Notes under the pieces: generated by a model
Seen by the model: the letters and a program-made list of their open reading frames with translations, nothing else
What the model was told of the DNA's origin: nothing
Databases searched by the model: none
Assembly (NCBI RefSeq): GCF_024972755.1
Contig: NZ_CP087724.1
Location: forward strand, 124,001 to 188,000
From: Halanaeroarchaeum sp. HSR-CO
GTDB taxonomy: Archaea > Halobacteriota > Halobacteria > Halobacteriales > Halobacteriaceae
Direction of reading: 5' to 3'
Length of the DNA: 64,000 bases
Translations under genes and position numbers: made by a program
Shown here: in pieces, positions 1 to 64,000 of the stretch
How the letters are laid out: each line of letters begins with the position of its first letter
Position numbering within the stretch: position 1 is the stretch's first letter

Positions 1-2
1 AA

Positions 3-614
3 ATCGAGGCGTACAAAGTGAGCGAGGGAGCGGACCCGCCACCGGTCGCGGAGTCCGACGGCCGATCCTACGACGGGGCGATCATCAGCGGTTCGCAAGC
101 GTCGGTGTACGACGACGAGGCGTGGATCGAGGCGGTCGCGGACTGGACACGGGCCGCGATCCGGGAATCGATCCCGGTGTTGGGCGTCTGCTGGGGGCAT
201 CAGCTCGTGGCGGCTGCCACGGGCGGCACTGTCGAGCCCATCGGTCGGTACGAAATCGGGTATCGGACTATCGAGGTCACCGACGACGACCCGCTCTTCG
301 ACGGGATGCCCGCGGATTTCGTCGCCTTCGAGACGCACTCCGACGAGGTCACAACCCTTCCCGAGGACGCGGTCGAACTCGCGCGCAACGACTGTACGAT
401 ACAGTCTTTCCGAGTGGGGAGCGCCTACGGGGTGCAGTTCCATCCCGAATACGACCTCCAGACGACCCGGTGGATCGTCGACGGGAAGGACCTCCAGCCG
501 GAGCGTGAGGCGGCAATCCGTGAGGATCTCACGCGAGACCGGTATCAGGAGGCCAGCACCGCGACCCGGGTGTTCGACAACTTCCTCGCCATGGTCGACG
601 ACGCGTCGACGTGA
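3..614 (+). CDS. Class I glutamine amidotransferase (GMP synthase-like), 5' truncated
   Basis: The reading frame is already open at the window edge (codons for I-E-A-Y-K precede the first possible GTG at 18), so the N-terminus lies outside. The visible ~203 residues are a GATase1 domain: the nucleophile elbow reads GVCWGHQ (Cys in GxCxGHQ) and the catalytic His-Glu pair is in QFHPEYD. Such stand-alone proteins hydrolyse glutamine and resemble the GuaA amidotransferase subunit, but a C-terminal extension (DLTRDRYQEAS...) is typical of the 'type 1 glutamine amidotransferase' family of unknown acceptor. It ends 14 bp from the convergent antiporter gene. Family assignment is firm; substrate is unknown. 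Confidence 0.85.
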   Translation: MEAYKVSEGADPPPVAESDGRSYDGAIISGSQASVYDDEAWIEAVADWTRAAIRESIPVLGVCWGHQLVAAATGGTVEPIGRYEIGYRTIEVTDDDPLFDGMPADFVAFETHSDEVTTLPEDAVELARNDCTIQSFRVGSAYGVQFHPEYDLQTTRWIVDGKDLQPEREAAIREDLTRDRYQEASTATRVFDNFLAMVDDAST

Positions 615-628
615 CGCGCGAACTGGGG

Positions 629-1837
629 TCATTCGTTCGTTTCGGATGCCCAGAGCCGGGCGAGTCCCGTCTCGAGCAGACTGGCGTTCTGTATCAGTAC
701 TGTCCCGAGGATGCTCATCACGAGCACGTAGCCGACGGCGAACGCCGGGATGACGGTGCCGAGAGCTCCGGTCCCGACACTCGTCGCGAGCGCCGCGAGG
801 ACGAGTGAGAACTCGCCGCGCGGAACGAGGCCGAGGCCGACCCGCACCGACCGGACCCGACTCAGGTCGTAGACCGACCCCGAGACGGTCCCGCTCACCA
901 GTTTTCCAGCGGTCGTCAGGACGACGGCGGCCAGGAGCAGCCAGGCCACCTCCGGAAGGAGGGTGACGTCGGTGGTGAGACCGATGGCGAAAAAGAACAC
1001 GGCGGCGAAGAAGTCACGGGCCGGGGTCACAACGTTTTCGATGCGCCCGACGTGTCCGGTCGCGCTAAACGCCGTCCCGACGAAGAACGCGGCGACGGCC
1101 TCGCTGAGGCCAGCGGCGAGCGCCGCACCAGCGACGAGCGTCGTGATGCTCAGGATGCGCAACAAGAACAACTCGTCCGAGTCGGTCTCGAACGCTCGCT
1201 CTAACTGCTCGGTCCCGTAGAACGCCACGAGTGTTAGCGCACCGAGGAACACGAACGCGACGCCCACGGAGATGGCGGCGTCCGTCGTCGACCCCTCACC
1301 GAGGGCGACCGCCGAGAGCAGTGCCAAATACACGGCGATGAGGACGTCCTCGAAGACGAGAGTCCCCAGGATCGGGCTGCTCTCACGGTTGGCGACCCAC
1401 CCGTTGTCGATGAGCGACTTCGTGATCACGGCGCTCGAGGAGATGTAGACGATACCGGCGATGAACAGCGTCTCGAGGAGGCTATAGCCGAAGGCGACCC
1501 CGAGTGCGACGCCCAGACCGAAGTTGACCACGAAGTCCAGCGACCCGATGGTGGCGATCCGGGCCCGATCGTCGAGTAACTGTCCGATGCTGAACTCGAG
1601 TCCAAGGAAGAACAACAGGAAGACGATCCCGAGTTCCGCGAGGAGGTCGACGAACTCGCTGTGCTCGACGAGTGTCAATGGCACCATCCCGATGGCGGTC
1701 GGCTCGTTCGGGCCGACGAGGATGCCGACCAGGATGTACGCCGGGATGACCGAGAGCCCGACGCGCAGGGCGAGTGTTCCGGCCAGTGCGATGGCCGTCA
1801 GGGCGATCCCGATCTCGAGGAGCGATACCGCCGCCAT
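629..1837 (-). CDS. Kef/KhtU-type cation:proton antiporter, membrane subunit (CPA2)
   Basis: A 402-residue, almost wholly hydrophobic protein with about 12 membrane helices and the Kef-type opening (LLEIGIALTAIALAG...GNEPTAIGM). It should exchange K+ (or Na+) for H+ across the cytoplasmic membrane. It lacks the C-terminal TrkA-N/RCK domain of bacterial KefB/C; that role is probably taken by the separate RCK-C protein encoded just upstream, with a gap of one base. This is the two-gene organisation of Bacillus KhtT-KhtU. The ATG at 1837 fits translational coupling to the upstream gene. Ion specificity is not readable from sequence. Confidence 0.85.
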   Translation of the reverse strand: MAAVSLLEIGIALTAIALAGTLALRVGLSVIPAYILVGILVGPNEPTAIGMVPLTLVEHSEFVDLLAELGIVFLLFFLGLEFSIGQLLDDRARIATIGSLDFVVNFGLGVALGVAFGYSLLETLFIAGIVYISSSAVITKSLIDNGWVANRESSPILGTLVFEDVLIAVYLALLSAVALGEGSTTDAAISVGVAFVFLGALTLVAFYGTEQLERAFETDSDELFLLRILSITTLVAGAALAAGLSEAVAAFFVGTAFSATGHVGRIENVVTPARDFFAAVFFFAIGLTTDVTLLPEVAWLLLAAVVLTTAGKLVSGTVSGSVYDLSRVRSVRVGLGLVPRGEFSLVLAALATSVGTGALGTVIPAFAVGYVLVMSILGTVLIQNASLLETGLARLWASETNE

Positions 1838-1838
1838 C

Positions 1839-2339
1839 TCACGATTCGTCCGACGCTTCTTCGTCGGTGAGCAGGTCGGCGAACGCCTGGTGTTGCTCTC
1901 TGGTTCCGATGGCGACGAGGATGTCGTCCGCGCTGATCTCCGTCGTCGGGTCGGGATTCGGGATGGTGGTCTCGCCGCGCTGGATGGCGATGACGGAGAT
2001 GCCAGTTCGCTCTCTGAGGTTGGCTTCCCGGAGGGTGTTTCCGACCACCGGCGTCGTCCCCTCGATATCGACCCATTCGATGATCGCGTCGCCGAGCGGG
2101 ACCGTCGTCTCTTCGAGTTCGACCGGCTGGAAGTACGCCCCTTCGAGTATCGAACCGAGCTGTCGGGCTCGTTTGCCCGTCAGCGTGAACAACTTCTCGC
2201 TGTCCTGGTCCGGCCCCGGCCGGCGATACAGCTCGCGTTTCCCGTCGTGGTGGATCAGAACGACGAGTCGTTCCTCGCCCTCGAGTTCGAGTTCGAACTT
2301 GTGGCCGACGCCGGGGACGTCGGTCTCGTAGATGGTCAT
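1839..2339 (-). CDS. KhtT-like antiporter regulatory subunit with RCK-C (TrkA-C) domain
   Basis: A soluble acidic protein of 166 residues. The N-terminal half (residues 1-75) is the KhtT-type domain beginning MTIYETDVPGVGHKF. The C-terminal half (about 85-160) is an RCK-C domain with GISVIAIQRGETTIPNPDP and a final DDILVAIG strand, the ligand-binding fold of K+ channel and antiporter regulators. It is the first gene of a two-gene operon with the antiporter subunit, which starts one base after its stop codon. In Bacillus KhtT gates KhtU in response to c-di-AMP, pH and cations; the same coupling is inferred here. Confidence 0.85.
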   Translation of the reverse strand: MTIYETDVPGVGHKFELELEGEERLVVLIHHDGKRELYRRPGPDQDSEKLFTLTGKRARQLGSILEGAYFQPVELEETTVPLGDAIIEWVDIEGTTPVVGNTLREANLRERTGISVIAIQRGETTIPNPDPTTEISADDILVAIGTREQHQAFADLLTDEEASDES

Positions 2340-2430
2340 ATCGTAGTCCTGCGGGCGGATGGCTATAAACCTCGGTGGGCGACTCGGTCGGATGGAGCCA
2401 TCGGCGCCGATTATTCATATAGCGATATTT

Positions 2431-2450
2431 GATATAGTATATAAAGTTTC
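2431..2450 (-). promoter_or_regulatory. Putative TATA region for the khtT-khtU-like operon
   Basis: On the minus strand this AT-rich block reads GAAACTTTATATACTATATC, a BRE-like purine stretch followed by a strong TATA-like box. It lies about 100 bp upstream of the start at 2339, so it implies a leader of roughly 70 bases. A second AT-rich stretch (2411-2430) is closer and could instead be the promoter. Confidence 0.35.
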
Positions 2451-2561
2451 GCTACCGAGTGGGCGACGGAGCCGTGGCGAGAGCGGCAGCGAGTCGGCTG
2501 TGTGCCGATCGCACTGGGAAAATCGGATTACTGACCTAATCCCCGGCCGAGAGGAGCTGGA

Positions 2562-2846
2562 TTAGAACGGGGTGTCCGCGGCCGTGTCGCCGTCGGCGTC
2601 CGCGTGGACCGTCTCGATCTCCGGGATCTCTGCGGCCATCCGTGATTTGATCGCCTGGACGGTCATCGGCGAGATACCGCAGCCGCTGCAGGCACCTGCG
2701 AGACGGAGGGTGACCTCTCCGGACTCGGCGTCGAGACTCTCGATGACGGCCGTCCCCCCGTGCATCTGGATCTGCGGGAAGTTACGGCTGAGAAAGTCCG
2801 TAACTCGTTCCCGTAGATCGGTCACGTCCCCGCTCTCGGTGCTCAT
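2562..2846 (-). CDS. NifU C-terminal-domain Fe-S scaffold protein
   Basis: A 94-residue protein consisting of a NifU-like C-terminal domain. It has the opening helix LRERVTDFLSRNFPQIQMHGG and the cluster-binding motif CSGC within RLAGACSGCGISPMTVQAI. These proteins hold a transient [4Fe-4S] cluster between two monomers and pass it to apoproteins. It is monocistronic, with no suf genes beside it. The start at 2846 gives the family's usual short N-terminus. Confidence 0.9.
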   Translation of the reverse strand: MSTESGDVTDLRERVTDFLSRNFPQIQMHGGTAVIESLDAESGEVTLRLAGACSGCGISPMTVQAIKSRMAAEIPEIETVHADADGDTAADTPF

Positions 2847-3829
2847 AGAGCCGATTTAGTGATGTGTGGGTTTATGCCTTTGGTTAACCGCGGTTTTCGG
2901 CGATATGAGGCCTTTCGACCGTTCTCTCTCCCATTTCCAATTTCCGACGGCGTGCCCGTCTGTCCCGCTGAACTGAGCTTCGTCCCGCTAGCTGGGCCTG
3001 GGTCGTTACTCACCGCTACCGAGATTCGATATTGCGACATGTGGTTTATAACGTCGTGTGTCGGGTTTCGAGCTGGATGTTCGGTGTGCTCAGCTCCGAC
3101 GGATACCGACGAACGGTTCTCGGGACATTCTTTTATATAATGTACTGCATATCGATATATCGAATACTGTCCGACTAGCGGCCGCTCGATGACCGGGGTC
3201 GATTCGGCGTCGAGCACCTCCTAGCCAGTCGTCTGGTAGTTCGAATCGTCTGGTCGATACGGGTTCACTCGTCGCTCCAGGTCCATTTGCGAGGGCCGAC
3301 AACCGACAGTGCGAGCCCCCTCGTTTACCGGGTTTATTGTTGCCATAGTGAGGTCTCGAATGGTTGTGCCAGAGTGGAAGCAGGGATGCCCCTCAAGGGC
3401 GTCTGGGTTCCGGGTGAATCGATCTCGGTGCGGTCTCGGTTTCTCTCGAACTCCGGATTGTTTTCGCCATCGTCGCTCCGATGACGTGAGTTCGCATACT
3501 GGGGCCGCCGTTCGGCCGTCGCAGATGGGTCCCGTCGATCTCTCAGTTTCGGCGATTCCTCTTATAATAAACCGTATGATGCGATATCAAAAATTCCCGC
3601 ACGACTACCTATATATCCACGTCTAGAATGGTGAAAATTACGACGAGAGCGGTTCTCTGTTCCGAAATCGTGACATTGTGATGGGCGAACGTCTCTCTCG
3701 AACCCGTCGATACTGCGAGGTCGAGCCGAGTATCCAAAGCGCGAAATCCGGCTAATTGGGCGGTAAAAGCCCACTCGGTACGACATCCGGCCGAAAAGAT
3801 CCGGGGGGGGGGGGGCTATCGGCCCGGGA
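2847..3829. other. Intergenic region without a supportable gene
   Basis: Nearly 1 kb with scattered AT-rich tracts (around 3132-3165, 3562-3590 and 3608-3624) that look like promoter remnants. No frame here has haloarchaeal coding character (acidic bias, GC-rich third positions) or a recognisable domain. It may be a decayed gene or an island of regulatory or non-coding RNA; I see no stable hairpin or repeat apart from the G-run at 3803-3815. Confidence 0.5.
3803..3815. repeat. 13-base G homopolymer
   Basis: Thirteen consecutive G residues, 14 bases beyond the stop codon of the minus-strand HTH-10 gene (so an oligo-C in its transcript). Runs of this length are unusual even in GC-rich haloarchaeal DNA. 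It could be a length-variable tract, a G-quadruplex on the plus strand, or a sequencing/assembly artefact. Confidence 0.6.
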
Positions 3830-4501
3830 TCAGGCCGTCGCTCGCGGTTTCACCGCGTCCGCGCCGTCGAGGATGGTCTTCAGGAGCTTCGACTGTGCCG
3901 CGGCGAGGTGCTCGGTGAACGTCGAGGTCGTGATCCCCAGCGATTCGGCGACCTCGCCGGCGTTGGCTCCCTTCGGGTGCTCGAAGTAGCCCATCTGGAA
4001 GGCCGTCTCGAGAACCTCCCGCTGGCGATCGGTGAGTTCGCCGCGATCCACGAACACGAGATCGTCTGCGCCGTCTTCGTCCTTCGAGCTGACGAGCCGT
4101 TGGACGTCGACGCCGTCGTAGTTCTCTCGGAGCGTGCTCACGGCGTCCCGCAGGTCCTCCATCGTCTGCGCGTGGAACGTCATCGAGAGGTCGCCGTTCT
4201 CGGCCTGCACCTCGACGATCGGTGCGTTGAACTGCTCGACCATCTCGCAGGCGCAGTCGTCCCCGAAGTCCCGCTGGAAGCGGTAGACGGACTTCTGGCC
4301 GTAGGAGAACACCGATTCGAGCCCGTCGATGTCCTCGAGATCGCCGTTCGCGTCGGTGGCGAACTCCTCGGTGACGCGGCCGGTGTCGGGTTCGACGCGC
4401 TTGGAGACGTTGTAGCACGCCACGCCATCGTCCGACGCCTGGGCGACGGGACAGCTGGTTGCATTGCCGATTCGGATCTGTGCTCTGATTCCTGCGCTCA
4501 T
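3830..4501 (-). CDS. HTH-10 (bacterio-opsin activator-type) transcriptional regulator, copy 1
   Basis: A 223-residue protein. The C-terminal ~55 residues are the HTH-10 domain (LTDRQREVLETAFQMGYFEH, then GEVAESLGITTSTFTEHL). The N-terminal sensory part contains Cys at SCPVAQ and VACYN and a CxC pair in DDCACEM, reminiscent of the Cys cluster of redox-responsive bat-type regulators such as NarO of Haloferax, though the spacing is not identical. It is divergent from a close paralogue at 4892-5539, with a ~390-bp intergenic region. DNA target and signal are unknown; redox or metal sensing is an inference from the cysteines. Confidence 0.85.
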   Translation of the reverse strand: MSAGIRAQIRIGNATSCPVAQASDDGVACYNVSKRVEPDTGRVTEEFATDANGDLEDIDGLESVFSYGQKSVYRFQRDFGDDCACEMVEQFNAPIVEVQAENGDLSMTFHAQTMEDLRDAVSTLRENYDGVDVQRLVSSKDEDGADDLVFVDRGELTDRQREVLETAFQMGYFEHPKGANAGEVAESLGITTSTFTEHLAAAQSKLLKTILDGADAVKPRATA

Positions 4502-4891
4502 AGTGGGGTACGTTTGGGTGGGGGAGGGTAGTCGGGCGCGATACTGTTTCGACGGGACTGAACCGACCCGTCGCAGATATTTGGTAGTCGTCGCTAGATC
4601 GACCTAAAAGACACCCCGTTTCTCACAGCCTGAAAAACCGTTTTACACGGTCTAATGGTGGCGATATCGGCACTTTAGAGACATTCCCGCTGAATTATTG
4701 TTGGATTTGCAACCCCTCATATTGTGGACGGCGAGGGTGGAGCGTCGCGATTGGCGGTGCCGTCAGGGGGAGGGGCGTTCGCGCCCGTCGATCCGCCGAT
4801 ATCCTCTCTCCCTTCCTCTATCGGCGAAAATCGCTGCTTTCGGGCGCTGTCGGTCGGAATCGTTTTCTATCGGAGACTCGTCGGACGGGAT
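4502..4891. other. Divergent promoter region between two HTH-10 paralogues
   Basis: 390 bp separating two diverging regulators. AT-rich tracts occur at 4616-4650 and 4672-4700. TTTTCTATC at 4863-4871 is about 27 bp upstream of the plus-strand ATG, fitting a leaderless TATA position. The frame of the plus-strand gene stays open upstream to 4724, but homology to the paralogue begins only at 4892. Confidence 0.45.
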
Positions 4892-5539
4892 ATGAGTGCG
4901 GGTATTCGAGCCGAACTGTCTCTCGACGCGAAGACGTCGTGTCCAGTCGCCCGGATCGCCGACGATGCGGAGACCGCGACGCAGTCAATCTCGAAGACGA
5001 CTGCGCCGGATACCGCGACCGTCACCGAGGAATTCGTTCTCGACGGGCCGGCCGACGTCGACGCCGAACCGGACGTCGAAGAAGTCTTCTCCTACGGATC
5101 GGAGCGGGTCTACCGGTTCGAGCGATCGGTCGACCGACCGTGTCCATGCGAATCCGTCGAGGAGTACGGATCGCCGGTCCTCGACGTCGCCGCCGAGTCG
5201 GGGTCGCTCGAGATGGCCTTCCACGCGGACGATATGGACCATCTCCAGCAGGTGGTCACGTCGCTGCGGCGCCAGTACGACGAGGTGAACGTCAACCGCC
5301 TCCTCCGGTCACGGAACGGCGATACCGAGGCGGCCGACCTGGTCCTCGTCGACCGGAGCGAACTGACCGCCCGTCAGGAGGAGGTCCTGAACACGGCCCA
5401 TCAACTGGGATACTTCGACCATCCCAAAGGCGCGAATGCCGGCGACGTCGCGGAGTCGCTGGGGATCACGACCTCGACGTTCACCGAGCACCTCGCCGCG
5501 GCACAGTCGAAGCTCCTCTCGGCGATTCTGCAGCCATAG
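4892..5539 (+). CDS. HTH-10 transcriptional regulator, copy 2
   Basis: A 215-residue paralogue of the divergent neighbour. Both begin MSAGIRA, share SCPVA near residue 17, FSYG..SVYRF or FSYGSERVYRF mid-protein and a CxC pair (here CPCESVEEYG), and end in a near-identical HTH-10 (DVAESLGITTSTFTEHLAAAQ). The ATG at 4892 was chosen because it aligns exactly with the paralogue's start, although the frame is open further upstream. Copy 2 lacks the Cys after SCPVA that copy 1 has (VACYN), so the two may have different metal- or redox-binding properties. They probably cross- or auto-regulate from the shared intergenic region. Confidence 0.85.
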   Translation: MSAGIRAELSLDAKTSCPVARIADDAETATQSISKTTAPDTATVTEEFVLDGPADVDAEPDVEEVFSYGSERVYRFERSVDRPCPCESVEEYGSPVLDVAAESGSLEMAFHADDMDHLQQVVTSLRRQYDEVNVNRLLRSRNGDTEAADLVLVDRSELTARQEEVLNTAHQLGYFDHPKGANAGDVAESLGITTSTFTEHLAAAQSKLLSAILQP

Positions 5540-5599
5540 GGCCGCCCCCCTCTCTTTTGTGGGGCCGTCGTTTTACGGTATTGTGACGAAGCTGGGAAT

Positions 5600-5767
5600 A
5601 TGGGTAGCTCAGCGGTGTTGCAGTTCGCCTGTCCCGACTGCGAGGAGACCATCTACCTCGACGACGGGATGCGAGAACTGCTCTGTGAATTCGGGTGTAT
5701 CGTCTGTGGGGCTGGCGTCGACGAGCGGGATTTCGTCCTCGCATCCGGCCCCGCGAACTCAGCGTAG
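5600..5767 (+). CDS. Zinc-ribbon microprotein (55 aa)
   Basis: A short gene starting MGSSAVLQFACPDCEETIYL and ending in a second zinc knuckle, CEFGCIVCGAGVDERD. The two CxxC pairs (CPDC and CIVC) form one zinc ribbon; a further Cys sits three residues before CIVC. It resembles the family of very small haloarchaeal zinc-ribbon proteins (DUF7560-like, from memory). It lies 60 bp after the HTH-10 gene on the same strand. Its last nine bases overlap the 3' end of the convergent RecJ-like gene. Function unknown; RNA or protein binding is likely for such ribbons. Confidence 0.75.
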   Translation: MGSSAVLQFACPDCEETIYLDDGMRELLCEFGCIVCGAGVDERDFVLASGPANSA

Positions 5768-7195
5768 CTGTTCACCGAGGATGCGGTCGGCGGCCTCGAC
5801 GAACGCCGTCTCCTTCCCTCGGGGAACGGTCGCGCCGGCCGCGACGGCATGCCCCCCGCCGTCGCCGCCGACCGCCCGGGATGCCTGCTGCATGACCGCC
5901 GAGAGGTCGAGCCCCTTCCGGAGTAGCCTCGCATTCCCCCGCGCGGAAACCTTCGTCTCCCCGTCCTCAGCGTGGGCGAAGGCGATCATCGGAACCGACC
6001 GGTCCACCCCGTCCGCGCCGAAGGCCATGCCGGCGATAATGCCGACGATGGTCTCTCTGATCTCGTCTTCGGCGTGGAACCACTGGCAGTTGTCTTCCCG
6101 CGTGACGCCGTGATCGGCCACCCACTCGATACCCTGTGAGAGGTTTCGGCGGTGGGTGCGTAACAGGCGCTCCGCTTCGCCGAAGGCCGCTCCACGCTCC
6201 CCGAGGCAGACGGCCAGGCCGACGTCGGCCCGGTCGTAGCGAGCGGTCGCGTTGAGCAGGGTGGAGAACTCGGAGGCGTCCCGTAGCACGGTCCCAGCCG
6301 TCTCCCGGGGCAGGGTGTAACTGGTACCGATCAGATCGTCGATCCGCGACGCTGGAACGCCGTTTCGCACCGCCCGTCTGACCAGCGCGGAGACCACTGT
6401 CTGGCGTTCGTCGTGGGTCAGATCGGCCCACGTCCGCCAGTCGCCGTCAGCTTTGAGGTCCAGATCGAGGCCGTCCAGGAATCGAACGGCACCGGCCTGG
6501 TCGTTCGTGATGCCCGGGATCCGTACGTCGTTCGCGTACTCGAGGAGCTTCGGGAGTGGGCGGGTCTGGGTGCCGTACATCGCCAGGTCCTTCGCGGTAT
6601 CCAGTACGCCGGCAGCGACCCCCTCCTCGACGATCCGGGCGTTCGCGCCGACGAGTTCGCCGTCGACCGTCTGCATGTCGCCGACGGCGCCGACGACGGC
6701 AAGCGCGGCGAGGTCGCGGTTCCCGTCGGTCGCGTGGTCCTCTGGGTCGCGGCCGCAGTCCGCGAGCGCCCGCGCGAGCACGTACGCCGCCCCCGCGCCG
6801 GACAGTTCGCTGCCGCCGTCGATGCCCTCCAGTAGCGGGTTGACGTGGAACTCGGCGTCGGCGTCGGCCGGCTGGTGGTGGTCGGCCACGATCGGGGTGA
6901 AGCCGGCCCGATCGGCGTACTCCACGACGACGTCGAGTTGGCCACTCCCGAAGTCGGTGAACAGGACGGTTTCGTAGTCGCTCGCGGCGATGGCCGCGAT
7001 GGCCTCCTCGTCGAGTTGCTTCTCGAAGGTCGTCGCCACCGGGATGTCGGCTCGTTCGAGCGCCGTGGTGGCGATGGCGGCACTGGTGAGCCCGTCGGCG
7101 TCGATGTGGGAGGCCAGCAGTACCGCCTCCGCTTCGCGGAGCCGTCGGGCAGCGGCCTCGGCGCGGGTGGCCAGAGCGGGAACCGGTGCGTCCAT
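5759..7195 (-). CDS. RecJ-like DHH/DHHA1 single-strand nuclease
   Basis: A 478-residue DHH-family phosphoesterase. Metal ligands are visible: HIDADG (residues 30-35), LFTDFG (78-83) and ADHH (104-107). The C-terminal DHHA1 substrate-binding domain ends with GGDGGGHAVAAGA. The family includes RecJ 5'-3' ssDNA exonucleases and the archaeal GAN nuclease associated with the CMG helicase; haloarchaea have several RecJ paralogues. No neighbour indicates which process this one serves. Length and motif completeness argue for an active enzyme. Confidence 0.85.
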   Translation of the reverse strand: MDAPVPALATRAEAAARRLREAEAVLLASHIDADGLTSAAIATTALERADIPVATTFEKQLDEEAIAAIAASDYETVLFTDFGSGQLDVVVEYADRAGFTPIVADHHQPADADAEFHVNPLLEGIDGGSELSGAGAAYVLARALADCGRDPEDHATDGNRDLAALAVVGAVGDMQTVDGELVGANARIVEEGVAAGVLDTAKDLAMYGTQTRPLPKLLEYANDVRIPGITNDQAGAVRFLDGLDLDLKADGDWRTWADLTHDERQTVVSALVRRAVRNGVPASRIDDLIGTSYTLPRETAGTVLRDASEFSTLLNATARYDRADVGLAVCLGERGAAFGEAERLLRTHRRNLSQGIEWVADHGVTREDNCQWFHAEDEIRETIVGIIAGMAFGADGVDRSVPMIAFAHAEDGETKVSARGNARLLRKGLDLSAVMQQASRAVGGDGGGHAVAAGATVPRGKETAFVEAADRILGEQLR

Positions 7196-7222
7196 CGAAC
7201 CGGGATAGGACCGGTCTCCGGT

Positions 7223-7993
7223 TTAAACCTCCGGGTCACCACCGGCTGGGTCCCCGTCCGACCCGCCGTCGAGGAACCGCTCTGTCGCGGCGCGACACTC
7301 CTCGTCGGCCCGAACCTGCGCGAAGCCACCCCTGACGCGCTCTCGTTCCCCGGCCGCCTGTGCCCGGGCGGCGACGACCCGTTTGGTCGTCCGGATGGAC
7401 GCCGCCGGCGTGGACGCCATCGCCGCGACCAGTTCGTCGACGGTCGATTCGAGCTCCGCCGATGGCACCACTCGGTTGAGCAGCCCCCAGTCGGCGGCCC
7501 GCTCGGCGCCGATGGGCTGGGCGGTCAACGCGAGCTCCATGAACCGCTTTTTCCCGACGGTCTCGGCCACGCGCTCGGCCGCGTAGGGCGGATACGCCCC
7601 GATACTCGCCTCCGGCAGGGCGAAGGTGGCGTCCGGTGTCGCCACGGCGAGGTCGGCCGCGGCGACGAGTTCGCAGCCACCGCCGTAGGCCAGACCGTTC
7701 ACGGCGGCCACGACCGGCACGTCGAGGGTCTCGATGCCGAAGAGGACGTCGCCGAGGGCCGCGACCAGTTCGTCCAGGTCCTCGAGCGTCTCGGCGTCCT
7801 CGATGACGGCGATGTCGTCGCCGGCGCTGAAGACGTCCGCGACGCCCGTCAGTACGGCCACGCTCGCCTCGGCTTCCGCGCGTTCGAGCGCCTCGCGCAG
7901 GTCACGCCAGCCGTCGAGGTGGAGGGCGTTCTTCTTCCCGGGTCGGTCGAGGGTGATCCACGCGGCCGCGTCGTGCTGTTCGTACGCTATCAT
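7223..7993 (-). CDS. Enoyl-CoA hydratase/isomerase (crotonase) family
   Basis: A 256-residue crotonase-fold protein. It has the first oxyanion-hole segment (FSAGDDIAVIE), the second (NGLAYGGGCELVAAADLAVA, with the catalytic Glu region downstream at LPEASIGAYPP), and the C-terminal trimerisation helix. It would hydrate trans-2-enoyl-CoA or perform a related step in beta-oxidation. No other fatty-acid or CoA genes are adjacent, so the actual substrate is open. Confidence 0.85.
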   Translation of the reverse strand: MIAYEQHDAAAWITLDRPGKKNALHLDGWRDLREALERAEAEASVAVLTGVADVFSAGDDIAVIEDAETLEDLDELVAALGDVLFGIETLDVPVVAAVNGLAYGGGCELVAAADLAVATPDATFALPEASIGAYPPYAAERVAETVGKKRFMELALTAQPIGAERAADWGLLNRVVPSAELESTVDELVAAMASTPAASIRTTKRVVAARAQAAGERERVRGGFAQVRADEECRAATERFLDGGSDGDPAGGDPEV

Positions 7994-8045
7994 ATCCCAC
8001 GCAGGTGGGCCCGCGAGAAGAAGGTTCGGCCGGCAGACGGGTTGA

Positions 8046-8771
8046 TCACTCGAGCCGGTCGACGACCGCTCGCGCGAGCGCGTCGAAGGTCGCGTCGTCG
8101 GGGACGACGTCCACGTCGAACCCCGCCGCTTCGGCCGTCTCGCGGGTGGGCGGGCCGATGCATCCGACCGTTACGTCCACCATCGCAGGGGTGAGCTCCG
8201 CCGCGACGCCCTGCTCCTCGGCAGCCTCGACGAAGTGCTCGACGGTGAGCGAGGAGGTGAACAGCGCGGCGTCGAGGTCCCCGCCGACCGCGCGTTCGAC
8301 CGAGATACCGGCCGCTGGCGGTCTGACGAGTTGGTAGAGGATGGTCTCGTGCTGGTAGGCGCCTGCACGTTCGAGGCCATCCAGGAGCACCTGACTGCCG
8401 TGGTCGCTCCGGGCGACCTCGACACGCGCACCATCGACGTGGTCTGTCATCGCCTCGACCAGCCCCGCCGACGTGTACTCCTCCGGGACGATGTCGACCG
8501 CGAATCCCGCGTCGCTGGCCGTGTCGGCGGTCTTCGGCCCGATGGCGACCAGTTCCTGGTCACCCGGGGACCACCCCGCCTCCGCGGCGAGTTCGACGCC
8601 GGTCGTGCTCGTGAAAACGACGTACTCGGCGTCGCTCCGTGGAACGGCCCCGGTCGCTTCGACGGCGAGCATCGGGTCAGAAACGGCCTCGACGCCGAGC
8701 GATTCGAGCAGGTCGGCGGCCGCCTCGATGCGGTCGTCGTTCGGACGGAAGACGGCGACCGAGTGGCTCAT
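8046..8771 (-). CDS. hemD: Uroporphyrinogen-III synthase
   Basis: A 241-residue two-domain HemD protein: MSHSVAVFRPNDDRIEAAADLLE at the N-terminus, the conserved FTSTTGVELAAE and FTSSLTVEHFVEAAEE segments, and VGCIGPPTRETAEAAGF near the end. It closes and inverts ring D of hydroxymethylbilane to give uroporphyrinogen III, the branch point to haem, sirohaem and cobalamin. The start overlaps the hemC stop by four bases (ATGA), so the two are translationally coupled. Many haloarchaea have a uroporphyrinogen methyltransferase between them; here it is absent. Confidence 0.9.
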   Translation of the reverse strand: MSHSVAVFRPNDDRIEAAADLLESLGVEAVSDPMLAVEATGAVPRSDAEYVVFTSTTGVELAAEAGWSPGDQELVAIGPKTADTASDAGFAVDIVPEEYTSAGLVEAMTDHVDGARVEVARSDHGSQVLLDGLERAGAYQHETILYQLVRPPAAGISVERAVGGDLDAALFTSSLTVEHFVEAAEEQGVAAELTPAMVDVTVGCIGPPTRETAEAAGFDVDVVPDDATFDALARAVVDRLE

Positions 8772-9889
8772 TCCCGGGCCGCCTCCTCGATGAGGTCGCT
8801 CGCCCCACGGTCCGCCAGGTCGGCGGCGAACGTCCGGGCCGCTTCGGCGTAGTTCTCGATATCGAGGTCGCGCGACTCGGCGATCTCTCGCTGGCCGTCC
8901 TGGCTTAGCACCTGCACACGGGTCTCCACGGCGTCACCCTTGATGTGGGCGTGGATGCCGACCGGTGCGACACAGCCACCGCCGAGTTGCTCGAGGATGA
9001 TCCGTTCGGTGGTGACCGCCACCCGCGAGTGCGGATGGTCGAGCAGGTCGAACAGTCGGTCGGCGATAGCGCTGTCGGCGCGGGCGGTGATTGCGAGTGC
9101 ACCCTGGCCCGCGGAGGGGACGTGGTTGCGCCGGGGCAAGTCGACCATCGTTAGCTCTCCGGCGAGCCCACTGCGCTCCAGTCCCGCACGCGCGAGGACG
9201 ATGGCGTCGTACTCGGTCTCGACGGTCCGCTCCATCGACTGCCGCTCGAGCTCGCTCAGGTCCTCGAACCACTCCTCGACGGCGCGCTCGAAGGTCGGCC
9301 CGTCGTAGTTGACGTCCTCGTCGTCGGTGCGTTTCCGGTCGCGCGCCTTGGCGCTCTGCTCGGCCTTCTGTGCCTCGAGCCGCCGTTCGTGCTCGGCCTG
9401 GAGCCGTGGGGCGAGGAGTTTCTGTACCCGCGTGTCGACGTTGCCCCGAAGCGGTTCCACGTCGAGGTCCGGCCGACGGGCGAGGATCTGTGCTTTCCTG
9501 CGGAGGCTCGAGGTCCCGACGGTCGCACCCCGGGGGAGCGCCGTGAGACGGTCCCCGTCGGGCGTCACGACGACGTCGAGGGGGGTGGCCCGTCGCGGCA
9601 CCGCCGCGACGACGAGACCGTCTGGCTGTTCCGTCGGGAGGTCTTTCATCGAGTGCACGGCGACGTCGACCTCGCCGTCGAGGACTCGTTCGTCGAGGGC
9701 GCGGACGAACGCTCCCGTCTTGCCCAGGTCCTGGATGAGGGCGTCGTCGATCCGGTCTCCCGTCGTCTCCACTTCGACCAGCGTCGCCTCGATCCGGTGG
9801 TCCTCGAGGCGCTCTACGATGGTCCGGCTCTGTCGCAGCGCCAGGTCGGACCCTCTCGTGGCGACCGCGATGGACTCGGGCGTACTCAT
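8768..9889 (-). CDS. hemC: Hydroxymethylbilane synthase (porphobilinogen deaminase)
   Basis: The protein starts IAVATRGSDLALRQSRTIVE and carries the dipyrromethane-attachment Cys in LEQLGGGCVAPVGIHAH. It polymerises four porphobilinogens. At 373 residues it is ~60 longer than bacterial HemC. The excess is a charged insertion after LRGNVDTRVQKLLAPR (residues EHERRLEAQKAEQSAKARDR and following), which looks like a haloarchaeal helical insertion in domain 2. First gene of the hemC-hemD operon. hemB is 5 kb away on the same strand. Confidence 0.92.
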   Translation of the reverse strand: MSTPESIAVATRGSDLALRQSRTIVERLEDHRIEATLVEVETTGDRIDDALIQDLGKTGAFVRALDERVLDGEVDVAVHSMKDLPTEQPDGLVVAAVPRRATPLDVVVTPDGDRLTALPRGATVGTSSLRRKAQILARRPDLDVEPLRGNVDTRVQKLLAPRLQAEHERRLEAQKAEQSAKARDRKRTDDEDVNYDGPTFERAVEEWFEDLSELERQSMERTVETEYDAIVLARAGLERSGLAGELTMVDLPRRNHVPSAGQGALAITARADSAIADRLFDLLDHPHSRVAVTTERIILEQLGGGCVAPVGIHAHIKGDAVETRVQVLSQDGQREIAESRDLDIENYAEAARTFAADLADRGASDLIEEAARE

Positions 9890-10100
9890 GGCCGCTTCTC
9901 GGGCCCGGACTGCAAAATCCCTGTCGTCACGTCGGCCCGTCTGTCAGCGGTCGATATTGTACAGCTGTCGTCGTACCGTACAGCAGTTGACGTCCCCAAC
10001 GATGGTGGTTCTGTTTATATTATGGTGGAGAAGAAATCTCGAAGTAATCGAATTCGGCGGGGTAGCGCTCGGGCAGACACCAACGCGAGGCAGACGGCAC
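9890..10100. other. Divergent promoter region, hemC / TFB
   Basis: About 210 bp between diverging genes. An AT-rich TATA-like stretch TGTTTATATTATGG lies at 10012-10025, 75-90 bp before the TFB start, implying a leader. A direct repeat of GTACAGC (around 9958 and 9979) sits in the middle; its significance is unclear. Confidence 0.35.
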
Positions 10101-11081
10101 ATGAACACTACCTACAAGACTCTACGGCAGCGTGAATCGCCGGAATCCGAACGCGAAACGGACGAAACCGCTCGCCAGTGTCCCGAGTGTTCCGGGAGGC
10201 TCACACACGACGAGGAGCGAGGCGAGACGGTGTGTGCGGACTGTGGACTCGTCGTCGAAGAGGGACACATCGACCCCGGCCCCGAGTGGCGGGCCTACGA
10301 CGCCCAGGAACGCGAACAGAAACGTCGTGTCGGCCCACCGACGACCAAGTTGATGCACGACGAGGGACTGTCGACGACCATCGACTGGCGGGACACCGAC
10401 ACCAACGGGCGGGTCCTCTCCTCGCGGAAGCGCAAACAGATGCATCGGCTCCGTCACCTCGACAACACCTCGAAGGCCAATCCCAGCAAGGCGCGCACCC
10501 TCCAACCGGCGCTCAAGGAGATCTCCCGGATGGGATCGGCACTGGGCCTTCCCGGACACGTCAGAGAGACGGCCAGCGTCATCTTCCGGCGGGCACTCGA
10601 CGAGGATCTGGTGCGGGGCCGCTCCATCGAGGGCGTCTCGACCGCGGCCCTCTACGCGGCCGCCCGCCAGGCGAATGTCCCTCGTACCACCGACGAGATG
10701 GAACGGGTCTGTCGTGTCGGCGTCAAGGAGTTCCAGCGGACCTACCGCTACCTGAACCGCGAACTGGGCCTGGAGATCCGTCCGGTCGACCCCGGAACCT
10801 ACATCGACCGATTCATCTCCGACCTGGGGCTCTCGACGGAGGTCGAGCGCTGCGCCCGGACGTTGCTCGAGGCGGCGAAGGAGGACGGCCTCCACAGCGG
10901 AAAGAAGCCCACCAGCCTCGTGGCGGCGGCCATCTACGCCGCCGGCGTCCTCACCAACGAGAAGGTGACCCAGGAGGAGGTCAGCGAGGTGACCGACGTC
11001 ACCAAGGTGACCATCCGCAAGCGCTATCCGGAACTCGTGGAGGCCGTGGACATGGAACAGACGCCCTGTGCCGCCGTGTAG
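10101..11081 (+). CDS. Transcription initiation factor IIB (TFB)
   Basis: A complete 326-residue archaeal TFB. It has an N-terminal zinc ribbon (CPECSGRLTHDEERGETVCADCG), a B-finger/linker region, then two cyclin-fold repeats starting near ARTLQPALKEISRMGSALGL and PGTYIDRFISDLGLSTEVE. The C-terminal recognition helix EVSEVTDVTKVTIRKRYPEL contacts the BRE. It recruits RNA polymerase to TBP-bound promoters. The frame is open far upstream but the ATG at 10101 gives the family's usual N-terminus. Haloarchaea encode several TFBs; a second, divergent one is at 60983-61840. Confidence 0.93.
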   Translation: MNTTYKTLRQRESPESERETDETARQCPECSGRLTHDEERGETVCADCGLVVEEGHIDPGPEWRAYDAQEREQKRRVGPPTTKLMHDEGLSTTIDWRDTDTNGRVLSSRKRKQMHRLRHLDNTSKANPSKARTLQPALKEISRMGSALGLPGHVRETASVIFRRALDEDLVRGRSIEGVSTAALYAAARQANVPRTTDEMERVCRVGVKEFQRTYRYLNRELGLEIRPVDPGTYIDRFISDLGLSTEVERCARTLLEAAKEDGLHSGKKPTSLVAAAIYAAGVLTNEKVTQEEVSEVTDVTKVTIRKRYPELVEAVDMEQTPCAAV

Positions 11082-11272
11082 TCGCCATCGATAGCACGGT
11101 CTTCGTGGCGTAGAGCGTCACTCTCGCCGGGAATTGGTTGCTTCGAGCGCCCGGTCGAAGCGGGCACGGGCTCGGTGGCGACTCGTGGGCACGCCTCGAA
11201 TCCCGGGCACCAATCGATCACATCGAAGCTCGCGGAGAGAATACGAGCGGCGCGGTCGATGGCAGGCGGATC

Positions 11273-12940
11273 CTACACGGCTTCGCTTCCCCGCCTGTCG
11301 GTCCGGATCTGGATCGCGTCCTCGACCGGGAGGACGAATATCTTCCCGTCACCGGGTTCGCCGGTGTGGGCGGCCTCGCGAATGGCCTCGACCACGTCGT
11401 CGACCGGGACGTCCGCGACGACGGTCTCGATTTTGGTCTTCTGGTGGAGGTCCACCACGTACTCCTCACCCCGCCACTGCCCGGTCGTCGCGGGTTGGCT
11501 CCCCCGGCCGCTGACCTGCGTGACGGTGAGACTCGGCGCGCCGACCTCTTGGAGGGAGGCCTTGACTGCCCCGAGGCGGTCGGGACGGATGATGGCGGTC
11601 ACCATCGAGACGCCGCCGTCGTCATCGGGATCGACGCCGCCGTCGGGGCGGAGCACGCCCCCGCCGTCGGTCTGGGCCACCCGACCGTCGCCACGACCGA
11701 ATTCGGGGTAGGTGTCGACGCCGTGTTCGGCCATGTCGAGACCCGCCCGCTCGTGGTTCGCCGAGACGCGGGCCTGGCCGAGGAGGCGGAAGACGCCGAA
11801 GACGAACGCCGTCGCCAGGATGGTCCACCCGGCGATGATCACCACGCCGGCGACCTGGCCGAAGACGGTGGCCCCGGTGCCGGGCACCGCGACGAACGGC
11901 AGGGCGAGCACGCCGAGCACCCCGGCCGAACCGTGGACGGGGAAGACGGCGACCACGTCGTCGATGCGCAGGCGCTTCTCGACGAACTCGAAGACGAGGG
12001 GCATCTGCCCGCCGGCCAGCAGCCCGACGGCCACGGCGCCGGGCCAGGTGACCGCGTCGGCGATGCCGGTCACGCCGACCAGGCCCGCGAGCAGGCCGTT
12101 CGCGACGGCCAGCGTGTCGACCTTCCCGGTCCGGATGAGGGTCACCGTCCCCGCACCGACCGCGCCGGTGGCCATGCCGAGGGTCGTCGCCAGTGCCACC
12201 CGGCCGACGGTCGCGAACGACCCGAGCGCGATGGTCTCGCCTTCCGCTGCGAAGACCGTCGCGGCGGTGCCGACGTTGAAACCGTACCATCCGAACGCGA
12301 GGATGAGAGTGCCCAGTACGGCGAACGTGATGGAGTGGCCCGGGATGACGTTCGCGGTCCCATCGTCGTTGAAACGGTCCATCCGTGGTCCGACGACCGC
12401 CGCAGCGGTCAGGCCGGCGATGCCGCCCATCCCGTGGACGATCATGCCGCCCGCGAAGTCGTGGAAGCCGAGCTGGGCGAGGAGACCGCCGGACCAGGTC
12501 AAGCCGACCACGACCGGGTAGATGACTGCGGCGAGCACGACGGTGTAAGCCACGTAGGCGCGCAGCCGGGTCCGACCGGCCACGGCCCCCGAGACGATGG
12601 TCGCGGCGGTCATCGCGAAGACGGCCCCGAAGAGCCAGTTGACCCAGGCGTTCGCGCCGTCGGGGGAGAGGACGCTCGTGAACGCCCCGAGGACGTCGTA
12701 GCTGGCGGGGCCGGTGAGGCCACCGACGATGGTCGAGACGGCCGCTCCGACTCCGAAGAACACGAGGACGCCGACGCTCCACGTGAGCAGGTTCTTCGTC
12801 AACTGGTTGGCGACGTTCTTCGCGCGCACCTGGCCCGCCTCGAGCATCGCGAACCCGGCGTGCATGAAGAAGATGAGGAAGGTCACCACCAGCACCCAGA
12901 GCAGGTTGATCCCCTCGGCGAGGGTCGCGGCGTCGACCAT
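11273..12940 (-). CDS. Ammonium channel Amt fused to a C-terminal PII (GlnK) domain
   Basis: A 555-residue fusion. Residues 1-~410 are an Amt channel of eleven helices with the twin pore histidines in [12 protein letters not shown] and [13 protein letters not shown] glycine/aspartate-rich linker (~420-445, [20 protein letters not shown]) leads into a complete PII domain (446-555) starting [18 protein letters not shown]. The PII part keeps the T-loop Tyr in [11 protein letters not shown] and ends with [15 protein letters not shown]. GlnK normally is a separate trimer that plugs the channel when nitrogen is plentiful; here plug and channel are tethered. No separate glnK is adjacent. Confidence 0.92.
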
Positions 12941-13221
12941 CAGGCGCCCTCCGGTTTAACTGGACGTTTGTCGTTCAATTCTTCGGACACCACTGCATTC
13001 GTTTCGAACATCTACGGAAGACGGGACAGTCCTGTCGTATATAATGGTTTGCTTGAAGATGTCGCATTTATCGACGTGATTGTATTCGGCCGTCCATTTT
13101 ATTATGTGATATTATTACTACTAGGTCGTTCATCGGGCGATTTTCCGGCAACTGTCCACGCGGAATCCGACGAACGTCTACCCGGTTTCGGGCGATATCG
13201 GCCCGATTTCCGGGCGCGCGG
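12941..13221. other. AT-rich intergenic region upstream of amt-glnK
   Basis: 281 bp separating the Amt-PII gene from the 3' end of the MFS gene. Several AT-rich blocks (TATATAATGG at 13037-13046, and 13093-13122 with repeated TATTAT) could hold the Amt promoter. No obvious palindromic operator was found. No coding frame is convincing. Confidence 0.35.
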
Positions 13222-14547
13222 TCAGGCGGGACGGGGATCGGCGACCCCGACGTATCGGACCAGCACCACCAGTATCGGGATCATGAGCAGGCCACCGACC
13301 ACGAAGGGCGTCCAGAACGCGATGGAGGTGTAGAGGAGCCCAGCGAGTACTGGACCGGTGGCTCGGGCGATGCTTCCTGCCGACTGGGTCAGGCCGAAGG
13401 CCCCGCCCTGCTCGTTTTCGGCGGCGCTCTGGGAGACGAGGGTGTTGAGCGAGACGTTGGTGAAGCCGTTGCCGACCGAGAGTCCCGTCAACACGACCAG
13501 CAACGTCAGGAGGGGTCCCGAGATCGTCGGCCCGACGGCCCCGAGGGGACTGATCGCGGGAACGAGTTCACCGATTACTCCGCTGAAGGGCACGAGCGTG
13601 AGCGTGACCAGTTCGATCGCCACCCCGACGAGGGCGAGCGTTCGTTCGCCGAACCGGTCGGCCAACCGGCCGACGAGACCGCCCTGGACCACCGCGATGA
13701 CGACGCCCAGGTACGCGAGGATGTACCCGTTCATCGACGGGCCGTACCCGAAGACGTCCCGCGTGAAGAGCACGAACATGCTCTCCATGGCCGAGAACGC
13801 AAAGGAGAAGAGGAAGAAGGCGACGACGAGGCCGCGAAGCGACGGGTTCTCGAGCGCTCCCACCAGTCGGTTCAGCCGGGATCGATCGGTGGCGGCCCCG
13901 CCGCCCACGTTCGTCTCGGGGAGGACGACCGCCGCCGCGAGCAGGTTGAGGAGGCTGATGGCCGCGGCGACGAAACTCGGGAGCGTGAACTGGGTGATGG
14001 GGACGAACGCCGGAACCACATCGCTGACGGTGGCGACCGCCGCATCTGCGGAGAACACGCCTCCGAGCGCCGGGCCGAACACGAACCCGAGGCCGAAGGC
14101 CGCACCGACGAGTCCGAGTCCCTTCGCCCGGTCTTCGGGTGGCATCACGTCCGCCACGTACGCATGAGCGGTGGCGATGTTCCCGCCCATCGCGCCGGCA
14201 AGGAGTCGCGCGGCGAACAGGACGAACAGTCCCTGCGCGAGGCCGAACAGCGTCCAGGCGACGACGCTCCCGAACAGCGAGAGCAAGAGGATGGGTCGGC
14301 GCCCTCGTTCGTCGGAGAGGCGTCCCAGGACGGGCGCGAAGAGGAACTGGGTCATCGAGTAGGCCGCGATCAACACTCCCACGACGAACTCGGAGGCCCC
14401 GAAGGCTTCCGCGTACAGCGGGACGATGGGGATGAGTATCCCGAAACCCAGTAGATCGACGAAGACGATGGCGAACACGACGGCGAGCGCGCGCCGGCGG
14501 TTCTCGACCGGCGGGCCACTCCAGCCGTCCGTGACCTCGTCGGGCAT
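13222..14547 (-). CDS. MFS exporter (TetA/multidrug type)
   Basis: A 441-residue membrane protein with 12 predicted helices. The N-terminal MFS signature is FVDLLGFGILIPIVPLYAEA. The loop 2-3 motif A region is FLFAPVLGRLSDERGRRPIL, the classic GxLxDRxGRR of drug:H+ antiporters. The overall pattern matches the TetA/12-TM DHA1 drug-efflux type. Substrate cannot be told. It is transcribed alone, with the neighbours on either side on separate transcripts. Confidence 0.85.
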   Translation of the reverse strand: MPDEVTDGWSGPPVENRRRALAVVFAIVFVDLLGFGILIPIVPLYAEAFGASEFVVGVLIAAYSMTQFLFAPVLGRLSDERGRRPILLLSLFGSVVAWTLFGLAQGLFVLFAARLLAGAMGGNIATAHAYVADVMPPEDRAKGLGLVGAAFGLGFVFGPALGGVFSADAAVATVSDVVPAFVPITQFTLPSFVAAAISLLNLLAAAVVLPETNVGGGAATDRSRLNRLVGALENPSLRGLVVAFFLFSFAFSAMESMFVLFTRDVFGYGPSMNGYILAYLGVVIAVVQGGLVGRLADRFGERTLALVGVAIELVTLTLVPFSGVIGELVPAISPLGAVGPTISGPLLTLLVVLTGLSVGNGFTNVSLNTLVSQSAAENEQGGAFGLTQSAGSIARATGPVLAGLLYTSIAFWTPFVVGGLLMIPILVVLVRYVGVADPRPA

Positions 14548-14653
14548 CTACCGACCGTATTCGAGTCGTGGATTTAATCCTTCGTCAATCGGCCATCGAC
14601 TGCCGCGGGCGTCCGGCACAACGGCTACGACCCGTCGGAGCGAAGAGGGTGAT

Positions 14654-15139
14654 ATGCCGACATTTCAGCGCACGACGGTCGTCGACGCGCCACTCGAGGC
14701 GGTCTGGGCGTTCCACTCCACCATCGACGGGCTTCGTGCTCTGACCCCGCCGTCGTCGGGGCTCGAGATCGATTCGATCGTGGGGCCGGACGGGACCCGG
14801 AACCCGGAGACACTGGCCGTCGGGACGACCATCGAGATGCGCGTTCGCCCGCTGGGCGTGCTGCCGGGCCCCGGCTGGACCTCCGAGATAACGCTCCGGG
14901 AGCGAGACGACGAGCGCGCCGTCTTTCGCGATACGATGGACGGCGGGCCGTTCGAGACCTGGGAGCACACCCACCGCTTCGTGGCGGTCGGGGCGCAGAC
15001 GCTCGTCTACGACCACCTCGAGTTCGCGCTGGCGCCGTCGCTGGCGCTGTTCACGCCGTTCGTCCACCTCGGACTCGCCGGACTGTTCGCCTACCGTCAC
15101 GCGCGGACGCGGTCGATTTTGGGCGACTCAGGCGAGTGA
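14654..15139 (+). CDS. SRPBCC-fold (START/polyketide cyclase-like) protein
   Basis: A 161-residue protein beginning MPTFQRTTVVDAPLEAVWAF, the typical first strand and helix of the SRPBCC fold (YfcH/CdhC-like 'SRPBCC family protein'). It has GWTSEITLRERDDERAVFRD and a long C-terminal helix ending in FAYRHARTRSIL. The hydrophobic pocket binds an unknown ligand. The ATG at 14654 follows a short AT-poor leader. The 3' end overlaps the convergent hemB gene by 12 bp. Confidence 0.75.
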   Translation: MPTFQRTTVVDAPLEAVWAFHSTIDGLRALTPPSSGLEIDSIVGPDGTRNPETLAVGTTIEMRVRPLGVLPGPGWTSEITLRERDDERAVFRDTMDGGPFETWEHTHRFVAVGAQTLVYDHLEFALAPSLALFTPFVHLGLAGLFAYRHARTRSILGDSGE

Positions 15140-16111
15140 CTCGGCCACCATCTCCGCGAAGTAGGTGACGATCACGTCCGCGCCGGCCCGCTCGATGGCG
15201 ACGAGCGACTCGAGGGCGACCGCCTCCAGGTCGAGCCAGCCCTGCTCGCTCGCCGCCTGTAGCATGGCGTACTCGCCGCTCACCTGATAGGCGGCGACGG
15301 GCAGGGTCGTCTCCTCGCGGACGTCGCGGACGATGTCGAGGTACGGCATGGCGGGTTTCACCATCAGTGCGTCCGCCCCCTGCTCGACGTCGAGGTCGGC
15401 CTCGCGGAGCGCCTCGCGACGGTTCCCGGGGTCCATCTGGTAGTGGCGGCGATCGCCGAAGGCCGGCGCACCGTCGGCGGCGTCCCGGAACGGCCCGTAG
15501 AAGGCGCTCTCGTACTTGACGGCGTAGCTCATGATGGGGAGGTCCTCGTGACCGGCGTCGTCGAGGCCCCGCCGGATGGCCCCGACCATCCCGTCCATCA
15601 TGGAAGAGGGAGCGACCATGTCCGCTCCCGCCTCGGCGTGTGAGACGGCGACGTCGGCGAGACGGTCCAGCGTCGGATCGTTCTGGACGGTGAGCGTGGT
15701 CGTCTCGGGGGCCGACGCTTCGAGCACGCCGCAGTGGCCGTGATCGGTGTACTCACAGAGACAGACGTCGGTGATGACCGTCGCGTCGGTCTCCCGCGAG
15801 ATGGCTCGCGTCGCCGCCTGGACCACGCCATCCGCTGCGTCGGCGCGGGAGCCGATCTCGTCTTTCTCGCTCGGGATACCGAACAGGATCACGGTCTCGA
15901 CGCCGGTCGCGAGCACCTCCTCGACGCGCTCGACCGCGTCGTCGACGGGGACGCGCTCGTGGCCGGGCATCGAGGGGATGTCGACCCGTTCGTCGGCGGT
16001 CGCGTCGACGAACACGGGGGCGATCAGGTCGCGCGCCGAGAGCGACGTCTCGCGAACCAGCTCGCGGATGCCGTCGCGGCGTAGCCGTCGTGGGCGTCGG
16101 GTGCGGTCCAT
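15128..16111 (-). CDS. hemB: Delta-aminolevulinic acid dehydratase (porphobilinogen synthase)
   Basis: A 327-residue HemB. It has a Zn-site Cys cluster in DVCLCEYTDHGHCG, the first active-site Lys in SYAVKYESAFYGPFR, and the Schiff-base Lys in GADALMVKPAMPYLDIV. It condenses two 5-aminolevulinates into porphobilinogen, feeding hemC/hemD at 8.0-9.9 kb. The frame is open to 16219, but the ATG at 16111 is preferred: the protein then starts MDRTRRPRRLRRDGIREL, the family N-terminus, and avoids overlap with the GNAT gene at 16204. Confidence 0.92.
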   Translation of the reverse strand: MDRTRRPRRLRRDGIRELVRETSLSARDLIAPVFVDATADERVDIPSMPGHERVPVDDAVERVEEVLATGVETVILFGIPSEKDEIGSRADAADGVVQAATRAISRETDATVITDVCLCEYTDHGHCGVLEASAPETTTLTVQNDPTLDRLADVAVSHAEAGADMVAPSSMMDGMVGAIRRGLDDAGHEDLPIMSYAVKYESAFYGPFRDAADGAPAFGDRRHYQMDPGNRREALREADLDVEQGADALMVKPAMPYLDIVRDVREETTLPVAAYQVSGEYAMLQAASEQGWLDLEAVALESLVAIERAGADVIVTYFAEMVAESLA

Positions 16112-16203
16112 GGCGGTGCCTGGGTGGGCCAGGACATTAGTGCTCCCGGAAACCGGTTCCCCTGGGGCAGAAGACTGATTGTGGCTCGGCGTCCGCTGCC
16201 GGT

Positions 16204-16734
16204 ATGCCCGGCCCTCCATTCCGGCGCGGCGATCCCGTCGATCTGTGTCCGATCGAAGCCGAGGACGTTCCGTTCCTCCAGCGCAACTACAACGACCCCG
16301 CGGTCCGCCGGTGGATGCCCGCCGCCCATCCGACGAACGGCCACCAGTTCGAAGCCGATTTCGAGGACTGGCCCGAGGACGACGTCGTCCGCTTGCTCGG
16401 GTGCGTCGACGGCGAGCCGGTGGGGATGATCTCCATGTTCGCCGTCGAGGAGGAGTCGGGACGAGCCATGGTCGGAGCCTGGATCGACCCCGAGCACCAG
16501 GGGAACGGCTACGGGCGGTCGGTGACTGCCCAGATGGTCGACTACGCCTTCGCCGAACGCCGACTCCACCGGCTCACGGCCAACGCCCTGGCGACGAACG
16601 AGCCGTCCCGGGCGACCCTCGAATCGGTCGGCTTCGAGCAGGAGGGTCGTCAGCGAGAGGCGTACTTCGTCGACGGCGAGTACGTCGACCGGGTCATCTA
16701 CGGCCTTCTGCGGACCGAGTGGGACGGCGTCTGA
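16204..16734 (+). CDS. GNAT family N-acetyltransferase (RimJ/RimL-like)
   Basis: A 176-residue acetyltransferase. It has the RimJ/RimL opening (LCPIEAEDVPFLQRNYNDPAV), the acetyl-CoA-binding loop IDPEHQGNGYGRSVTAQMVD (Q/RxxGxG/A form), and LTANALATNEPSRATLESVGF followed by GRQREAYFVDGEYVD, the pattern of enzymes acetylating ribosomal N-termini or small amines. It is divergent from hemB. Target unknown. Confidence 0.85.
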   Translation: MPGPPFRRGDPVDLCPIEAEDVPFLQRNYNDPAVRRWMPAAHPTNGHQFEADFEDWPEDDVVRLLGCVDGEPVGMISMFAVEEESGRAMVGAWIDPEHQGNGYGRSVTAQMVDYAFAERRLHRLTANALATNEPSRATLESVGFEQEGRQREAYFVDGEYVDRVIYGLLRTEWDGV

Positions 16735-17140
16735 TCACACGGCCGGTCGCCGCCCGGCGCCGTGCCATTGTGACACATTTTCGGACAATAATTATTACAT
16801 ATCGCCCGAAATGACCTGTCGCGTCGATCAGGTGACTACGATGTCATGTCCACTCGCCCGACGACCGCTCGCCTTCTTTCGGAGCGTCGCAACCCCGGCG
16901 GCGGGACCGGACCCGGCCACCGGGTGTGACGGCCCGACGGGCCGAGTGGGTGACGACTGGCCGGGTATCGGGTCGCTCGCGACCGGATACCGCGGCCCGC
17001 TGAAGACCTGACGGCCGCCCGAGGTCCCGCCCAACCCGTCCGGTCCGCCCCCTCGGTCGCCCGGCCGAGTCCCCGCTGACGCACGGACCACTCTTCGTAT
17101 CGAATCCCACGACGATCGACCCCCCCCTCCACAGCAGACG
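16735..17140. other. Intergenic region with only weak coding signals
   Basis: An AT-rich promoter-like stretch at 16783-16804 (ACAATAATTATTACATATCG) precedes a small open frame at 16811-17011 (MTCRVDQVTTMSCPLARRPL...), which I do not consider a supported gene. No repeat or structured element stood out. Confidence 0.35.
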
Positions 17141-17356
17141 ATGTCACGACACGACCGCTCTCGATCCGTACAGCACGCCGACTACGCCGACCACGCTGAC
17201 CACGCCGACGGTCGCCGCCCCTCGTCGCCGCCCGCACACTCGCTGGCGCTCGCGGCCGCCATCCCCGTGGCGGCCGTCGTCCTGTTGTCCCCCGTCGGCC
17301 CCGCACTGCTGGCCGCGATGGCCGTCTCGGTGGTACTCGTCGCCGTGGCGCGGTGA
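17141..17356 (+). CDS. Possible small membrane protein (71 aa)
   Basis: An ATG-initiated frame whose first 30 residues are hydrophilic, with a short tandem pattern ADYADHADHADG. Its last ~40 residues (LALAAAIPVAAVVLLSPVGP...VLVAVAR) would form one or two membrane helices. It fills an otherwise empty interval and ends 30 bp from the convergent Fe-S oxidoreductase gene. Alanine/valine-rich frames arise by chance in GC-rich DNA, so this could be spurious. Confidence 0.35.
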   Translation: MSRHDRSRSVQHADYADHADHADGRRPSSPPAHSLALAAAIPVAAVVLLSPVGPALLAAMAVSVVLVAVAR

Positions 17357-17386
17357 CGGACGCCCCGAGAAACGACGACTCGCCGT

Positions 17387-19501
17387 TCAGTCGGCGGCGA
17401 CGGGCTCACCGGCCGCCGCTTGTTCGCCCTCGAGTGCCTCCCAGACGAGTTCTGCGAGGTCGACCACCTCGATGTCGTCCTCGTAGCCGCCGGTCTTGCG
17501 GCCGTCCTCGTACATGGTCATGCACATGGGACAGGAGACGACGAACTGTTCGACGTCGTCGCCGGCGCGGGTGTCCTCGAGGGCCTCGCGGATGCGCTCC
17601 TCGGAGGGCTTGATTTCCTCGTCGGCGTCCATCCAGAGACCGCCGCCGCCACCGCCACAGCAAAAGGAATCTGCCCTGTTGCGTGGCATCTCGTCGACGG
17701 TGACACCGGTGGAGTCGAGGACCGCTCGCGGCGCCTCGAACTCGTCGTTGTAACGGCCGAGGTGACAGGGGTCGTGGAAGGTCACCGTTCTATCGAGGTC
17801 ACTCGCGTCGAGCGGCAGTTTTCCTCCCTGGATCAACTCCTCGACGACCTGCGTGTAGTGATGGACAGAGTCGCCGTCCTCCCAGCCGAAGTCCTCGTAC
17901 TCGTTGCGGAAGGTGTTGAAGGAGTGCGGGTCGGTGGTGACGAGCGTCTCGAAGTCGGCGGCCTCGAGGGTCTCGATGTTCTCCTCGGCGAGCATCTCGA
18001 AGAGCCCCTCTTCGCCGACGCGGCGGACGTCGTTGCCGTCGTTTTTCTCGTCCTCGTAGAGGATGCCGTAGGAGACGTCCGCGGCCTCGAAGATGCGGGC
18101 GAGGGCCCGAGCGACGGTCTTGTTGCGGTCGTCGTAGCTGGGGTAATCGCCGACGTACCAGAGATATTCCACGGACTCCTCGCGGGCGTCGGGGATTTCG
18201 AAGTCCAGCTCGTCGGTCCAGTCGGGGCGTTTGCGTTCGGGTTCCCCGAAGGAGTTGCCGTTCTGGAAGACGTTCATCATGGCCTCCTGGACGTTCTCGT
18301 CCATCTGGCCGGTCTCGGTGAGGCGGCGGTTCATCTCGGTGAACTGCGGGACGTGTTCGATCTCGACGGGACAGGCGTCCATGCAGGCCATACAGGTCAT
18401 GCAGGCCTCCATCGTCTCGCTATCGATGACGCTCTCGCTTTGTGCGGAGACGATGTCCATCTCGTCGGCCTCGCCGTTCTCGACGGCGTGGCGGTACTCC
18501 TTCAGATCGAGGATGACGTCGCGGGGGTCGAGCGGGCGGCCGGATTCGGCGGCGGGGCAGACCGACGAACAGCGCCCACACTTGGTACAGGCGTCCTGGT
18601 CGAGGCGCTGCTTCCAGGACATGTCCTCGAGGCCGGTGAACCCGATCTCCTCGGGGCTGGCGTCTTCGGGGACGCCGGGCAGGCGAGTCCCGGCCTGCTC
18701 GTCGCGGGTGACGACGTTGGCGAAGGAGGTGAGCATGTGCAGCGGCTTGGCGTAGGGGACCGCGGCGACGAAGAGGAGGGCGATGACGGCGTGTGACCAC
18801 CACAGTGGGCCGTAGGCGGCGGTGGCGCCGGCCTCGGAGACGCCGGCAGCGGCGAGGGAGTTCGCGACGGTCCAGCCGACGAAACTCACGACCTCGTAGT
18901 CGGGCATGCCCATCCCGAGGATACGGATCCCCTCCTGGAGGAAGCCGCCGACGCCGAGGAGGAACAGCGACCAGACGAAGAGATCGTCTTCGGGGCCGGT
19001 GTGCTTGCCCCACAGTCGCCCATTCCGGATCCAGTACCGTCGGTAGAGCGCCATCCCGACGCCGACGACGAAGAGGAAGCCCAGCGCGTCCATGACGAAG
19101 GAAAAGGAGACGTAGAAGGCGCCGACGAAGAAGGAGGGCTGGCCGAGGGCCTTCGTCCAGATGTCCATGTCGATGGCGAGGATGGTGGTGCCGACGAGGA
19201 GGGTGAGAAAGCCCCAGAAGATGAGGGTGTGCATGAGCCCGCCGTACCAGTCGCGGTCGAACTGCTTCTCGTTGGAGGCGACGATTCTGGTGGCTTCGAG
19301 GACGCGCCGGCCGAGGTCGTCGAGTCGGTCGATGGGGTCGGCGGGGCCGGCGGCAAAGGAGCGGACCCGTTCGTAGGAGCCGTACAGGAAGATGGCGATG
19401 GCGACGGCGGCGAGGTAGTAGAAGACGAGCTCGCCGGCGGGGCCGATCTGCCAGAAGGTCGGCCGGGTGACGTCGGGCGCGACCTGCGCGAGGGTGTCCA
19501 T
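17387..19501 (-). CDS. Membrane-bound HdrD-like (Fe-S) oxidoreductase
   Basis: 704 residues in three parts. The N-terminal ~250 residues carry 5-6 helices (NarI/cytochrome b-type membrane anchor, with histidines such as GLMHTLIFWGF and WWSHAVIALLF as likely haem ligands). A ferredoxin-like domain follows, with two 4Fe-4S motifs (CTKCGRCSSVCP and CMTCMACMDACP). Two CCG domains follow; the second has HDPCHLGRYND, FCCGGGGGG and a final SCPMC. This is the layout of HdrD/GlpC-type enzymes fused to a quinone-reducing anchor. It probably passes electrons between a soluble donor and the menaquinone pool; the donor is unknown. Confidence 0.88.
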   Translation of the reverse strand: MDTLAQVAPDVTRPTFWQIGPAGELVFYYLAAVAIAIFLYGSYERVRSFAAGPADPIDRLDDLGRRVLEATRIVASNEKQFDRDWYGGLMHTLIFWGFLTLLVGTTILAIDMDIWTKALGQPSFFVGAFYVSFSFVMDALGFLFVVGVGMALYRRYWIRNGRLWGKHTGPEDDLFVWSLFLLGVGGFLQEGIRILGMGMPDYEVVSFVGWTVANSLAAAGVSEAGATAAYGPLWWSHAVIALLFVAAVPYAKPLHMLTSFANVVTRDEQAGTRLPGVPEDASPEEIGFTGLEDMSWKQRLDQDACTKCGRCSSVCPAAESGRPLDPRDVILDLKEYRHAVENGEADEMDIVSAQSESVIDSETMEACMTCMACMDACPVEIEHVPQFTEMNRRLTETGQMDENVQEAMMNVFQNGNSFGEPERKRPDWTDELDFEIPDAREESVEYLWYVGDYPSYDDRNKTVARALARIFEAADVSYGILYEDEKNDGNDVRRVGEEGLFEMLAEENIETLEAADFETLVTTDPHSFNTFRNEYEDFGWEDGDSVHHYTQVVEELIQGGKLPLDASDLDRTVTFHDPCHLGRYNDEFEAPRAVLDSTGVTVDEMPRNRADSFCCGGGGGGLWMDADEEIKPSEERIREALEDTRAGDDVEQFVVSCPMCMTMYEDGRKTGGYEDDIEVVDLAELVWEALEGEQAAAGEPVAAD

Positions 19502-19614
19502 GTCACACTAGGCGAGTCAGAATCCGCATAAAGCTTACCACAGGGCCGTCGAATTCAACGGCGGGAAACGCCTTCCCGGTTGTTTCGGCGATTTCGATAT
19601 CGCGATGGACCGTC

Positions 19615-20319
19615 TCAGACGAACGCCACCAGGAGTAGCCCGACCGTTCCCCCGAGGACGGCGTAATCCCGGCCGCTCAGTGCCATCGCCGGCGGTGTCG
19701 GATTCCACGAGAGACAGCGGGCGCGCAGGGCGACCGCAAGGCCGTCGGCCCGGCGGGTGGCCCGGCGTAGCCCATCCAGGGCGACGATGCGCATCCGCTC
19801 GTGGAGCGGGCGTTGCTCCCCGAGGCGGGCCCGGGAGGCGTCACGCGCGCGCTGGAGGTCCGTCTGGAGTAGCGGCAACAACCGAAAGACGAACGCGACG
19901 CCGAGGGCGAGTCCTCGGCCGACGCGTCCCGGCACCAGCCACGCGACCGCCGCCCGCGATTCGCGGACCGGCGTCGTCTTGACGTAGGCCGCCCCGACCG
20001 CCAGCAGGAGGACGCTCCGGTAGCTTGCGAGTGCGGGACCGACGGTATCGGCCGGGACGAACCAGGGCGCACCGAGCGTCAGCCCCGCGACGAGGGGCGC
20101 CCCGAGAAGGAACGGAACGAGCGGGCCGTACTCCGCGAGCGTCTCGACGGGGCCGACGCGGGCGGCCAGCAGTGCGCCCCCGACCACGAGCGTGAGGGCA
20201 GACAGACCGGCCGGGGTCGTCAACTCGAAGGCCGCGACGGCGAACCCGACCTGCGCGAGGAGTTTCGTCCGCGGGTCGAGCGCTCGCGCGAGTCCGCCAC
20301 CCGTCTCGTAGGTCAGCAT
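19615..20319 (-). CDS. ECF transporter transmembrane protein EcfT (BioN-like)
   Basis: A 234-residue membrane protein starting MLTYETGGGLARALDPRTKLLAQ. It has the EcfT/CbiQ coupling-helix signature in LQRARDASRARLGEQRPLHE and a second Ala-Arg-Xaa motif in ALRARCLSWNP, which engage the ATPases. It forms the scaffold of an energy-coupling-factor importer. The start at 20319 overlaps the ATPase gene by seven bases; a longer upstream frame is only the shadow of that gene. Last gene of bioY-ecfA-ecfT. Confidence 0.85.
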   Translation of the reverse strand: MLTYETGGGLARALDPRTKLLAQVGFAVAAFELTTPAGLSALTLVVGGALLAARVGPVETLAEYGPLVPFLLGAPLVAGLTLGAPWFVPADTVGPALASYRSVLLLAVGAAYVKTTPVRESRAAVAWLVPGRVGRGLALGVAFVFRLLPLLQTDLQRARDASRARLGEQRPLHERMRIVALDGLRRATRRADGLAVALRARCLSWNPTPPAMALSGRDYAVLGGTVGLLLVAFV

Positions 20320-21014
20320 GGCGGCCTGACGTCGACCTCGCCGAGGCGGTCGAGCACCTCGGCCGGTGGCCCCTCGACCGCGACGCGTCCGTCGGCGAGT
20401 GCGACGAGGCGGTCGGCCCGCTCCCAGACGTCCCGGAGGTCGTGGGTCACGACGATCAGACTGGTTCCCGATGCGTGGAGGTCGTCGAGGTGCGCCCAGA
20501 CGGACCGCCGACCCGCCGCGTCCAGTCCGTTCATCGGTTCGTCGAGGACCAGATGCGACGGGCGCATGGCCAGCGCCCCCGCGATGGCCACCCGGGCCTG
20601 TTCGCCGCCGGAGAGCGAGTCGATGCGCTCTCCCTCTCGATCGTTCATGCCGACGGCGTCGAGGGCGTTCGACACCCGTTCGTCTATCTCGTCTCTGGTG
20701 AGTCCGAGGTTCTCCGGTCCGAACGCGACGTCGGAACCGACTGTCGCGGCGACGAACTGATCGCGGGGGTTCTGGAACACCATCCCGACCGCCGTTCGAG
20801 CGGCGACCGGGTCGTCGGTCGCCTCGGTTCCCTCGACGACCACCGATCCCGAATCCGGCGTTTCCAGGGCGTTGCAATGTCTAACCAGCGTCGTCTTCCC
20901 GGAGCCGTTGGGACCGGTCAGCACCACGAACTCCCCGTCCTCGACCGTAAGCGAAACGCCGTCGAGGGCGGTCGCGTCCCCGTAGCGTGCCACGAGGTCG
21001 GTGATCTCGATCAT
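20313..21014 (-). CDS. ECF transporter ATP-binding protein (BioM/CbiO-like)
   Basis: A 233-residue ABC ATPase: Walker A GPNGSGKTTLV, Q-loop GMVFQNPRDQF, signature LSGGEQARVAIAGALAM, Walker B HLVLDEP and the switch VTHDL. VFQNPxxQ is characteristic of CbiO/EcfA-class ATPases. Only one ATPase is encoded, so it would act as a homodimer, as in BioMNY. It overlaps bioY by four bases and ecfT by seven. Confidence 0.9.
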   Translation of the reverse strand: MIEITDLVARYGDATALDGVSLTVEDGEFVVLTGPNGSGKTTLVRHCNALETPDSGSVVVEGTEATDDPVAARTAVGMVFQNPRDQFVAATVGSDVAFGPENLGLTRDEIDERVSNALDAVGMNDREGERIDSLSGGEQARVAIAGALAMRPSHLVLDEPMNGLDAAGRRSVWAHLDDLHASGTSLIVVTHDLRDVWERADRLVALADGRVAVEGPPAEVLDRLGEVDVRPPC

Positions 21015-21592
21015 CCGGCGGCGATGGCGTCGCTCCTGACGACGCCGACGGCGGCGGCCATCTTCACGAGTTCGACGGGGACGAAGGGCGCGCCGGCGAG
21101 GAGGAACGCTTCGAGAAGGCCGACGTCGCCGGCGATGGCGAACCCGACCGTGCCGAGGGCGTAGATGACGACGGTCGCGAGCCCCATACCCGCGAGCAAT
21201 CTGGCGAGCGAGACGTCCGCGGGGTCGACGAGGCCGTCGATGCCGTGGACGACGACGCCCACGACCGCGGCGGCGATCGGATACGAGACGAGATAGCCGC
21301 CCAGTTTCCCGAAGAGGACCCCGGCACCGGCGGCACCGAACGCGAAGATGGGGGCGCCGACGGCCCCGGCCGCGACGTAGACGCCCATGGAGGCGAATCC
21401 CCAGATCGGGCCGAGGAAGATGCCCGCGAGGAAGACGCCGAGTACCTGTAGCGTGATCGGCACCGTCGTCAACGGGTGCGGGAACGAAACGTACGCGAAC
21501 GCCCCCGTGAGGGCAGCGAAGACGGCGGCGCGAGCGACGTTCTCGACCGTCTCGTCCCCGACGAGTTCGACGGCGTCGGTTTCGGCGCTCAT
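21011..21592 (-). CDS. bioY: Biotin transporter substrate-binding (S) component BioY
   Basis: A 193-residue membrane protein with six helices and the BioY hallmarks: FAYVSFPHPLTTVPITLQVL, GIFLGPIWGFASMGVYVAAG, VGAPIFAFGAAG and GKLGGYLVSYPIAA. It binds biotin and docks onto EcfA-EcfT. The ATG at 21592 is preferred over the upstream extension because a TATA box lies 26-35 bp before it, the leaderless position. That box is embedded in a palindromic operator (21604-21639). Confidence 0.9.
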   Translation of the reverse strand: MSAETDAVELVGDETVENVARAAVFAALTGAFAYVSFPHPLTTVPITLQVLGVFLAGIFLGPIWGFASMGVYVAAGAVGAPIFAFGAAGAGVLFGKLGGYLVSYPIAAAVVGVVVHGIDGLVDPADVSLARLLAGMGLATVVIYALGTVGFAIAGDVGLLEAFLLAGAPFVPVELVKMAAAVGVVRSDAIAAG

Positions 21593-21603
21593 GGCACACA
21601 CTG

Positions 21604-21639
21604 CCTCGTCAACCCTCCTTATTGTATCGGTTGACGAGG
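21604..21639. promoter_or_regulatory. BirA-type biotin operator overlapping the bioY TATA box
   Basis: A perfect 11-bp inverted repeat, CCTCGTCAACC (21604-21614) and GGTTGACGAGG (21629-21639), separated by 14 bp. This matches the BirA pattern (TTGTNAACC, 14-16 bp spacer, GGTTNACAA) known from bacteria and some archaea. The spacer read on the minus strand contains ATACAATAA, a TATA-like box about 30 bp before the bioY ATG. Repressor binding would therefore block TBP/TFB. No birA gene is in the window. Confidence 0.85.
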
Positions 21640-21745
21640 TGGTCGACCGCTCGATCTGCCTCACACTCCTCGATCCGCCACCGACGTCCCGGGTGAACCC
21701 GCGACCGCCGGTGGATATTTGTCGTTCAAATGGCATTTCGTTGCC

Positions 21746-22141
21746 ATGGAGCGGCGAGCCCTCCTCTCCAGTCTTGCGATCGCCCTCAGCGGGTGTCTCG
21801 GTGGCGGTGCGCCACCCCGGTCCAGACTCGCCTGGATATGGCTCCAGAACGACCGCGAGCAGCGATATGCAGTCGACGTGACCGTCGAAGACGATGGCCA
21901 GACGGTGTACGACGATACGTTCCAGCTCCCGCCGGGTAGGTCGGAGACGACCGACGTCCGCGCGACCAGTCCAATCGAGGGGCCAGGTCGATACGTCGTC
22001 CGCGCGACGATGGACGGGGAGACCCGAGCGGTCGACACGACGGACTTCGTCGACGGAGAAGCGGACTGCGTGGGCGTGCGCTTCACCCTCCTCGACAACG
22101 GCAGCGTGGATTACTGGACGAAGTCGATGCAGGAGTGCTAG
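21746..22141 (+). CDS. Tat-type lipoprotein of unknown function
   Basis: A 131-residue protein starting MERRALLSSLAIALSGCLGG: twin arginine near the N-terminus and a lipobox LSGC, so it is probably exported by Tat and lipid-anchored at Cys16. The mature part is a single beta-rich domain (YAVDVTVEDDGQTVYDDTFQ...RYVVRATMDGETRAVDTTDF) with two further Cys (DCVGV and the C-terminal C). This pattern recalls small haloarchaeal lipoproteins with a transthyretin/Ig-like fold. It ends four bases inside the convergent DUF5305 gene. Confidence 0.7.
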   Translation: MERRALLSSLAIALSGCLGGGAPPRSRLAWIWLQNDREQRYAVDVTVEDDGQTVYDDTFQLPPGRSETTDVRATSPIEGPGRYVVRATMDGETRAVDTTDFVDGEADCVGVRFTLLDNGSVDYWTKSMQEC

Positions 22142-23232
22142 CCCTCTTCGAGGGGTTCTGGTGGGTCGTAGGTCACGAGGAGGTCCGGCGTGACCGCGTA
22201 GTATCGCTCGCGGTTCGGTTCCTCAATGACCGCCACGTTCGCGTCGATGGCGAAGTCGACGAGGTCGGCGAAGGACGCGGCCGCCGATGCCTCCCGATCG
22301 AGGACGCTGTCGGGCAGTTCCGCGCGGACCACCCACTCGTCGAACTCGGCTCGCTGATCGCGGTAGTCGAGGAGCGCGCGCTCCTCCGGGGTCAACGCGA
22401 TCGGTTCGTCACGGAACCGCACCGCGGCGAGACCGCCGAGGCCCACGAGCCCGAGGAGCAACACGAGCGGCCCGCCATAGCTCATGGCGGGTCCGTACGC
22501 ACGTGGGACCGTTTCCGTCGTCGTGTCGGTCACCTGCTCGGAGGCCCCATCGGGAGACCCAATCGAGTAAGTGCCGTCCGCCAGGGTGACGGGGAGTTCT
22601 GCGGAGTAGGTCAGCTCGGCCGGCTCACCGTTTGCCGGCGCGGTCGCCGTAACGTCGACGACGATGACGGTACTGAGTTCGCCGGGCGTGCTCCCGAGCG
22701 CGGCCGTGATGTTCTCTCGGCGCTCCATCGCGCGGCTGGCGTTGACGGAGAATTCGAGGGACTCCGTCTCTCCGGCGGCGACGGACTGGGCCTCGGTCGC
22801 GGCGAGGTCGGTTCGATCCGACCAGAAGACAGTCTCCTCGTCGGCGGCCCGGTGGACGAGGTCGGCGTCCAGTTGCACCGCCGCTGGTTCGTCACCGGTC
22901 GGTCGATACTGGGCCGTGAAATCGCCGTCGAGGATCGGCGAAGCCGCCAGGAAGTACGTCGAGCGGTTCTCCAGGGTCGCACCGGTCTGGAACACCGGAT
23001 TCGGGCGGGTCACCGTCGCCGAGTGGTCGAACGACCCGTCGACCGCCCAGGCGGTCTCCGTTGCCGTCGATTCGACGGTGCCCGGGTCGGCGTGCGCCGT
23101 GTAGGTGGCCCACCCACCTGCCAGTACCGCGATCACTGCAACGACCGCCAGCACCGCGAACCAGGACGCGAGTATCGCCCGTACTCGTAATTGCTGCGTG
23201 CCCTCCCCCGTACCGAAGTTGTCCGATTTCAT
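22138..23232 (-). CDS. DUF5305-type membrane protein
   Basis: 364 residues. It has one N-terminal membrane helix (ILASWFAVLAVVAVIAVLAGG), a ~210-residue extracytoplasmic beta-rich domain with NxT/S sequons (ENRST, NASR), a second helix (GGPLVLLLGLVGLGGLAAV), and a ~90-residue cytoplasmic tail ending in EEPNRERYYAVTPDLLVTY. This arrangement is DUF5305, which is repeatedly found beside archaeal SipW-type signal peptidases. It lies 30 bp downstream of the signal peptidase gene on the same strand, so it is probably in one operon. Likely an accessory or assembly factor for the exported proteins; role unproven. Confidence 0.75.
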   Translation of the reverse strand: MKSDNFGTGEGTQQLRVRAILASWFAVLAVVAVIAVLAGGWATYTAHADPGTVESTATETAWAVDGSFDHSATVTRPNPVFQTGATLENRSTYFLAASPILDGDFTAQYRPTGDEPAAVQLDADLVHRAADEETVFWSDRTDLAATEAQSVAAGETESLEFSVNASRAMERRENITAALGSTPGELSTVIVVDVTATAPANGEPAELTYSAELPVTLADGTYSIGSPDGASEQVTDTTTETVPRAYGPAMSYGGPLVLLLGLVGLGGLAAVRFRDEPIALTPEERALLDYRDQRAEFDEWVVRAELPDSVLDREASAAASFADLVDFAIDANVAVIEEPNRERYYAVTPDLLVTYDPPEPLEEG

Positions 23233-23262
23233 ATCACTGATTGGTGTCGATTGTCCCGTTGG

Positions 23263-24453
23263 TCACGAGTTCGATTCCCGCCGGTCGCCGGATGGCGTCA
23301 GGAACGCGAGGAGTCGGCGCCCCACCGATCGGCTGTGTCTCGATTTCCGGCGGCGGAGACGGACGCGCTGGCCGCCGAGCGCAGCGAATCCGAGCCCCAG
23401 TATCACCCCGGCCAGCACCGCGTCGATCGCCAGGATCGGTGCCCACGGGTGGACGCGGTAGAGGCCGTCGATGAGCGATGCCGGCAGCACCGCCAGGTAG
23501 CGGTGCTCCACGAGGTAATTCTGGTAGTACCCCGTCTCCTCGGGTGCCGTCAACGTCACCGCGGCCGTCCCGGCACTCCGGCCCCCGACGTACTGGTGGC
23601 CCGGATCGACGGCCACCCCCTCACTCCCTGGTTCCAGATAGACGTGGACCGGTACGAGCCCGCCGTTTGGAATCCGATAGTCCAGGGTCTTTGACTCGCC
23701 CGTCGGGATGACCGTCGGCCGTTCGGATTCGAATTCGGCGCTGACGACGCCGATCGACTGGGCGCCGGCGGGCGCCACCATGGCGGCCGTCGCCGAGAGG
23801 ACCAGCATCGCCGCCAGGCCCACCACGATTAGTCTCCCGTCGACGCCGTCGTCGTGGCCGACGGTCCGATCGCGTTCCCGGGATGGCCCCCTGCTCAATA
23901 GCAGGTCCACCAGGTACAACGCGATGGAGAGGCCGAGGACGACGTAGGCGAGCCCTTGCCCACCCGCCAGCGACCGCATCCCGGTCAGGGCCACGACCTG
24001 TCGTTGCACCGCCTCGAACGCCCCCTGGACCGCGGTAACACCTGTCCCGAGGTGGGGGAGAACGACCGTCTGGCCGCCGACCTGCAGCGCCACGGCGACG
24101 ATCTGAGCGTCTTTCACCGGTGGCTCATCCCCATCCTGGTCGGTGAACGGGTTCGCGTCACCCTGGGTCAGATAGCCGCGGTCGGTCGTGCCGACGATAC
24201 GGTGCGTCGTGAGACCTCCCTCGTGGAGTTTTTCGGCCCGGAACGTGACGACGTCGCCCGTCTCCGGCGAACCCGCCAGCGCGGCGGGCACGGCGACGAA
24301 CCCGTCACCTGCCTCCATGGTCGGCGCCATACTCCCGGTCTCGACGTACCCGAAAAGTATCGGCGTCCCGAGTACCTGCCCGACGACCAGACCGGCGACG
24401 AGCACGATGACCAGCACCTCCAGGCCGTTCCAGACGAGTCGCCGTGCGTCCAT
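23263..24453 (-). CDS. SipW-type signal peptidase I with extra exported C-terminal domain
   Basis: 396 residues from the ATG at 24453. After one membrane helix (VLVIVLVAGLVVGQVLGTPI) comes the peptidase domain: catalytic Ser in VETGSMAPTMEAGDG, the His that replaces Lys in archaeal/SipW-type enzymes in LTTHRIVGT, and GYLTQGDANPFTD with the acidic residue. A second helix region (residues ~160-180, and ~215-235) leads to a ~110-residue exported beta-rich domain (IGVVSAEFESERPTVIPTGE...) and a last helix with an RLRRRKSRHSR tail. Ordinary signal peptidases are about half this size. The gene sits between the stalked protein and DUF5305. Confidence 0.82.
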   Translation of the reverse strand: MDARRLVWNGLEVLVIVLVAGLVVGQVLGTPILFGYVETGSMAPTMEAGDGFVAVPAALAGSPETGDVVTFRAEKLHEGGLTTHRIVGTTDRGYLTQGDANPFTDQDGDEPPVKDAQIVAVALQVGGQTVVLPHLGTGVTAVQGAFEAVQRQVVALTGMRSLAGGQGLAYVVLGLSIALYLVDLLLSRGPSRERDRTVGHDDGVDGRLIVVGLAAMLVLSATAAMVAPAGAQSIGVVSAEFESERPTVIPTGESKTLDYRIPNGGLVPVHVYLEPGSEGVAVDPGHQYVGGRSAGTAAVTLTAPEETGYYQNYLVEHRYLAVLPASLIDGLYRVHPWAPILAIDAVLAGVILGLGFAALGGQRVRLRRRKSRHSRSVGRRLLAFLTPSGDRRESNS

Positions 24454-24516
24454 AGGGAGTTCTGGAAGTGTCTGACACGTTCGTGGCAATTAGTTAGCGA
24501 CCGACTTACCGGGTGC

Positions 24517-25383
24517 TCAGGGGCGACGACGGCCGACGAGGACCACCGCCAGCGCTGCAAGGAGGCCGACGATGCCCATTGCCAGGGCCCCTCCGGTGAG
24601 GCCGGCCGCGCGCTCGGTGACGAGCGCGATGGTCGGCGACCGCTCGTCCGGCTGGGTCGTCGTCACCGTCGCCACTTCGCCCCCGGTACTCTCGCCGGTG
24701 GTCGTGGCTGACCCCTGCGGTGGTGCGTCTGCTGGCGCGTCCGCGGGTGACGCGCCCGACGAATCGGCGGTCGTCGACGGCGCTATGCTCGTTGCTTCAC
24801 CATCGTCGTCCGAGGATTCCGTCGTGGTACGCTCGGACCCGCTCCACCAGTCACCCGGGGAATCGTCGTCCACATCGTCAGCCGTCGGTTCGGGCTCGGC
24901 GGCCCGCGCGTGGACGGTGAACTCGTCGACCTGCTCGACTGCGTTCCCGTCGGTCGTATCGACGAGCACGCCCACCGCGGCGGTCTCGTTCGGGCCGAGG
25001 GTGATGGCGGTCGAACGCGAGTCGACCGGCTGCCCCGCAGCAGTGAAGGTCAGTCCCTCCCCCTCGTGGGTCAGCCAGACCTCCGCGTACTCGCTCCCGT
25101 TGTAGTGGACGACGAAGACGTCTTCGAGGTGCGTGACGGTGCCCGGATTGACGCCCTCGACGTCTCCGGACGGGTTCGACGACGAGACGTCGATCACGAG
25201 TTCGCCATCAGCGAGGTACGAGTAGTCGCCGTTCTCGCCAGCCGCGGGCTGGAGGTGGACTTGGTTGCCGAGGTCATCGGCGGGCTGGGTCGGGACGAAC
25301 AGCGTCGCGGCCGACGGCACGAGCAGGGCGACGGCTGCGAGGAGGGCGAGACCGACGGCGAGGCGGTGGATGGTGCGGGGCAT
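24517..25383 (-). CDS. Exported, Ser/Thr-rich stalk protein with C-terminal anchor (DUF1102-like)
   Basis: 288 residues from the ATG at 25383. Signal peptide MPRTIHRLAVGLALLAAVAL, then a ~150-residue beta-rich domain (LADGELVIDVSSSNPSGDVE...), then a ~75-residue Ser/Thr/Asp/Glu stalk with many likely O-glycosylation sites. A C-terminal membrane helix ends in GRRRP. The order domain-stalk-anchor is that of a surface-displayed protein. It precedes the signal peptidase gene by 63 bp on the same strand. Inferred role: basal or tip component tethering fibres to the cell. Confidence 0.65.
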   Translation of the reverse strand: MPRTIHRLAVGLALLAAVALLVPSAATLFVPTQPADDLGNQVHLQPAAGENGDYSYLADGELVIDVSSSNPSGDVEGVNPGTVTHLEDVFVVHYNGSEYAEVWLTHEGEGLTFTAAGQPVDSRSTAITLGPNETAAVGVLVDTTDGNAVEQVDEFTVHARAAEPEPTADDVDDDSPGDWWSGSERTTTESSDDDGEATSIAPSTTADSSGASPADAPADAPPQGSATTTGESTGGEVATVTTTQPDERSPTIALVTERAAGLTGGALAMGIVGLLAALAVVLVGRRRP

Positions 25384-25580
25384 GGCCGGGACTGTCTGGC
25401 GCTCTCTCTCTGTCTCGGCCTTCACGGAGTAAGCGCATTGTATTGGGCCGTCTAGTCGGTGGATGGGGGTGCTTGAGAGGGAGACCGGGGGTGCTCGTGG
25501 CCCGCGTTCATCATCGCCGCAACCGTTGCTCGGTGGTCGAGGTCACCGAAAAATCTGGAGTGGGGTGCGGGCGTGGATCG

Positions 25581-26141
25581 TTACGCGTTGTTCTGGGGGT
25601 TCGTTTTCGATGCGTGGATGATAAGCGTTCCACCCGCGTTTTCGATGGGTTCTGCGGTCGTGATCGTCATGTCGACGAAGACGCTTCCGGGTTGGCCCGG
25701 GAACTGGAAGGGCTGGGTCAGGTCGATGCCCTCCGGCGGCACCGCGTGTCCACTCTGGCCGCCCCCTGCGGTTAACTCGACGTCGACGTCGAAGTCCTTC
25801 GGTTCGATCCAGAAGTAGTACTGCCCGGCGCTGCTACCCAGGTCGGCCCAGACCTCGAACACGTCGGCGAACTCGAACGTCGCCTCACCGTTCATCCCCT
25901 GAGACTCGGCCGCCCAGACGTTCCCCGGGTACTCGCCGAAGTTGAGCTCGAGTAATCCGTCTTCGTTGTAGGAGGCGTAGTCGCTGAGTGGGTTCAGTGC
26001 GATCCACGCACTCGCGTCTTCTTCGACCTCTACGGTCACGTTCCGCGTCGCAGACGCCGATTCGAAGGCGCCCGTGCCGATTGCAGCCGCCGACCCGGCG
26101 GCGAGTGATCCAACCGTCGCGAGGAATTTGCGTCGTTGCAT
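25581..26141 (-). CDS. SipW-dependent-type exported protein, paralogue 1
   Basis: 186 residues. The N-terminus MQRRKFLATVGSLAAGSAAA followed by IGTGAFESASA is a twin-Arg/SipW-type signal. The mature protein begins with a strand of alternating residues (TRNVTVEVEEDASAWIALNP) shared in pattern with the three upstream paralogues. The rest is beta-rich (FEFADVFEVWADL..., VDMTITTAEP) and free of Cys, as in TasA/camelysin-type beta-sandwiches. It has its own upstream module (26203-26226). Secreted and probably structural. Confidence 0.75.
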   Translation of the reverse strand: MQRRKFLATVGSLAAGSAAAIGTGAFESASATRNVTVEVEEDASAWIALNPLSDYASYNEDGLLELNFGEYPGNVWAAESQGMNGEATFEFADVFEVWADLGSSAGQYYFWIEPKDFDVDVELTAGGGQSGHAVPPEGIDLTQPFQFPGQPGSVFVDMTITTAEPIENAGGTLIIHASKTNPQNNA

Positions 26142-26202
26142 TGGTTTGGCCTCGTTCGCGTACCCGCTCGAGAGGGCACACTGGTGAGCAATCCACAGAA
26201 AA

Positions 26203-26226
26203 CTACGTAGTATTGATACGATTGCC
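26203..26226 (-). promoter_or_regulatory. Shared upstream element of the SipW-substrate genes, copy 1
   Basis: Plus-strand core GTAGTATTGATACGATT, centred about 73 bp before the start at 26141. The inner GTAT-TG-ATAC is a near-perfect palindrome. A second conserved block, GGGCACAC (26174-26181), lies 33 bp before the ATG. The same pair occurs at matching distance before all four paralogues. Confidence 0.7.
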
Positions 26227-26372
26227 GACCATTCAGCTATTGCCTGCGGTCCCCGTTGAGACCCCCTGCCTCCGATTTCTTTCGATATCGGTGAGTAGGA
26301 CTGCGAGTACGTTCCGAACAGGTTGTCTGTCCCATTGTCTCGGAAAAATCGATGCCGTCTGAGTGGTGTGGG

Positions 26373-27020
26373 TCAGTTCCCGCCCGGTCCCTCGACCGTA
26401 ACGGTGAGGGTTCCGGTCAGGTCGTCGTCGAGCGTCGCCAGCGAGCCGGTGGTGTCGACGTCGATGACGACGTAGATTTCCTGTCCCGCCTCGAAGTCGA
26501 CGGGGTCCGACGTGGGCATGCTACGCGACACCGGGATCGGGGTTCCCAGCTCGTTGTTGGGTGCCTTCAACGACGCCCAGTACCCGTCTGGGTCACCCTC
26601 GCCGAAGGCGTCGAACCGGATGAACGACTCGTTGGAGTACGTGGTGCTGTGGTCGACCCAGCTATCGTCGTCCAGGTCGTACCCCAGGATCAGGTCGTCG
26701 TAATCCTGTCCGTCGTTGTTGACGATCTTGAACGCGTGATCGGCGGCGGGGTCGTCCGGATCACCCCACGTGTAGGTGGAGTTGATATTCACACCATTGT
26801 CGCCGGGCGCCATCAGGTCGATCTCGAGTTCGCCGTCGTCGTTGATCTCGATCCCCGAGTGCCCGCCTGGAACCAGGGCGATCTTGCTATTCAGGTCGTT
26901 TTCCACTTCGACAGTTACGCTGCGGTCCGCGGAGGCCGTCGTGAACGCTCCCGTGCCGATTGCGGCCGCCGACCCGGCGGCGAGCGATCCAACCGTCGCG
27001 AGGAATTTGCGTCGTTGCAT
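26373..27020 (-). CDS. SipW-dependent-type exported protein, paralogue 2
   Basis: 215 residues from the ATG at 27020, where the first 20 residues match paralogue 1 exactly. The signal ends GTGAFTTASA; the mature part starts DRSVTVEVENDLNSKIALVP. Residues around GVNINSTYTWGDPDDPAADH are almost identical to paralogue 3 at both protein and DNA level, suggesting recent duplication or gene conversion. NxT/S sequons (NINST, SNES) suggest glycosylation. The C-terminus ends in a strand, LTGTLTVTVEGPGGN. Likely secreted beta-sandwich subunit. Confidence 0.75.
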   Translation of the reverse strand: MQRRKFLATVGSLAAGSAAAIGTGAFTTASADRSVTVEVENDLNSKIALVPGGHSGIEINDDGELEIDLMAPGDNGVNINSTYTWGDPDDPAADHAFKIVNNDGQDYDDLILGYDLDDDSWVDHSTTYSNESFIRFDAFGEGDPDGYWASLKAPNNELGTPIPVSRSMPTSDPVDFEAGQEIYVVIDVDTTGSLATLDDDLTGTLTVTVEGPGGN

Positions 27021-27083
27021 TGGTAACTCTCCGTTTGTGCGCTCCGTTCGTCGGGAGCACACGGCTAAACTATCATTTGAATA

Positions 27084-27107
27084 CCACGTAGTATTGATAC
27101 GATTACC
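27084..27107 (-). promoter_or_regulatory. Shared upstream element of the SipW-substrate genes, copy 2
   Basis: Plus-strand core GTAGTATTGATACGATT within 27084-27107, 64-87 bp before the ATG at 27020. The companion block GGGAGCACAC is at 27053-27062, again 33 bp before the ATG. Confidence 0.7.
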
Positions 27108-27240
27108 ATCGGTTCAGCGTCCACCTTACCCCGGTTTGGGCATTCTCTGAACGCTCGGTACGGTGACCGTATCGACGGCGGCCGAAGAAATGACGTAATT
27201 TGCACGTGACGACGGGTCTGCTGCGAACGGGCCCGTCCTA

Positions 27241-27921
27241 TCAGGGTGGACTCTCCGGGTACCAGCTATCCTGACTGATGCTCGCGTCCGAGGTGAACTC
27301 GAACGAAGCCGTCCCCGAGAGGTCGTCGTCCGTCGAGGCGTTCGGACCCGTGGTGTCGACGGTCACGACCATATAATATTCCTCACCCGAGTTGAACCGG
27401 TAGCCACCGCCCGGCGCCCAATCGCCGGTCGGTCCCCCCAGAGAGTAGTCCTTGTTGTAACTCTGGTGTGGGTAGTTCTCGGCGGAGGAACCCGTCGGCC
27501 CGTCGCCGGTGTCGAATAGCTGGAAGCGGATGAACGACTGCCCGTTGCCGTGGTTGGTGAGCCAGCCGGTGTTGGTGAAGAAGTAGTTCATCTTCATCAC
27601 CAGCGACTCCTCGTCGTTGTTGACGATCTTGAACGCGTGGTCGGCGGCGGGGTCGTTCGGATCGCCCCAGGTGTACGTGGAGTTGATGTTCACTCCTTCA
27701 CCGTTGGTTCCGGTCAGGTCCAGTTCGAGTTCACCGTCGCCGTTGATCTCGACGTCTTCGTGACTGCCAGGGACGAGCCCGATTTTCGCATTCAGATCGT
27801 TTTCGACTTCCACGGTGACCGTTCGGCCCGCCGAGGCAGTGGTGAACGCGCCGGTTCCGATTGCTGCTGCGGACGCGGCGGTCAGCGATCCGACCGTCGC
27901 GAGGAATTTGCGTCGTTGCAT
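27241..27921 (-). CDS. SipW-dependent-type exported protein, paralogue 3
   Basis: 226 residues, starting MQRRKFLATVGSLTAASAAA with the cleavage region GAFTTASAGRTVTVEVEND. Closest relative is paralogue 2 (same ENDLNAKIGLVPGSH and GVNINSTYTWGDP blocks), but the second half differs (TNTGWLTNHGNGQSFIRF, SSAENYPHQSYNKDYSLGG), so the exposed face has diversified. Ends in DDDLSGTASFEFTSDASISQ. It has its own upstream module. The tandem arrangement and separate promoters allow each subunit to be dosed independently. Confidence 0.75.
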   Translation of the reverse strand: MQRRKFLATVGSLTAASAAAIGTGAFTTASAGRTVTVEVENDLNAKIGLVPGSHEDVEINGDGELELDLTGTNGEGVNINSTYTWGDPNDPAADHAFKIVNNDEESLVMKMNYFFTNTGWLTNHGNGQSFIRFQLFDTGDGPTGSSAENYPHQSYNKDYSLGGPTGDWAPGGGYRFNSGEEYYMVVTVDTTGPNASTDDDLSGTASFEFTSDASISQDSWYPESPP

Positions 27922-27986
27922 TGGTTTTCGACCTTATTGGTGCGCCCAGTCATCCGGGAGCACACGTAATTCCAATCAGGCGAATA

Positions 27987-28010
27987 CGACGTAGTATTGA
28001 CACGATTGCC
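27987..28010 (-). promoter_or_regulatory. Shared upstream element of the SipW-substrate genes, copy 3
   Basis: Plus-strand GTAGTATTGACACGATTGCC at 27991-28010; one change (T to C) from the other copies breaks the inner palindrome. It ends 89 bp before the ATG at 27921. GGGAGCACAC is at 27956-27965, 35 bp before the ATG. Confidence 0.7.
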
Positions 28011-28147
28011 GTCGGTTCAACAAGGTCCTTCGCAGTTATCGTCTCTCTCTATTACCGAGGATTTCGCGAACGTCGGATTGGGAAAACGGTACGGAACGAG
28101 CATTCCTATCGAACCATCGACCAAAACGGAAAAATGGCGAATTTCGA

Positions 28148-28807
28148 TCAGAGGTCGGCCAGGGTTTTGTCGGCCTGGACGAATCCAGCGGTGTACGCGA
28201 TAATTCGGATCTTTCCGCTCACATCGATACTTGAATCGTCCGGGGTGCCGAAGATGTAGAAATCTGGTTCGAGCGCCTCGCCAGTTGTGATGACGTGTTC
28301 ATTATTCGTGGACCACGTCCGAGGATGTGCCGGATTTGAAAGCTCTCCGTTGTACGCAGATGGTGCGCTCGCCGCTCCGTTGATGTTGGGGAAGCTCGTG
28401 GGATCAGCGTTCGTGTAATCGTCATACCACCCACTGTGCATCCCGTTCGCCTTGAGATTATCAAAGAGCGTTCCCTTGAAGTATTGGCCGACTTCGTCGG
28501 GTACTTGCCCACCAGCATCAAGCAGGATAGCGATGGGTTCGTCAGTGGGATTTCTGATCTGGAAAACGTCGTAGAACCGGAAGTCAGCATCCTGGTTCAG
28601 TTCACCGAAATCGAGTTTCAACTGCCCACCGTCGTAGTACGCATACTCACTGTAGTCATTCAATTCGAGGTACGCGGCAGCGTCACCCGTCACGCCGACC
28701 GACACATCGCGCCGTGCGGTAGCTTGTGTGAACGCACCCGTACTCATTGCAGCCGCCGATCCGGCGGTGAGCGATCCAACAGTCGCGAGGAATTTCCGTC
28801 GTTGCAT
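28148..28807 (-). CDS. SipW-dependent-type exported protein, paralogue 4
   Basis: 219 residues from the ATG at 28807 (an in-frame ATG 15 bp upstream is less likely because paralogues start MQRRKF). Signal MQRRKFLATVGSLTAGSAAA and GAFTQATA, then mature RRDVSVGVTGDAAAYLELND. Body has LKLDFGELNQDADFRFYDVF and an ISGK-like C-terminal strand (IDVSGKIRIIAYTAGFV). Codon use is visibly more AT-rich than in its neighbours, hinting at later arrival. It has the same upstream module as the other three. Confidence 0.72.
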   Translation of the reverse strand: MQRRKFLATVGSLTAGSAAAMSTGAFTQATARRDVSVGVTGDAAAYLELNDYSEYAYYDGGQLKLDFGELNQDADFRFYDVFQIRNPTDEPIAILLDAGGQVPDEVGQYFKGTLFDNLKANGMHSGWYDDYTNADPTSFPNINGAASAPSAYNGELSNPAHPRTWSTNNEHVITTGEALEPDFYIFGTPDDSSIDVSGKIRIIAYTAGFVQADKTLADL

Positions 28808-28870
28808 TGGTGTTCTCCCCATTCACGTGCCCGACCGTCCTGGACACACCCAAATCGCTGGGGATGGTCG

Positions 28871-28892
28871 ACAGTAGTATTGATACGATTGC
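28871..28892 (-). promoter_or_regulatory. Shared upstream element of the SipW-substrate genes, copy 4
   Basis: Plus-strand GTAGTATTGATACGATTGC at 28874-28892, 64-85 bp before the ATG at 28807. The companion block is GGACACAC at 28842-28849, 35 bp before the ATG. This gene is the most diverged of the four, yet the element is intact. Confidence 0.7.
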
Positions 28893-29052
28893 GGGTAGAG
28901 TAAGCGAGGCTTGACGGTATATTGCCGACCTGCAACGGTGTCATATATACGGCTTACCACTTGTTAGCAACTATTTGACGACATCAGGCTACCACATACC
29001 TGATCGAAGCCCCTCCATAGCAATGTGCCCTACCTCGTAACTATCTCGTGAC

Positions 29053-29631
29053 GTGTCTACCACAACGGGTGCACCGGGGGGTGCGGTTCAGGAAGGGCCG
29101 TCCGAGGACGACCTGTTCGAGATCCTCTCGAACCGGCGTCGTCGCTACGTGGTCCACGCGCTGGAGCAGGCCGACGAGCCGATGCAGATCGGGGAGGTCG
29201 CCGAGCGGGTGGCGGCGTGGGAGTACGACGTCGACGAGTCTGAACTCTCCTACGACGAGCGAAAGCGGGTCTATACGGCCCTCCAGCAGAGCCACCTCCC
29301 GAAGATGGACGATATCGGTATCGTGGAGTACGACAAGAATCGGGGGACGATCGAGCCACAACCGGGGCTTGCGGAGGTCGACGTCTACATAGACGTGGTG
29401 TCGGGCCGGGAGATCCCCTGGAGCCAGTACTACCTGGGGCTCGCCGGGCTGGCGCTGGCCCTCGTCGCCGCGGTGGGGGCCGGGCTCTGGCCGCTCGAGG
29501 CGATTCCCGAAATCGGGTGGATGGCGGCCATCACAGTCTCGTTCGGCGTCTCGGCGGCGATTCACGCCTACTTCGATCGGACGTCGCGGCTCGGGGCCCC
29601 GGGCGCGCCTCCGGAACGGCTCAGGAGGTAA
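29053..29631 (+). CDS. Membrane-anchored winged-helix-type regulator (DUF7344-like)
   Basis: 192 residues from a GTG start. The N-terminal ~85 residues (DDLFEILSNRRRRYVVHALE, then IGEVAERVAAWEYD and RKRVYTALQQSHLPKMDDIG) are a winged-helix domain of the haloarchaeal DUF7344 kind. Two membrane helices follow (QYYLGLAGLALALVAAVGAG and WMAAITVSFGVSAAIHAYF). Such one-component membrane regulators are common beside haloarchaeal surface gene clusters. It diverges from the paralogue array and is followed by an exported protein gene 3 bp later. Candidate regulator of the shared upstream module; this is inference. Confidence 0.72.
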   Translation: MSTTTGAPGGAVQEGPSEDDLFEILSNRRRRYVVHALEQADEPMQIGEVAERVAAWEYDVDESELSYDERKRVYTALQQSHLPKMDDIGIVEYDKNRGTIEPQPGLAEVDVYIDVVSGREIPWSQYYLGLAGLALALVAAVGAGLWPLEAIPEIGWMAAITVSFGVSAAIHAYFDRTSRLGAPGAPPERLRR

Positions 29632-29634
29632 GCC

Positions 29635-30408
29635 ATGAGTGCACTGAAGACCCTCAGTTTCGCGCTGGCCGTCGTGGCGGTGACGGGATTGCTCGTCGGG
29701 TCGATCGGGTTCGGGAGCGTGGCCGCCGAGCGTGGGGTGTCGGTCGCGGTCGTCGACGACGACAGCGCGTACGTCGGGTATGAATCGAGCGATACGACCG
29801 TCGCCGATGGGGACCGGGTCGCCGTCGTCACCGTCACGAACCGACTGTTCGACGACGTCTCGGTGACGAACGTCTCCGTCGAGTCCGAGTCGGTCACGTT
29901 CGCGGACCTGAGCGAACCCACGCTGGCGCCGGGCGAGGCGGCGGCCATCGAGGGAACGGTCGACTGTTCGCCGGGTGACGCCGAGACCGTCGAGGTCACG
30001 GTCACGCTCGAAGGGGAGGGCGTGACCGCGGCCATCTACGGCGACACGGTGACGCGCGAATTCGCGGTCTCCTGTGCGGACACGACCCCGTCCGCGACGT
30101 ACCTGACCGACGGCGACGTCGAATTGGACGATTCGCCAGTCGCGGAGACCGACGTCACCTACTGGACGACCAGCACGAACGACACCCAGGACGAGCGGCC
30201 GTTCACCGAGCAGTCCCTGACCGGATTCCAGACGAACCAGACACTCCAGTCCCAGGTCCAGGGTAGTCCGAGCGCCGTGGCGCTGTACGTGCCCGCCGTC
30301 GACGTGACCTACGTCCACCCCGAGTTCGACCGCGAGAACGAGACTATCGACTCGTGGGAGGGCGGTGACGCGCAGGTCGTCGACGGCGAGCTCGACCTCG
30401 GCTCCTGA
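29635..30408 (+). CDS. Exported protein with SipW-substrate-like mature N-terminus
   Basis: 257 residues. Signal peptide LKTLSFALAVVAVTGLLVGS followed by FGSVAAERGVSVAVVDDDSA. The mature start repeats the R-x-V-x-V-x-V-x-x-D-x-x-A-[YW] pattern of the four SipW-type paralogues. A first beta-domain (to ~residue 145, with two Cys in VDCSPGD and VSCADTT that may form a disulphide) is followed by a second acidic region with NET and NQT sequons. No C-terminal anchor. The start lies 3 bp after the regulator gene, so the pair is an operon. Fifth candidate subunit. Confidence 0.65.
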   Translation: MSALKTLSFALAVVAVTGLLVGSIGFGSVAAERGVSVAVVDDDSAYVGYESSDTTVADGDRVAVVTVTNRLFDDVSVTNVSVESESVTFADLSEPTLAPGEAAAIEGTVDCSPGDAETVEVTVTLEGEGVTAAIYGDTVTREFAVSCADTTPSATYLTDGDVELDDSPVAETDVTYWTTSTNDTQDERPFTEQSLTGFQTNQTLQSQVQGSPSAVALYVPAVDVTYVHPEFDRENETIDSWEGGDAQVVDGELDLGS

Positions 30409-30516
30409 CGGGGGACCGCCGACGACCCCGCGCGGGCGTGGCCGGCCCGCTTGCGAACCAGCGTCCCGAACGAGGCAAACACCTATATCTCCGTAGCGTT
30501 CAGTTGCAGGCCATCG

Positions 30517-31119
30517 ATGGACGAGAAGACCGAGGAACTCCGCGACATCTTCATGCAGGTGAGCGACGACGCCGAGGTCACCGAGCGACAGTCCGAGTCC
30601 CGAGGATCGCTCGTCGACGACGTGGACGTCGCGGAGCGGCTGGTCGAGATCATCGGGCGCATGCGGGCCGACCTCGGGTTCGATACGACCCTCGATGACG
30701 AGGCCCTGGTGACCGTGGTCCGGGGGTTCTACGAGGGCGATTCCGACGCCGAGATCGCCAGGGAACTGGACGAGGAGACGGTGGCGAAGACGGTCGGTCG
30801 CGCTCGCATCGACCTCCATCTTCTCCGGGATCGGGACGAGGAGGCCCCATTCGCCCTCGAGGAACTCGAAGACGCACTCGATTCCGGTTCCTCGGTTTCG
30901 GAGACAGCAGCGGAACTGGGCGTCAGCGAATCGACGGTGCGCCGGTACCGACGAGTTCTCGAGGCGAAACGGGAGATTCGTCAGGTGAACGACCGATACC
31001 GTGACGACTTCGAGGACCTCCTCGAGGACCGCGGTCTCGCGGAGCAGATGACCCGCGACGTACTCGAGACGGGTCTCGAGGGTGCCATCGAGGGCCAGGA
31101 GACGGACACCCAGCTGTGA
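30517..31119 (+). CDS. Conditioned medium-induced protein 4-like HTH protein
   Basis: 200 residues from the ATG at 30517 (MDEKTEELRDIFMQVSDDAE), preceded by a TATA-like CCTATATCT at 30482-30490, about 27-35 bp upstream (leaderless fit). The centre has ARELDEETVAKTVGRARIDLHLLRD. Near residue 125-150 is a helix-turn-helix, SVSETAAELGVSESTVRRYRRVLEAK. The N- and C-terminal parts are acidic helices. I recall this family being annotated as conditioned medium-induced protein 4 in haloarchaea; a role in density-dependent regulation would fit but is not established here. Confidence 0.65.
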   Translation: MDEKTEELRDIFMQVSDDAEVTERQSESRGSLVDDVDVAERLVEIIGRMRADLGFDTTLDDEALVTVVRGFYEGDSDAEIARELDEETVAKTVGRARIDLHLLRDRDEEAPFALEELEDALDSGSSVSETAAELGVSESTVRRYRRVLEAKREIRQVNDRYRDDFEDLLEDRGLAEQMTRDVLETGLEGAIEGQETDTQL

Positions 31120-31173
31120 CGGATCGCCGGTAGCCGGTCGGGTTTATCAGGGAAGACCAGTCAACCTCGCGGC

Positions 31174-31848
31174 GTGACCGATACCATCGCCCTCTCCGAC
31201 CTCGCTATCGCGGCCTACTGTCCGCGAAAACTCCATTACGCCCGCCAGGACGACCGTTCGCCACCGGAATCGGCCGAGCAGGCTCGCCGTCTCTCTCGCT
31301 CGTATCCCGATCTTCGCATCGCGAGCGACGTCGCCCTCTCCTCGATTGGCCTGGACGTCTCGCCGAGTGCGTTCCGGGAATCGCTCGACCGCGTTCGCGA
31401 GACCCTCGACGCGTGGGACGCCCTCGTCGCGCCGGCGGAGACCGACGTCTTCGTCCGGGGAAAGGACGCACACGGGCGACTCGCGAAGGTCCTCGACGAT
31501 CCCCTCGCCCCGGTGCTCGTCTCCCCCGGTCGTCCGCCGGAGACCGGCGTCTGGCACCCGCAGTCGGTCCGGGCGGTCGGCTCGGCGAAGGCGCTCTCCT
31601 GGCGGGAATCCACGCCGGTCGAGACGGCGTTCGTCGAGTATCCGTTCCACGGGGTCGTCCGGAAGATTACGCTGACGACCCGTCGAACGGCCGAGTACCG
31701 TCGCACGCTTCGCGCCGTTCGAGCCCTCGACGGTCCGCCACCGCGACTCCACGACGAGTCCCGGTGTGGGGCCTGCGAGTACGCCGAGCAGTGCGGCGTG
31801 CAGACCCGCTCGCTGCGGTCGCTCCTCTCGCTCAGCGGTGGTCGGTGA
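31174..31848 (+). CDS. Stand-alone Cas4-like Fe-S protein
   Basis: 224 residues from a GTG start. It has the Cas4/AddB-type cysteine arrangement: one Cys near the N-terminus (IAAYCPRKLHYAR) and three near the C-terminus (RCGACEYAEQCG), the ligand set of a 4Fe-4S cluster that clamps the nuclease domain. No CRISPR array or other cas gene is present. The expected PD-(D/E)xK catalytic signature is not clear; the candidate strand reads APVLVSPGRPPETG. It overlaps the convergent Sua5 gene by 17 bp. May be a diverged, possibly inactive, nuclease. Confidence 0.7.
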   Translation: MTDTIALSDLAIAAYCPRKLHYARQDDRSPPESAEQARRLSRSYPDLRIASDVALSSIGLDVSPSAFRESLDRVRETLDAWDALVAPAETDVFVRGKDAHGRLAKVLDDPLAPVLVSPGRPPETGVWHPQSVRAVGSAKALSWRESTPVETAFVEYPFHGVVRKITLTTRRTAEYRRTLRAVRALDGPPPRLHDESRCGACEYAEQCGVQTRSLRSLLSLSGGR

Positions 31849-32416
31849 GCCACGCCCGCACCGCGTCGGCGTCCCGTCCCTCCCGGAGCACCTCGTCCGC
31901 CGACACGTCGACGACGGTGCTGGCCGTCCCTGCCGTCTCCCCGCCGTCGAGCACCACGGCTGCCGCCGATCGGATGGCGGGGTCCAGGTCGTCGGGGGCG
32001 GTGACGCTCGGGTTGCCGCTCACGTTCGCGCTGGTGGCGGTGATGGGGGCGGCGGCGTGGAGCAGCGACCGCGCCAGGTCGTGGTCGGGGACCCGCACGC
32101 CCACTCGCTGGCGGCCACCAGTGAGCACGTCCGGCACCGCGGCTCGTTTGGCCACGACGACGGTCACGGGGCCGGGCAGGAACTCGCGCATGAACGTCGA
32201 TTCCCGGTCCGTCGCGTCGACGTACTCGAACGCCCGATCGACGGTCGGGACGGCGAGCGATATCGGTTCCTCACGGACCCGCCGCTTCGCGGCGAACACC
32301 CGCTCGATGGCCGCCTCGTCGAGGGCGTCGGCGCCGAGGCCGTAGACCGTTTCGGTCGGATAGACGACCAGCCGCCCCGACCGGATGGCGTCGGCGGCTT
32401 GCTCCACGTCGTGCAT
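31832..32416 (-). CDS. L-threonylcarbamoyladenylate synthase (Sua5/YciO/YrdC family)
   Basis: 194 residues with the YrdC signature: IRSGRLVVYPTETVYGLGAD, then AAKRRVREEPISLAVPT, and FLPGPVTVVVAK...RVGVRVPDHDLARSLL. It makes threonylcarbamoyl-AMP from Thr, bicarbonate and ATP, the donor for t6A37 of ANN-decoding tRNAs. The C-terminal Sua5 domain is absent, so it is of the short YrdC type. Convergent overlap with the Cas4-like gene. Confidence 0.88.
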   Translation of the reverse strand: MHDVEQAADAIRSGRLVVYPTETVYGLGADALDEAAIERVFAAKRRVREEPISLAVPTVDRAFEYVDATDRESTFMREFLPGPVTVVVAKRAAVPDVLTGGRQRVGVRVPDHDLARSLLHAAAPITATSANVSGNPSVTAPDDLDPAIRSAAAVVLDGGETAGTASTVVDVSADEVLREGRDADAVRAWLTDHR

Positions 32417-32597
32417 ACGCGTGGTCCGGCCGCGTAGGGGAAAAGTCTCGCGCCGGTGGCCGAGCGGGAATCCGCGGTGGTGGGCGGTTCGGTCCCGCCT
32501 TTCGGCCGACCGACGGCCGTATCACCCCGATAGTCGCCCATCGTTCCCCTCGGGGAGGAAACGCTTAATTCGCCGGGCGCGGAAGGTGCGATACTGA

Positions 32598-33950
32598 ATG
32601 GGTATATCTCTGCTTCAGACGGTCGGGGCTGTCGCAATCGACCAGGACATCGTCCTCGTCGGCGGTGGCCTGGCGGTCCTCGTGTTGATGGTCCTCTCCG
32701 CGTTCTTCTCTTCGTCGGAGATCGCGATGTTCTCGCTCGCCCAACACCGGGTGGAGGCCCTCCGAGAGGAGGGGCTTCCGGGCAGTGAGACGGTGGCACA
32801 TCTGAAAAGCGACCCACACCGGCTACTCGTGACGATTCTCGTGGGGAACAACCTCGTCAACATCGCGATGTCCTCGATCGCGACGGGGCTGTTGGGGTTC
32901 TATCTGTCCCAGGGTGAGGCGGTCATCGCCGCGACTTTCGGGATCACGACGCTCGTGTTGCTGTTCGGCGAGAGCGCGCCGAAATCCTACGCTGTCGAGA
33001 ACTCCGAATCGTGGGCGCTCCGCATCGCCCCCGCACTCGCTCTCTCGGAGAAACTCCTCTACCCACTGGTGATCACCTTCGATTACCTCACTCGCGTCGT
33101 CAACCAGGTGACGGGCGGTCGGGCCGCCATCGAGAGCTCCTACGTTACCCGCTCTGAGATCCAGGACATGATCGAGACGGGCGAACGCGAGGGCGTCATC
33201 GAGGAGGACGAACGGGAGATGCTCCAGCGTATCTTCCGGTTCAACAACACCATCGCCAAGGAGGTCATGACCCCACGCCTGGACATGACCGCCGTCTCGA
33301 ACGAGGCCGAAATCGAGGAGGCGATCCAGACGTGTACGCAGTCCGGCCACGAGCGGGTCCCCGTCTACGAGAACGACCTGGACAACGTCATCGGCATCGT
33401 CCAGTTGCGCGACCTGGTTCGCGAGTATCTCTACGGCGAGTCGGACGGCGTGGACCTCGACGACCTGCTCGAACCCACCCTCCACGTCCCGGAGAGCAAG
33501 AACGTCGACGATCTGCTCCAGGAGATGCAAGAGGAACGCGTCCAGATGGTGATCGTCATCGACGAGTTCGGGACCACGGAGGGATTGATCACGACCGAGG
33601 ACCTCATCGAGGAGATCGTCGGCGAGATCCTGGAGGGCGAAGAGGAACGGCCCATCGACGTCGTCGAGGAGGGGACGGTCCTCGTTCGTGGCGAGGTCAA
33701 CATCGACGAGGTCAACGAGGCCCTCGACATCGAACTCCCGGAGGGCGAGGAGTTCGAGACCATCGCCGGCTTCATCTTCAACCGGGCGGGTCGCCTCGTC
33801 GAGGAGGGCGAATCCTTCACCTTCGAGAACGTCGAGTTGCGCGTCGAGCAGGTGGAGAACACCCGCATCATGAAGGCACGTGTCATCCGCCATCCGCCGG
33901 AGGAGGTCCCCGAAGCAGCGGGCAACCCCGACGTCGAGGACCTGGAGTGA
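32598..33950 (+). CDS. CNNM/CorC (HlyC/CorC) family membrane protein with CBS pair
   Basis: 450 residues: an N-terminal DUF21/CNNM domain of four helices (VGGGLAVLVLMVLSAFFSSS..., LGFYLSQGEAVIAATFGITT), a CBS pair (~200-330; VMTPRLDMTAVSNEAEIEEA and VIVIDEFGTTEGLITTEDL), and the C-terminal CorC_HlyC domain (ELPEGEEFETIAGFIFNRAG). The family is linked to Mg2+ efflux and homeostasis, not haemolysis. Start preceded by AT-rich TTAATTCGCC at 32565-32574. Monocistronic. Confidence 0.88.
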   Translation: MGISLLQTVGAVAIDQDIVLVGGGLAVLVLMVLSAFFSSSEIAMFSLAQHRVEALREEGLPGSETVAHLKSDPHRLLVTILVGNNLVNIAMSSIATGLLGFYLSQGEAVIAATFGITTLVLLFGESAPKSYAVENSESWALRIAPALALSEKLLYPLVITFDYLTRVVNQVTGGRAAIESSYVTRSEIQDMIETGEREGVIEEDEREMLQRIFRFNNTIAKEVMTPRLDMTAVSNEAEIEEAIQTCTQSGHERVPVYENDLDNVIGIVQLRDLVREYLYGESDGVDLDDLLEPTLHVPESKNVDDLLQEMQEERVQMVIVIDEFGTTEGLITTEDLIEEIVGEILEGEEERPIDVVEEGTVLVRGEVNIDEVNEALDIELPEGEEFETIAGFIFNRAGRLVEEGESFTFENVELRVEQVENTRIMKARVIRHPPEEVPEAAGNPDVEDLE

Positions 33951-34029
33951 TCGGTCGAAACGGCGGCTCCGCTGTCGGCGGCGAGTGATACTTCTTGCCA
34001 GTGTGCAGTCCGGTGAAGGGGGTTCGTGC

Positions 34030-34475
34030 AACGATGCGTTCTCTACGGGCACGAACGAGATGAACCAACGGCGGCAGTACCTGCGTCCGGCCGCCAGACG
34101 TGGGTGGGCACACTCCCAGCAACGAACGGACTATCGCACAACGGGTTGACCCGTGGGGAGAGAGCGTCCCGCTTGACAAGGCGGAACGCGATGACTCGCC
34201 ACGGGATGGGAGCGGTTGTGACACTGCCACGACTCCGACCGAGACGACTCCGTCGTCTTGTGGTCACGAGAGACGCTCTGCGTCTCTCGAACGACACCGT
34301 GAGAAGAGCGTACCAGCGCAGATGACGCTCACGGCCTACGAAGAGTCGAAACCCTCTGCCAGCGTTCACGAGACGATGTCTCGTGAGCCAACCAGAACCC
34401 TTGGTTCTGGTGACGACGACTGACTGGTATTCCCCATGCGTGGGAAGCCTCGCCGTTTACGGCGAGGAGGATGTC
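34030..34475 (+). mobile_element. Decayed IS200/IS605 (TnpB-type) 3' end with right-end hairpin
   Basis: No intact gene here. The frame at 34100-34423 (WGESVPLDKAERDDSPRDGS, TATTPTETTPSSCGHERRS) resembles low-complexity C-terminal tails of haloarchaeal IS1341-type TnpB proteins; upstream the frame has stops and no RuvC or zinc-finger motifs remain. The final ~30 bp, GGAAGCCTCGCCGTTTACGG plus CGAGGAGGATGTCAC, match my recollection of the subterminal hairpin and end of such elements. In Halobacterium this segment is transcribed as a sense-overlapping (omega-like) RNA. Family assignment rests on pattern memory. Confidence 0.45.
34242..34467. repeat. Chain of five perfect short-loop hairpins
   Basis: Five exact inverted repeats in 226 bp: AGACGAC-TCC-GTCGTCT (34242-34258), CGAGAGACGC-TCT-GCGTCTCTCG arms (34267-34289), TCACGAGAC-GAT-GTCTCGTGA arms (34366-34386), ACCAGAACC-CTT-GGTTCTGGT arms (34391-34411) and CCTCGCCG-TTTA-CGGCGAGG (34448-34467). 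Stems are 7-10 bp, loops 3-4 nt. This is typical of a structured RNA or ssDNA-folding transposon end. Confidence 0.7.
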
Positions 34476-34896
34476 ACTCCGGAACGAGGCCGAGTTGCAC
34501 GAGGATGCCGAATTGGTCGAAGTACCACCACGCCTCCGTCAGTTTCTCCTCGCCCATCCGGTGGATGGTCGCCCCCCTGTACTGGATCGTCTTGTTCGTC
34601 GCCGGCGTTCCGAGACCGGGCAATGGCCCCTCGTGGGTGGCGCGGGCCGTCCACTGCATGACGAACTTCTCGTCGCCGATGATGACGTCTTCGTGTGTGA
34701 CCTCGAAATTGGGAAATGCCTCGTGGTGGGCTCGCCGCCACTGTTTGAACGCTTCCCGTCCCTCGTAGTCACGTCCTTCCGGGATCAGGTGCATCACCAC
34801 GTCCTCGGCGTATATCTCGTCGATGTAGTCGAACTCGTTCTGGTTGAAGATCCGGTCCGTGGCGTCGATGATTCCCTCCCGTGTATCGATGTCCAT
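34474..34896 (-). CDS. SnoaL-like (ester cyclase/NTF2-fold) protein
   Basis: 140 residues from the ATG at 34896. NTF2/SnoaL fold: a helical start (IIDATDRIFNQNEFDYIDEI), YAEDVVMHLIPEGRDYEGRE, WTARATHEGPLPGLGTPATN, and a last strand KLTEAWWYFDQFGILVQLG. The family includes polyketide cyclases and many orphan enzymes; substrate unknown. Its TGA stop (34474-34476) lies inside the apparent transposon terminus, so the original C-terminus may have been replaced, though the length is close to the family norm. Confidence 0.75.
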   Translation of the reverse strand: MDIDTREGIIDATDRIFNQNEFDYIDEIYAEDVVMHLIPEGRDYEGREAFKQWRRAHHEAFPNFEVTHEDVIIGDEKFVMQWTARATHEGPLPGLGTPATNKTIQYRGATIHRMGEEKLTEAWWYFDQFGILVQLGLVPE

Positions 34897-35029
34897 TGGA
34901 TAACTCCCCACGTGTACGTCTAATTGACACGTAGATAATACTTTCCCGGGACCGACGACCGACGGACGTCGGGGGTCTGACCCGGCATTTTGCACGCGAA
35001 CACGTACCGACGAACTGTAACAGACCCCC

Positions 35030-36202
35030 TCAGAGCACCGTCTCGACGCCGAGATACGCCCCGTACCCGACGGCGAGCGAGAGGGCGAGCGAGCCGACCC
35101 AGGCCAACACGGTGTATCCCATCTTCGACCGGCTGACCCCGCCCGACCCGACGGCGAGACCACTCCCCACGATGGCGCTCACGATGATCTCGTTGAACGA
35201 GACGGGGATGCCGAAGAAGACCGCCACCTGTGCGATGACGAACGCCGGGATCAGCGCGGCGATGGAACGGTTCGGTCCCAGCGAGGAGTAGTCCTGTGCG
35301 ACCGCCTTGATCATCCGGGGGGCGCCGGTCCAGGAGCCCGCGAGGAGCCCGATCCCGCCACCGACGAGGACGAACTCGATCCGGATCGCCTCTCCCAGCA
35401 ATGGCAAGAGGGGGCCGACGGCCAGGCCGACCTGGCTCCCACCTGCGGAGAACGCGACTAGCGACCCGAGACCGACGAGGAACCGCCGCTGGGCCGCCGC
35501 GACACCCCTGCCGACGTCCCACCGGACCACCGCGGCCACCAGCAGCGCGAACACGACGCCGGCGACGGCCTCGACGAGGGGGGCGCCGCCGACCAGCGCC
35601 TGTGCGATCGCGGCCGCGATGGACCGTTCTCCCGCGGGCGGTCCGAGCACCACGAAGCGAACGTTCGCGAGGACCAGTCCGACGACGCCAGCGAGCGCCG
35701 GGATCGTCACGCGGTCCCGGGTCGTCCGTCGGAGGAGCCGCGCCGTGGCGAACGCCACGCCACCGCCCAGGAAGGGGGTGCCGACCCACAGCGCGAGGAT
35801 CTGACGATACTTCGCCCAGGCGGGGTCTCCGCCCATCGCCAGTCCGACGCCGACGACGGCGCCCGTGACGGTGAACGCCGTGGCGATTGGATAGCCCGCG
35901 AAGACGCCGATGGCGACCAGGGTGGCGCCGGTGATGAGCGCGACCGTCGCCGCGAGCGGCGACAGGGTCACGTTGTGGATCAACTCGGCACCGATGGCCT
36001 CGGAGACGTTGGCGCCCTGTAACACGGCTCCCGCGAAACCGAGGATACCCACGTAAAAGCCCGCTCGCATCACCGAGATGGCGTTCGCCCCCACCGCCGG
36101 AGCGAACGGCGTCGACCCGGAGGAGCCAGCACCGATGGCCCAGGCCATGAACAGGCTCGCTGAGGCGGCGACGAGAATCGTCACGAGTCCGGTGCTGATC
36201 AT
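35030..36202 (-). CDS. PiT-family inorganic phosphate transporter
   Basis: 390 residues, about 10-11 membrane helices. PiT repeats are visible: AIGAGSSGSTPFAPAVGANAIS near the N-terminus (PiT loop with GAN) and FVIAQVAVFFGIPVSFNEII in the second half. PiT carriers import phosphate-metal complexes driven by H+ or Na+. The DUF5828-like gene downstream is on the same strand but separate families, so no PhoU-like partner is seen here. Confidence 0.85.
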   Translation of the reverse strand: MISTGLVTILVAASASLFMAWAIGAGSSGSTPFAPAVGANAISVMRAGFYVGILGFAGAVLQGANVSEAIGAELIHNVTLSPLAATVALITGATLVAIGVFAGYPIATAFTVTGAVVGVGLAMGGDPAWAKYRQILALWVGTPFLGGGVAFATARLLRRTTRDRVTIPALAGVVGLVLANVRFVVLGPPAGERSIAAAIAQALVGGAPLVEAVAGVVFALLVAAVVRWDVGRGVAAAQRRFLVGLGSLVAFSAGGSQVGLAVGPLLPLLGEAIRIEFVLVGGGIGLLAGSWTGAPRMIKAVAQDYSSLGPNRSIAALIPAFVIAQVAVFFGIPVSFNEIIVSAIVGSGLAVGSGGVSRSKMGYTVLAWVGSLALSLAVGYGAYLGVETVL

Positions 36203-36248
36203 TACAATCGGCCTTGCCCCCGTCGATAAAGAGCCTGGCGGACCGCGT

Positions 36249-36950
36249 TCAGTTACGCGTCGCCGTCGGATCGGCGTCGTCCTGTTCGATTTCCCCCTCC
36301 GAGACCTCCGCTCCCTCCGCGGCTTCGACGTTCTCGACCACCTTCTCGGTGTCGACGTGCCAGCGATCGAAGTCCTCCTCGTAGGAGTAGAGGTGGTCTC
36401 TGACCGAGTCTTTGCACTCCTCGTCGTTGATGTTCACTTCGAAGACGAACTCCTCCTGGCTGCGGACACGCTGGATGTTCGCCGAGATCAACTCGTTGTC
36501 GAAGTAGTACGGGGCGACCTGGGTCATGACCTTCCGGTAGACCGTGTCCTCGACCTTACGGAGGGCCTTCCTGCTTGCCGTGTCGGCCGCCCGGGCGACG
36601 TAATCGAGGGAATCCTGCCACTTCTCGACGGCGCTCTCCGTGTCGTCTTCTTCCAGATGCTCGTAGGACTCCGACAATCGCTCACCCGCCGTCTGGAGGT
36701 CCTCGTCGGCCGTCTTCCCCGCCTGTTCTCCCTCCCCCTCGGTCACGGAGGCCTGTTCGGCGGTCTTCTCGCTGACTTCGGCTTCGATGCGCTCGTGCAT
36801 CTTGGGCCGCCACTCGGTCCACGCGTCGAACTGGTCGGGAGACGCCTCGTGGGCACCCGTCTCTCTGAGCGCCTTCGTGATGCGCTCGCCGTGCTCGACG
36901 ACGTCCTCCCACGTCCCTCGGGCGACGAACCCGGATAGCCGTTCCTCCAT
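36249..36950 (-). CDS. Conserved haloarchaeal protein (DUF5828-like)
   Basis: 233 residues, strongly acidic, beginning MEERLSGFVARGTWEDVVEH. Mostly helical with a charged, Gln/Glu-rich central region (EKTAEQASVTEGEGEQAGKT) and a conserved-looking core, YRKVMTQVAPYYFDNELISA. No catalytic motif or membrane helix. I match it to DUF5828 from memory. Located 46 bp upstream of nothing on its strand; probably its own transcript. Confidence 0.6.
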   Translation of the reverse strand: MEERLSGFVARGTWEDVVEHGERITKALRETGAHEASPDQFDAWTEWRPKMHERIEAEVSEKTAEQASVTEGEGEQAGKTADEDLQTAGERLSESYEHLEEDDTESAVEKWQDSLDYVARAADTASRKALRKVEDTVYRKVMTQVAPYYFDNELISANIQRVRSQEEFVFEVNINDEECKDSVRDHLYSYEEDFDRWHVDTEKVVENVEAAEGAEVSEGEIEQDDADPTATRN

Positions 36951-36991
36951 CGTGGGTGCCTATCTCGGCAGGGAATTTACGTCTTTCCGAC

Positions 36992-37204
36992 TCAGCGACC
37001 GTACGTGAGTGCAGTGGCCCATTCGTCCAGGCGGGATTTGATCTTGCCGAGGGCGACGACGTGGTGTGAGACGGCCTTGAGGTCCCGTTCGTCGACCTCG
37101 ATACGGTCGCCGTCCCACGGATTGGTGCCGCGACCACTCGAGATATCGACCGCGGTGCTCATCGAACAGCGTCCGCAGTGTTCGACATCGTCATTAGTTC
37201 CCAT
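36992..37204 (-). CDS. Small conserved-type protein (70 aa), unknown
   Basis: The preferred start is 37204 (MGTNDDVEHCGRCSMSTAVD): a TATA-like ATAAATAT on the minus strand at 37271-37278 rules out the longer start at 37288. An alternative start is the ATG at 37162. A CxxC pair (CGRC) sits near the N-terminus and the C-terminal half is a helix, HHVVALGKIKSRLDEWATAL. Divergent from the next gene. Function unknown. Confidence 0.55.
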   Translation of the reverse strand: MGTNDDVEHCGRCSMSTAVDISSGRGTNPWDGDRIEVDERDLKAVSHHVVALGKIKSRLDEWATALTYGR

Positions 37205-37354
37205 GGTATCTTCTATCGTTCTTTCGAGCGCCGGTCGGATAACGGTTTCGCGGGTTCCGGGCTCCAACGGATATTTATCTCGGGCCACCCTTGCGAATGG
37301 TATGAATTATCACGATAGATCGCCGGCCCTCGGCCCACGGCGGGTGAGTGCCCG

Positions 37355-37936
37355 ATGAGCGAGCAACTGCCGGCGGACATCCCGGACTGGGAGGACGAAT
37401 ACCTGGACCGTGTCTCCGACCGGATCATGTACAACTACGACCTGGAGAAGGACGTGGCCGTTCACGGCGAGTCGTTCGACCTCGCGGGATCGATGCGCAT
37501 CGAGAGCGAGAAGCACTTCTTTCACCCCGCGCTCAACTACGCAAACCACGAGTCCCGGGAGTACCTCTATGCCCGTCGACAGGAATCCGTCTCGGTCGCC
37601 GACCTCGAGGCCCTCGTCGAGGTGGCCCACGATATCGCCGAGGAGCGAGTCGAACACACGGACACGCACTTCAGTACCGACGTCACCGTCGTCCTCGTCG
37701 TGCCGGCACTCGACCCCGACGTCGACGAGTTCGTCTCCGGCTTTTCGGATCGGACCCTCCTCAAATTCGGGTTCAATGGCCACTACGAGATCAATCTCGT
37801 GGTCGCCGCGCCGGATCGGCGGGAGATCACCGCGAGCGAGAACGCGGACGTCTGGCAGGCGTTCCAGACCTGGGAACCCATCGAGACCGAAGAACCAGGC
37901 CTCTTCCAGTTGATCACCCGACGGCTACAGATCTGA
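37355..37936 (+). CDS. Conserved haloarchaeal protein of unknown function
   Basis: 193 residues, MSEQLPADIPDWEDEYLDRV at the N-terminus. Mixed alpha/beta with no membrane helix; strands such as DVTVVLVVPALDPDVDEF and FNGHYEINLVVAAPDRREI suggest a single globular domain. I recall similar proteins under DUF8052 but cannot check. It begins ~150 bp from the divergent 70-residue gene and shares that intergenic region. Confidence 0.6.
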   Translation: MSEQLPADIPDWEDEYLDRVSDRIMYNYDLEKDVAVHGESFDLAGSMRIESEKHFFHPALNYANHESREYLYARRQESVSVADLEALVEVAHDIAEERVEHTDTHFSTDVTVVLVVPALDPDVDEFVSGFSDRTLLKFGFNGHYEINLVVAAPDRREITASENADVWQAFQTWEPIETEEPGLFQLITRRLQI

Positions 37937-38061
37937 ACGGGACGAACTCGCCGCTTTTCCCGTCGGTTTCCGGCCGACGATCGCTCTCGAGGTGCTAGGG
38001 CCGCTGTCTCCTGGTAGTGCAGTGGCTAGCGAAGCGGATAAAAGAAAAGCGAACGCGTCAG

Positions 38062-39840
38062 TTAGTCCGCGTCTTCTGCGCCGCCGTCCGCGGCGACGGC
38101 CCCGGAACGAACCGAATCGAGATTACGGTACCCGATGCGAAGCAGCGAGAGTCCCAGTACGACCAGGACCAGCGCGATGCCGATCTGCACCGCGATCGAC
38201 ACCTGGGCGAACAGTCCCTGCCCCGCGAGGCCGCCCTGGATGAACCCTTGATAGAGGTTCGTGTACAGCGAGAGGTACAGCAACGCGCTCACCGTGATGA
38301 CGAACATCACGGCCATCGGAACACCGGTGCTCATCAACTGCTTCGAGCGGTCCCAGTTCGCCAGCCAGACGGTGGCCGTGAGCAGCGCCAGCGCAGCGAG
38401 CATCTGGTTCGCCCCGCCGAACAGCGGCCAGAGCGTGCTCCAGGTCCCACTCGCGACGAGCAAGAATGCGGCGACGCTCTGGACGCCTGAGCTGACGTAC
38501 TTGTTGGTCACGGTCTGCTGGGTCGAGGTCGTGGGCGTCCCGACGACCTCCTCGAGCATGTAGCGACCGAGACGCAACGCGGTGTCCGTCGACGTGAGCA
38601 GGAAGCTCACCATGACCAGCGCCATGAACGGGGCACCGAAGCTCTGGGGGATACCCACCGTGCTCAGGATGATGCCGCCACCCGTCGCGAAGTTGGGCAG
38701 CGCACCGCCGACACCGCCACCAGCGGCGGTTCCGGCCAGACCGGCGACACCGAGGGTGATGAGCGCCGTGGTGGCGAGGAGCCCCTCACCGAGCATCCCA
38801 CCGTAGCCGATGAGTCGGGCGTCGGTCTCGCGGTTGAGCTGTTTGGCCGTGGTCCCCGAGGAGACCAGCGAGTGGAACCCGGAGATGGTCCCACACGCGA
38901 TGGTCACGAAGAGGATCGGGAACAGTGGCTGAGCGTACTCGCCGGCCATGAAGCCGGTGTACATGGAGATTTGCATCTCCAGCGTGGCGGGTTCGGCGAC
39001 GAGGAACGTCCCGACGATGACCGCGAGGAGGGTCCCGCCAACACCGGTGTACAACAGGAACGACGAGAGGTAGTCACGTGGTTGAAGCAACATCCACACC
39101 GGCAACACCGACGCGATGAACGCGTAGACGATGATGATGGGGACCCACAGCGAGACGTTCCCGTTGACGATCGTCGGGAGGAACGCGGGTGCGGTCTCGG
39201 CGGTGGAGAGGACGATCGGGTTCTGGATGCCGACCCAGACGCCGACGAACACGGCCGCGACGAATGCCACCGTACCGGGGATGAACGGCAGGTTCAACTG
39301 GTACAGGTAGACGCCGAACACCAGCGCCAGGGCGATGTAGATCAGGCTGGCCGTCGCGGCGCTCGGGTACGCGTCGAAGACCACGCCGACCACGAAGGCG
39401 AAGACCGCCACCACGAGGATAATGGTCAGGAACGCGAACCAGAGCAACATGTTCTTGCCGCGATCACCGACGTATTCGCCGATGATGTAGCCGATCGACT
39501 TCCCCTCGTGTCGGATGCTGCCCGACAGGGAGACGAAGTCGTGGACCGATCCCATCAACGGATTACCGATGCCGATCCACAGCAGGGCGGGGAGCCATCC
39601 CCACCAGGCGGCCGCCGTGATCGGCCCCACGATGGGGGCTCCACCGGCGATACTCGAATAGTGGTGTCCGAGCAATACTGGTTTCTTTGCGGGTACATAC
39701 TCTTGTCCGTCTTCGTACTTGTGTGCGGGTGTCTCCTGGGCGTCGTCGAGCTCGACGAAACGCGCAAGGTATCTCGAGTATCCGAGATACGCGACCGTGA
39801 AGATCGCGAGCACTATGAGCACCAGCCATATTGCCTGCAT
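38062..39840 (-). CDS. cstA: Carbon starvation protein CstA family (peptide/pyruvate transporter)
   Basis: 592 residues from the ATG at 39840, with ~16 membrane helices. CstA landmarks: GHHYSSIAGGAPIVGPITAA, GVVFDAYPSAATA, CGTISGFHSLVSSGTTAKQL and ALRLGRYMLEEVVG. Bacterial members import peptides or pyruvate. Promoter candidate TTTAAG on the minus strand at 39877-39884, ~40 bp upstream. The last helix is followed by a short acidic tail. Confidence 0.9.
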   Translation of the reverse strand: MQAIWLVLIVLAIFTVAYLGYSRYLARFVELDDAQETPAHKYEDGQEYVPAKKPVLLGHHYSSIAGGAPIVGPITAAAWWGWLPALLWIGIGNPLMGSVHDFVSLSGSIRHEGKSIGYIIGEYVGDRGKNMLLWFAFLTIILVVAVFAFVVGVVFDAYPSAATASLIYIALALVFGVYLYQLNLPFIPGTVAFVAAVFVGVWVGIQNPIVLSTAETAPAFLPTIVNGNVSLWVPIIIVYAFIASVLPVWMLLQPRDYLSSFLLYTGVGGTLLAVIVGTFLVAEPATLEMQISMYTGFMAGEYAQPLFPILFVTIACGTISGFHSLVSSGTTAKQLNRETDARLIGYGGMLGEGLLATTALITLGVAGLAGTAAGGGVGGALPNFATGGGIILSTVGIPQSFGAPFMALVMVSFLLTSTDTALRLGRYMLEEVVGTPTTSTQQTVTNKYVSSGVQSVAAFLLVASGTWSTLWPLFGGANQMLAALALLTATVWLANWDRSKQLMSTGVPMAVMFVITVSALLYLSLYTNLYQGFIQGGLAGQGLFAQVSIAVQIGIALVLVVLGLSLLRIGYRNLDSVRSGAVAADGGAEDAD

Positions 39841-40153
39841 GGTATGGAACCTCACGCCGGGCTAAGTACCAGCTTCACTTAAAGATTTGTAGACAACAAT
39901 AATTACTGTCCGAATTCAGTGGTGTCGCACCGCTCATCGGACACACCATCGGCGCAGTACCGTCGTCCGATATTGCACGGGACGGTCCCGACTGCGGTCG
40001 GAACCTATCAGTGCGATGTACTGTTGCCGGCCGGTCCAGCTACCGTCCGTCTATCGACGTGGTGGCACTCGCGGTCTGGCGTCTCTGTGTCATGGAGTGA
40101 CGGCCATAATGCTTTGGGTATTTCGGTGGCGGACGGACCCGGGTCGCTGGGGA
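39841..40153. other. Intergenic region, cstA promoter and 3' end of the Get3-like gene
   Basis: 313 bp. The left third is AT-rich (39875-39910, including ACAACAATAATTAC) and should contain the cstA promoter. The rest has no convincing gene or repeat. Confidence 0.4.
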
Positions 40154-41128
40154 TTACGGTTCCGCTGCCGTTTCGACCCCGACGCCGATGTCGAGTTCGG
40201 CGGCCACGTCGTCGAGGAGTTCGTCTCTGATCTCCTCGACCCTCGATTCGATGGTCGCGACCACCGGTCGGTCGAAGTCGGCTCGAATCCGTCCGATACG
40301 TTCTCGCTCCGTAGCCACACGGTCGCGGAGATATCGGGCGCCGACGCCCGTCTCGTCCTCGTCCGGTGCCGGGGTGATCTTGTTGATGACCAGTCCATCG
40401 ACCGCGATACCGTACTCGTCCAGTTGTTCGATGGCCCGTTCGGTCTCCCGCATGGACAGGTCGTCTGGATTCATGACGAGGTAGAACGCGGACTGGTTTC
40501 GCAGCTTCTCGCCGGCGAACTCGAACTTCTCCTTGCGCTCCTTGAGATGGGCGATGATCGGGTCCGTCTCGGCTCGTTGGCGCGCCTTCTTCTCGCCGAT
40601 GGCGGCCTTCTCGAAGAGGTCGATGCTCTTCGCTCGCTTGTCGATGAGGCGGTCGATCCAGTCCTCGAGGAACGCGGGCAACGAGAGCAGACGCAACGTT
40701 CCACCGGTCGGTGAGGTGTCGAAGACGACCCGGTCGAAGTCGTCGGCCTCGCGCATCACCTGGATGAACCGGTCGAAGAGGGCTGCCTCGTACGCACCGG
40801 GCGTCTTGTGCGCGAGTTCGATCTGACTGTTGATCGCGTTCACGATGGACGGGCTGACCTGGTCGGCCATCCGCTGTTTGATCTCCATGAGGTGGGCTTG
40901 CACCTCGTCCTCGGGATCGATCTCCATCGCGTAGAGGTTCTCGACGCCCTGGACGGACGACGGTTCGTCGTCGAACTGCTGACCGAAGACGTCCGAGGTG
41001 CTGTGCGCCGGGTCCGTCGAGACGAGCAGGGTTCGGAGGCCCGCACGGGCGTTCTTCAACCCGTACGCACTCGAGACGGTCGTCTTGCCCACTCCTCCCT
41101 TGCCGCCGAAGAAGACGAATTTCTCCAT
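40154..41128 (-). CDS. ArsA/Get3 (TRC40)-type ATPase
   Basis: 324 residues. Deviant Walker A FFGGKGGVGKTTVSSAYGL, switch region VVFDTSPTGGTLRLLSLP and NKITPAP are diagnostic of the ArsA/Get3 family. A single ATPase half is present, so it would work as a homodimer like eukaryotic Get3, which hands tail-anchored membrane proteins to the membrane. The CxxC pair of eukaryotic Get3 is absent. It lies one base after the stop of a small conserved gene, so the two are co-transcribed. Confidence 0.88.
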   Translation of the reverse strand: MEKFVFFGGKGGVGKTTVSSAYGLKNARAGLRTLLVSTDPAHSTSDVFGQQFDDEPSSVQGVENLYAMEIDPEDEVQAHLMEIKQRMADQVSPSIVNAINSQIELAHKTPGAYEAALFDRFIQVMREADDFDRVVFDTSPTGGTLRLLSLPAFLEDWIDRLIDKRAKSIDLFEKAAIGEKKARQRAETDPIIAHLKERKEKFEFAGEKLRNQSAFYLVMNPDDLSMRETERAIEQLDEYGIAVDGLVINKITPAPDEDETGVGARYLRDRVATERERIGRIRADFDRPVVATIESRVEEIRDELLDDVAAELDIGVGVETAAEP

Positions 41129-41129
41129 T

Positions 41130-41426
41130 TTAGAAGTGGTACTGTTGTCCGGCGCGTTCGATCATCGATTCGCGGTCCCACATGCGGCGTTCGAACTTCT
41201 CGAAGTCCTCGCCGATGTACGGGAGCAACTCGACCGTGTAGTAGGAGACCGGACTCGGGATGCCGAAGGCGTCGGCGAACATCCCGAAGAAGAGTTCGTC
41301 TTCGATGTCTTCTGCCTCCTTCTCTATTTTCTCCGTTGCCGGATGCTCGATCATCCCGTGCCAGAGGCCGTGGGCCCACTCCCTCGCGACCTCGCGTGCC
41401 TTCGCGAACTGTTCGTGGATGGTCAT
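41130..41426 (-). CDS. Small protein co-encoded with the Get3-like ATPase
   Basis: 98 residues from the ATG at 41426: MTIHEQFAKAREVAREWAHG, then EKIEKEAEDIEDELFFGMFA and IPSPVSYYTVELLPYIGEDF. Soluble, mostly helical, acidic. Not recognised as a known family. Separated from the ATPase by one base, hence translational coupling; a role as cofactor or client adaptor is inferred purely from that. Confidence 0.65.
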   Translation of the reverse strand: MTIHEQFAKAREVAREWAHGLWHGMIEHPATEKIEKEAEDIEDELFFGMFADAFGIPSPVSYYTVELLPYIGEDFEKFERRMWDRESMIERAGQQYHF

Positions 41427-41558
41427 ACTGGGGAGTATTGGTACAAACGCGCATAAATGCGTGGGTCGGGTCGGCATGGGACACAATATCGCCAGGGGAG
41501 GACGCCTCGGTCACACCGACCGGCTCCATCGGCCGTCCGGTCGTCGATTCGCGCTTCT

Positions 41559-41777
41559 TTAGCAGGCACAACCGCCCGAATCCGGACGCCGCTCGAACCG
41601 CATCTCTTGGCCGCACTCCGGACAGGTCGGTGTCCCCTCGCCGTCGTACTCGACGTCCCTGATGCGAACGGAACAGTCGTCACACCAGTAGGCCCCCTTC
41701 GACTGGGGGCGCTGGGACGCCTCCCGGTCCGGCCCCATCTCGGAAACGACGTCCGATACTGTGTCAAGCAGTCCCAT
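41559..41777 (-). CDS. Zinc-ribbon microprotein (72 aa)
   Basis: MGLLDTVSDVVSEMGPDREA leads into a zinc ribbon formed by WCDDCSVRI and TCPECGQEMRF; the tail ends GGCAC. The N-terminal helix is amphipathic. Matches the general haloarchaeal FxxA/CPxCG small-protein type. It is followed downstream (toward lower coordinates) by the small partner of Get3, 132 bp away. Function unknown. Confidence 0.7.
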   Translation of the reverse strand: MGLLDTVSDVVSEMGPDREASQRPQSKGAYWCDDCSVRIRDVEYDGEGTPTCPECGQEMRFERRPDSGGCAC

Positions 41778-41841
41778 GACGAATGGTAACGTCCCGAAAG
41801 AATAAATCCGCTCGGGTATCGGCGGGTCCCGCGGCCAACGC

Positions 41842-42249
41842 TTACACCTCCTCGTCGATGGCCCGCAAGGCGCGTTTCAGCTCTCCCCGACGCTTCCACG
41901 CGGCGATGCGGTCGGTCACCGACGCGAACGGGAGCCCGAGGCTGACCGTCGAGTCCATCGTCAGGAGCGACCCCTCGTCCGCCGGCGTCACCACGAGCGT
42001 CGTCTCCATGGTCTCGAAGGGACCGGCATCGCCGAGCTGTTCGTACTCGTAGCCATCGTCCGTCTTGTTGAACGTGAAGACCACCTCCATTCCGCCACCC
42101 CGGGCGAAGACCCTGGTTTCGTCGCCAGTTTCCTCGATGTCGAGGGCCGAGAACGTGCCCTCTGCGTCGATGATGGTCATCGGGTCCAGCGTATCGAGGA
42201 CGGACGCCGGCGGGTCCCCGACCCGCCGGGTCGCCGACACGGTTCGCAT
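41842..42249 (-). CDS. SRPBCC-fold protein (CoxG/polyketide cyclase-like)
   Basis: 135 residues starting MRTVSATRRVGDPPASVLDT, with beta-strand pattern TFSALDIEETGDETRVFARG and MEVVFTFNKTDDGYEYEQLG and a long C-terminal helix WKRRGELKRALRAIDEE. This is the haloarchaeal SRPBCC family with a hydrophobic ligand pocket. Substrate unknown. The next gene downstream on the same strand is the zinc-ribbon protein. Confidence 0.7.
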   Translation of the reverse strand: MRTVSATRRVGDPPASVLDTLDPMTIIDAEGTFSALDIEETGDETRVFARGGGMEVVFTFNKTDDGYEYEQLGDAGPFETMETTLVVTPADEGSLLTMDSTVSLGLPFASVTDRIAAWKRRGELKRALRAIDEEV

Positions 42250-42274
42250 ACCAACATCCTCCAGGAGCGACCAC

Positions 42275-42601
42275 TTATCCCTGTTGGGTGGCGATGGGGA
42301 TGCTCACGGCGAGGAGCAACAGGATGCCCGCAAGGATGGCATAGAACAGACGCTGGATACGCAACTCGGGTGAGATCTCTGCTCTGAGGTCGGGCCGAAC
42401 GGTGTGGACGAGTCGCCAGTACCCAGCCACGACCACCCCGAGGAAGCCGATCGACAACACGACGATGGAGGGGACCAGGGACAGCCCGTACTCCTGCAAG
42501 TAGATGGGGCCGATGGAGAACAGGAGCATGAACGCCAGGGCGGCCGTGACGACCCATGGAAACGGGTCGACCGGATCTCCGTCGCGATTCCTGACCGGCA
42601 T
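42275..42601 (-). CDS. Small membrane protein (108 aa), unknown
   Basis: From the ATG at 42601: MPVRNRDGDPVDPFPWVVTA. Three membrane helices (VVTAALAFMLLFSIGPIYL, LVPSIVVLSIGFLGVVVAGY, LFYAILAGILLLLAVSIPIA) separated by short charged loops. An open frame extends upstream to 42676 but that part is arginine-rich and unlikely. It precedes the SRPBCC gene by 25 bp on the same strand. No family recognised. Confidence 0.6.
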   Translation of the reverse strand: MPVRNRDGDPVDPFPWVVTAALAFMLLFSIGPIYLQEYGLSLVPSIVVLSIGFLGVVVAGYWRLVHTVRPDLRAEISPELRIQRLFYAILAGILLLLAVSIPIATQQG

Positions 42602-42710
42602 AGATATGATACTCGTCCAATAGGCAAAGCCGTTTCGCGGCCGGCAGAGCGAGCGATATCCACGGTGACAGTCCATACGTTTAATTTGACCGCCCGGTCA
42701 TTCGGCGCAT

Positions 42711-43388
42711 ATGGCAATCGAGGACCGCGGGGACGCATCGGTCATTACGCACGCGCTCGCGAAGGACACCCTCTCGCGGCTCCGCTCGGTGGAGACCGAA
42801 CAGGTCGCCTTCCGCAAGGGGCTGGTGAAACTCGGCCGGATCTGTGGGTACGAGATCATCGACGGGGCCATGGAGACGGAGTACGTCTCCATCGAGACCC
42901 CGCTCACCGAGACGATGGGCGAGCGGGTCCGGGGCCTGGACGACGTCGTCATCATCAACGTCCTGCGAGCCGCGACGCCGTTCGTCGAGGGACTCCTCAA
43001 GGCTTTCCCGCGGGCGAAACAGGGCGTCATCAGCGCCGGCCGGGACGAGGCGGCCGGCATGAGCGACGACGGGACGTTCCCCATCAGCATCGATTACGTC
43101 AAACTGCCCGACATCTCCGCCGACGACACGGTGATCGTCGCGGACCCGATGCTCGCCACCGGATCGACCATGGTCGCGGTCCTCGAGGCGGTCCTCGACT
43201 CGGGGCCGGACCCCGCCGACCTGTTCGTTCTCTCGGCGGTCAGCGCACCGGACGGCCTCCTCCGCGTCCAGTCGGCGGTGCCGGCGGCGACCCTCCTCAC
43301 GGTGAGCATCGACGATCACATCGACGAGCACGGGTACATCGTCCCCGGCCTCGGCGACGCGGGCGACCGGGCCTTCCGGACCACCTGA
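42711..43388 (+). CDS. upp: Uracil phosphoribosyltransferase
   Basis: 225 residues. PRPP-binding motif [15 protein letters not shown] and the uracil-binding end [18 protein letters not shown] are complete. It converts uracil and PRPP to UMP (pyrimidine salvage). ATG at 42711 follows a TTTAATTTGA box at 42680-42689, ~27 bp upstream, a good leaderless promoter. Neighbours are unrelated. Confidence 0.95.
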
Positions 43389-43449
43389 GGCCGTCGACGC
43401 CCGTCCCGAACGGACCAAGATATTTGTCCTTGCGCCCGTATTCGCAGTC

Positions 43450-43671
43450 ATGACCGACGATCCCTGTGACGCCTGTGGCGACCCTGTCAGCGAGGCGCTC
43501 GCCAGGACGGTACGACTCTCGGTCGATCGCTCCCAGATCGACGCCCAGCGACTGTGCCCCGAGTGTTTCGCCGAGTGGATCCATCGGTACAAATCGGAGA
43601 TGGAACCGGACCAGCGCCCACAGGAGTTCGTCGAGAGCGAGAGCGGGGGCGACGACATCATCGTCGATTGA
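43450..43671 (+). CDS. Zinc-knuckle microprotein (73 aa)
   Basis: MTDDPCDACGDPVSEALART with a second pair LCPECFAEWIHRY gives a CxxC-x(26-28)-CxxC zinc site; the C-terminus is acidic (ESESGGDDIIVD). Resembles the haloarchaeal DUF7569-type proteins (from memory). Lies 61 bp after upp on the same strand, with its own TATA-like box AGATATTTG at 43419-43427. Unknown function. Confidence 0.68.
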   Translation: MTDDPCDACGDPVSEALARTVRLSVDRSQIDAQRLCPECFAEWIHRYKSEMEPDQRPQEFVESESGGDDIIVD

Positions 43672-43941
43672 AGCCAGCGAGGTCCTCGCCGACCACGGTC
43701 GGAGCCGCCCCTCGAAAGCCGCACGTCCCTCCCCGTAACCGGGTAATTCTCACCGAAATCGTCGCGTGAGGCCCGCTTCCTCCCGAACCCCTCTGTTTCG
43801 GGTGCGGAACTCGCCGCATTCTGTCGATTATCTCCGTTGAGAACCGCTGTCGAAACCGTCCTTAAGACTGATAATCGGGCGATGTGGCTCCCGACTCGCA
43901 GAGATTCGCCAGATTTCGTGGCACCCGACGATGCTCCCGTC

Positions 43942-44562
43942 TCACTCGATCGTCGCCCGACCGCTGGTCGCACTGCGGATGTGGTCTCTGACCCCCGGGG
44001 CCACGTCGACCGGGGCCGAGACCGTGAACCGGACGGCCGTCTCGTACTCGGCATCGAAGTCGACGTCGCTCGACTCGAGGATACCCCTGACCGTCCCCGA
44101 GTCGTCGTACTCCACCGCGACGACGAATCGTTCGTGGGGCCGACGTTCCACGACGTCGGCGTCCTCGATGGCCTCTTTCACCGCCCGGGAATACGCTCGC
44201 GCCAGCCCACCGACGCCGAGATTCGTCCCGCCGTAGTACCGCGTGACGACGACGGCGACGTTCTCGAGGTCGCGTTGCTGGAGAACGTTCAGGGCGGGTT
44301 TGCCGGACGAACCGGTCGGTTCGCCGTCGTCGCTCTGATATTCGCGCAGGAGATGTCCCGACCGACCGGAGTCGACGCGGACGCGATACGCGGGCACGTT
44401 GTGGGTCGCGTCGTCGTACTCCTCGGCGATGGCATCGACGAAGGACTCCGCTCCCTCGCGGCTGTCGACCGGGGTGGCGTGGCCGATGAACGTCGAGCCC
44501 CGGATCTCGAATCGGGTCTCGCCCCGGTCCGCGAGGGTCCGAAAGACGTCCTCGTCGGTCAT
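43942..44562 (-). CDS. YigZ/IMPACT family protein
   Basis: 206 residues from the ATG at 44562. The UPF0029 (IMPACT) domain is clear: RGSTFIGHATPVDSREGAES, DDGEPTGSSGKPALNVLQ and VVVTRYYGGTNLGVGGLARA. A C-terminal DUF1949-like ferredoxin fold follows (VVAVEYDDSGTVRGILES). Bacterial YigZ is of uncertain function; the eukaryotic relative IMPACT tunes translation through GCN1. The open frame upstream to 44943 is not coding. Confidence 0.88.
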   Translation of the reverse strand: MTDEDVFRTLADRGETRFEIRGSTFIGHATPVDSREGAESFVDAIAEEYDDATHNVPAYRVRVDSGRSGHLLREYQSDDGEPTGSSGKPALNVLQQRDLENVAVVVTRYYGGTNLGVGGLARAYSRAVKEAIEDADVVERRPHERFVVAVEYDDSGTVRGILESSDVDFDAEYETAVRFTVSAPVDVAPGVRDHIRSATSGRATIE

Positions 44563-44712
44563 CGTGGGGAGTCCGTTCGCACACCTGAACGGTGTTTCGA
44601 TTCGCGCGCCCGACCGCGGCCCGTGACCGGTTCGCCGTCGGCCGCTGCGCTGACGATGCCGACGTCCCCGATGGCGTGGGGGTTTTAGGTACTGTCCGTC
44701 GTACCCCTGACC

Positions 44713-45000
44713 ATGGCAGCGCTGTGGGGCGTCGAATTCGCCTATGCCGCGACCTCTCTCGTGTTGGCACTGGCCGGCATCACGATGGTCGCCCTCGCCA
44801 CGCACGCGTACGCGACGACCGAACGTCGGGAGATGCTGTTCCTCGCCCTCGGGTTCTCGCTGGTGGTCGCTGCCGCGATCGCCACCACGGTATCGGCGTT
44901 CCTGAACGACTTCCAGAACACGGTCGGCCTGTTGACCGTCCACAACGCCATCGCATCGCTGGGCTACGCGTTCGTCATCTACAGCGTCATCGGCCGCTGA
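44713..45000 (+). CDS. Small membrane protein (DUF7521-like)
   Basis: 95 residues, three membrane helices: GVEFAYAATSLVLALAGITM, LFLALGFSLVVAAAIATTVS and HNAIASLGYAFVIYSVIGR, with a charged turn TTERREM. This pattern is frequent in haloarchaea, often next to HTH regulators (DUF7521, from memory). Here it abuts the ACT-domain gene tail-to-tail (zero gap). Function unknown. Confidence 0.68.
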   Translation: MAALWGVEFAYAATSLVLALAGITMVALATHAYATTERREMLFLALGFSLVVAAAIATTVSAFLNDFQNTVGLLTVHNAIASLGYAFVIYSVIGR

Positions 45001-45507
45001 TCAGGACAGTTCGATGGAGCGGACGAACGGGAGGTCCGTGAGCTCGGTGAGCAGCTCGCCGGGGATGGGATCGGCGGTGACCAGGTAGAGTCTGGGCTCG
45101 TCGGTGAACTCGGGGTCCTCGCTGATCGTCTGGCGGATGGTGATACCGTTGTCCGCCAACAGCCCGGTCACCGTGGAGACGATCCCCGGTTCGTCGGCGT
45201 CGTGGACGGCGATGGTCAGGACGGTGAGATCGAGGACCGGGGCGAGGTCCATCAGGCTCGGGATCTGGGAGATGTTCTGGAAGATGCGACGGAGTTCGTC
45301 GTCCTCGAGGATGGCGCTCGTCGTCGAATCCACCACGCGGCGGTCGACGCCCGCCTCCTTGGCCACCTGGGTGTCGGGTATCTCGATCGACCCGGAGACG
45401 ACCCGTCCGTCGTCGTTGACCGAGAAGCCCCGTTCGAGGAGCAACCTGATGACGGCCTGCTGGCCGGGGCTGCCCTCGAACTTCTCCATGATGGCGTCGA
45501 ACATCAC
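45001..45507 (-). CDS. ACT-domain regulatory protein, co-encoded with hisB
   Basis: 168 residues. The N-terminal ~75 residues ([20 protein letters not shown], then [20 protein letters not shown]) look like a winged helix. The C-terminal ~75 residues are an ACT domain ([20 protein letters not shown] and [13 protein letters not shown]), which binds amino acids. The start overlaps the hisB stop by four bases. It is plausible as an amino-acid-responsive regulator of the his gene beside it; ligand unknown. Confidence 0.78.
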
Positions 45508-46091
45508 AGCGCTCCCTTGGTGGACGGCGTCTCGGCTCGACGTTCGTCGATGCGTGTCGCGTCGTCCAGCGCTCGCGCCAGCGCCTTGAACAGGGCCTCG
45601 ACCTCGTGGTGGGCGTTCTCCCCCTCGACGCCCGCGTGAAGGGTGAGGCCGGCGTTCGTCGCCAGCGACCGGACGAAGTGTTTCGCCATGACGCTTTCCA
45701 TCTCGCCGACGGTCTCTTGTGAGAACCCTCCCTCGAAGGCGAAGTAAGGCCGCCCGCTCACGTCCACGACGACGCTCGCCATCGCCTCGTCGAGGGGGAC
45801 CCGCCGGTCAGCGTACCGGACGATACCGCGTTTCTCGCCTAGCGCTTCGGCGACGGCCTCGCCGACGACGATGCCGACGTCCTCGACGGTGTGGTGGTCG
45901 TCGATCGCCAGGTCGCCGTCGCACTGCACGGTCAGATCGAAGAGGCCGTGCGTGGCGAAGGCCGTGAGCATGTGGTCGAAGAAGCCGATGCCCGTCTCTA
46001 TCGACGACGACCCGTCACCGTCTAGCTCGAGGGTAACCTCGACCGTCGTCTCGGCCGTCTCCCGGCGTATCGCGGCGCTCCGCTCGCTCAT
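45504..46091 (-). CDS. hisB: Imidazoleglycerol-phosphate dehydratase
   Basis: 195 residues. Both metal-binding motifs are present: [11 protein letters not shown] and [20 protein letters not shown], plus [13 protein letters not shown]. It removes water from imidazole glycerol phosphate (histidine pathway, step 7). Monofunctional, as in archaea. First gene of the pair with the ACT-domain protein; hisA is 63 bp upstream on the same strand. Confidence 0.95.
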
Positions 46092-46154
46092 ACACTCGTT
46101 CTCTGCACGCCGGGTACAAGGCCGTTGCGCTCGCTCAGGCCGACGGCGAACTCG

Positions 46155-46892
46155 TCAGGACCCGTCTCCGCCGACCGCCGCCTGCGCCTCCGCGAGGGTG
46201 AACGTCCCCTCGTAGAGCGCCGTCCCGACGACGACCGCGCCTGCGCCCGCAGCCGCGAGTGCGCGGACGTCGTCGACGGTGGCGACGCCGCCGCTGGCGA
46301 TCACCGGGATATCGACCGCGTCGACCACCGCCTCGACCGGACCGGTGCGGACCCCGGTCTGGCGTCCTTCGACGTCGACGTCGGTGAAGAGGATGGCCGC
46401 TGCACCGAGGTCCTCGTAGCGGGTCGCCGCCGCGGCGGGGTCGAGACCAGTCCCCTCCGTCCACCCGGACACGACGACCTCGCCGTCTTTCGCATCGAGG
46501 CTCACGACGACAGTTCCCGGATGCGTCTCGCTGATCGCGGCCACGATGTCGGGGTCCTCGACGGCGGCCGTCCCGAGGATGACGTGCTCGACACCGCTGT
46601 CGAGCAGTGATCTGGCGTCTTCGGCCGTCCGGATCCCCCCGCCGAGTTGGACCGGGACGGACACCGCGTCGACGATGGCCTCGATCGCCGCGGCGTTCGC
46701 CCGTTCCCCGTCGAAGGCGCCGTCGAGATCGACCAGGTGGAGCGCGGTCGCTCCCTGGTCGACCCATCGCTGTGCCGCCGCGACCGGGTCACCGTAGCGA
46801 GTGCCGGTCCCGCGTTCGCCCTGGACGAGCTGGACCGCCTCGCCGTCTTTGACGTCGACGGCGGGGATCACCGCGAAGGACTCGAAGGTCAT
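46155..46892 (-). CDS. hisA: ProFAR isomerase (HisA)
   Basis: 245 residues from the ATG at 46892. TIM barrel with the two phosphate-binding repeats: VPVQLGGGIRTAEDARSLLD and IPVIASGGVATVDDVRALAA. Catalytic Asp near the N-terminus (IPAVDVKDGEAVQLVQGE) and DVDVEGRQTG complete the site. It isomerises ProFAR to PRFAR. hisA, hisB and the ACT gene lie in order on one strand, probably one transcript. Confidence 0.95.
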   Translation of the reverse strand: MTFESFAVIPAVDVKDGEAVQLVQGERGTGTRYGDPVAAAQRWVDQGATALHLVDLDGAFDGERANAAAIEAIVDAVSVPVQLGGGIRTAEDARSLLDSGVEHVILGTAAVEDPDIVAAISETHPGTVVVSLDAKDGEVVVSGWTEGTGLDPAAAATRYEDLGAAAILFTDVDVEGRQTGVRTGPVEAVVDAVDIPVIASGGVATVDDVRALAAAGAGAVVVGTALYEGTFTLAEAQAAVGGDGS

Positions 46893-47002
46893 GCCAATCG
46901 GTACCTCCCGCCCGCGCTTAAACGACGTGGGTCCGCCTGAGCGAACCACATTCGAAACGTGCCAGACACATCAAAATCCCGAGGAACGCCCGTCTGGCGA
47001 CT

Positions 47003-47019
47003 CTTTGGTACACCTAAAG
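47003..47019. promoter_or_regulatory. Imperfect palindrome upstream of the ferredoxin promoter
   Basis: CTTTGGTACACCTAAAG, an interrupted palindrome (outer CTTT/AAAG exact), located about 12 bp upstream of the likely ferredoxin TATA box (AATACTA at 47031-47037). Its shape recalls DtxR-family metal-dependent operators, which would suit an Fe-S protein gene. Confidence 0.3.
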
Positions 47020-47066
47020 TACAAAAAGGAAAATACTATCCCGGAAGCCGCCGAACGAGGCTAGTG

Positions 47067-47456
47067 ATGCCGACAGTAGAATACCTCAATTACGAGACGC
47101 TGGACGACCAGGGATGGGACCTGGACGACGACGATGTGTTCGAGAAGGCCGACGGTGCTGGCCTCGACGAGGAGGATTACGGGACCCTCGACGTCGCCGA
47201 AGGGGAGTATATCCTCGAAGCAGCCGAAGCCCAGGGCTACGATTGGCCGTTCTCGTGCCGCGCGGGCGCCTGTGCGAACTGTGCAGCGATCCTCAAGGAG
47301 GGCGAGATCGACATGGACATGCAGCAGATCCTCTCCGACGAGGAAGTCGAAGACAAGGGCGTTCGCCTGACCTGCATCGGCTCCGCTGCCGAAGAAGAAG
47401 TCAAGATCGTCTACAACGCCAAGCACCTGGACTACCTCCAGGACCGCGTCATCTGA
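47067..47456 (+). CDS. Halobacterial-type 2Fe-2S ferredoxin
   Basis: 129 residues from the ATG at 47067. It has the haloarchaeal acidic N-terminal insertion ([20 protein letters not shown]) in front of a plant-type ferredoxin: cluster ligands in [13 protein letters not shown] and RLTCIGSAA. It carries electrons for 2-oxoacid oxidoreductases in haloarchaea. A TATA-like AATACTA lies ~30 bp upstream. Confidence 0.95.
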
Positions 47457-47597
47457 AGGCCCGACCTTCCACGTTCTTTCGCGCAGCGATCCGGGAGCGG
47501 CCGTGCCGCTCGTCAGATCTCACTCCTGGTCTCTTCGACGAGTCTCGGTTTTCGGTCTCGAAGTGAAGTAATTCACTGCTGGGCCCGTAGGTGATCT

Positions 47598-48356
47598 ATG
47601 GCGCCAGCGACGATGCGGTTCGAAACACACGCGAATCTTCCCACGGAGGGCGCGACCCTCATCGAGGGACTGCCGGGTCACGGGATGGTCGCGTCGATTG
47701 CCGTCGAACAGATCGTTGATCAACTGGACATGACGCACGCCGCGAGCGTTGAATCGGATGCCTACTTCCCGATACTCACGTACCGCGACGGTGGCCTTCA
47801 GGACGCAGTACGGGTGTACGCACACGCTGACGCGTCCCTTCTCGCGCTGATGAGCGATACGGCGATCCCACCGGACGCGTTCCCCGCCCTCGGCGAAACG
47901 CTGGTCGGTGAACTGGCCACCCGACTCTCGCGGGCGATCTTTCTGGTCGAAGTACCCACCGAACGAGGTACCGAGGACGGCGTCGTCACGGCCGTGGGTT
48001 CGACAGACGACCTTCGGTCGTCGTTGCTGGACGCCTCGATCACCATCGAACGCGAAGAAGGGTTGCTCATCGGCCCCACCGGGGCGTTGGCCAGCGCTTT
48101 TTATCACGCGGGGGTCCCGACTGTCGTTCTCCTCGTCAAAACCGGTCTTGATCCCTTCGTTCCGGACCCGGGTGGAGCGAAGACGCTCATCGACGAAGCA
48201 CTCGAACCGCTCGTCGATTTTGCCATCGACACGACGCCGCTCGCCGCCCGTGCCGAGGCGATTCGCGCGGACATGCAGTCCATGGCCACGCAACTCAAAC
48301 ACCTCTCGGACGGCACGGGCTTCGTCGAGTCGACCTACGACTCGATGTACCAGTAG
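47598..48356 (+). CDS. PAC2 family proteasome assembly chaperone-like protein
   Basis: 252 residues with the PAC2 core: TLIEGLPGHGMVASIAVEQI near the N-terminus, YRDGGLQDAVRVYAHADASL, and GLLIGPTGALASAFYHAGVP in the middle. C-terminal helices contain MQSMATQLKHLSDGTG. Archaeal members (PbaA/PbaB-like) relate to 20S proteasome assembly, but functions vary. Not adjacent to proteasome genes. Confidence 0.85.
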   Translation: MAPATMRFETHANLPTEGATLIEGLPGHGMVASIAVEQIVDQLDMTHAASVESDAYFPILTYRDGGLQDAVRVYAHADASLLALMSDTAIPPDAFPALGETLVGELATRLSRAIFLVEVPTERGTEDGVVTAVGSTDDLRSSLLDASITIEREEGLLIGPTGALASAFYHAGVPTVVLLVKTGLDPFVPDPGGAKTLIDEALEPLVDFAIDTTPLAARAEAIRADMQSMATQLKHLSDGTGFVESTYDSMYQ

Positions 48357-48388
48357 GGCTGCGGTCGAGGGCCCTCGTCGCACGTGGG

Positions 48389-50353
48389 CTACCAGTCCTT
48401 CCAGGCCGGTTCCTCGGTAGCGTCGTCCGCCCGCTCTATCTCGGCCTGTCGCCGTCGCGCCCGCTCGAGAAACGCCGGCGGGAGGCCGTCGATGTCACCG
48501 ACCTGTACTCGCCAGAGGTTCGCGTACAGTCCCGCCGTCTCGAGGAGTTCGTCGTGGGTCCCCCGTTCGACGATTTCCCCGTCGTCGAGGACGAGGATTT
48601 GGTCGGCCCGGCGGACCGTCGAGAGTCGGTGGGCGATGACGAAGGTGGTCCGGTCGCGGGCGAATTTGTCGATGCTCTCCTGGATAAGCGCTTCCGTCTC
48701 GGTGTCGACGTGGCTGGTCGCCTCGTCGAGGACCAGTATCTCGGGGTCCTTGAGCACGGTTCGGGCGAGGGCGAGGCGCTGGCGTTGCCCACCCGAGAGT
48801 CTGACGCCCCGTTCGCCGACGAGGGTCTCGTAGCCTCGCGGGAGATTCTGGACGAATTCGTGGGCCTGGGCCCGTTTCGCCGCCCGTTCGACGGCGGCGT
48901 CAGAGGCCTCGAACCTCCCGTACCGGATGTTCTCCCCGACGGTTCCGTAGAACAGGAACGGGTCCTGACTGACGTAGCCGATGGACTGCCGGAGGCTCGC
49001 GAGGGAGACCTCACGCACGTCCTGTCCGTCGATGCGAACGGCGCCCGCGTCCACGTCGTAGAGGCGGGGGAGCAACTGCAGGAGCGTCGACTTCCCCGCG
49101 CCGGTCGGCCCCACGATGCCGACGGTGTGGCCACCATCCACGTCGAAGGAGACGCCGGAGATGACCCGGTCGTCGGTGTAGGCGAACCTGACGTCCTCGT
49201 ACTCCACCCGTCCCGCCTGGACGGAGAGTGGGTCGGCGTCACTCGGTTCTTCGATCGATTCCTCGCGTCGGAGCAGCGTCTGTACCCGCGTTCCGGCGGC
49301 CTTCGCCCGCTCGTAGTCGTCGACCACCGCACCGAACTGGACGATAGGCCAGAGATACTGCTGGGCGTAGATCACGAAGGTGACGAACTCGCCGGGCGAG
49401 AGCGTCGCCGTCAGATCGAGCGGCGGGCCCGTGAGGACCCAGTAGCCACCGACGAGGAAGGTGACGGCGAACCCGACGCCGGCGATGAGGGTCAGCCCCG
49501 GAAAGTAGGTGATCTGCACCTTGACCGCGTCGAGGTTCGCCCGGAGGTACTCGGCGGACGCCTCGGCGACCCGCTCTCGCTCGTACGCCGACGCGTGCTC
49601 GGTCTTGATCACCTCGATCCCGCTGAGGTTGTTTTGCAGTCGTGCGTTCAAATCGCCGATCTCCCCCCGGATGGCGAGATATCTCGGTTCGATGATGCGC
49701 GTGAACGCCAGTGTGAACAACGCGAGGAGGGGGACCGGGAGGAGTGTCACCAGGGCCAGCGGTGCGTTCAGCGACAGCAGAATCGCCCCGATACCGACGA
49801 AGGTCGCGACGATCCAGAAGATGGCATTCAATCCGTCCTCGAGGAACGTCTCCAGGGCGTTGACGTCGTTGTTGAGGATGCTCATCAGTTCGCCGGTCCG
49901 CTGGCCGGTGAAGTACGCCAGGTCCTGTCGTTGTAACTTCGTGTAGGTGTCGACCCGGAGGTGATGCTGGATGCGCTGGGCGAAGACGTTCCACCCCCAG
50001 TCCTCGAACCACGAGGCCACGGCCCCGACGACGGTCGCGATCAGTAACACCCCGATGGCGAACCACACCTGTCCCACGTCGGTCCCCGGAATCCAGGCCG
50101 GCGGCACCAGCGGGAGGGCGAACGACCGCTGGTCCAGGAAGATGGCGTCGACGGCGAGGCCGATCACGAACGCTGGAATTAGCGCGACCGCTCGCCCGAC
50201 GACAGTGTTGATCGCCCCGAGGGACGCGTAGTGCAGGTTCTCCCGGCCGTACCTCGCAAAGATGGACCAGACCGGCCCGGTCACCCGAGTACTGGTCCTC
50301 TCGGTGTCCTCCCCAGCCACCATAGGTCCCGTTTCGGCGTCGACGGGCTTCAC
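48389..50353 (-). CDS. ABC exporter, fused permease and ATPase (MsbA/multidrug type)
   Basis: 654 residues. The N-terminal half is a six-helix ABC membrane domain, with [20 protein letters not shown] in the coupling region. The C-terminal half is a nucleotide-binding domain: Walker [14 protein letters not shown], signature [16 protein letters not shown], Walker [17 protein letters not shown], switch [13 protein letters not shown]. It functions as a homodimer exporting lipid or drug. ATG choice between 50353 and 50323 is uncertain. Divergent from the prepilin peptidase gene. Confidence 0.9.
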
Positions 50354-50438
50354 TCTGTGGCGACGCCCACTCGAGCGGGGCCGATGGCGTCATCGATTTC
50401 AACAACAGCTAAATCGCCCGCGCCGGGATGTCACAGTA

Positions 50439-51365
50439 GTGTCCACGCTTCCCGACCTCCTCCGGCTAGTCGCCGTCCCGGTCATCGGGTGGGCGGCCTA
50501 TCGCGACCTCCGTACCCGGCGGGTGCCGAACGCTCTCTGGGGGCCACTGACGCTCCTTGGTCTCCTGCTGCTCGCCTGGGAGGGCCTGCAACTCGCCGGC
50601 AGTCCGTTCTGGCGACTCTGGGCGCTCCGGGTCGCGTTGAGCATCGGTATCGTGGTGCCGCTGGCGTACGGCTTCTGGTACGTCGGGGGGTTCGGCGGGG
50701 CCGACGCGAAGGCGTTCATGGTTCTGGCCGTCCTGCTGCCAACGTTCCCCACGTACCAGATCGGCACGACCCTGTTCCCGCTCGTGACGACCGACGTGGG
50801 CATCTTCTCGCTCTCGGTGCTCACGAACACGGTGCTCGTGGCCCTGGGCTACCCCCTCGCGCTGGCGGTGCGAAACCTCCTGCGGGGCGAACTGTCCTGG
50901 GTGATGTTCCTGGGCCGGCCGGTCGCCGTCGACGCGTTGCCGACCCTCCACGGGAGCCTCCTCGAGACGCCGACGGGCCGCACCCGAAACGGCCTCGATC
51001 TCGACGCGCTCCGGATGTACCTCCGGTGGCGGGGCATCTCGCTCGCCGACCTCCGGGAGAACCCGTCGCTTCGCGATCCAGCGACCCTCCCCGACGAGCC
51101 GAACGACCCGACCGACGGGGCGGTCGTCACCGACGGGAGTGGTGACCCCTGGGGCGCGGCTGCGTTCCTCGAGGACATCGACTCGAGTGCCTACGGGACG
51201 TCGCCCGAGAAGCTCCGGGCTGGGCTGGATCTCCTGTCCGAGGCCGACGAAGTGTGGATCACGCCCGGTATCCCCTTCATCGTCCCCACGTTCGTCGGTC
51301 TGCTGGTCGGCTTGACCGTCGGCGACCTGCTGTACGTCGCCCTCGCCGCCGTCGGCCTCGTGTGA
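50439..51365 (+). CDS. Prepilin peptidase-like aspartic protease (PibD/FlaK family)
   Basis: 308 residues from the GTG at 50439. A24 family: first Asp in [15 protein letters not shown], second in the GxGD-like [14 protein letters not shown], with ~6-7 membrane helices. It carries a ~130-residue soluble insertion ([17 protein letters not shown] to [13 protein letters not shown]) before the last helices. The family cleaves class III signals of archaellins and pilins. No pilin or archaellin gene is adjacent, as is common in haloarchaea. An upstream extension to 50262 is not supported. Confidence 0.85.
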
Positions 51366-51411
51366 GGCCAGGGACGAAACGGCTATCCGGGCCGGCGCCG
51401 TTCGCGCCAGT

Positions 51412-51780
51412 ATGTCCGCGTTCGCGGTCGATATCGAGTTCGACGAGGACGGCCTGGTACCGGTCGTCGCCCAGGACGTCGACACCGAGGAGGTGTTGAT
51501 GGTCGCGTACGCCACCCGCGAGGCGGTGGAACGCACGCAGGAGACTGGTCGAGCCCACTACTACTCCCGGAGCAGACAGGAACTCTGGGAGAAGGGGGCG
51601 ACCAGCGGGAACAGCCAGGCGGTTGACGAGATTCGGGTCGATTGCGACGGCGATACGCTTCTCTACCGCGTCCACCAGGAGGGCGGCGCCTGTCACACCG
51701 GCCACCGCTCGTGTTTCTACCGCACCCTCGACGGTGAGAACGTCGGCGAACTCGTCTTCGACCCAGACGATGTCTACTGA
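51412..51780 (+). CDS. hisI: Phosphoribosyl-AMP cyclohydrolase
   Basis: 122 residues with all metal sites: [16 protein letters not shown] and [11 protein letters not shown]. It opens the adenine ring of PR-AMP (histidine step 3). No HisE domain is fused. It follows the prepilin peptidase by 46 bp and its last 11 bases overlap the next gene, so it is translationally coupled to a coiled-coil protein; this gene is 4.5 kb from hisA. Confidence 0.93.
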
Positions 51781-52882
51781 GTCACTCGTCGACGACCTCC
51801 GGAGTGCCCGGCAAGCACTCGAGGACGCAGAGGCCGCCGTCGCAGCAATCGGCGAGGACCAGCTCGAACGGCTTCGGTCTGCTCGAGATGATCTGCTCTC
51901 GCTGCTCGACAGCTACGAGGGCCGAGCGACCGGTTCGGGTGATTTCCAGGCGTATCTCGAGTTCCAGGAGGCGGTGGCGGACCACGTCGAAGACCTCCCC
52001 GAGGACCTTCCCGAACGCGAGGTATTCGAGGCGATCGACGAAAGCTTCGAGAAGCGGCGCCTCTCCGAGAGCGACTTCGACGCCGCCCGCGACGCACTCG
52101 GCCCCGTCGACGACCTCGTCGACAGACTCGGCCAGCGCGAGCAGGCCCACGAACGGTACCGGGCCACCCGTCGAGACGTCGAGTCGCGACTGCGCGAGAT
52201 CGACGAGGAGATCGACCGTCTCGAGCGCGTCGCGACGCTGGCCGACGCCGACCTCGACGCCCCCGTCGACGAACTCCGCGAGCCGATGACGTCGTACAAC
52301 GACTCGGTCGCGGACGCATTCACGTCGTTCAAACGGGACGACCCCGCCAGGGACGTGCTTGCGTTCGTCGAAGCGACGCGGTCGTTCCCGCTGGCCCGGT
52401 ACCCCGACCCGCCGGACGACCTGGCGGCGTTCCTCGCCGATGCGTCGGTGGGTACCGAACCGATCCCGACGCTCCTGGAGTACGCCGACTACTCGCGCTC
52501 GAAACTCGAACACTACGTCGACCAGCCCCAGACGTTCATGCGTGTCGTCGGTGGCAACCGAACCTACTTCGATCGCCTCGACGCCGAACCGCTCCAGTTC
52601 GAGTGGCCGCCCGCCCCGGCGGACGAGGTGCGCTGGCGGGCCGACGAACTCGTCTCGGTCGTGAACCGCTTCGCCCCGGATTCGGTCGTCGAACAACTGG
52701 AGCGTGTCCACGCTCTCGCGCGCGACGAACCCCACTACGAACACCTTCGGCTGACGGCCCGCGCACGCGAGGAACTCTCTCAGGCGGAACGCGAACGGGT
52801 GGCTGCCGGGGCGGTGGGTGACGACATCGAGGCCCTCGAGTCCGAACGCGAACGCCTCACCACGGCCCTCGAGGAGTACTGA
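51770..52882 (+). CDS. Coiled-coil protein (DUF7118-like)
   Basis: 370 residues from the ATG at 51770, which overlaps the hisI stop by 11 bases. Almost wholly helical with heptad character ([80 protein letters not shown]). One central region ([20 protein letters not shown]-like) is less helical. Soluble, very acidic. I recall DUF7118 for such haloarchaeal proteins. Coupling to hisI may be positional only; function unknown. Confidence 0.65.
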
Positions 52883-52910
52883 CGCCGTGGCCTGACCGTT
52901 CTCACCTGTC

Positions 52911-53339
52911 CTACTCCAGCAGAAACCGTGGCAACCTGACTGCATCGACGTCCCGATCGTGTGGATCGAGGAAGCTGGGCCGCGAGAGTGCGTCCGGACG
53001 GTCGGTTCGGCTCGTCGGGACGCGGACCAACTCGAGGGACTCCGGGTTCTCACGTCGCCGTTCGACGAGTTCCTTCCAGAGTCGCCACTCACCGTCGGTT
53101 CCCTCGTTGGCCTCCGGTCCCGTCACCTCCTCTCCGGTGCGTACCTCCTCCTCGGCGATGCTCTTGCCCTCGTCGTAGGCGAGTTGGACGAGTGGCCGAC
53201 TCGCCTCCCGGGCGAGGCGCTCGACCTCTTCGGGGTGGTCGTTGCCGAGTGCCGCGTCGACACCGAGGGCGTACGCCCGGAACATCGCGTCTTCACGAGA
53301 GAGGCTCACCCAGTCCACGTCGAATGCTTTCTCGTACAT
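52911..53339 (-). CDS. Small helical protein co-encoded with a RAD55/KaiC-like ATPase
   Basis: 142 residues: MYEKAFDVDWVSLSREDAMF, AYALGVDAALGNDHPEEVER and VQLAYDEGKSIAEEEVRTG suggest a helical domain; the C-terminal ~40 residues (VRVPTSRTDRPDALSRPSFL) look extended. The start codon directly follows the ATPase stop with no gap, so it is the second gene of that operon. Not assigned to any family I know. Confidence 0.6.
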   Translation of the reverse strand: MYEKAFDVDWVSLSREDAMFRAYALGVDAALGNDHPEEVERLAREASRPLVQLAYDEGKSIAEEEVRTGEEVTGPEANEGTDGEWRLWKELVERRRENPESLELVRVPTSRTDRPDALSRPSFLDPHDRDVDAVRLPRFLLE

Positions 53340-54038
53340 CTACCGCACCTGGTCGACCTTCTGATCGGGGTGGACGGCGATACCACCCGACGAGAAGGAG
53401 ACGGCGTGCATGTCGCAGTCGATGTCGGTTCCTCGCATCTTGATGACCTGGACTGCACGTTGCATCCCCCCAGCCTCCATGAAGTTGTGGAAGAAGATGA
53501 CGCCGTGGGCGAGGAAGTGCTCGGCCGAGTACGCCGAGGGGTCGGTCATCTCGGAGATCAGGATGATGGTGGCGTCGGTCTGTTTCAGGCGGGTGGCGAA
53601 CTCGGTGAGGGCGTTGTCCGGATCCTCGACGAAGTGGGTGAGCAACATCGTCGAGTCGATGACGGCCCGATCCACACCGATCTCCTCGATCATCGCGGCG
53701 ACGCGGTTCGTCAGGCCCCCCTCGGTCCCGTACTTGGTGAGCGACATCCGCGCCTTCTCCGAGGTGAGGTTGAGAAAGCGCGCGTTCTTCGCCGTGATGG
53801 CCTGCTCGAAGCCGAACTCGAAGGAGGCCATGTCCTGGATCAACTCCTCGCGCGTCTCGTGCATCGTGATGTAGAGGCTCGTCTCGTCGTTGCGGGCCCC
53901 TTCGGTGATGAACTGCGAGGCGAACGTCGTCTTGCCGCTTCCCGGCGGCCCGCTGATGACGTACAGTCGGTTCGCGGGCACCCCTCCATCCAGCAACCGG
54001 TCCATCCCTCGACACCCCGTTGGCACGCGCATTGGCAC
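53340..54038 (-). CDS. RAD55/KaiC-family ATPase
   Basis: 232 residues (ATG at 54038; 54032 also possible). RecA fold: CRGMDRLLDGGVPANRLYVI, Walker A SGPPGSGKTTFASQF, Walker B region VDRAVIDSTMLL, and the KaiC-type MKMRG-like element QVIKMRGTDIDCDMHAVSF. The single-domain haloarchaeal members lack a second KaiC repeat and have no strand-exchange motifs, so they are probably signalling or regulatory switches. The small helical partner follows with zero spacing. Divergent from mcm. Confidence 0.8.
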   Translation of the reverse strand: MPMRVPTGCRGMDRLLDGGVPANRLYVISGPPGSGKTTFASQFITEGARNDETSLYITMHETREELIQDMASFEFGFEQAITAKNARFLNLTSEKARMSLTKYGTEGGLTNRVAAMIEEIGVDRAVIDSTMLLTHFVEDPDNALTEFATRLKQTDATIILISEMTDPSAYSAEHFLAHGVIFFHNFMEAGGMQRAVQVIKMRGTDIDCDMHAVSFSSGGIAVHPDQKVDQVR

Positions 54039-54121
54039 GACGATGGCGACGCTGGACTATAGGCTTCCGGGATTTCCGGACACGAGAGTTTATAGGCCAT
54101 GGGCGGTCTATCTGGGTGCGA

Positions 54122-57100
54122 ATGGCCGAGGTTCGCGACCAGGAACTCGTCGACCGATTCGAGACGTTCTATCGGCGGTACTACGCCGACGAGATCGCCG
54201 AACTCGCGCGGGGCTACCCACGCGAGCGCAAGTCCCTGGAGATCGACTGGGAGGACCTCTTCCGGTTCGACCCGGACTTCGCGGACGACGTCGTCAGCTA
54301 TCCCGACCGGTTCCGCGACGCCGCCGAGGAGGCCCTCCGTCTCTACGACCTCCCCGTGGACGTCTCGCTCGCGCAGGCACACGTCCGCATCCAGAACCTC
54401 GGCGAGGTAACCGAGATCCGGGAGATCCGCTCGGATCACATCAACACGCTCGTGAGCGTCCGTGGTATCGTCCGCAAGGCCACCAACGTCCGCCCGAAGA
54501 TCCAGGAGGCGACGTTCGTCTGCCAGCGCTGTGGCGCGGAGACGATCGTCCCCCAGACCGACGCCGGCTTCCAGGACCCCTACCAGTGCGAGTCCTGCGA
54601 GCGCCAGGGCCCTTTCCAGCTCGACGCCGAGGATTCCGAGTTCGTCGACGCGCAGAAACTCCGGGTCCAGGAGAGTCCCGAGGGACTGGGCGGCGGCGAG
54701 ACGCCCCAGGCCGTGGACATGAACGTCGAGGACGACCTCACGGGCGAGGTCACGCCCGGCGACCACGTCGTCGCGACGGGCATCCTCCGTCTCGACCAGG
54801 GCAAGGAGAACTCCGACTCCCCCATCTTCGACGTCTACCTCGAGGGCGTCTCCCTCGACGTCGAGGACGAGGAGTTCGAGGAGATGGACATCACGGAGGC
54901 CGACAAGCGCGAGATCATCGAGCTCTCCGAGACCGAGGACCTCTACGAACAGATCGTCGACTCCCTGGCCCCCGCCATCTACGGCTACGAGCAGGCCAAA
55001 CTCGCGATGGCCCTGCAGCTGTTCTCCGGAGTCACCAAGCACCTCCCCGACGGCTCCCGGATCCGTGGCGACCTACACATGCTCTTGATCGGGGACCCTG
55101 GTACGGGGAAGTGTGTCGCTGGGAACACGAACGTAACTCTCGCCGACGGAACCCGGCGACCGATTCGTGATATTGTAGAAGCTGAACTGGACGATCCGAA
55201 ACCGGTCGACGACGGCGTCTATCAGGAGGTGGACATCCCACTTCCGACGATGGATGCCACGGGTGACCTGCGCATCGGCCGAGCGACGAAGGTCTGGAAG
55301 CGGGAGGCACCCGACCAGCTGTATCGTATCCATCTTGCCGACGGGACCTCGCTAGAGGTCACTCCGTCTCATCCGCTGTTCGTCAGGCGGAATGGTGGCC
55401 CGGAGGCCGCCAAAGCCGAAAATCTGTCAGAGGGTATCGTCGTTGCGACTGCGAACCCTGTCGCGGTCGACGGTGGATCAATGGTTGCCGATCCGGTGCA
55501 GGAGAATGATAACGGTCAACTGCGACGAACTGCGTCGAAACGGTCACGCGAAGTGGCCGGACTACCAACGTCCGTCGGTTGGACGAAAATTGACGACATC
55601 GAGACCGTCGCCCCAGAGAACGAGTGGGTGTACGACCTGGAGGTCGAGGGTACGCACAACTACCTCACGGAACACGTCGTCTCGCACAACTCACAGCTAC
55701 TTCAGTACATCCGAAACATCGCGCCCCGTTCGGTGTACACCTCCGGCAAGGGCAGCAGTTCGGCCGGGTTGACGGCCGCGGCGGTCCGCGACGACTTCGG
55801 CGACGGGCAGCAGTGGACCCTCGAAGCGGGGGCGCTCGTCCTCGCCGACCAGGGCATCGCGGCTGTCGACGAATTGGATAAGATGCGGCCGGAAGATCGG
55901 TCGGCAATGCACGAAGCGCTAGAACAGCAGTCCTATCACCCTAATTCGGAGATATTGCTGGCCGATGGGAGGCGTGTGGAAATCGGCTCACTCGTCGACG
56001 AGCGGATGGCTGCGTCGCCAAACGAGGTCGTCGATGGCGTGGACTGTGAGATTCTTCCCGTCGATGACGTTCGGGTTCACTCCGTCGACATGGAGACGAA
56101 CGACGTCTCGAAGGTTCCAGTGGACCGCGTCAGCCGACACGATGCACCGGACCAGTTCGTTCGGGTGACGTTCTCGAATGGGCGAAGCGTCCTCGTCACT
56201 CCCGAACATCCGATGTTCGTCGCTGGCGAGGAGGGCGTTGGAACAGTCGAAGCGCGCTCCTTAGGTACGGGGGCGTTCGTCCCTGCCCCAAGGAAACTTC
56301 CCAACTCATCGGTCCCCATATCGCTGGACGGCGAGCCACACATTGGTAAAGAGAAGGACATCGACCTGCCCCACGAAATGTCAGACGACCTGGCAGAGAT
56401 TCTGGGATTCCTCGTGGCAGAAGGACACTCGTACGCCGGTTCGTCTCACGAGATTGGTTTCTCTAACCAGGATGAGCGGCTTTTGGCCCGGATGGACTCG
56501 CTATTCCACACGGTCTTCGGGATGGAGAGCACGAATACGACGAACAGTGCAGGGACTGTCACCCAACGGTGGGTCTCTACCAAGCTCTATCGCTGGTTCG
56601 AGCAGAATTTCCCGAAATTGATGGAGAAGGCTCGGAAAAAGCGCATTCCCGACGCTATTCTCGGTGGGTCCGAAGAGGAAATCCGCCGTTTCCTCGTCGG
56701 TGCGTTCGCGGGTGACGGGGGTGTCGAAAGCGAGGCAATGGCATTTTCGACTGCTTCTCCGGATCTCGCAGAGGATTATGCAGATGCCCTAGCCAAAATC
56801 GGTGTAGCCTCGCGGATTCATTACAGCAAGACCGAAGATTCGTGGAAGACGTACGTTATGGGCGACTCCACTGAACGATTCGTCGAACACGTAGTGGAAC
56901 CAACCGATGATCGTTTCGAAAAGGCACGAGCGTTCGTCGACCGTAGTCTCGAAACGAAGCGACACCACGACGTTCTTCCAACGAGTGCGGCGAGAGAACT
57001 TCGCTCGTTAAAGCGATTGTTGGGCGTCAGTTTGACCGGGAAATTCCGACCGCATCTTGACAACGATTACGGCGTACGAATCGAGACTATAGAGGCCGAG

Positions 57101-58363
57101 CTAGACGCGTTATGGTCGAGGGCTACAGAGGTTCGTGACACACTCGAAGACACTACCACTCTGTCCGAGGTCCGCTCGGTTATTGGGTGGTCTGGTCGTG
57201 CGCTCGCGGACCGGCTCGATGGAGTGACGACGAGCGCGATTCACTACGCCGAAGAGGGAGGCTACGATGTCGACCATCGAAACCGGCTAATCGCACGGGC
57301 AAAAAGTGCGATTCGGGACGCCCTTTCCGAGTTCGAATCGCGGGCCGCCGTTCTCCAGGCAAAGACCGATCTCAGGTACTATCGCGTAACGGACGTAGAA
57401 ACGGTACCGAACGAAGGCGAGTACGAGACTGACTGGGTGTACGACGTCACTGTGGAACCGACGAATACGTTCGTGAGCCAGGGCGTCGTTCTCCACAACT
57501 CCATCAGCATCAGCAAGGCCGGCATCAACGCCACCCTGAAAGCACGCTGTTCGCTCCTTGGCGCCGCGAACCCGAAGTACGGCCGTTTCGATCAGTACGA
57601 GTCGATCGGCGAGCAGATCGACCTCGAACCGGCGCTCATCTCGCGGTTCGACCTCATCTTCACCATCACCGACCAGCCTGACGCCGAACGCGACGCCGAA
57701 CTGGCCAACCACATCCTGCAGACCAACTACGCCGGCGAGTTGAACACCCACCGCTCGAACGTGACGACCTCGAACGTCTCCGACGAGGAGGTGGAGGGGG
57801 CGACCGAGGAGGTCGAACCGGCCATCGACGCCGAACTCCTCCGGAAGTACGTCGCCTACTCCCGGCGCACCACCTTCCCGACGATGACGCCGGAGGCGCG
57901 CTCGACCATCGAGGACTTCTACGTCGACCTGCGCTCGAAGGGCCAGGACGAGGACGCACCGGTCCCGGTCACCGCCCGGAAACTCGAGGCGCTGGTGCGG
58001 TTGGCCGAGGCGAGCGCGCGGGTTCGCCTCTCCGATACGGTCGAGAAGGCCGACGCCGAGCGGGTCATCGAGATCGTCCGCACCTCCCTGCAGGCGGTGG
58101 GCGTCGACCCCGAGACCGACCAGTACGACGCGGACGTCATCGAGACGGGGACCTCGAAATCACAGCGCGACCGCATCAAGAACATCAAACACCTCATCGA
58201 GGACATCGAATCCGAGTTCGACGAGGGGGCGCCGGTCGACGAGGTGCTCGCCCGGGCCGAGGAGGTCGGTATGGAACGCAGCAAAGCCGAACACGAGATC
58301 GAGAAGCTGAAACAGCGCGGCGAGGTCTACGAACCCAGCACCGACCACCTGCGGACGACCTGA
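54122..58363 (+). CDS. mcm: MCM replicative helicase with two inteins
   Basis: 1413 residues as encoded, 697 after splicing. The start at 54122 (MAEVRDQELVDRFETFYRRY) sits ~27 bp after the TATA-like GTTTATAGG. N-terminal zinc site: CQRCG (C134, C137) and CESC (C156, C159). The AAA+ Walker A GDPGTGK (324-330) is cut by intein 1 directly after its Lys. Walker B is VDELDKM in the 80-residue extein between inteins (524-603). Intein 2 splits EQQ from SISISKAGI (sensor/helix-2 region). C-terminal winged helix ends KLKQRGEVYEPSTDHLRTT. It unwinds DNA at the replication fork, so splicing is essential. Confidence 0.95.
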   Translation: MAEVRDQELVDRFETFYRRYYADEIAELARGYPRERKSLEIDWEDLFRFDPDFADDVVSYPDRFRDAAEEALRLYDLPVDVSLAQAHVRIQNLGEVTEIREIRSDHINTLVSVRGIVRKATNVRPKIQEATFVCQRCGAETIVPQTDAGFQDPYQCESCERQGPFQLDAEDSEFVDAQKLRVQESPEGLGGGETPQAVDMNVEDDLTGEVTPGDHVVATGILRLDQGKENSDSPIFDVYLEGVSLDVEDEEFEEMDITEADKREIIELSETEDLYEQIVDSLAPAIYGYEQAKLAMALQLFSGVTKHLPDGSRIRGDLHMLLIGDPGTGKCVAGNTNVTLADGTRRPIRDIVEAELDDPKPVDDGVYQEVDIPLPTMDATGDLRIGRATKVWKREAPDQLYRIHLADGTSLEVTPSHPLFVRRNGGPEAAKAENLSEGIVVATANPVAVDGGSMVADPVQENDNGQLRRTASKRSREVAGLPTSVGWTKIDDIETVAPENEWVYDLEVEGTHNYLTEHVVSHNSQLLQYIRNIAPRSVYTSGKGSSSAGLTAAAVRDDFGDGQQWTLEAGALVLADQGIAAVDELDKMRPEDRSAMHEALEQQSYHPNSEILLADGRRVEIGSLVDERMAASPNEVVDGVDCEILPVDDVRVHSVDMETNDVSKVPVDRVSRHDAPDQFVRVTFSNGRSVLVTPEHPMFVAGEEGVGTVEARSLGTGAFVPAPRKLPNSSVPISLDGEPHIGKEKDIDLPHEMSDDLAEILGFLVAEGHSYAGSSHEIGFSNQDERLLARMDSLFHTVFGMESTNTTNSAGTVTQRWVSTKLYRWFEQNFPKLMEKARKKRIPDAILGGSEEEIRRFLVGAFAGDGGVESEAMAFSTASPDLAEDYADALAKIGVASRIHYSKTEDSWKTYVMGDSTERFVEHVVEPTDDRFEKARAFVDRSLETKRHHDVLPTSAARELRSLKRLLGVSLTGKFRPHLDNDYGVRIETIEAELDALWSRATEVRDTLEDTTTLSEVRSVIGWSGRALADRLDGVTTSAIHYAEEGGYDVDHRNRLIARAKSAIRDALSEFESRAAVLQAKTDLRYYRVTDVETVPNEGEYETDWVYDVTVEPTNTFVSQGVVLHNSISISKAGINATLKARCSLLGAANPKYGRFDQYESIGEQIDLEPALISRFDLIFTITDQPDAERDAELANHILQTNYAGELNTHRSNVTTSNVSDEEVEGATEEVEPAIDAELLRKYVAYSRRTTFPTMTPEARSTIEDFYVDLRSKGQDEDAPVPVTARKLEALVRLAEASARVRLSDTVEKADAERVIEIVRTSLQAVGVDPETDQYDADVIETGTSKSQRDRIKNIKHLIEDIESEFDEGAPVDEVLARAEEVGMERSKAEHEIEKLKQRGEVYEPSTDHLRTT
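55112..55690 (+). other. MCM intein 1 (mini-intein at the Walker A lysine)
   Basis: 193 residues (331-523 of the precursor). Starts with Cys in CVAGNTNVTLADGTRRPIRD; block B is LEVTPSHPLFVR; ends THNYLTEHVVSHN with Ser as the +1 extein residue (SQLLQY). There is no LAGLIDADG endonuclease, so it can splice but not home. Base composition is slightly more AT-rich than the exteins. It disrupts the phosphate-binding loop, so unspliced MCM cannot bind ATP. Confidence 0.9.
55931..57499 (+). mobile_element. MCM intein 2 with LAGLIDADG homing endonuclease
   Basis: 523 residues (604-1126 of the precursor). Starts with Ser in SYHPNSEILLADGRRVEIGS; block B is VTPEHPMFVA (intein residues ~89-98). The two endonuclease helices are LAEILGFLVAEGH (~154-166) and RRFLVGAFAGDGG (~252-264). 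It ends with TNTFVSQGVVLHN and +1 Ser (SISISK). A ~150-residue stretch between endonuclease and the last splicing blocks (RSLKRLLGVSLTGKF..., IGWSGRALADRLDGV) looks like a helical DNA-recognition domain. Clearly lower GC than flanking exteins, consistent with later acquisition. Confidence 0.92.
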
Positions 58364-58417
58364 GACGCCGACGGGATGTCGGAACGCTCAACTTCCCGCT
58401 CCGCCCACCACCGGTAG

Positions 58418-58693
58418 ATGGACCGCATCGCCGCTATCCGGAACGTCGAGGACGCACTCGCGGACTTCGAACGGGGCGAGATCGATCTGGCGACGATGGA
58501 AGACCGCGTCCAGGGGGTCCTGCGCACCTTCGCGACGGAGTACCCGGCGGACGACAGCCAGGCGTATCGGGCGAGCGGTGCCCCCCGGGCGGACGGTATC
58601 GTCGTGCTCGCAGCCGGGCGGAGCGAAGCCAGGGAACGTGTCGGTGCGCTCCTCGACGACGACCTGGATTTCGAGGTAGCTCCCCTCGAATAA
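58418..58693 (+). CDS. Conserved haloarchaeal small protein (91 aa)
   Basis: MDRIAAIRNVEDALADFERG opens a helical N-terminal half; the C-terminal half has strands ADGIVVLAAGRSEARERVGA. Starts 55 bp after mcm on the same strand. Unknown function; from memory it matches one of a set of consecutively numbered haloarchaeal families (DUF7854 or neighbour) that travel together in this order. No motif allows prediction. Confidence 0.65.
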   Translation: MDRIAAIRNVEDALADFERGEIDLATMEDRVQGVLRTFATEYPADDSQAYRASGAPRADGIVVLAAGRSEARERVGALLDDDLDFEVAPLE

Positions 58694-58744
58694 TTTTCGA
58701 GAAAACCGAATTGTTTTTATCAACGTCGCACCCGAATCGAAGTA

Positions 58745-59083
58745 GTGCTGCTCGTGGTCACGTACTCGACGGGGGCTCGGGGGAGTCTCCGGAATAGCTG
58801 TCGGGCAGAGCCGTCGGCCGTGGTCCGTCGGTTCGGTCGGGTGGCGTTGTTCCGGGAGACGGAACTCGGCGCCTTGCTGGCCCTGCGGTTGCGTGCGAAA
58901 CACGGCGACGACGTCCAACTCGAACGCACGGAGCCGCTGAACGAGTTCGCGGACGTCCCCGCACGGGTGCGGGACGCGGCGCAGGCGTACGAGGCGCGTG
59001 ACCACCCGAGTACCTCGTATGCGAACTTCGTCGCCGGGACCGACCACCCGTCGGCCGAAGCGCTCCACGACGTCGAGTTATGA
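58745..59083 (+). CDS. Conserved haloarchaeal protein (112 aa), GTG start
   Basis: Starts at GTG 58745 (MLLVVTYSTGARGSLRNSCR). Contains LFRETELGALLALRLRAKHG and a Thr/Ser-rich end. A TATA-like AATTGTTTTTATC at 58710-58722 lies ~25-35 bp before the start, so it has its own promoter. Its stop overlaps the next start by four bases (ATGA). Function unknown; likely works with the following ATPase-like/coiled-coil genes. Confidence 0.65.
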   Translation: MLLVVTYSTGARGSLRNSCRAEPSAVVRRFGRVALFRETELGALLALRLRAKHGDDVQLERTEPLNEFADVPARVRDAAQAYEARDHPSTSYANFVAGTDHPSAEALHDVEL

Positions 59084-59904
59084 AGGTAACACTCGGTGAG
59101 CGAACCCTCCGCGGTCGCGCCCTGGATCTCCGGGGCGAACCTGTCGATCCGAGGTGGATTCTCGACGCGATCAACGAGGCCGGTTCCTCGGTCGTGTCCT
59201 GTCCACGACCGAGAAGGATCCACTCGTTCGTCGGCCGTATCGAGACCGGCATGCACCTTTCACTCCGATCAGCGCTGGCGGCCGCCGCCCGCTCGCGGGG
59301 CATGGCGTCGTCGTTCGCCGAACGGATCGCCGCACTCGACCGGTCCATCGAGGAGATCGAGGTCGAGCCGATCGACCTCGTTCCCGTCCGCAGACGAGCA
59401 GCCGAGGCGGGGGCCGACGTCGCGGCACTCCGGGAACGTGTCGCGCACCTGCGTGGCCGACTCGATGCGGAACGGGAGGCGGGCGGGGCGACCGAACGAT
59501 CACGGGCCGCCCTGCGCGAGGCGATCACCGCCCTCTCCGAGGCCGAGACGGAGGAACTGGCCGCCCAACAGGCCCTCGCCGACGCTGAACGCGACGCCCG
59601 TGCCGTTCGTGACCGACGGGACCGTCGACTCCGACTGGTCGACGAGCGGGACAATCTGGCCCGCCGCGCCCGAACCGAACTCGCGACCAAGCTCTACCCG
59701 CAGTTCCGTCGCGCACTCGATTCCCTTCCGGTCGCATCTAGCGCGGGTGAGCGACCGGCCGACTACGCTGGCGATCAGTCGTCCGCCGCACTGGCCGCCG
59801 CCCGTATCGCCGCCATCCGCGCCCCTCTCGTCCTCGTCGACGGCCCGTTCGCCACCGCCGTCGCCGCACGGGCGGCCCTGGACGCGCCGGTCGTGCTCGT
59901 GTGA
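59080..59904 (+). CDS. Coiled-coil protein (DUF7856-like), 274 aa
   Basis: An N-terminal globular part (~1-95, VTLGERTLRGRALDLRGEPV and VGRIETGMHLSLRSALAAAA) is followed by a long coiled coil (~100-200: ALRERVAHLRGRLDAEREAG, AEAAQQALADAERDARAVRD-like) and a C-terminal domain, RIAAIRAPLVLVDGPFATAV. Translationally coupled to the preceding gene. The coil suggests a structural or DNA-associated role; none proven. Confidence 0.65.
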   Translation: MKVTLGERTLRGRALDLRGEPVDPRWILDAINEAGSSVVSCPRPRRIHSFVGRIETGMHLSLRSALAAAARSRGMASSFAERIAALDRSIEEIEVEPIDLVPVRRRAAEAGADVAALRERVAHLRGRLDAEREAGGATERSRAALREAITALSEAETEELAAQQALADAERDARAVRDRRDRRLRLVDERDNLARRARTELATKLYPQFRRALDSLPVASSAGERPADYAGDQSSAALAAARIAAIRAPLVLVDGPFATAVAARAALDAPVVLV

Positions 59905-59938
59905 GCGTTTATAGTCCGGAACGGACCCATCCTGGGGT

Positions 59939-60349
59939 ATGCAACTGCGCGCAACGACCCACGAGGTGGCTGGAATCATCCTCGTCTCGCTCGTGGTACG
60001 CAACGACGCGGCCGAGCCACGCCGATTCCGCGTGGCGAACAGGCTGAACGGTCCAGTCTGGCCCCCTCGCGTCCACGGTATCACGGCGCCGGGATGGGAC
60101 GAGGCGGGATACGAGGGCGTCCTGGCCGCGGGCGGGACGCGCCCCCTCGGATTCGCCACCACGGGATCGCCTGTCGATCCGCCCGCCGAACTGGTGTGGT
60201 CGGAACCGGCCGGCGAGTCCGAACCGGCGGAAACGAGTCCCGAAGCGATTCTTCGCTCGTTCGGGGATCCTCGGCCACCCGCCGACGTCGTCGTTCCGGA
60301 CTATCTCGCCGACGAGGACCAGGGGGCCGAGGACGGGGAGACGCCGTGA
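59939..60349 (+). CDS. Conserved haloarchaeal protein (136 aa), coupled to a MinD-like ATPase
   Basis: MQLRATTHEVAGIILVSLVV begins a beta-sandwich-like domain (VRNDAAEPRRFRVANRLNGP, PPRVHGITAPGWDEAG). The C-terminus is acidic and Pro-rich. Its TGA overlaps the GTG of the ATPase gene by four bases. A TATA-like TTTATAG at 59909-59915 is 24-30 bp before the ATG, hence leaderless. Unknown function; probable partner of the ATPase. Confidence 0.65.
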   Translation: MQLRATTHEVAGIILVSLVVRNDAAEPRRFRVANRLNGPVWPPRVHGITAPGWDEAGYEGVLAAGGTRPLGFATTGSPVDPPAELVWSEPAGESEPAETSPEAILRSFGDPRPPADVVVPDYLADEDQGAEDGETP

Positions 60350-61020
60350 TCCTCAGCGTCAGCAGCGGGAAGGGTGGCGTGGGGAAGTCCACCGTCTCGC
60401 TCGCGCTGGGCGACGTCCTCGACGCGGTGGTCGTCGACGGCGACGTCACCATGGCCGACCTGCCCGCCGGTGCCGGGCCGACGCTCACGGACGTGCTCGC
60501 CGGGAGTGTGCGACCCGCCGAGGCGGTTCGCGATGACTGGGCCGTCTCGGTCCTCCCCGCCGGTCGCTCGCTCGCGAGTGCGCGAGCGATCGATATGGCG
60601 GCACTTACCGACGTCATCACGCGCCTCGACGAGGAGTACGGGACGGTCGTCGTCGACGGCCCCGCCGGGCTGGGAGCGGACGCTGCCCTGCCGATGACGG
60701 TCGCCGACGCCGCCGTGCTCGTCACGACGCCGGCGACGGCGGCCATCGCGGACGCGGTCCGGACGCGGGCGCTGGCCCGCGAACTCGAGGCCGGCGTCGG
60801 CGCCGTGGTGCTCAATCGGGTCCGGGAGCGTCGGCCGCCGGTCGAGAAACGCCTGGGCGGTCCGGTCGTGTCCATCCCCGAATCGACGGCCGTCGCGAGG
60901 GCGACGACCCGGGGACTCCCGCTGACGCTGGCCGCTCCCGAGAGTACCCCAGCAGAACGGATCCGATCGCTCGGTCGCCGCGTCAGTCGCGTAACGCGTC
61001 GATCGCGCTTCGAACGGTGA
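60346..61020 (+). CDS. MinD/ParA-family ATPase
   Basis: 224 residues from the GTG at 60346. Deviant Walker A SSGKGGVGKSTVSLAL, and VVVDGPAGLGADAALPMTVA for the switch, then AAVVLNRVRERRP. The C-terminal region lacks the amphipathic membrane-targeting helix of MinD and ends in basic residues (RRVSRVTRRSRFER). It would dimerise on ATP to position cargo or regulate a partner. Translational overlap with the previous gene and tail-to-tail overlap of 38 bp with the TFB-like gene. Confidence 0.85.
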   Translation: MILSVSSGKGGVGKSTVSLALGDVLDAVVVDGDVTMADLPAGAGPTLTDVLAGSVRPAEAVRDDWAVSVLPAGRSLASARAIDMAALTDVITRLDEEYGTVVVDGPAGLGADAALPMTVADAAVLVTTPATAAIADAVRTRALARELEAGVGAVVLNRVRERRPPVEKRLGGPVVSIPESTAVARATTRGLPLTLAAPESTPAERIRSLGRRVSRVTRRSRFER

Positions 61021-61840
61021 CTGCGCTCACGCCGGCCGCATCGGCCGCTGCAGCCTGTGTGATCTGTTCGTCCGTGTCTTCGGCTGCCAGGTAGAGGCCC
61101 GCTGCAGCGACGCCGCCGGGATTTCGGCCGCCGACTGCCCTACTGCCAGCCTCGAGAATCGACCGAGCGTCGCGTTCGACGGCGGCCGAGAGGTCGAGGT
61201 CGGAGGCGAACCGGGGGAGGTACGTACGCGGCCGGATCGGTCCGGTCTGCAGCCCGAGCTCCCGGTTCATCGCGTCGTAGGCGATCTGGAGTTCCCGCTC
61301 CGCCGCGCGGGCGGCGTCCGCTATCTCACCCATCGTTCGCGCCAGCCCGTTCGTCCGGCAGACCGCGTAGACGGTCGCCGCGGCGAACCCCTCGAGGGAC
61401 CGCCCTCGCAGGAGGTCGTCGTCCTGTGCCGAGTCGAAGAGGACACAGGCCTGATCGCGGACGCTTCGCGGGAGCGAGAGCGCTCCGGTCAACCGACGAA
61501 TCTCGGTGAAGGCGTATATCTGGTTGCGCTCGGCGGTCGAAGAGACCCGAGAGCGGTCGTGCTGGGTCCGCATCCGGGCGACCCGTCGCCGTTTGCGTCC
61601 CTTCAGCCGACTCGATCGGCCGATCTCCGTGGACAGGCCGCGGTCGTGACGGGACCGGGTCAGCGGCGCTCCGGTCCGTTCGCGGTTCGGACCGTCAGAG
61701 AAACTTCGCCACTCCGGGCCGTGGTCGATGCGGTCCTCCGCCACGACGAGGCCGCACTGCTTGCACACCGTCTCGGTCTGGTCCGTCTGCAACGGCCCGG
61801 AGCACTCCGGGCACGAGTTCGCGTTGGTCGCACTCATCAC
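60983..61840 (-). CDS. Divergent TFB-like transcription factor
   Basis: 285 residues: a TFB zinc ribbon (CPECSGPLQTDQTETVCKQCG), the B-reader-like DHGPEWRSFSDGPNRERTG, and two cyclin repeats (FTEIRRLTGALSLPRSVRDQ and PRTYLPRFASDLDLSAAVER). It is ~40 residues shorter than the TFB at 10.1 kb, and its second repeat ends at the recognition helix AAAADAAGVSAVTVRSAIDA. Probably a specialised general factor with altered promoter preference. Starts at 61840 or 61837 (two ATGs). Its 3' end overlaps the MinD-like gene by 38 bp. Confidence 0.85.
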   Translation of the reverse strand: MMSATNANSCPECSGPLQTDQTETVCKQCGLVVAEDRIDHGPEWRSFSDGPNRERTGAPLTRSRHDRGLSTEIGRSSRLKGRKRRRVARMRTQHDRSRVSSTAERNQIYAFTEIRRLTGALSLPRSVRDQACVLFDSAQDDDLLRGRSLEGFAAATVYAVCRTNGLARTMGEIADAARAAERELQIAYDAMNRELGLQTGPIRPRTYLPRFASDLDLSAAVERDARSILEAGSRAVGGRNPGGVAAAGLYLAAEDTDEQITQAAAADAAGVSAVTVRSAIDALRD

Positions 61841-62010
61841 ACTTCGAGCTTCGGCCCGATCGAGTATTTAATAGACGGCCGGATCGGCCGATTCGACCCG
61901 GAACGCCGCGTCGACGCCTACCGGTAACCGGTACCCGCCGCCGAACGCCGCGCAGTCTGTCGATTTCGTCCCCGAACACTTATCCTGTCCGCGCCGCTCG
62001 GTCGAGTCGA

Positions 62011-62526
62011 ATGGGGCTCTCGGACATCGCCGAAGGCATCGCGGTCACGGAGCGACAGCGAGAGCGCGGCGTGGCCACCGTCGACCGGACCGACCCCACG
62101 GTGAACGCGGCGATCGCCCCCTTCGAGGACGACCTGCCGTGTGACGTGGCGGACGCTGCCATCCTCGTCGACGAGTTCGTCGGCGGTGCGAGCGTCGGCG
62201 CGGCCGCCGCGAGCGCGGGACTCCCCGCCGTAACGGGCGCGAAGACACTCTTCCTGCTCGGATTCGAAGGGCTCTCGCCGCTCTCACCGCTCGGCCGCGA
62301 GATCCTCGGCGACTGGCTCGCCGGCGACATCGGCCGAACCGACGCGAAGGCGTTGACGGACGCGAGCGATGCGGAGTTCGCCCTGGCCACGTTCCTCGAA
62401 ACACACGACCCCCTCCCGGACGCGGACGAACGCATCTCCACGGCGCTCCAGTCCGACGCCAACCCATCGGTCGCGAAGCGCGACGCCCTCGCGGACACGA
62501 TGAGCGGCGTCGGCGACCTCCGTTGA
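62011..62526 (+). CDS. Conserved haloarchaeal protein (171 aa)
   Basis: MGLSDIAEGIAVTERQRERG, then LPCDVADAAILVDEFVGGAS and GLPAVTGAKTLFLLGFEGLS. Predominantly helical with Ala-rich segments; no membrane helix strong enough to call. It ends four bases before the convergent ParA-like gene. From memory it belongs to the same numbered series as the genes at 58.4-60.3 kb (DUF7858-like). Unknown function. Confidence 0.62.
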   Translation: MGLSDIAEGIAVTERQRERGVATVDRTDPTVNAAIAPFEDDLPCDVADAAILVDEFVGGASVGAAAASAGLPAVTGAKTLFLLGFEGLSPLSPLGREILGDWLAGDIGRTDAKALTDASDAEFALATFLETHDPLPDADERISTALQSDANPSVAKRDALADTMSGVGDLR

Positions 62527-62530
62527 GGCG

Positions 62531-63286
62531 TCAGGATACCTTCTCGAGCGCCCGGTCGACGATCGAGGGACCGTCTCCATCGGCCCCGATCTCGAGATCG
62601 ATATCGAAGAGTCGAGCGGCCGTCTCGGCGACCCTCGCGACGGCGTCGTCACCGCCACCGATCGTCGTCGGCCGGTCTGGTGCCGGTTTCGGTGGCAGTT
62701 CGGGGATGATCGCGTCCGCGTCTGCCGGCGCGGCCGACTCGGCGGTCCGGGCGGCGATGGCCAGATCCAGGGGCGATCCGACGTCTTCGAGGCGCCCCTT
62801 CGTCCGCTGGAGCGAGTCGATCCCCCGGTCCGTCGGTGGAAACACGGCAGCCACCCGGTCGGCAACGTCGACCCCGGCGATGGCCTGATTCGAGACGACC
62901 GGGGGCACGTCGAGGAGGATATGGTCGTACGTGGCCGTCGCCTCCCGGAGGACGTCGCCTACCCCCTCCGCGACCTCCGGAGTCTTCGCGGTGGCGACGT
63001 CGACGAACGGTGCGAACGCCGGCAGCACGTGGAGTTGACCGTCGCCCGGCACCGTCCACGATATCGCTGCGTCGGTGACGGACGTCTCGTCCTCGGTGAG
63101 GACCGCGGTGACGTCGGGGTCGATGCGACCACCGACAGACTGCGAGAGCCCCTGCGTGGCGAAGTCCAGGTCGAAGACGAGGACCGAGCGGTCGGCGCGG
63201 GCGAGTGTACCCGCCAGCTCGACGGCAGTCCGCGTCGTCCCGGCGCCGCCGGCGGCGCCGACGAGCGCGGCAGTGCGTACGTGCAT
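62531..63286 (-). CDS. ParA-like ATPase with altered Walker A
   Basis: 251 residues from the ATG at 63286 (63295 also possible). Fold as ParA/MinD: LVFDLDFATQGLSQSV, DHILLDVPPVVSNQAIAGVD. But the Walker A loop reads VGAAGGAGTTRTAVELAG: the signature Lys (deviant KGGxGKT) is absent; Ala and Thr replace both lysine positions. Such 'AGGAGTT' variants recur in haloarchaea and may bind nucleotide without normal hydrolysis. Adjacent to the other ATPase cluster, convergent with the 171-residue gene. Confidence 0.75.
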   Translation of the reverse strand: MHVRTAALVGAAGGAGTTRTAVELAGTLARADRSVLVFDLDFATQGLSQSVGGRIDPDVTAVLTEDETSVTDAAISWTVPGDGQLHVLPAFAPFVDVATAKTPEVAEGVGDVLREATATYDHILLDVPPVVSNQAIAGVDVADRVAAVFPPTDRGIDSLQRTKGRLEDVGSPLDLAIAARTAESAAPADADAIIPELPPKPAPDRPTTIGGGDDAVARVAETAARLFDIDLEIGADGDGPSIVDRALEKVS

Positions 63287-63332
63287 CGCTCTCACCGAGG
63301 GGGGTGGGGCTCAAAAATCACCCGACAGCGCG

Positions 63333-63863
63333 CTACTCGTCGACGCGACCAGCGATACGCGCTGCGATGTCGTCCATCGCCGACTCGTTCAGGTCGGGTC
63401 GCGACCCGACGACGCCGTGGATCGGTCCGCCACCGTCCCCCTCGAACCGTGGAACGATGTGGCCGTGGACGTGGTCGACCTCCTGGCCGGCGGCGCGACC
63501 GTTGTTGAACGCGACGGTCGACGCGTCCGCGTCGACGGCCTCCTCGATTACCGGGACCAGTTCGTGGAGGAGCGAGAAGACGGCCTCGCCCGCTTCTGGG
63601 GGGAGGTCGCCCAGCGTCTCGTGGTGGTCCTTCGGGATGACGAGCGTGTGCCCGGGCGCGAGTGGATTTGCGTCGAGGAACGCGATGGCGTCGTTCGTCT
63701 CCGCGACTTCGCCGTCTTCTCGCGGGCTTTGCCCGCTCGAATGGTTCGCGGAGCTTCGCTCCGCGCTACTCCGATTCGAGGCGCGTGGCGCCTCGCTGGT
63801 CTCTGCGACGATGCGTGCGTCCGCCTCACCGTCGGCGATGGCACAGAAGATGCACTTCGACAT
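63333..63863 (-). CDS. HIT-family nucleotide hydrolase with in-frame insertion
   Basis: 176 residues from the ATG at 63863. HIT features: MSKCIFCAIADGEADARIVA with a CxxC pair, and the triad HVHGHIVPRF. Normal HIT proteins are ~140 residues; the excess is a 34-residue insertion after IVAET (SEAPRASNRSSAERSSANHS...), flanked on both sides by VAET. The insertion is encoded by three DNA hairpins and lies in a surface loop between early strands, so activity may survive. HIT enzymes act on AMP-linked substrates; substrate here unknown. Confidence 0.85.
   Translation of the reverse strand: MSKCIFCAIADGEADARIVAETSEAPRASNRSSAERSSANHSSGQSPREDGEVAETNDAIAFLDANPLAPGHTLVIPKDHHETLGDLPPEAGEAVFSLLHELVPVIEEAVDADASTVAFNNGRAAGQEVDHVHGHIVPRFEGDGGGPIHGVVGSRPDLNESAMDDIAARIAGRVDE
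63697..63809. repeat. Hairpin insertion in the HIT gene with flanking direct repeats
   Basis: Direct repeats GTCTCCGCGAC (63697-63707) and GTCTCTGCGAC (63799-63809), one mismatch, 102 bp apart. Between them are three perfect hairpins with 3-nt loops: GCGGGC-TTT-GCCCGC (63722-63736), CGCGGAGC-TTC-GCTCCGCG (63747-63765) and CGAGGCGC-GTG-GCGCCTCG (63777-63795). The 102-bp unit keeps the reading frame. Confidence 0.8.
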
Positions 63864-63920
63864 GGTCGTCGCTACCGGCGGCGGCGTGAAGAACATTGCC
63901 CGCTGTCGGGGAGCGAACCG

Positions 63921-64000
63921 TCACTCCACCAGCGGGAGGACGATACCGAATGTCAGCGGGAAGAAGAGCAGACCGAGCGTGCCGACGATCTCCGCATCCA
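63921..64000 (-). CDS. 3' end of a gene for a hydrophobic protein (partial)
   Basis: Reading the minus strand from the window edge, the frame is open for ~26 codons and ends with TGA at 63921-63923, encoding AEIVGTLGLLFFPLTFGIVL and PLVE. This looks like a C-terminal membrane helix. Too little is present to name it; the rest lies beyond 64000. Confidence 0.4.
   Translation of the reverse strand, partial: DAEIVGTLGLLFFPLTFGIVLPLVE

Follow-up and report, generated by a model that had tools for sequence, protein, structure and literature searches.

A haloarchaeal gene cluster with four tandem TafE-like pilin genes that very probably encodes a Tat-fimbria-like surface filament

Tat-fimbriae (tafi) are reportedly the subject of a 2025 article by Galeva et al., iScience 28:111793. 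The sole Tafi-titled structure found in the PDB is 9P0A (title: Structure of Natrinema sp. J7-2 Tafi pilus), and searching the literature for 9P0A or the Natrinema pilus yielded nothing relevant. Among the other fibre systems compared here, AbpA of Pyrobaculum calidifontis (7UEG) is crenarchaeal, the Sulfolobus thread Saci_0406 (7PNB) is a donor-strand filament, and the TasA-TapA-SipW system of Bacillus subtilis (TasA, 8AUR) comprises a dedicated SipW peptidase and an Ig-fold helper, TapA. AbpA was characterized as a TasA-like, donor-strand-complemented archaeal fibre (PMC9674648). For haloarchaea, PMC12687288 describes thin filaments, the tafi, whose components leave the cell through the Tat system, with TafA as core component.

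The stretch of DNA analyzed in this study (64,000 nucleotides, hereafter called the window) originates from a haloarchaeal genome of 2.79 Mb, assigned to Halobacteriaceae through named relatives at these loci, and contains a compact surface-fibre cluster at positions 22138-30408 (Table 1). In reading order, the minus strand carries taf4, taf3, taf2 and taf1, followed by the genes for a TafF-like stalk protein, a signal peptidase and a DUF5305 protein, while the genes for a DUF7344 winged-helix protein and a TafC-like exported protein are located on the plus strand, divergent from taf4. Judged from its sequences, the cluster belongs to the known kind of Tat-fimbriae, as part of a wider family, and its subunits would be Tat-signal pilins with kinship to the Tafi pilin. 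The product of the cluster is thus very probably a Tat-fimbria-like surface filament of TasA/AbpA/Tafi type. Near-identical signal peptides, a box whose four copies are unique in the genome when up to two mismatches are allowed, and a conserved gene order argue against a chance assembly. All genes listed in the original prediction were found in the window, including the DUF5305 membrane protein and a membrane winged-helix protein, which was identified as DUF7344. Only the left limit at 21746 did not hold. The reading frame at 21719/21746-22141 (+), encoding a putative Tat lipoprotein (MERRALLSSLAIALSGC), was rejected as a cluster member and placed outside the unit, since none of 20 related loci contained a match to it and its orientation is convergent with that of the DUF5305 gene. 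On the other side, the TafC-like gene is followed by genes for proteins that read as helix-turn-helix-like (30451-31119, +) and PDDEXK/Cas4-like (31174-31848, +); both kinds of genes are also found 3′ of the TafC-like gene in locus L056 of the same genus.

Table 1. Features of the cluster (window coordinates) and subunit-like proteins with a C-terminal lectin-like domain in related loci (locus coordinates).
Feature	Position	Strand	Match or remark
DUF5305 membrane protein	22138..23232	-	Pfam 5.7e-46
Archaeal/SipW-type signal peptidase	23263..24453	-	TIGR02228
TafF-like anchored stalk protein	24517..25425	-	TafF 2.5e-13; DUF1102 1.1e-05
taf1, TafE-like pilin paralogue, putative Tat signal	25581..26141	-	TafE 9.3e-14 over residues 1-101
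taf2, TafE-like pilin paralogue	26373..27020	-	likely start is RR Met; open frame to 27062
taf3, TafE-like pilin paralogue	27241..27921	-	56% identity to taf2 over 210 residues
taf4, TafE-like pilin paralogue	28148..28807	-	likely start is RR Met; frame to 28822
DUF7344 winged-helix protein, C-terminal hydrophobic segment	29053..29631	+	Pfam 4.3e-32
TafC-like exported protein	29635..30408	+	TafC 8.1e-17
Box copy 1 (GCAATCGTATCAATACTAC)	26207..26225	-	about 66 nt before taf1
Box copy 2	27088..27106	-	before taf2
Box copy 3	27991..28009	-	before taf3
Box copy 4	28874..28892	-	before taf4, divergent intergenic region
Subunit-like protein with Laminin_G_3 domain	L056:5776-7116	-	
Subunit-like protein with Laminin_G_3 domain	L065:7649-8899	+	
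Subunit-like protein with Laminin_G_3 domain	L105:813-2072	+	
Subunit-like protein with Laminin_G_3 domain	L128:5141-6418	+	

The signals of all four paralogues start with the twin-arginine motif MQRRKFLATVGS (MQRRKFLA, extending to MQRRKFLATVG) and are identical at 25-29 of 31 residues in pairwise comparison, whereas beyond the signal the proteins share only about 24-49% identity, in agreement with the divergent second halves described beforehand. Owing to the RR motif, these signals have to be classified as Tat-type signals whose cleavage region is SipW-like; the four tandem paralogues and the SipW-like cleavage region had been recognized in the original prediction, the RR motif had been overlooked. 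TatC genes are present in the host genome. The four RR subunits would be exported by the Tat pathway, and the archaeal-type signal peptidase of the cluster, whose partnership with the subunits is suggested by gene order, would cut after A-x-A (as read from the sequence) and free the mature strand R-x-V-x-V-x-V. Export by Sec and cleavage by a SipW-like peptidase, as for TasA in Bacillus, with RR being incidental, would fit the SipW-like peptidase in the cluster and the signals of the TafC-like and TafF-like window proteins, which are devoid of RR. However, RRK was invariant in 56 of 56 homologue rows, albeit gathered with the N-terminus included, and Tat-dependent export has been reported for tafi components in PMC12687288 (citing Galeva et al. 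2025), so that the Sec route appears very unlikely.

Window proteins matched the NCBIfam families TafE, TafC and TafF, all below the curated cut-offs; as these are equivalog cut-offs, the proteins are regarded as homologues and not as equivalogs. For the paralogues, these matches covered mainly the first 70-110 residues, and TafE was matched by all 56 homologues. A profile built from the four paralogues and 52 homologues (A4) matched the pilin 9p0a_C at 1.2e-32, signal region included. The predicted structure of taf2 (model m5a8bb5547f83; moderate, with pLDDT 75 and pTM 0.68) is a TasA-like beta-sandwich. Foldseek searches with this model yielded no match under 1e-3. In a second look using VIA-align, in which Z values of 8-9 taken by themselves may reflect a widespread arrangement, AbpA (7UEG) was the top match (Z 9.2, 150 residues), followed by 9P0A (Z 8.4) and the Sulfolobus thread (7PNB; Z 8.3), with a lower value for TasA (8AUR; Z 6.2). 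Identity to taf2 is 10% for AbpA and 8% for TasA; for the thread, likened by fold alone, it is 7%. Taken singly the fold matches are modest, but they become strong once combined with the sequence match and the gene order. The TasA/AbpA-like fibre proposed in the original prediction was therefore largely right with regard to the fold and the pilin match, although the known kind it falls into, Tat-fimbriae, had been missed.

Since monomeric TasA has the same fold (PMC9674648) and the window proteins stay under the Taf cut-offs, the exported proteins might be seen as non-fibrous surface or matrix proteins, camelysin-like or S-layer-associated, which share the fold only. With a pilus subunit, 9P0A, as the nearest solved relative by sequence, and with only TafA missing from the Tafi gene set in the cluster, this is considered highly improbable. 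In a Tat-fimbria-like filament, by analogy to AbpA, TasA and Tafi, donor-strand exchange would take place between subunits: the predicted beta-sandwich of each subunit would take up the N-terminal strand of its neighbour, resulting in a thin beads-on-a-string fibre. In the monomer model of taf2, no strand was assigned at residues 46-60.

The signal peptidase matched the archaeal signal peptidase I family TIGR02228 with 52.1 bits (cut-off 51.85) and the SipW equivalog with 30.9 bits (cut-off 190). The latter value was rejected as proof of membership in the SipW family, and in this the cluster differs from the TasA system; of the SipW-type peptidase initially proposed, an archaeal signal peptidase I with a weak SipW match is left. 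The protein has an extra C-terminal exported domain, and S53 and H96 are conserved in the alignment (numbered along the 408-aa frame, in which Met13 is the likely start). As the genome contains TatC genes and, elsewhere, a second, more weakly matching archaeal signal peptidase, the peptidase of the cluster may be dedicated to it.

The TafF-like protein consists of a DUF1102-type domain, a Ser/Thr-rich linker and a C-terminal hydrophobic segment, one of two hydrophobic segments, and its TafF match is below the cut-off. It had been described correctly as a Ser/Thr-stalked anchored protein, with its kinship to TafF going unnoticed. The canonical TafF of locus L069 (6.6e-175) shows the same layout. 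Based on this layout, the TafF-like protein may anchor or start the fibre at the membrane, and the DUF5305 protein, in which an extracytoplasmic domain lies between two hydrophobic segments, may assist the membrane platform. The fifth exported protein (mature start ERGVSVAV) turned out to be TafC-like, below the cut-off, and its predicted structure (model m39ff339c6deb) is all-beta and includes an Ig-like domain spanning roughly residues 41-150. Scattered Ig matches of this model (complement, PapD-type chaperones) at Z 8-9 were too general, and therefore it was left without a family name; Pfam domains were not found in any of 30 TafC relatives. Whereas canonical TafC has a C-terminal lectin-like domain, the window protein has none. 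From the layout, a minor subunit, a tip adhesin or an assembly helper can be envisaged. In principle, this would be comparable to TapA, with which it shares the general Ig fold only.

Through the signal peptidase, 66 haloarchaeal loci with sufficient flanks were gathered. Each other part of the cluster was present in 63-66 of them (DUF5305 and the TafC-like gene in 64 each, the DUF7344 gene in 63), with the count for TafF being loose because its profile also matches subunits. The DUF7344 and DUF5305 neighbours and the peptidase also occur in L069, in which TafA, TafC, TafE and TafF are all above their cut-offs. The winged-helix protein and the peptidase may be guessed to correspond to TafB and TafD, two letters of the series that are not listed. 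The cluster and its relatives thereby fix a common set of parts, including DUF5305 and DUF7344 as regulator candidate.

Sampling of the class (391 genomes) revealed TafA above the cut-off in 24, and none was detected in the host genome. A profile of mature TafA gave no match at 1e-2 to the four paralogues, and NCBIfam TafA matched only their signal region, so that none of them was accepted as TafA. In a tree of the peptidases, seven loci picked for TafA, together with L057, are found on one side of a branch with a support of 100/99, and the window and 92 other rows on the opposite one, where the mature-TafA profile had a single marginal match (0.0096, L090). Because the TafA loci were picked for TafA, the most suitable reading of the split is an absence of TafA from the window-type lineage. 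Sequence comparison thus puts the window cluster in a lineage that would be sister to the TafA-bearing one and in which there is no clear TafA; such a sister lineage of Tat-fimbriae appears to be widespread. In L071, a TafE-like protein matched the pilin of 9P0A at 7.1e-21 and the TafA-like protein did so at 2.8e-12; from the better match of the former, it seems that the role of main pilin can fall to TafE-like proteins. Besides the missing TafA and the peptidase lineage, the window cluster differs from tafi by its four tandem TafE-like subunits and a box preceding each of them.

This 19-bp box precedes every one of the four RR start codons at a distance of 66-70 nt. Elsewhere in the genome no copy was found at up to two mismatches; one further site on the chromosome has three. 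In Halobacteriaceae and Halolamina loci, the core of the box was exact in eight divergent regions and had one or two mismatches in three, and in families beyond these it was at background level. The DUF7344 protein is presumed to be the regulator of the cluster. It would control the expression of the subunits, perhaps via the box, which we guess it binds. The host genome has seven DUF7344 matches, six of them above the cut-off; apart from the cluster's own, two matches lie about 2.4 kb from each other at 1620221-1623077 (G000:C1), one of which outscores it.

Possibly, though with somewhat less than even probability, each paralogue with its own box forms a separate, alternative homopolymeric fimbria chosen by regulation, which would be compatible with the fimbria reading. 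Every paralogue having its own upstream box and intergenic region, the strong divergence of the second halves, and the occurrence of close relatives of single paralogues in distant genomes are in line with this. Yet joint control is suggested by the near-identity of the boxes, the similarity of the mature N-terminal strands would suffice for mixed fibres, and in most loci a few subunits lie beside one shared assembly set.

taf2 is 72% identical over 219 aa to a protein of Halorubrum rubrum (L099); the mature part reaches 74%, with 56% for the peptidases of both loci. Over 1,477 subunit pairs, subunit identity was on median 23 points below peptidase identity, and in just 55 pairs, several of them across families, the subunit was more alike than the peptidase. 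Additionally, the GC3 of taf4 (0.63) is the lowest in a list of 48 gene-like ORFs of the window, some of them spurious, and falls short of the mean by about 2.4 standard deviations. These reversals and the GC3 of taf4 point to an exchange of subunit genes, which seems to have occurred between families. The number of RR subunits per locus was 0-4 in 62 long loci by a simple motif count and up to 6 by a looser one. The subunit slot would hence be modular, variable in paralogue number and seemingly traded between species. Compared to the described systems, these variable and seemingly exchanged subunit genes are new, as are the sister lineage without TafA and the box before each subunit gene. They suggest that the module being freely exchanged is the fibre subunit itself. 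Several haloarchaeal surface proteins without a name thereby receive roles that can be tested, and such a system lends itself to the study of surface variation in archaea.

In some subunit-like proteins, among them one of the same genus (L056), a Laminin_G_3 domain forms the C-terminal part; those of L095, L110 and L134 end in a beta-helix instead. Tentatively, the boxed pilin genes of Tat-fimbriae without TafA might be interchangeable cassettes, which are duplicated, swapped between haloarchaeal families and gain lectin or beta-helix ends, with fixed genes for export, cleavage and anchoring and the membrane winged-helix protein selecting the product; we regard this as a possibility with odds below even. 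Farther along the window, at 54020-58363 (+), a frame of 1447 aa reads as resembling an MCM helicase with two intein-like interruptions.

Follow-up and report, generated by a model that had tools for sequence, protein, structure and literature searches.

Stabilising stem-loops at the 5' terminus are known from bacteria, for instance in the ompA and aprE mRNAs. Leaderless mRNAs form the majority in haloarchaea (72% of those of Haloferax volcanii), and the canonical haloarchaeal promoter is described as a 'TTWT' TATA box, a 'CGAAA' BRE and a 'WW' at -10 (PMC4983044). According to Brenneis and Soppa 2009 (PMC2636863), a stem-loop in a haloarchaeal 5'UTR reduced translation, which ceased when the stem-loop was stabilised and became constitutive when it was destabilised. 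The GvpE-activated gas-vesicle promoters of haloarchaea are reported to carry a UAS adjoining the BRE (PMC4390858). Here we describe a fibre gene locus in which each of four genes would have its own leader module. We consider it probable that this module combines an activator-dependent promoter box with a hairpin at the 5' end of the mRNA whose position is tied to the transcription start.

The window (the whole 64,000-nucleotide stretch of Halanaeroarchaeum sp. HSR-CO DNA analysed here, positions counted from its first letter) contains four SipW-type exported-protein genes in a row on the minus strand. Their products begin with MQRRKFLATVGSL, their ATGs lie at 28807, 27921, 27020 and 26141, and about 220-235 nt of non-coding DNA precede each. 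The genes and their neighbours are:

28151-28807, minus strand: SipW-type fibre gene 1, with a weak TafE/TafA match below cut-off
27244-27921, minus strand: SipW-type fibre gene 2
26376-27020, minus strand: SipW-type fibre gene 3
25584-26141, minus strand: SipW-type fibre gene 4, DUF1102-like
24520-25425, minus strand: gene for a TafF-like / DUF1102 protein, below the TafF cut-off
23266-24489, minus strand: SipW-like signal peptidase gene
29053-29628, plus strand: gene for a DUF7344 protein, divergent from gene 1, candidate regulator
29635-30405, plus strand: gene for a TafC-like protein, below cut-off

The NCBIfam TafE/TafA equivalog cut-off was missed by the fibre proteins, at 48.4, 43.5, 44.1 and 51.5 bits versus 155 for TafE.

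A preliminary description of this DNA had proposed a conserved bipartite module in front of all four genes, and the first of its two parts stands. Block 1, AATCGTRTCAATACTAC on the coding strand, lies upstream of every fibre gene, and shuffles give a chance expectation of 0.02 for GTAGTATTGATACGATT in the window at up to 3 mismatches. The distances are indeed kept: block 1 sits 67-83 (28807), 70-86 (27921), 68-84 (27020) and 66-82 nt (26141) 5' of the respective ATG, near the 62-89 first given.

28874-28890, minus strand: block 1 copy 1 (17-mer match), with the core box AATACTA at 28875-28881 as placed by comparison with relatives
27991-28007, minus strand: block 1 copy 2 (17-mer match), with one T-to-C change (AATCGTGTCAATACTAC)
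27088-27104, minus strand: block 1 copy 3 (17-mer match)
26207-26223, minus strand: block 1 copy 4 (17-mer match)
25438-25444, minus strand: AATACAA box ahead of the TafF-like gene, without a hairpin

Genome-wide, block 1 is confined to this locus, plus two weaker matches, neither of which precedes a SipW-type gene. Outside the home family, 89 of 392 genomes of the order were matched at up to 2 mismatches. As the motif of a wide regulon the 17-mer was rejected, since none of the 30 loci inspected (L015-L044) precedes a SipW-type gene. Judged by these comparisons, the exact 17-mer is local and the core alone spreads to other genera.

The second part of the proposed module, the 10-mer GGGAGCACAC, did not survive as an independent motif, with 56 occurrences in the window at up to 2 mismatches versus 74.7 expected. 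It is exact only in copy 2 (27956-27965) and copy 3 (27053-27062), has two mismatches in copy 4 and more than two in copy 1. What is constant in all four copies is the position of block 2 and a complementary arm 8-9 nt downstream, a pairing partner that the preliminary description had overlooked. The 10-mer is thus the 5' arm of an inverted repeat of the form GTGTGCTCC-N8-GGAGCGCAC, present in all four copies and adjoining the ribosome-binding site, which begins a few nt after the 3' arm of the hairpin.

28825-28849, minus strand: predicted 5'UTR hairpin copy 1, GTGTGTCC ... GGGCACGT, the weakest of the four
27940-27963, minus strand: predicted hairpin copy 2, GTGCTCCCGG ... CTGGGCGCAC, with one U.C mismatch
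27037-27062, minus strand: predicted hairpin copy 3, GTGTGCTCC ... GGAGCGCAC, 9 bp
26158-26181, minus strand: predicted hairpin copy 4, GTGTGCCC ... GGGTACGC, 8 bp

The likeness of the four modules could merely reflect recent tandem copying or gene conversion, and the coding regions are nearly identical too over their first ~70 nt. We find this highly improbable: the stretches separating block 1 from the hairpin and the hairpin from the ATG have drifted apart, unlike block 1 itself, protein identity with gene 4 is just 38-39%, and the presence of the module in other genera contradicts it.

The stability of the hairpin clearly beats shuffles only in copy 3 (z -2.75), and the copy 1 hairpin is not the minimum-energy fold of a longer stretch and scores no better than shuffles (z 0.17). 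The case for the predicted window hairpins lies in comparison with relatives, not in stability. A model built from relatives alone ranked the four window copies 1, 2, 3 and 5 among 12 matches in 3.6 kb, each of the four ending on the ATG. Rfam 15 gave nothing near a gathering score in window positions 22000-31000 and 7 loci.

The preliminary description had staked the module on its presence ahead of orthologues in related genomes, and there it is found. Halobacterium relatives carry the 17-mer with at most 2 changes upstream of the first gene of the fibre operon, and their leaders form a longer hairpin, GTGAGCGCTC ... GGGAGTGCAC, whose upper stem varies on both sides and whose loop is GCGGT-like. 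The arm spacing differs, with a loop of 8 nt in the window and, in Halobacterium, ~20 nt that include an additional paired upper stem. When 16 leaders from Halobacterium, Halospeciosus and Halolamina were aligned with structure ignored, 86.2% of the stem cells were paired (slid versions reached at most 62.9%), and the count of pair types was reached by none of 500 shuffles. Non-Watson-Crick cells were 77 G.U versus 6 A.C in two alignments, and 28 versus 1 in the lower stem when the structure-giving sequence was left out, counts to be read with the caveat that the structures came from RNA folding of the same sequences, a method that favours G.U. In Halorubrum leaders pairing is present and covariation is not significant.

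Because the changes in the stem are G.U and hardly ever A.C, the inverted repeat appears to act as RNA rather than as a DNA operator, and its base pairing is found to be under selection as RNA. Block 2 is accordingly the arm of an RNA stem, and the second DNA site once suggested for it is unsupported. A DNA operator over the start site at which a dimeric repressor (perhaps DUF7344) binds, the RNA fold being incidental, would fit the partial sequence conservation of the arms in Halobacterium and the winged helix-turn-helix gene next door. It is improbable all the same, as the arm spacing is not fixed, the excess of G.U is not predicted by DNA symmetry, and hairpins of quite different sequence hold the same position in other genera. 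A search of 100 loci with model R1 at E<0.1 gave 12 matches outside the training set, 11 of which end on the ATG of a SipW-type gene; one strong match is false (L137:2117-2178, within a coding region). Across 26 genomes of the family, R1 made 11 matches at E<1e-9, all of them known leaders.

Of 194 genomes of the order, 125 contain relatives detected by a protein profile from 11 of these genes; 80 regions were sampled. Leading genes were defined as those with no called gene less than 90 nt upstream; the 190 control leading genes, mechanical and uncurated ORFs, came from the same 80 regions and the window. The 70 nt upstream fold more strongly in 90 leading SipW-type genes (mean z -1.23) than in the controls (-0.17, p 7e-9), where this and the other single-gene p-values are too small because many of the sequences are related. 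Internal SipW genes were weaker than leading ones (mean z -0.54, n=81, p 0.001). A box of the form (AATAC/ATAAC/ATTAC)NA, picked by eye and counted partly on the genes used to pick it, occurs in 58 of 90 leading SipW-type genes, is missing from 32, and occurs in 23 of 190 other leading genes (Fisher p 9e-19). Since the box was chosen by eye, the fairer figure is that from a separate scan of held-out named genomes, 9 of 22 leads (p 0.0017).

The box lies ~50 to 140 nt from the ATG across leads, and the feature at a fixed distance from it is the hairpin. Anchored on the box and weighted by genus, an alignment of 57 leads from 20 genera shows conserved columns at -31/-30 (CA), -11/-10 (TC, missing from all four window copies) and +32/+33 (TG), with AT/GG weakly conserved at +22 to +25. 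The pair-opening probability is 0.14-0.24 at +29 to +34 and 0.54-0.62 at +35 to +41, and the step at +35 (0.20 to 0.54; ~0.33) is larger than any obtained when the anchors were shifted at random (60 runs, maximum 0.169). A rise of more than 0.2 at +35 is seen in 14 of 20 genera, from five families of the order (p 2.4e-4), and is lacking in 6. Held-out boxed leads step at +35 or +36 in 7 of 9 cases, and boxed control genes, at 0.15 (+35, n=19), have no such hairpin. When AT content was aligned on the base of the RNAfold hairpin the peak was weak, since the fold picks varying outer pairs, and the box was the clearer anchor. On this comparative evidence, the layout of box followed by hairpin is common to several haloarchaeal families.

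The conserved TG and the pairing step at +35 suggest that transcription starts near +33, with an mRNA that begins with the hairpin, and thus that block 2 probably does mark the transcription start, one of the two roles first proposed for it. At the fibre genes, transcription would start ~33 nt 3' of the box, at the GTGTG of block 2. Such a start would put the hairpin at the very 5' end: the distance from the box places the stem inside the predicted transcript, where the first ~25 nt would form the hairpin, followed within a few nt by the ribosome-binding site and the ATG.

That no standard TATA box precedes these genes had been noticed before and holds: block 1 looks like a core promoter that lacks the TATA/BRE typical of haloarchaea, and its box TCAATACTA would stand in the place of the TATA. 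Fibre leads have no CGAAA BRE directly before a TTWT-type box; there is little information at positions -7 to -3 ahead of the box (CGTATC or CGTGTC in the window copies), and copy 4 has a TTTT farther downstream. TTTA(A/T) is rarer in leads (5 of 90) than in controls (22 of 190), a difference that is not significant (p 0.13). Block 1 is probably a non-canonical, activator-dependent core promoter. Lacking the usual BRE and TATA, it would be weak alone and probably depends on an activator that binds immediately 5' of the box, for which DUF7344 is the candidate.

The GTAT-N2-ATAC palindrome in block 1 had been taken for the site of a dimeric regulator. It is exact in three copies and has GTGT in the remaining one, but its left half is missing from relatives (in Halolamina and Halorubrum only TCAATAC/TCATAAC remains), so the dimer site is unsupported. 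This loss also tells against a reading in which block 1 is the regulator site and the core promoter is a TATA-like GTATTC or GTTTTC 11-16 nt 3' of it. These hexamers are found in three copies and not in copy 1, the downstream stretch is poorly conserved, and a start 27 nt downstream would land inside a hairpin arm; together with the exact palindromes, the hexamers leave this reading a small chance of being right. A promoter core in block 1 is the reading we retain. A better operator candidate, from the sequences of relatives, is a YTGAA-N4/5-TTCAR palindrome just 5' of the box in Halobacterium and Halolamina, whose half-sites are spaced by one helical turn. Only the left half-site is present in window copies 2-4, and copy 1 has neither half:

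28016-28020, minus strand: putative left operator-like half-site TTGAA of copy 2, by comparison with relatives
27113-27117, minus strand: putative left operator-like half-site CTGAA of copy 3, by comparison with relatives
26232-26236, minus strand: putative left operator-like half-site CTGAA of copy 4, by comparison with relatives

The product of 29053-29628 belongs to DUF7344 (Pfam PF24035; 110.7 bits versus a gathering cut-off of 27.8). The structure predicted for it (pLDDT 85) comprises a winged helix at residues 18-102 and two long C-terminal helices that are probably membrane-spanning. Foldseek returned winged helices of MukE, HxlR (YodB), MarR and Fur, with no significant E-values, and a sequence search against solved structures gave nothing useful. 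A DUF7344 gene is found in 57 of 80 sampled fibre regions and 20 of 25 named loci; where coordinates were compared, it is divergent from the lead gene. Among other DUF7344 genes of this genome, the three regions inspected had none beside SipW-type genes. From this linkage we infer that DUF7344 is the best candidate activator of the fibre promoter.

Later genes of the fibre operons of relatives are preceded by another element, CCCAC-(0-4 nt)-GG-...-CGGCGGTTCGAYTCCGCCG-GTGGG, which by its predicted pairing is a T-arm stacked on an acceptor-like stem. In tRNA, the GG of the D-loop docks on the T-loop. The 23-mer core of the element occurs in 55 of 194 genomes (reversed control, 0). A complementary 5' strand is present in 46 of 53 elements, versus 16% for shuffled 5-mers, and in all 46 a GG follows it within 8 nt, at the place of the D-loop GG of a tRNA. 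Aligned, 24 of these 46 copies show pairing in 99.6% of cells and compensatory changes at two pairs. The next gene is SipW-like in 35 of 53 cases by a loose pattern, not so in 3 and uncalled in 15, at loci partly sampled for SipW genes. No tRNA was detected by ARAGORN (9 fibre loci) or by Rfam (7). Model R2 of the element matched 63 of 145 genomes of the class, and did not find it in the genome of the window. Nine loci chosen among the weaker R2 matches proved to be spacers between 23S and 5S rRNA, which means that the rRNA copy may be the sole one in some of the 63 genomes; the 12 matches in these spacers each end 3 nt before the 5S rRNA (one distance was deduced, as that 5S match begins at its position 7). 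In H. volcanii, tRNase Z is reported to process the 5S rRNA 5' end at a tRNA-like structure (PMC3296008, citing Hoelzle 2008). As tRNase Z would cut the same element ahead of 5S rRNA, a known processing site appears to be used again between the cistrons of fibre operons. We tentatively picture two RNA devices, a start-locked hairpin on the lead gene and a tRNA-like element between later genes, whose cleavage by tRNase Z would release separate mRNAs and so set subunit ratios; the lineage of the window would instead use a promoter and hairpin for each subunit gene. We hold this picture possible, if somewhat doubtful.

The fibre hairpin would set translation and may also shield the 5' end from decay. 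Tuning of translation is its most likely mode, with not quite an even chance, because the hairpin ends a few nt before the ribosome-binding site, in keeping with the mode reported in PMC2636863. Protection of the mRNA 5' end comes second and is rather doubtful, and the hairpin may also be a protein-binding site, for instance for feedback by a subunit. If the whole reading is true, the structured leaders of a fibre gene family would stand at a constant distance from a non-standard promoter in several haloarchaeal families, a clear archaeal case of coupled transcriptional and post-transcriptional control. The module offers testable sites, a candidate regulator and a leader-based means of detecting fibre genes. 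A description of it was not found in a literature search on Taf/SipW fibres, promoters and tRNA-like operon elements that left aside subscription papers and preprints, and within the literature searched the architecture of box and hairpin looks undescribed.

The window proteins resemble the Taf fimbrial proteins (NCBIfam TafA/C/E/F) in signal peptide type, gene set and neighbourhood, but all fall far under the curated cut-offs. The ompA and aprE stem-loops are like the predicted fibre leader in lying at or near +1 of mRNAs for abundant exported proteins, and differ in being bacterial. Like the canonical haloarchaeal promoter, the fibre promoter would have its box ~33-27 nt, and an AT-rich pair ~10 nt, before the predicted start, but the box reads AATACNA and no CGAAA lies upstream. 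The stem-loops of PMC2636863 likewise lie upstream of the start codon in a haloarchaeal mRNA leader; as reported there they concern single genes studied in vivo, whereas the fibre hairpins are predicted, fixed after a box and shared by a whole gene family. By analogy, the GvpE promoters (PMC4390858) are the nearest described counterpart. As that source describes them, they too serve structural-protein genes, with a site that adjoins the core promoter, paired half-sites and divergent regulator genes. GvpE is leucine-zipper-like, whereas the fibre candidate is a winged helix predicted to be membrane-anchored; the leader of p-gvpA measures 20 nt, and that of the fibre genes is a predicted hairpin leader. 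Two 8-nt half-sites with a 4-nt gap lie beside the BRE of the GvpE promoter; Halobacterium and Halolamina have YTGAA-N4/5-TTCAR, of which the window lacks the right half.

In related haloarchaeal genomes the module, an AATACNA-like promoter box with a predicted leader hairpin, precedes the first gene of the operon, whereas in the window each of the four subunit genes (25584-28807) has its own copy, an arrangement that resembles an operon broken up into individual units. The AATACNA box is also present at TafF-like genes (window 25438-25444 and regions L080 and L075 of other genomes). Because no hairpin was found at +35 (nucleotides downstream of the box) in box-bearing control genes, leading genes not of SipW type, taken as a group, promoter and hairpin are separable.

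Some leaders seem to contain two stems: those of family f8 (L148, L151, L154 and L170) carry a 5'-end hairpin, GATCCCCGC..GCGGGGATC, and a second hairpin between it and the start codon.

For the DUF7344 protein (window 29053-29628) and its homologues, the predicted structure joins a winged helix to two helices that probably span the membrane, as in a putative membrane-anchored regulator. In many genomes its gene and the surface-fibre genes point in divergent directions.

In related loci a tRNA-like element with an acceptor-like stem, a D-loop-like GG and a T-arm lies in the spacers of SipW-type fibre operons.

tRNA-like elements (positions within fetched regions)
L120:4352-4389, (+), fibre operon spacer, example 1
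L120:6822-6859, (+), fibre operon spacer, example 2
L124:3033-3071, (-), fibre operon spacer, example 3
L192:2938-2974, (+), fibre operon spacer, example 4
L279:244-282, rRNA copy
L283:1201-1238, rRNA copy
L284:1177-1214, rRNA copy

This element may direct cleavage of fibre operon transcripts between genes. Structurally it is identical to the element that lies 3 nt upstream of 5S rRNA, a known tRNase Z site (PMC3296008).

Follow-up and report, generated by a model that had tools for sequence, protein, structure and literature searches.

TnpB makes its omegaRNA by processing its own mRNA, as the title of one report states (PMC10278001). In haloarchaeal IS1341/IS605-type TnpB elements with their omegaRNAs (sotRNAs), the C-terminal tnpB frame is accompanied by a hairpin at the right end and by pseudoknot pairing of the hairpin-2 loop with the terminal motif; such a pseudoknot, together with a right-end hairpin, was reported for the omegaRNAs of Halobacterium salinarum (PMC12558985). 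The PATEs of Haloquadratum, in the passages that describe them, are transposase-free, IS605-derived elements with near-terminal palindromes, one of which, HqIRS71, keeps a C-terminal part of TnpB (PMC3119063).

Here, we describe a related locus in Halanaeroarchaeum sp. HSR-CO, within a stretch of 64,000 nucleotides that we call the window (Table 1). Unlike the TnpB elements above, the locus lacks tnpB and a left end and carries two repeat insertions inside the RNA. We consider it very probable that it is a 5′-truncated relic of a haloarchaeal IS1341/IS605-type element that has kept its full omegaRNA scaffold, has received two REP-like repeat insertions, has no cognate TnpB and is most likely inert. 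Neither the window nor any of 14 related loci matched an Rfam family at gathering thresholds, and a tRNA and tmRNA search of the window found none.

Table 1. Features of the remnant and its surroundings, in window coordinates
Feature	Position	Strand	Details
CNNM/CBS/CorC_HlyC-domain gene	32598-33950	+	domain search; nearest same-strand gene
Whole remnant: 3′ end of tnpB and right end of IS1341/IS605-type element	34129-34477	+	alignments to intact relatives
C-terminal tnpB codons	34129-34423	+	open to the family's TGA stop (34421-34423), 54 nt before the element end
omegaRNA hairpin 1	34150-34205	+	helices 1 and 2; inner helix 34164-34172 with 34181-34189; both-side changes at two helix-2 pairs
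omegaRNA hairpin 2	34212-34227	+	helix 3; both-side changes at 3 of 4 pairs
Pseudoknot	34218-34223 with 34472-34477		hairpin-2 loop GTGACA with terminal TGTCAC; paired in 19 of 19
Insertion 1	34235-34294	+	60 nt, module-1 type; lies between hairpins 2 and 3 and contains array hairpins a and b; absent from most relatives
Array hairpin a (1)	34242-34258		7 bp, perfect
Array hairpin b (2)	34267-34289		10 bp, perfect
omegaRNA hairpin 3	34297-34334	+	34297-34303 with 34328-34334; inner 34308-34310 with 34317-34319; helices 5 and 6, with three pairs in each changed on both sides
omegaRNA hairpin 4	34358-34428	+	helix 7; 34358-34362 with 34424-34428; loop enlarged by insertion 2
Insertion 2	34365-34415	+	51 nt, module-2 type, hairpin-4 apical loop; holds array hairpins c and d; CG-to-CG core 34363-34415
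Array hairpin c (3)	34366-34386		9 bp, perfect
Array hairpin d (4)	34391-34411		9 bp, perfect
Array hairpin e, native right-end hairpin	34448-34467	+	helix 9; 9 bp with 2-nt loop, or 8 bp with TTTA tetraloop; both-side changes at two pairs
Terminal motif AGGATGTCAC	34468-34477	+	transposon-encoded; TGTCAC forms the 3′ strand of the pseudoknot
Would-be guide	34478-34497	+	20 nt, position beside right end; into 3′ end of SnoaL-like gene (opposite strand)
SnoaL-like gene (PF07366)	34474-34896	-	stop codon inside the element's terminal GTCAC

The transposon remnant and its flanking genes

Relatives with an intact tnpB, or with tnpA and tnpB, share 34129-34477, which bears out the proposal of the first-pass annotation that the right end of a haloarchaeal IS1341-type element lies here. 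The homologous DNA of these relatives forms the end of an annotated transposase gene, in some cases with tnpA adjoining, and BLAST matched 61 plasmid records and, at E <= 0.001, 49 of 59 genomes (the window's own genome is included in the 59). The same terminus occurs in related haloarchaeal IS elements, so the assignment cannot be dismissed for want of such relatives. In close relatives, similarity sets in abruptly at 34129. Because it stops at 34477-34480 in most relatives, AGGATGTCAC is, on the evidence of these alignments, the true right end. Longer similarity on the right side was found in L016 (to 34486) and in L010 (to 34504), the latter a related intact element in a genome of the same genus (G001).

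The loss of tnpB, also proposed earlier, is supported. C-terminal TnpB coding sequence lies directly 5′ of the right end, similarity to tnpB is found only from 34129 on, and the gene is missing upstream of about codon 359 (L039 numbering), so that there is no intact tnpB in cis. The two ORFs of the remnant had no match in Pfam, which is what the absence of the nuclease and zinc-finger parts would predict. The DNA upstream of 34129 has no similarity to the left parts or tnpB of the relatives; no left end was recognized there against the relatives compared. These comparisons likewise gave no support to the idea that the segment 33951-34128 is a left end.

The remnant is IS605-derived and too short for a transposase. 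With its authentic right end, it could therefore be regarded as a mobile PATE-like element, that is, a palindrome-associated, core-deleted IS605 element still movable by TnpA in trans: a portion of the TnpB C terminus is likewise preserved in the HqIRS71 PATE (PMC3119063), and the host genome has four TnpA loci. The remnant is present in a single copy in this genome, however, and has no recognized left end, and we regard such residual mobility as very unlikely. According to the favored reading, a truncated relic, the intact ancestor would have encoded TnpB, the 3′ end overlapping the tnpB stop would have been the omegaRNA, and the DNA just past the right end would have been the guide. Truncation would then have removed tnpB upstream of that codon, together with any left end, and left the omegaRNA scaffold whole.

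The element meets a SnoaL-like gene whose stop codon (34474-34476) is supplied by the terminal GTCAC. Homologues of the SnoaL-like protein mostly align through residues 136-140 of 140, which places the element at the end of the gene, with no conserved domain truncated. Because the nearest same-strand gene, encoding a CNNM-domain protein, ends 178 bp upstream, any transcript of the relic would probably arise by read-through from it. The convergent position of these two genes, together with the SnoaL stop codon in the end of the element, would also fit a 3′-untranslated or antisense role, in which the segment serves as a terminator or stabilizer between the genes and its RNA pairs with the end of the SnoaL mRNA. 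Homology explains the hairpins as a transposon end, however, and nothing independent points to such a function; we judge this role unlikely.

The hairpin array and the omegaRNA scaffold

The first-pass annotation had singled out five perfect hairpins in 226 bp (34242-34467). All five were confirmed. When the 226 bp were shuffled 1000 times with dinucleotides preserved, 909 shuffles contained no such hairpin, 88 contained one, 3 contained two and none contained more. The folding z-score was -6.6 for the array and -7.4 for 34129-34477. The limits of the array enclose only part of the feature, since similarity starts at 34129 and the conserved 5′ half of the scaffold (34150-34227) lies outside them, with the scaffold starting about 90 bp upstream of the array. 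The suggestion that the array may be a guide RNA is partly supported: a complete omegaRNA scaffold is present, but the evidence does not support the array as such being the guide RNA. Four of its five hairpins are, by sequence comparison, two insertions of a dispersed double-hairpin repeat, and only the last hairpin is native.

The fold was assessed in an alignment of 19 sequences, running from the conserved CCCGTGGGG to the element end. The scored structure, derived by reading the same alignment, comprised hairpins 1-4 and the hairpin at the right end, two helices of smaller size and the pseudoknot; paired cells made up 94.1% of the total, a figure inflated by drawing the structure from those very sequences. 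Both-side changes are stronger evidence than percent paired, and 59 cells were changed on both sides, compared to a mean of 17.9 in shuffles (0 of 500 shuffles as high) and at most 11 in slid-partner controls; these counts are of sequences, not of events. The pseudoknot is paired in all 19 sequences, with a U-A replacing a G-C in L034. The window sequence forms 54 of the 55 scored pairs. Some hairpin-1 pairs are doubtful, with the outer columns 7-54 (alignment A5) and the inner columns 25-34 each broken in 9 of 19 sequences. Covariation across the 19 relatives supports the assignment of a complete omegaRNA scaffold with its pseudoknot.

A double-hairpin repeat in the omegaRNAs of relatives

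Each window insertion consists of two perfect hairpins whose loops are 3 nt long, and similar blocks stand alone in many haloarchaeal genomes. An alignment of 17 module-2 copies contained 18 both-side-changed cells, compared to 4.2 in shuffles, and a covariance model built from it (R1) matched 51 of 59 haloarchaeal genomes (E <= 0.001), including 16 matches at ten places in the host genome. Across the phylum, R1 matched 20 of 148 genomes at E <= 1e-6, all 20 in the window's order; it had no match in 4 other members of the order and apparently none in the 124 genomes outside the order, among the matches listed. Most copies carry CGTC at one end, read inward, and CGTT at the other (alignment A3). 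Several arrangements of the repeat were seen. In L116 and L117 (host contig 1, about 2141962 and 2143269), a second hairpin pair appears to be nested between the module-2 hairpins, giving four hairpins consecutively. Tandem double hairpins with a spacing of about 55-57 bp and overlapping end bases occur in L168 (G043 contig 35, 57603-57719) and L194 (G036 contig 23, 40148-40269). A near-identical pair of IS605 elements in opposite orientation has a double hairpin just upstream of each tnpA (host contig 1, 1416165-1416228 and 1525957-1526020).

The recurrence of the insertions was assessed in a set of omegaRNAs from 70 named loci, 30 further loci and four others. These yielded 82 distinct omegaRNAs, of which 79 were kept after dropping L256 and L262 (N and duplicated sequence) and L283 (overlong); the count excludes omegaRNAs whose start or end motif falls outside the search patterns. 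Insertions were present in 20 of the 79, the window included, at four sites: site A, between hairpins 2 and 3 (n=5, each of 60 nt); site B, within the loop of hairpin 4 (n=13, of 51 or 54 nt); site C, within one arm of hairpin 2 (n=2, of 57 nt); and site D, which lies past the stop in the right-end hairpin (n=2, of 47 nt). Sites A and B are filled together only in the window, and B and D in L243. The 47-nt blocks in the right-end hairpin loops of L243 and L299 are a third kind of double hairpin, and L110 has a repeat copy in its right-end hairpin, past the stop. Comparison of filled and empty forms shows a block that follows a CG and ends in CG at three sites (B, C and D) and also in L110, whose empty form is inferred, making CG a likely target; the pattern at site A is ambiguous.

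The insertions at sites A, B and C lie inside tnpB. There are 20 of them, spread over 19 sequences, and the length of every one is a multiple of 3; both site D insertions, past the stop, are 47 nt. The usual stop is reached in 18 of the 19 sequences, 52-54 nt before the right end or, in L243, 101 nt (the site D insertion adds 47); the exception, L246, has a premature stop inside the insertion. Repeat copies are also in frame in two other tnpB genes, L115/L209 in the host genome and L186. In L186 the double hairpin (1586-1646) sits in the middle of a 434-codon TnpB frame, shortly before LGIDLGVN, which we take to be a motif of the TnpB nuclease domain. The net lengths of dispersed copies leave remainders of 0, 1 and 2 on division by 3 in 46, 36 and 32 cases (n=114); with a length divisible by 3 in 40% of these copies too, only about five distinct site/family events carry the frame argument, and the insertion-bearing elements are kin, so that their 19 sequences are not independent.

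A quick tree was built from upstream stretches of 75 tnpB genes. On it, site B requires 9 changes and site A 4, in a topology with many weak forks and several very long branches; taken alone, the starred branches force only one change between the two groups. L321 groups with uninserted relatives in another clade, which is well supported. This pattern implies either recurrent insertion or exchange of right ends, which may have taken place by recombination. One haloarchaeal tnpB (L241) came from a metagenome-assembled genome labelled Halobacteroidaceae (Bacillota), probably a binning error.

In the window, two REP-like double-hairpin copies would have been inserted, before or after truncation, in the gap between hairpins 2 and 3 and in the hairpin-4 loop. 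Because both lengths are divisible by 3, the omegaRNA core and the reading frame would have remained unbroken. The recurrence of the same insertions in many relatives suggests that these sites are exposed, tolerant positions and that loss of the tnpB frame was selected against. Alternatively, the double hairpins could be functional parts of the omegaRNA, such as protein-binding or stability domains, rather than parasites, as their few fixed sites in many elements and their perfect stems might indicate. Yet 59 of the 79 distinct omegaRNAs do without them. Moreover, of 119 dispersed places, 20 had a detected tnpA or tnpB within 700 bp and 99 had none so close, a tally for which 120 of 94 + 99 rows were kept by hand and one duplicate was removed, leaving out other-strand matches, loci repeating a place and weaker matches (weakest kept about 47 bits). 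On plasmids, no annotated feature underlies the match in 26 of 27 records and the 27th record is unannotated, the PLSDB gene tables being incomplete. Such a function is quite unlikely in our estimation.

Treating the double hairpins as inserted repeats, we speculate, as a possible but doubtful extension, that haloarchaeal REP-like mobile repeats find in TnpB guide RNAs loops where they can land safely, next to CG and keeping the frame, that the extended omegaRNAs still guide TnpB, and that the repeats are perhaps mobilized by IS605 elements. At a small number of fixed sites, double hairpins of 47-60 nt have been added naturally to TnpB guide RNAs with the core fold kept and, in all but one of 19 sequences, the overlapping protein frame as well; the insertions would mark exposed, insertion-tolerant positions of archaeal omegaRNAs and offer natural designs to engineers. 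These data also suggest that REP-dimer-like repeats occur in haloarchaea and are linked to IS605 elements.

Guide activity in the host and comparison with known systems

From its position beside the right end, and by analogy with published TnpB/omegaRNA systems, the 20-nt stretch at 34478-34497 is the putative guide, and the earlier view that the guide reads into the SnoaL-like gene agrees with that position. If the relic is transcribed, most likely by read-through, the product would be an orphan omegaRNA with a guide matching its own flank. Exact matches to 17 nt of the guide were found in 11 viral contigs, about the number that, by our estimate, chance would give for so large a collection; they do not support a viral origin of the guide beyond that level.

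The first-pass annotation had proposed that the RNA would be orphaned or could serve a TnpB in trans. With tnpB gone, the first part stands. The host genome contains seven TnpB-like places (PF07282), but no cognate TnpB was found among them: the best candidate, L047, shows about 48% identity and is broken across two frames, and its terminal motif differs from that of the window. A query with the C-terminal part gave one match in the host, at an E-value expected of such a distant relative. Because no cognate TnpB was found, action in trans is unlikely in this host, though a host TnpB of another subfamily may use the RNA of the relic.

A working orphan guide would require that the relic is transcribed, that its RNA is loaded in trans into a TnpB from the host's other elements or from an incoming element, and that it steers this TnpB to the guide sequence. 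The scaffold, complete with its pseudoknot, and the related intact element in the same genus would permit this. In addition to the missing cognate TnpB and the chance-level viral matches, the guide's own locus argues against it. TnpB should not cut a target that is flanked by the right end of the element, and at the relic the right end does flank the target, so that the locus itself should escape cutting. We give a working guide little credence, and conclude that the relic is most likely inert now. The locus itself illustrates clearly how a guide-RNA scaffold can outlive its nuclease.

Among the open-licence PMC papers searched, we recognized none, judging by titles and abstracts, that describes these haloarchaeal double hairpins or REP-like repeats enlarging TnpB guide RNAs. 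The relic itself is an ordinary outcome for the IS1341/IS605 class, near PATEs such as HqIRS71 as described in PMC3119063, from which it differs in having no recognized left end and a single copy. The passages concerned of that 2011 paper do not treat the termini as guide RNAs. The same paper describes SMR-A small mobile repeats, which, like the repeats reported here, are short and preferentially invade IS605-type elements or PATE palindromes, but are about 110 bp long with prominent terminal inverted repeats, in contrast to our hairpin pairs of 47-60 nt (PMC3119063).

The CGTC-tagged REPs are also similar, as far as their description in PMC3733652 extends: they have a CGTC end, paired hairpins, heterodimers and no dedicated transposase, and are mostly intergenic with some in-frame intragenic copies, such as some Rickettsia RPEs. 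Section 6 of that account gives the REP-dimer stem as starting with complementary A/T pairs and a CCA tail, and the text consulted names archaea only in its reference list (PMC3733652). Those REPs are bacterial, whereas the repeats described here are haloarchaeal, with mostly 3-nt loops and ends that read CGTC and CGTT inward.
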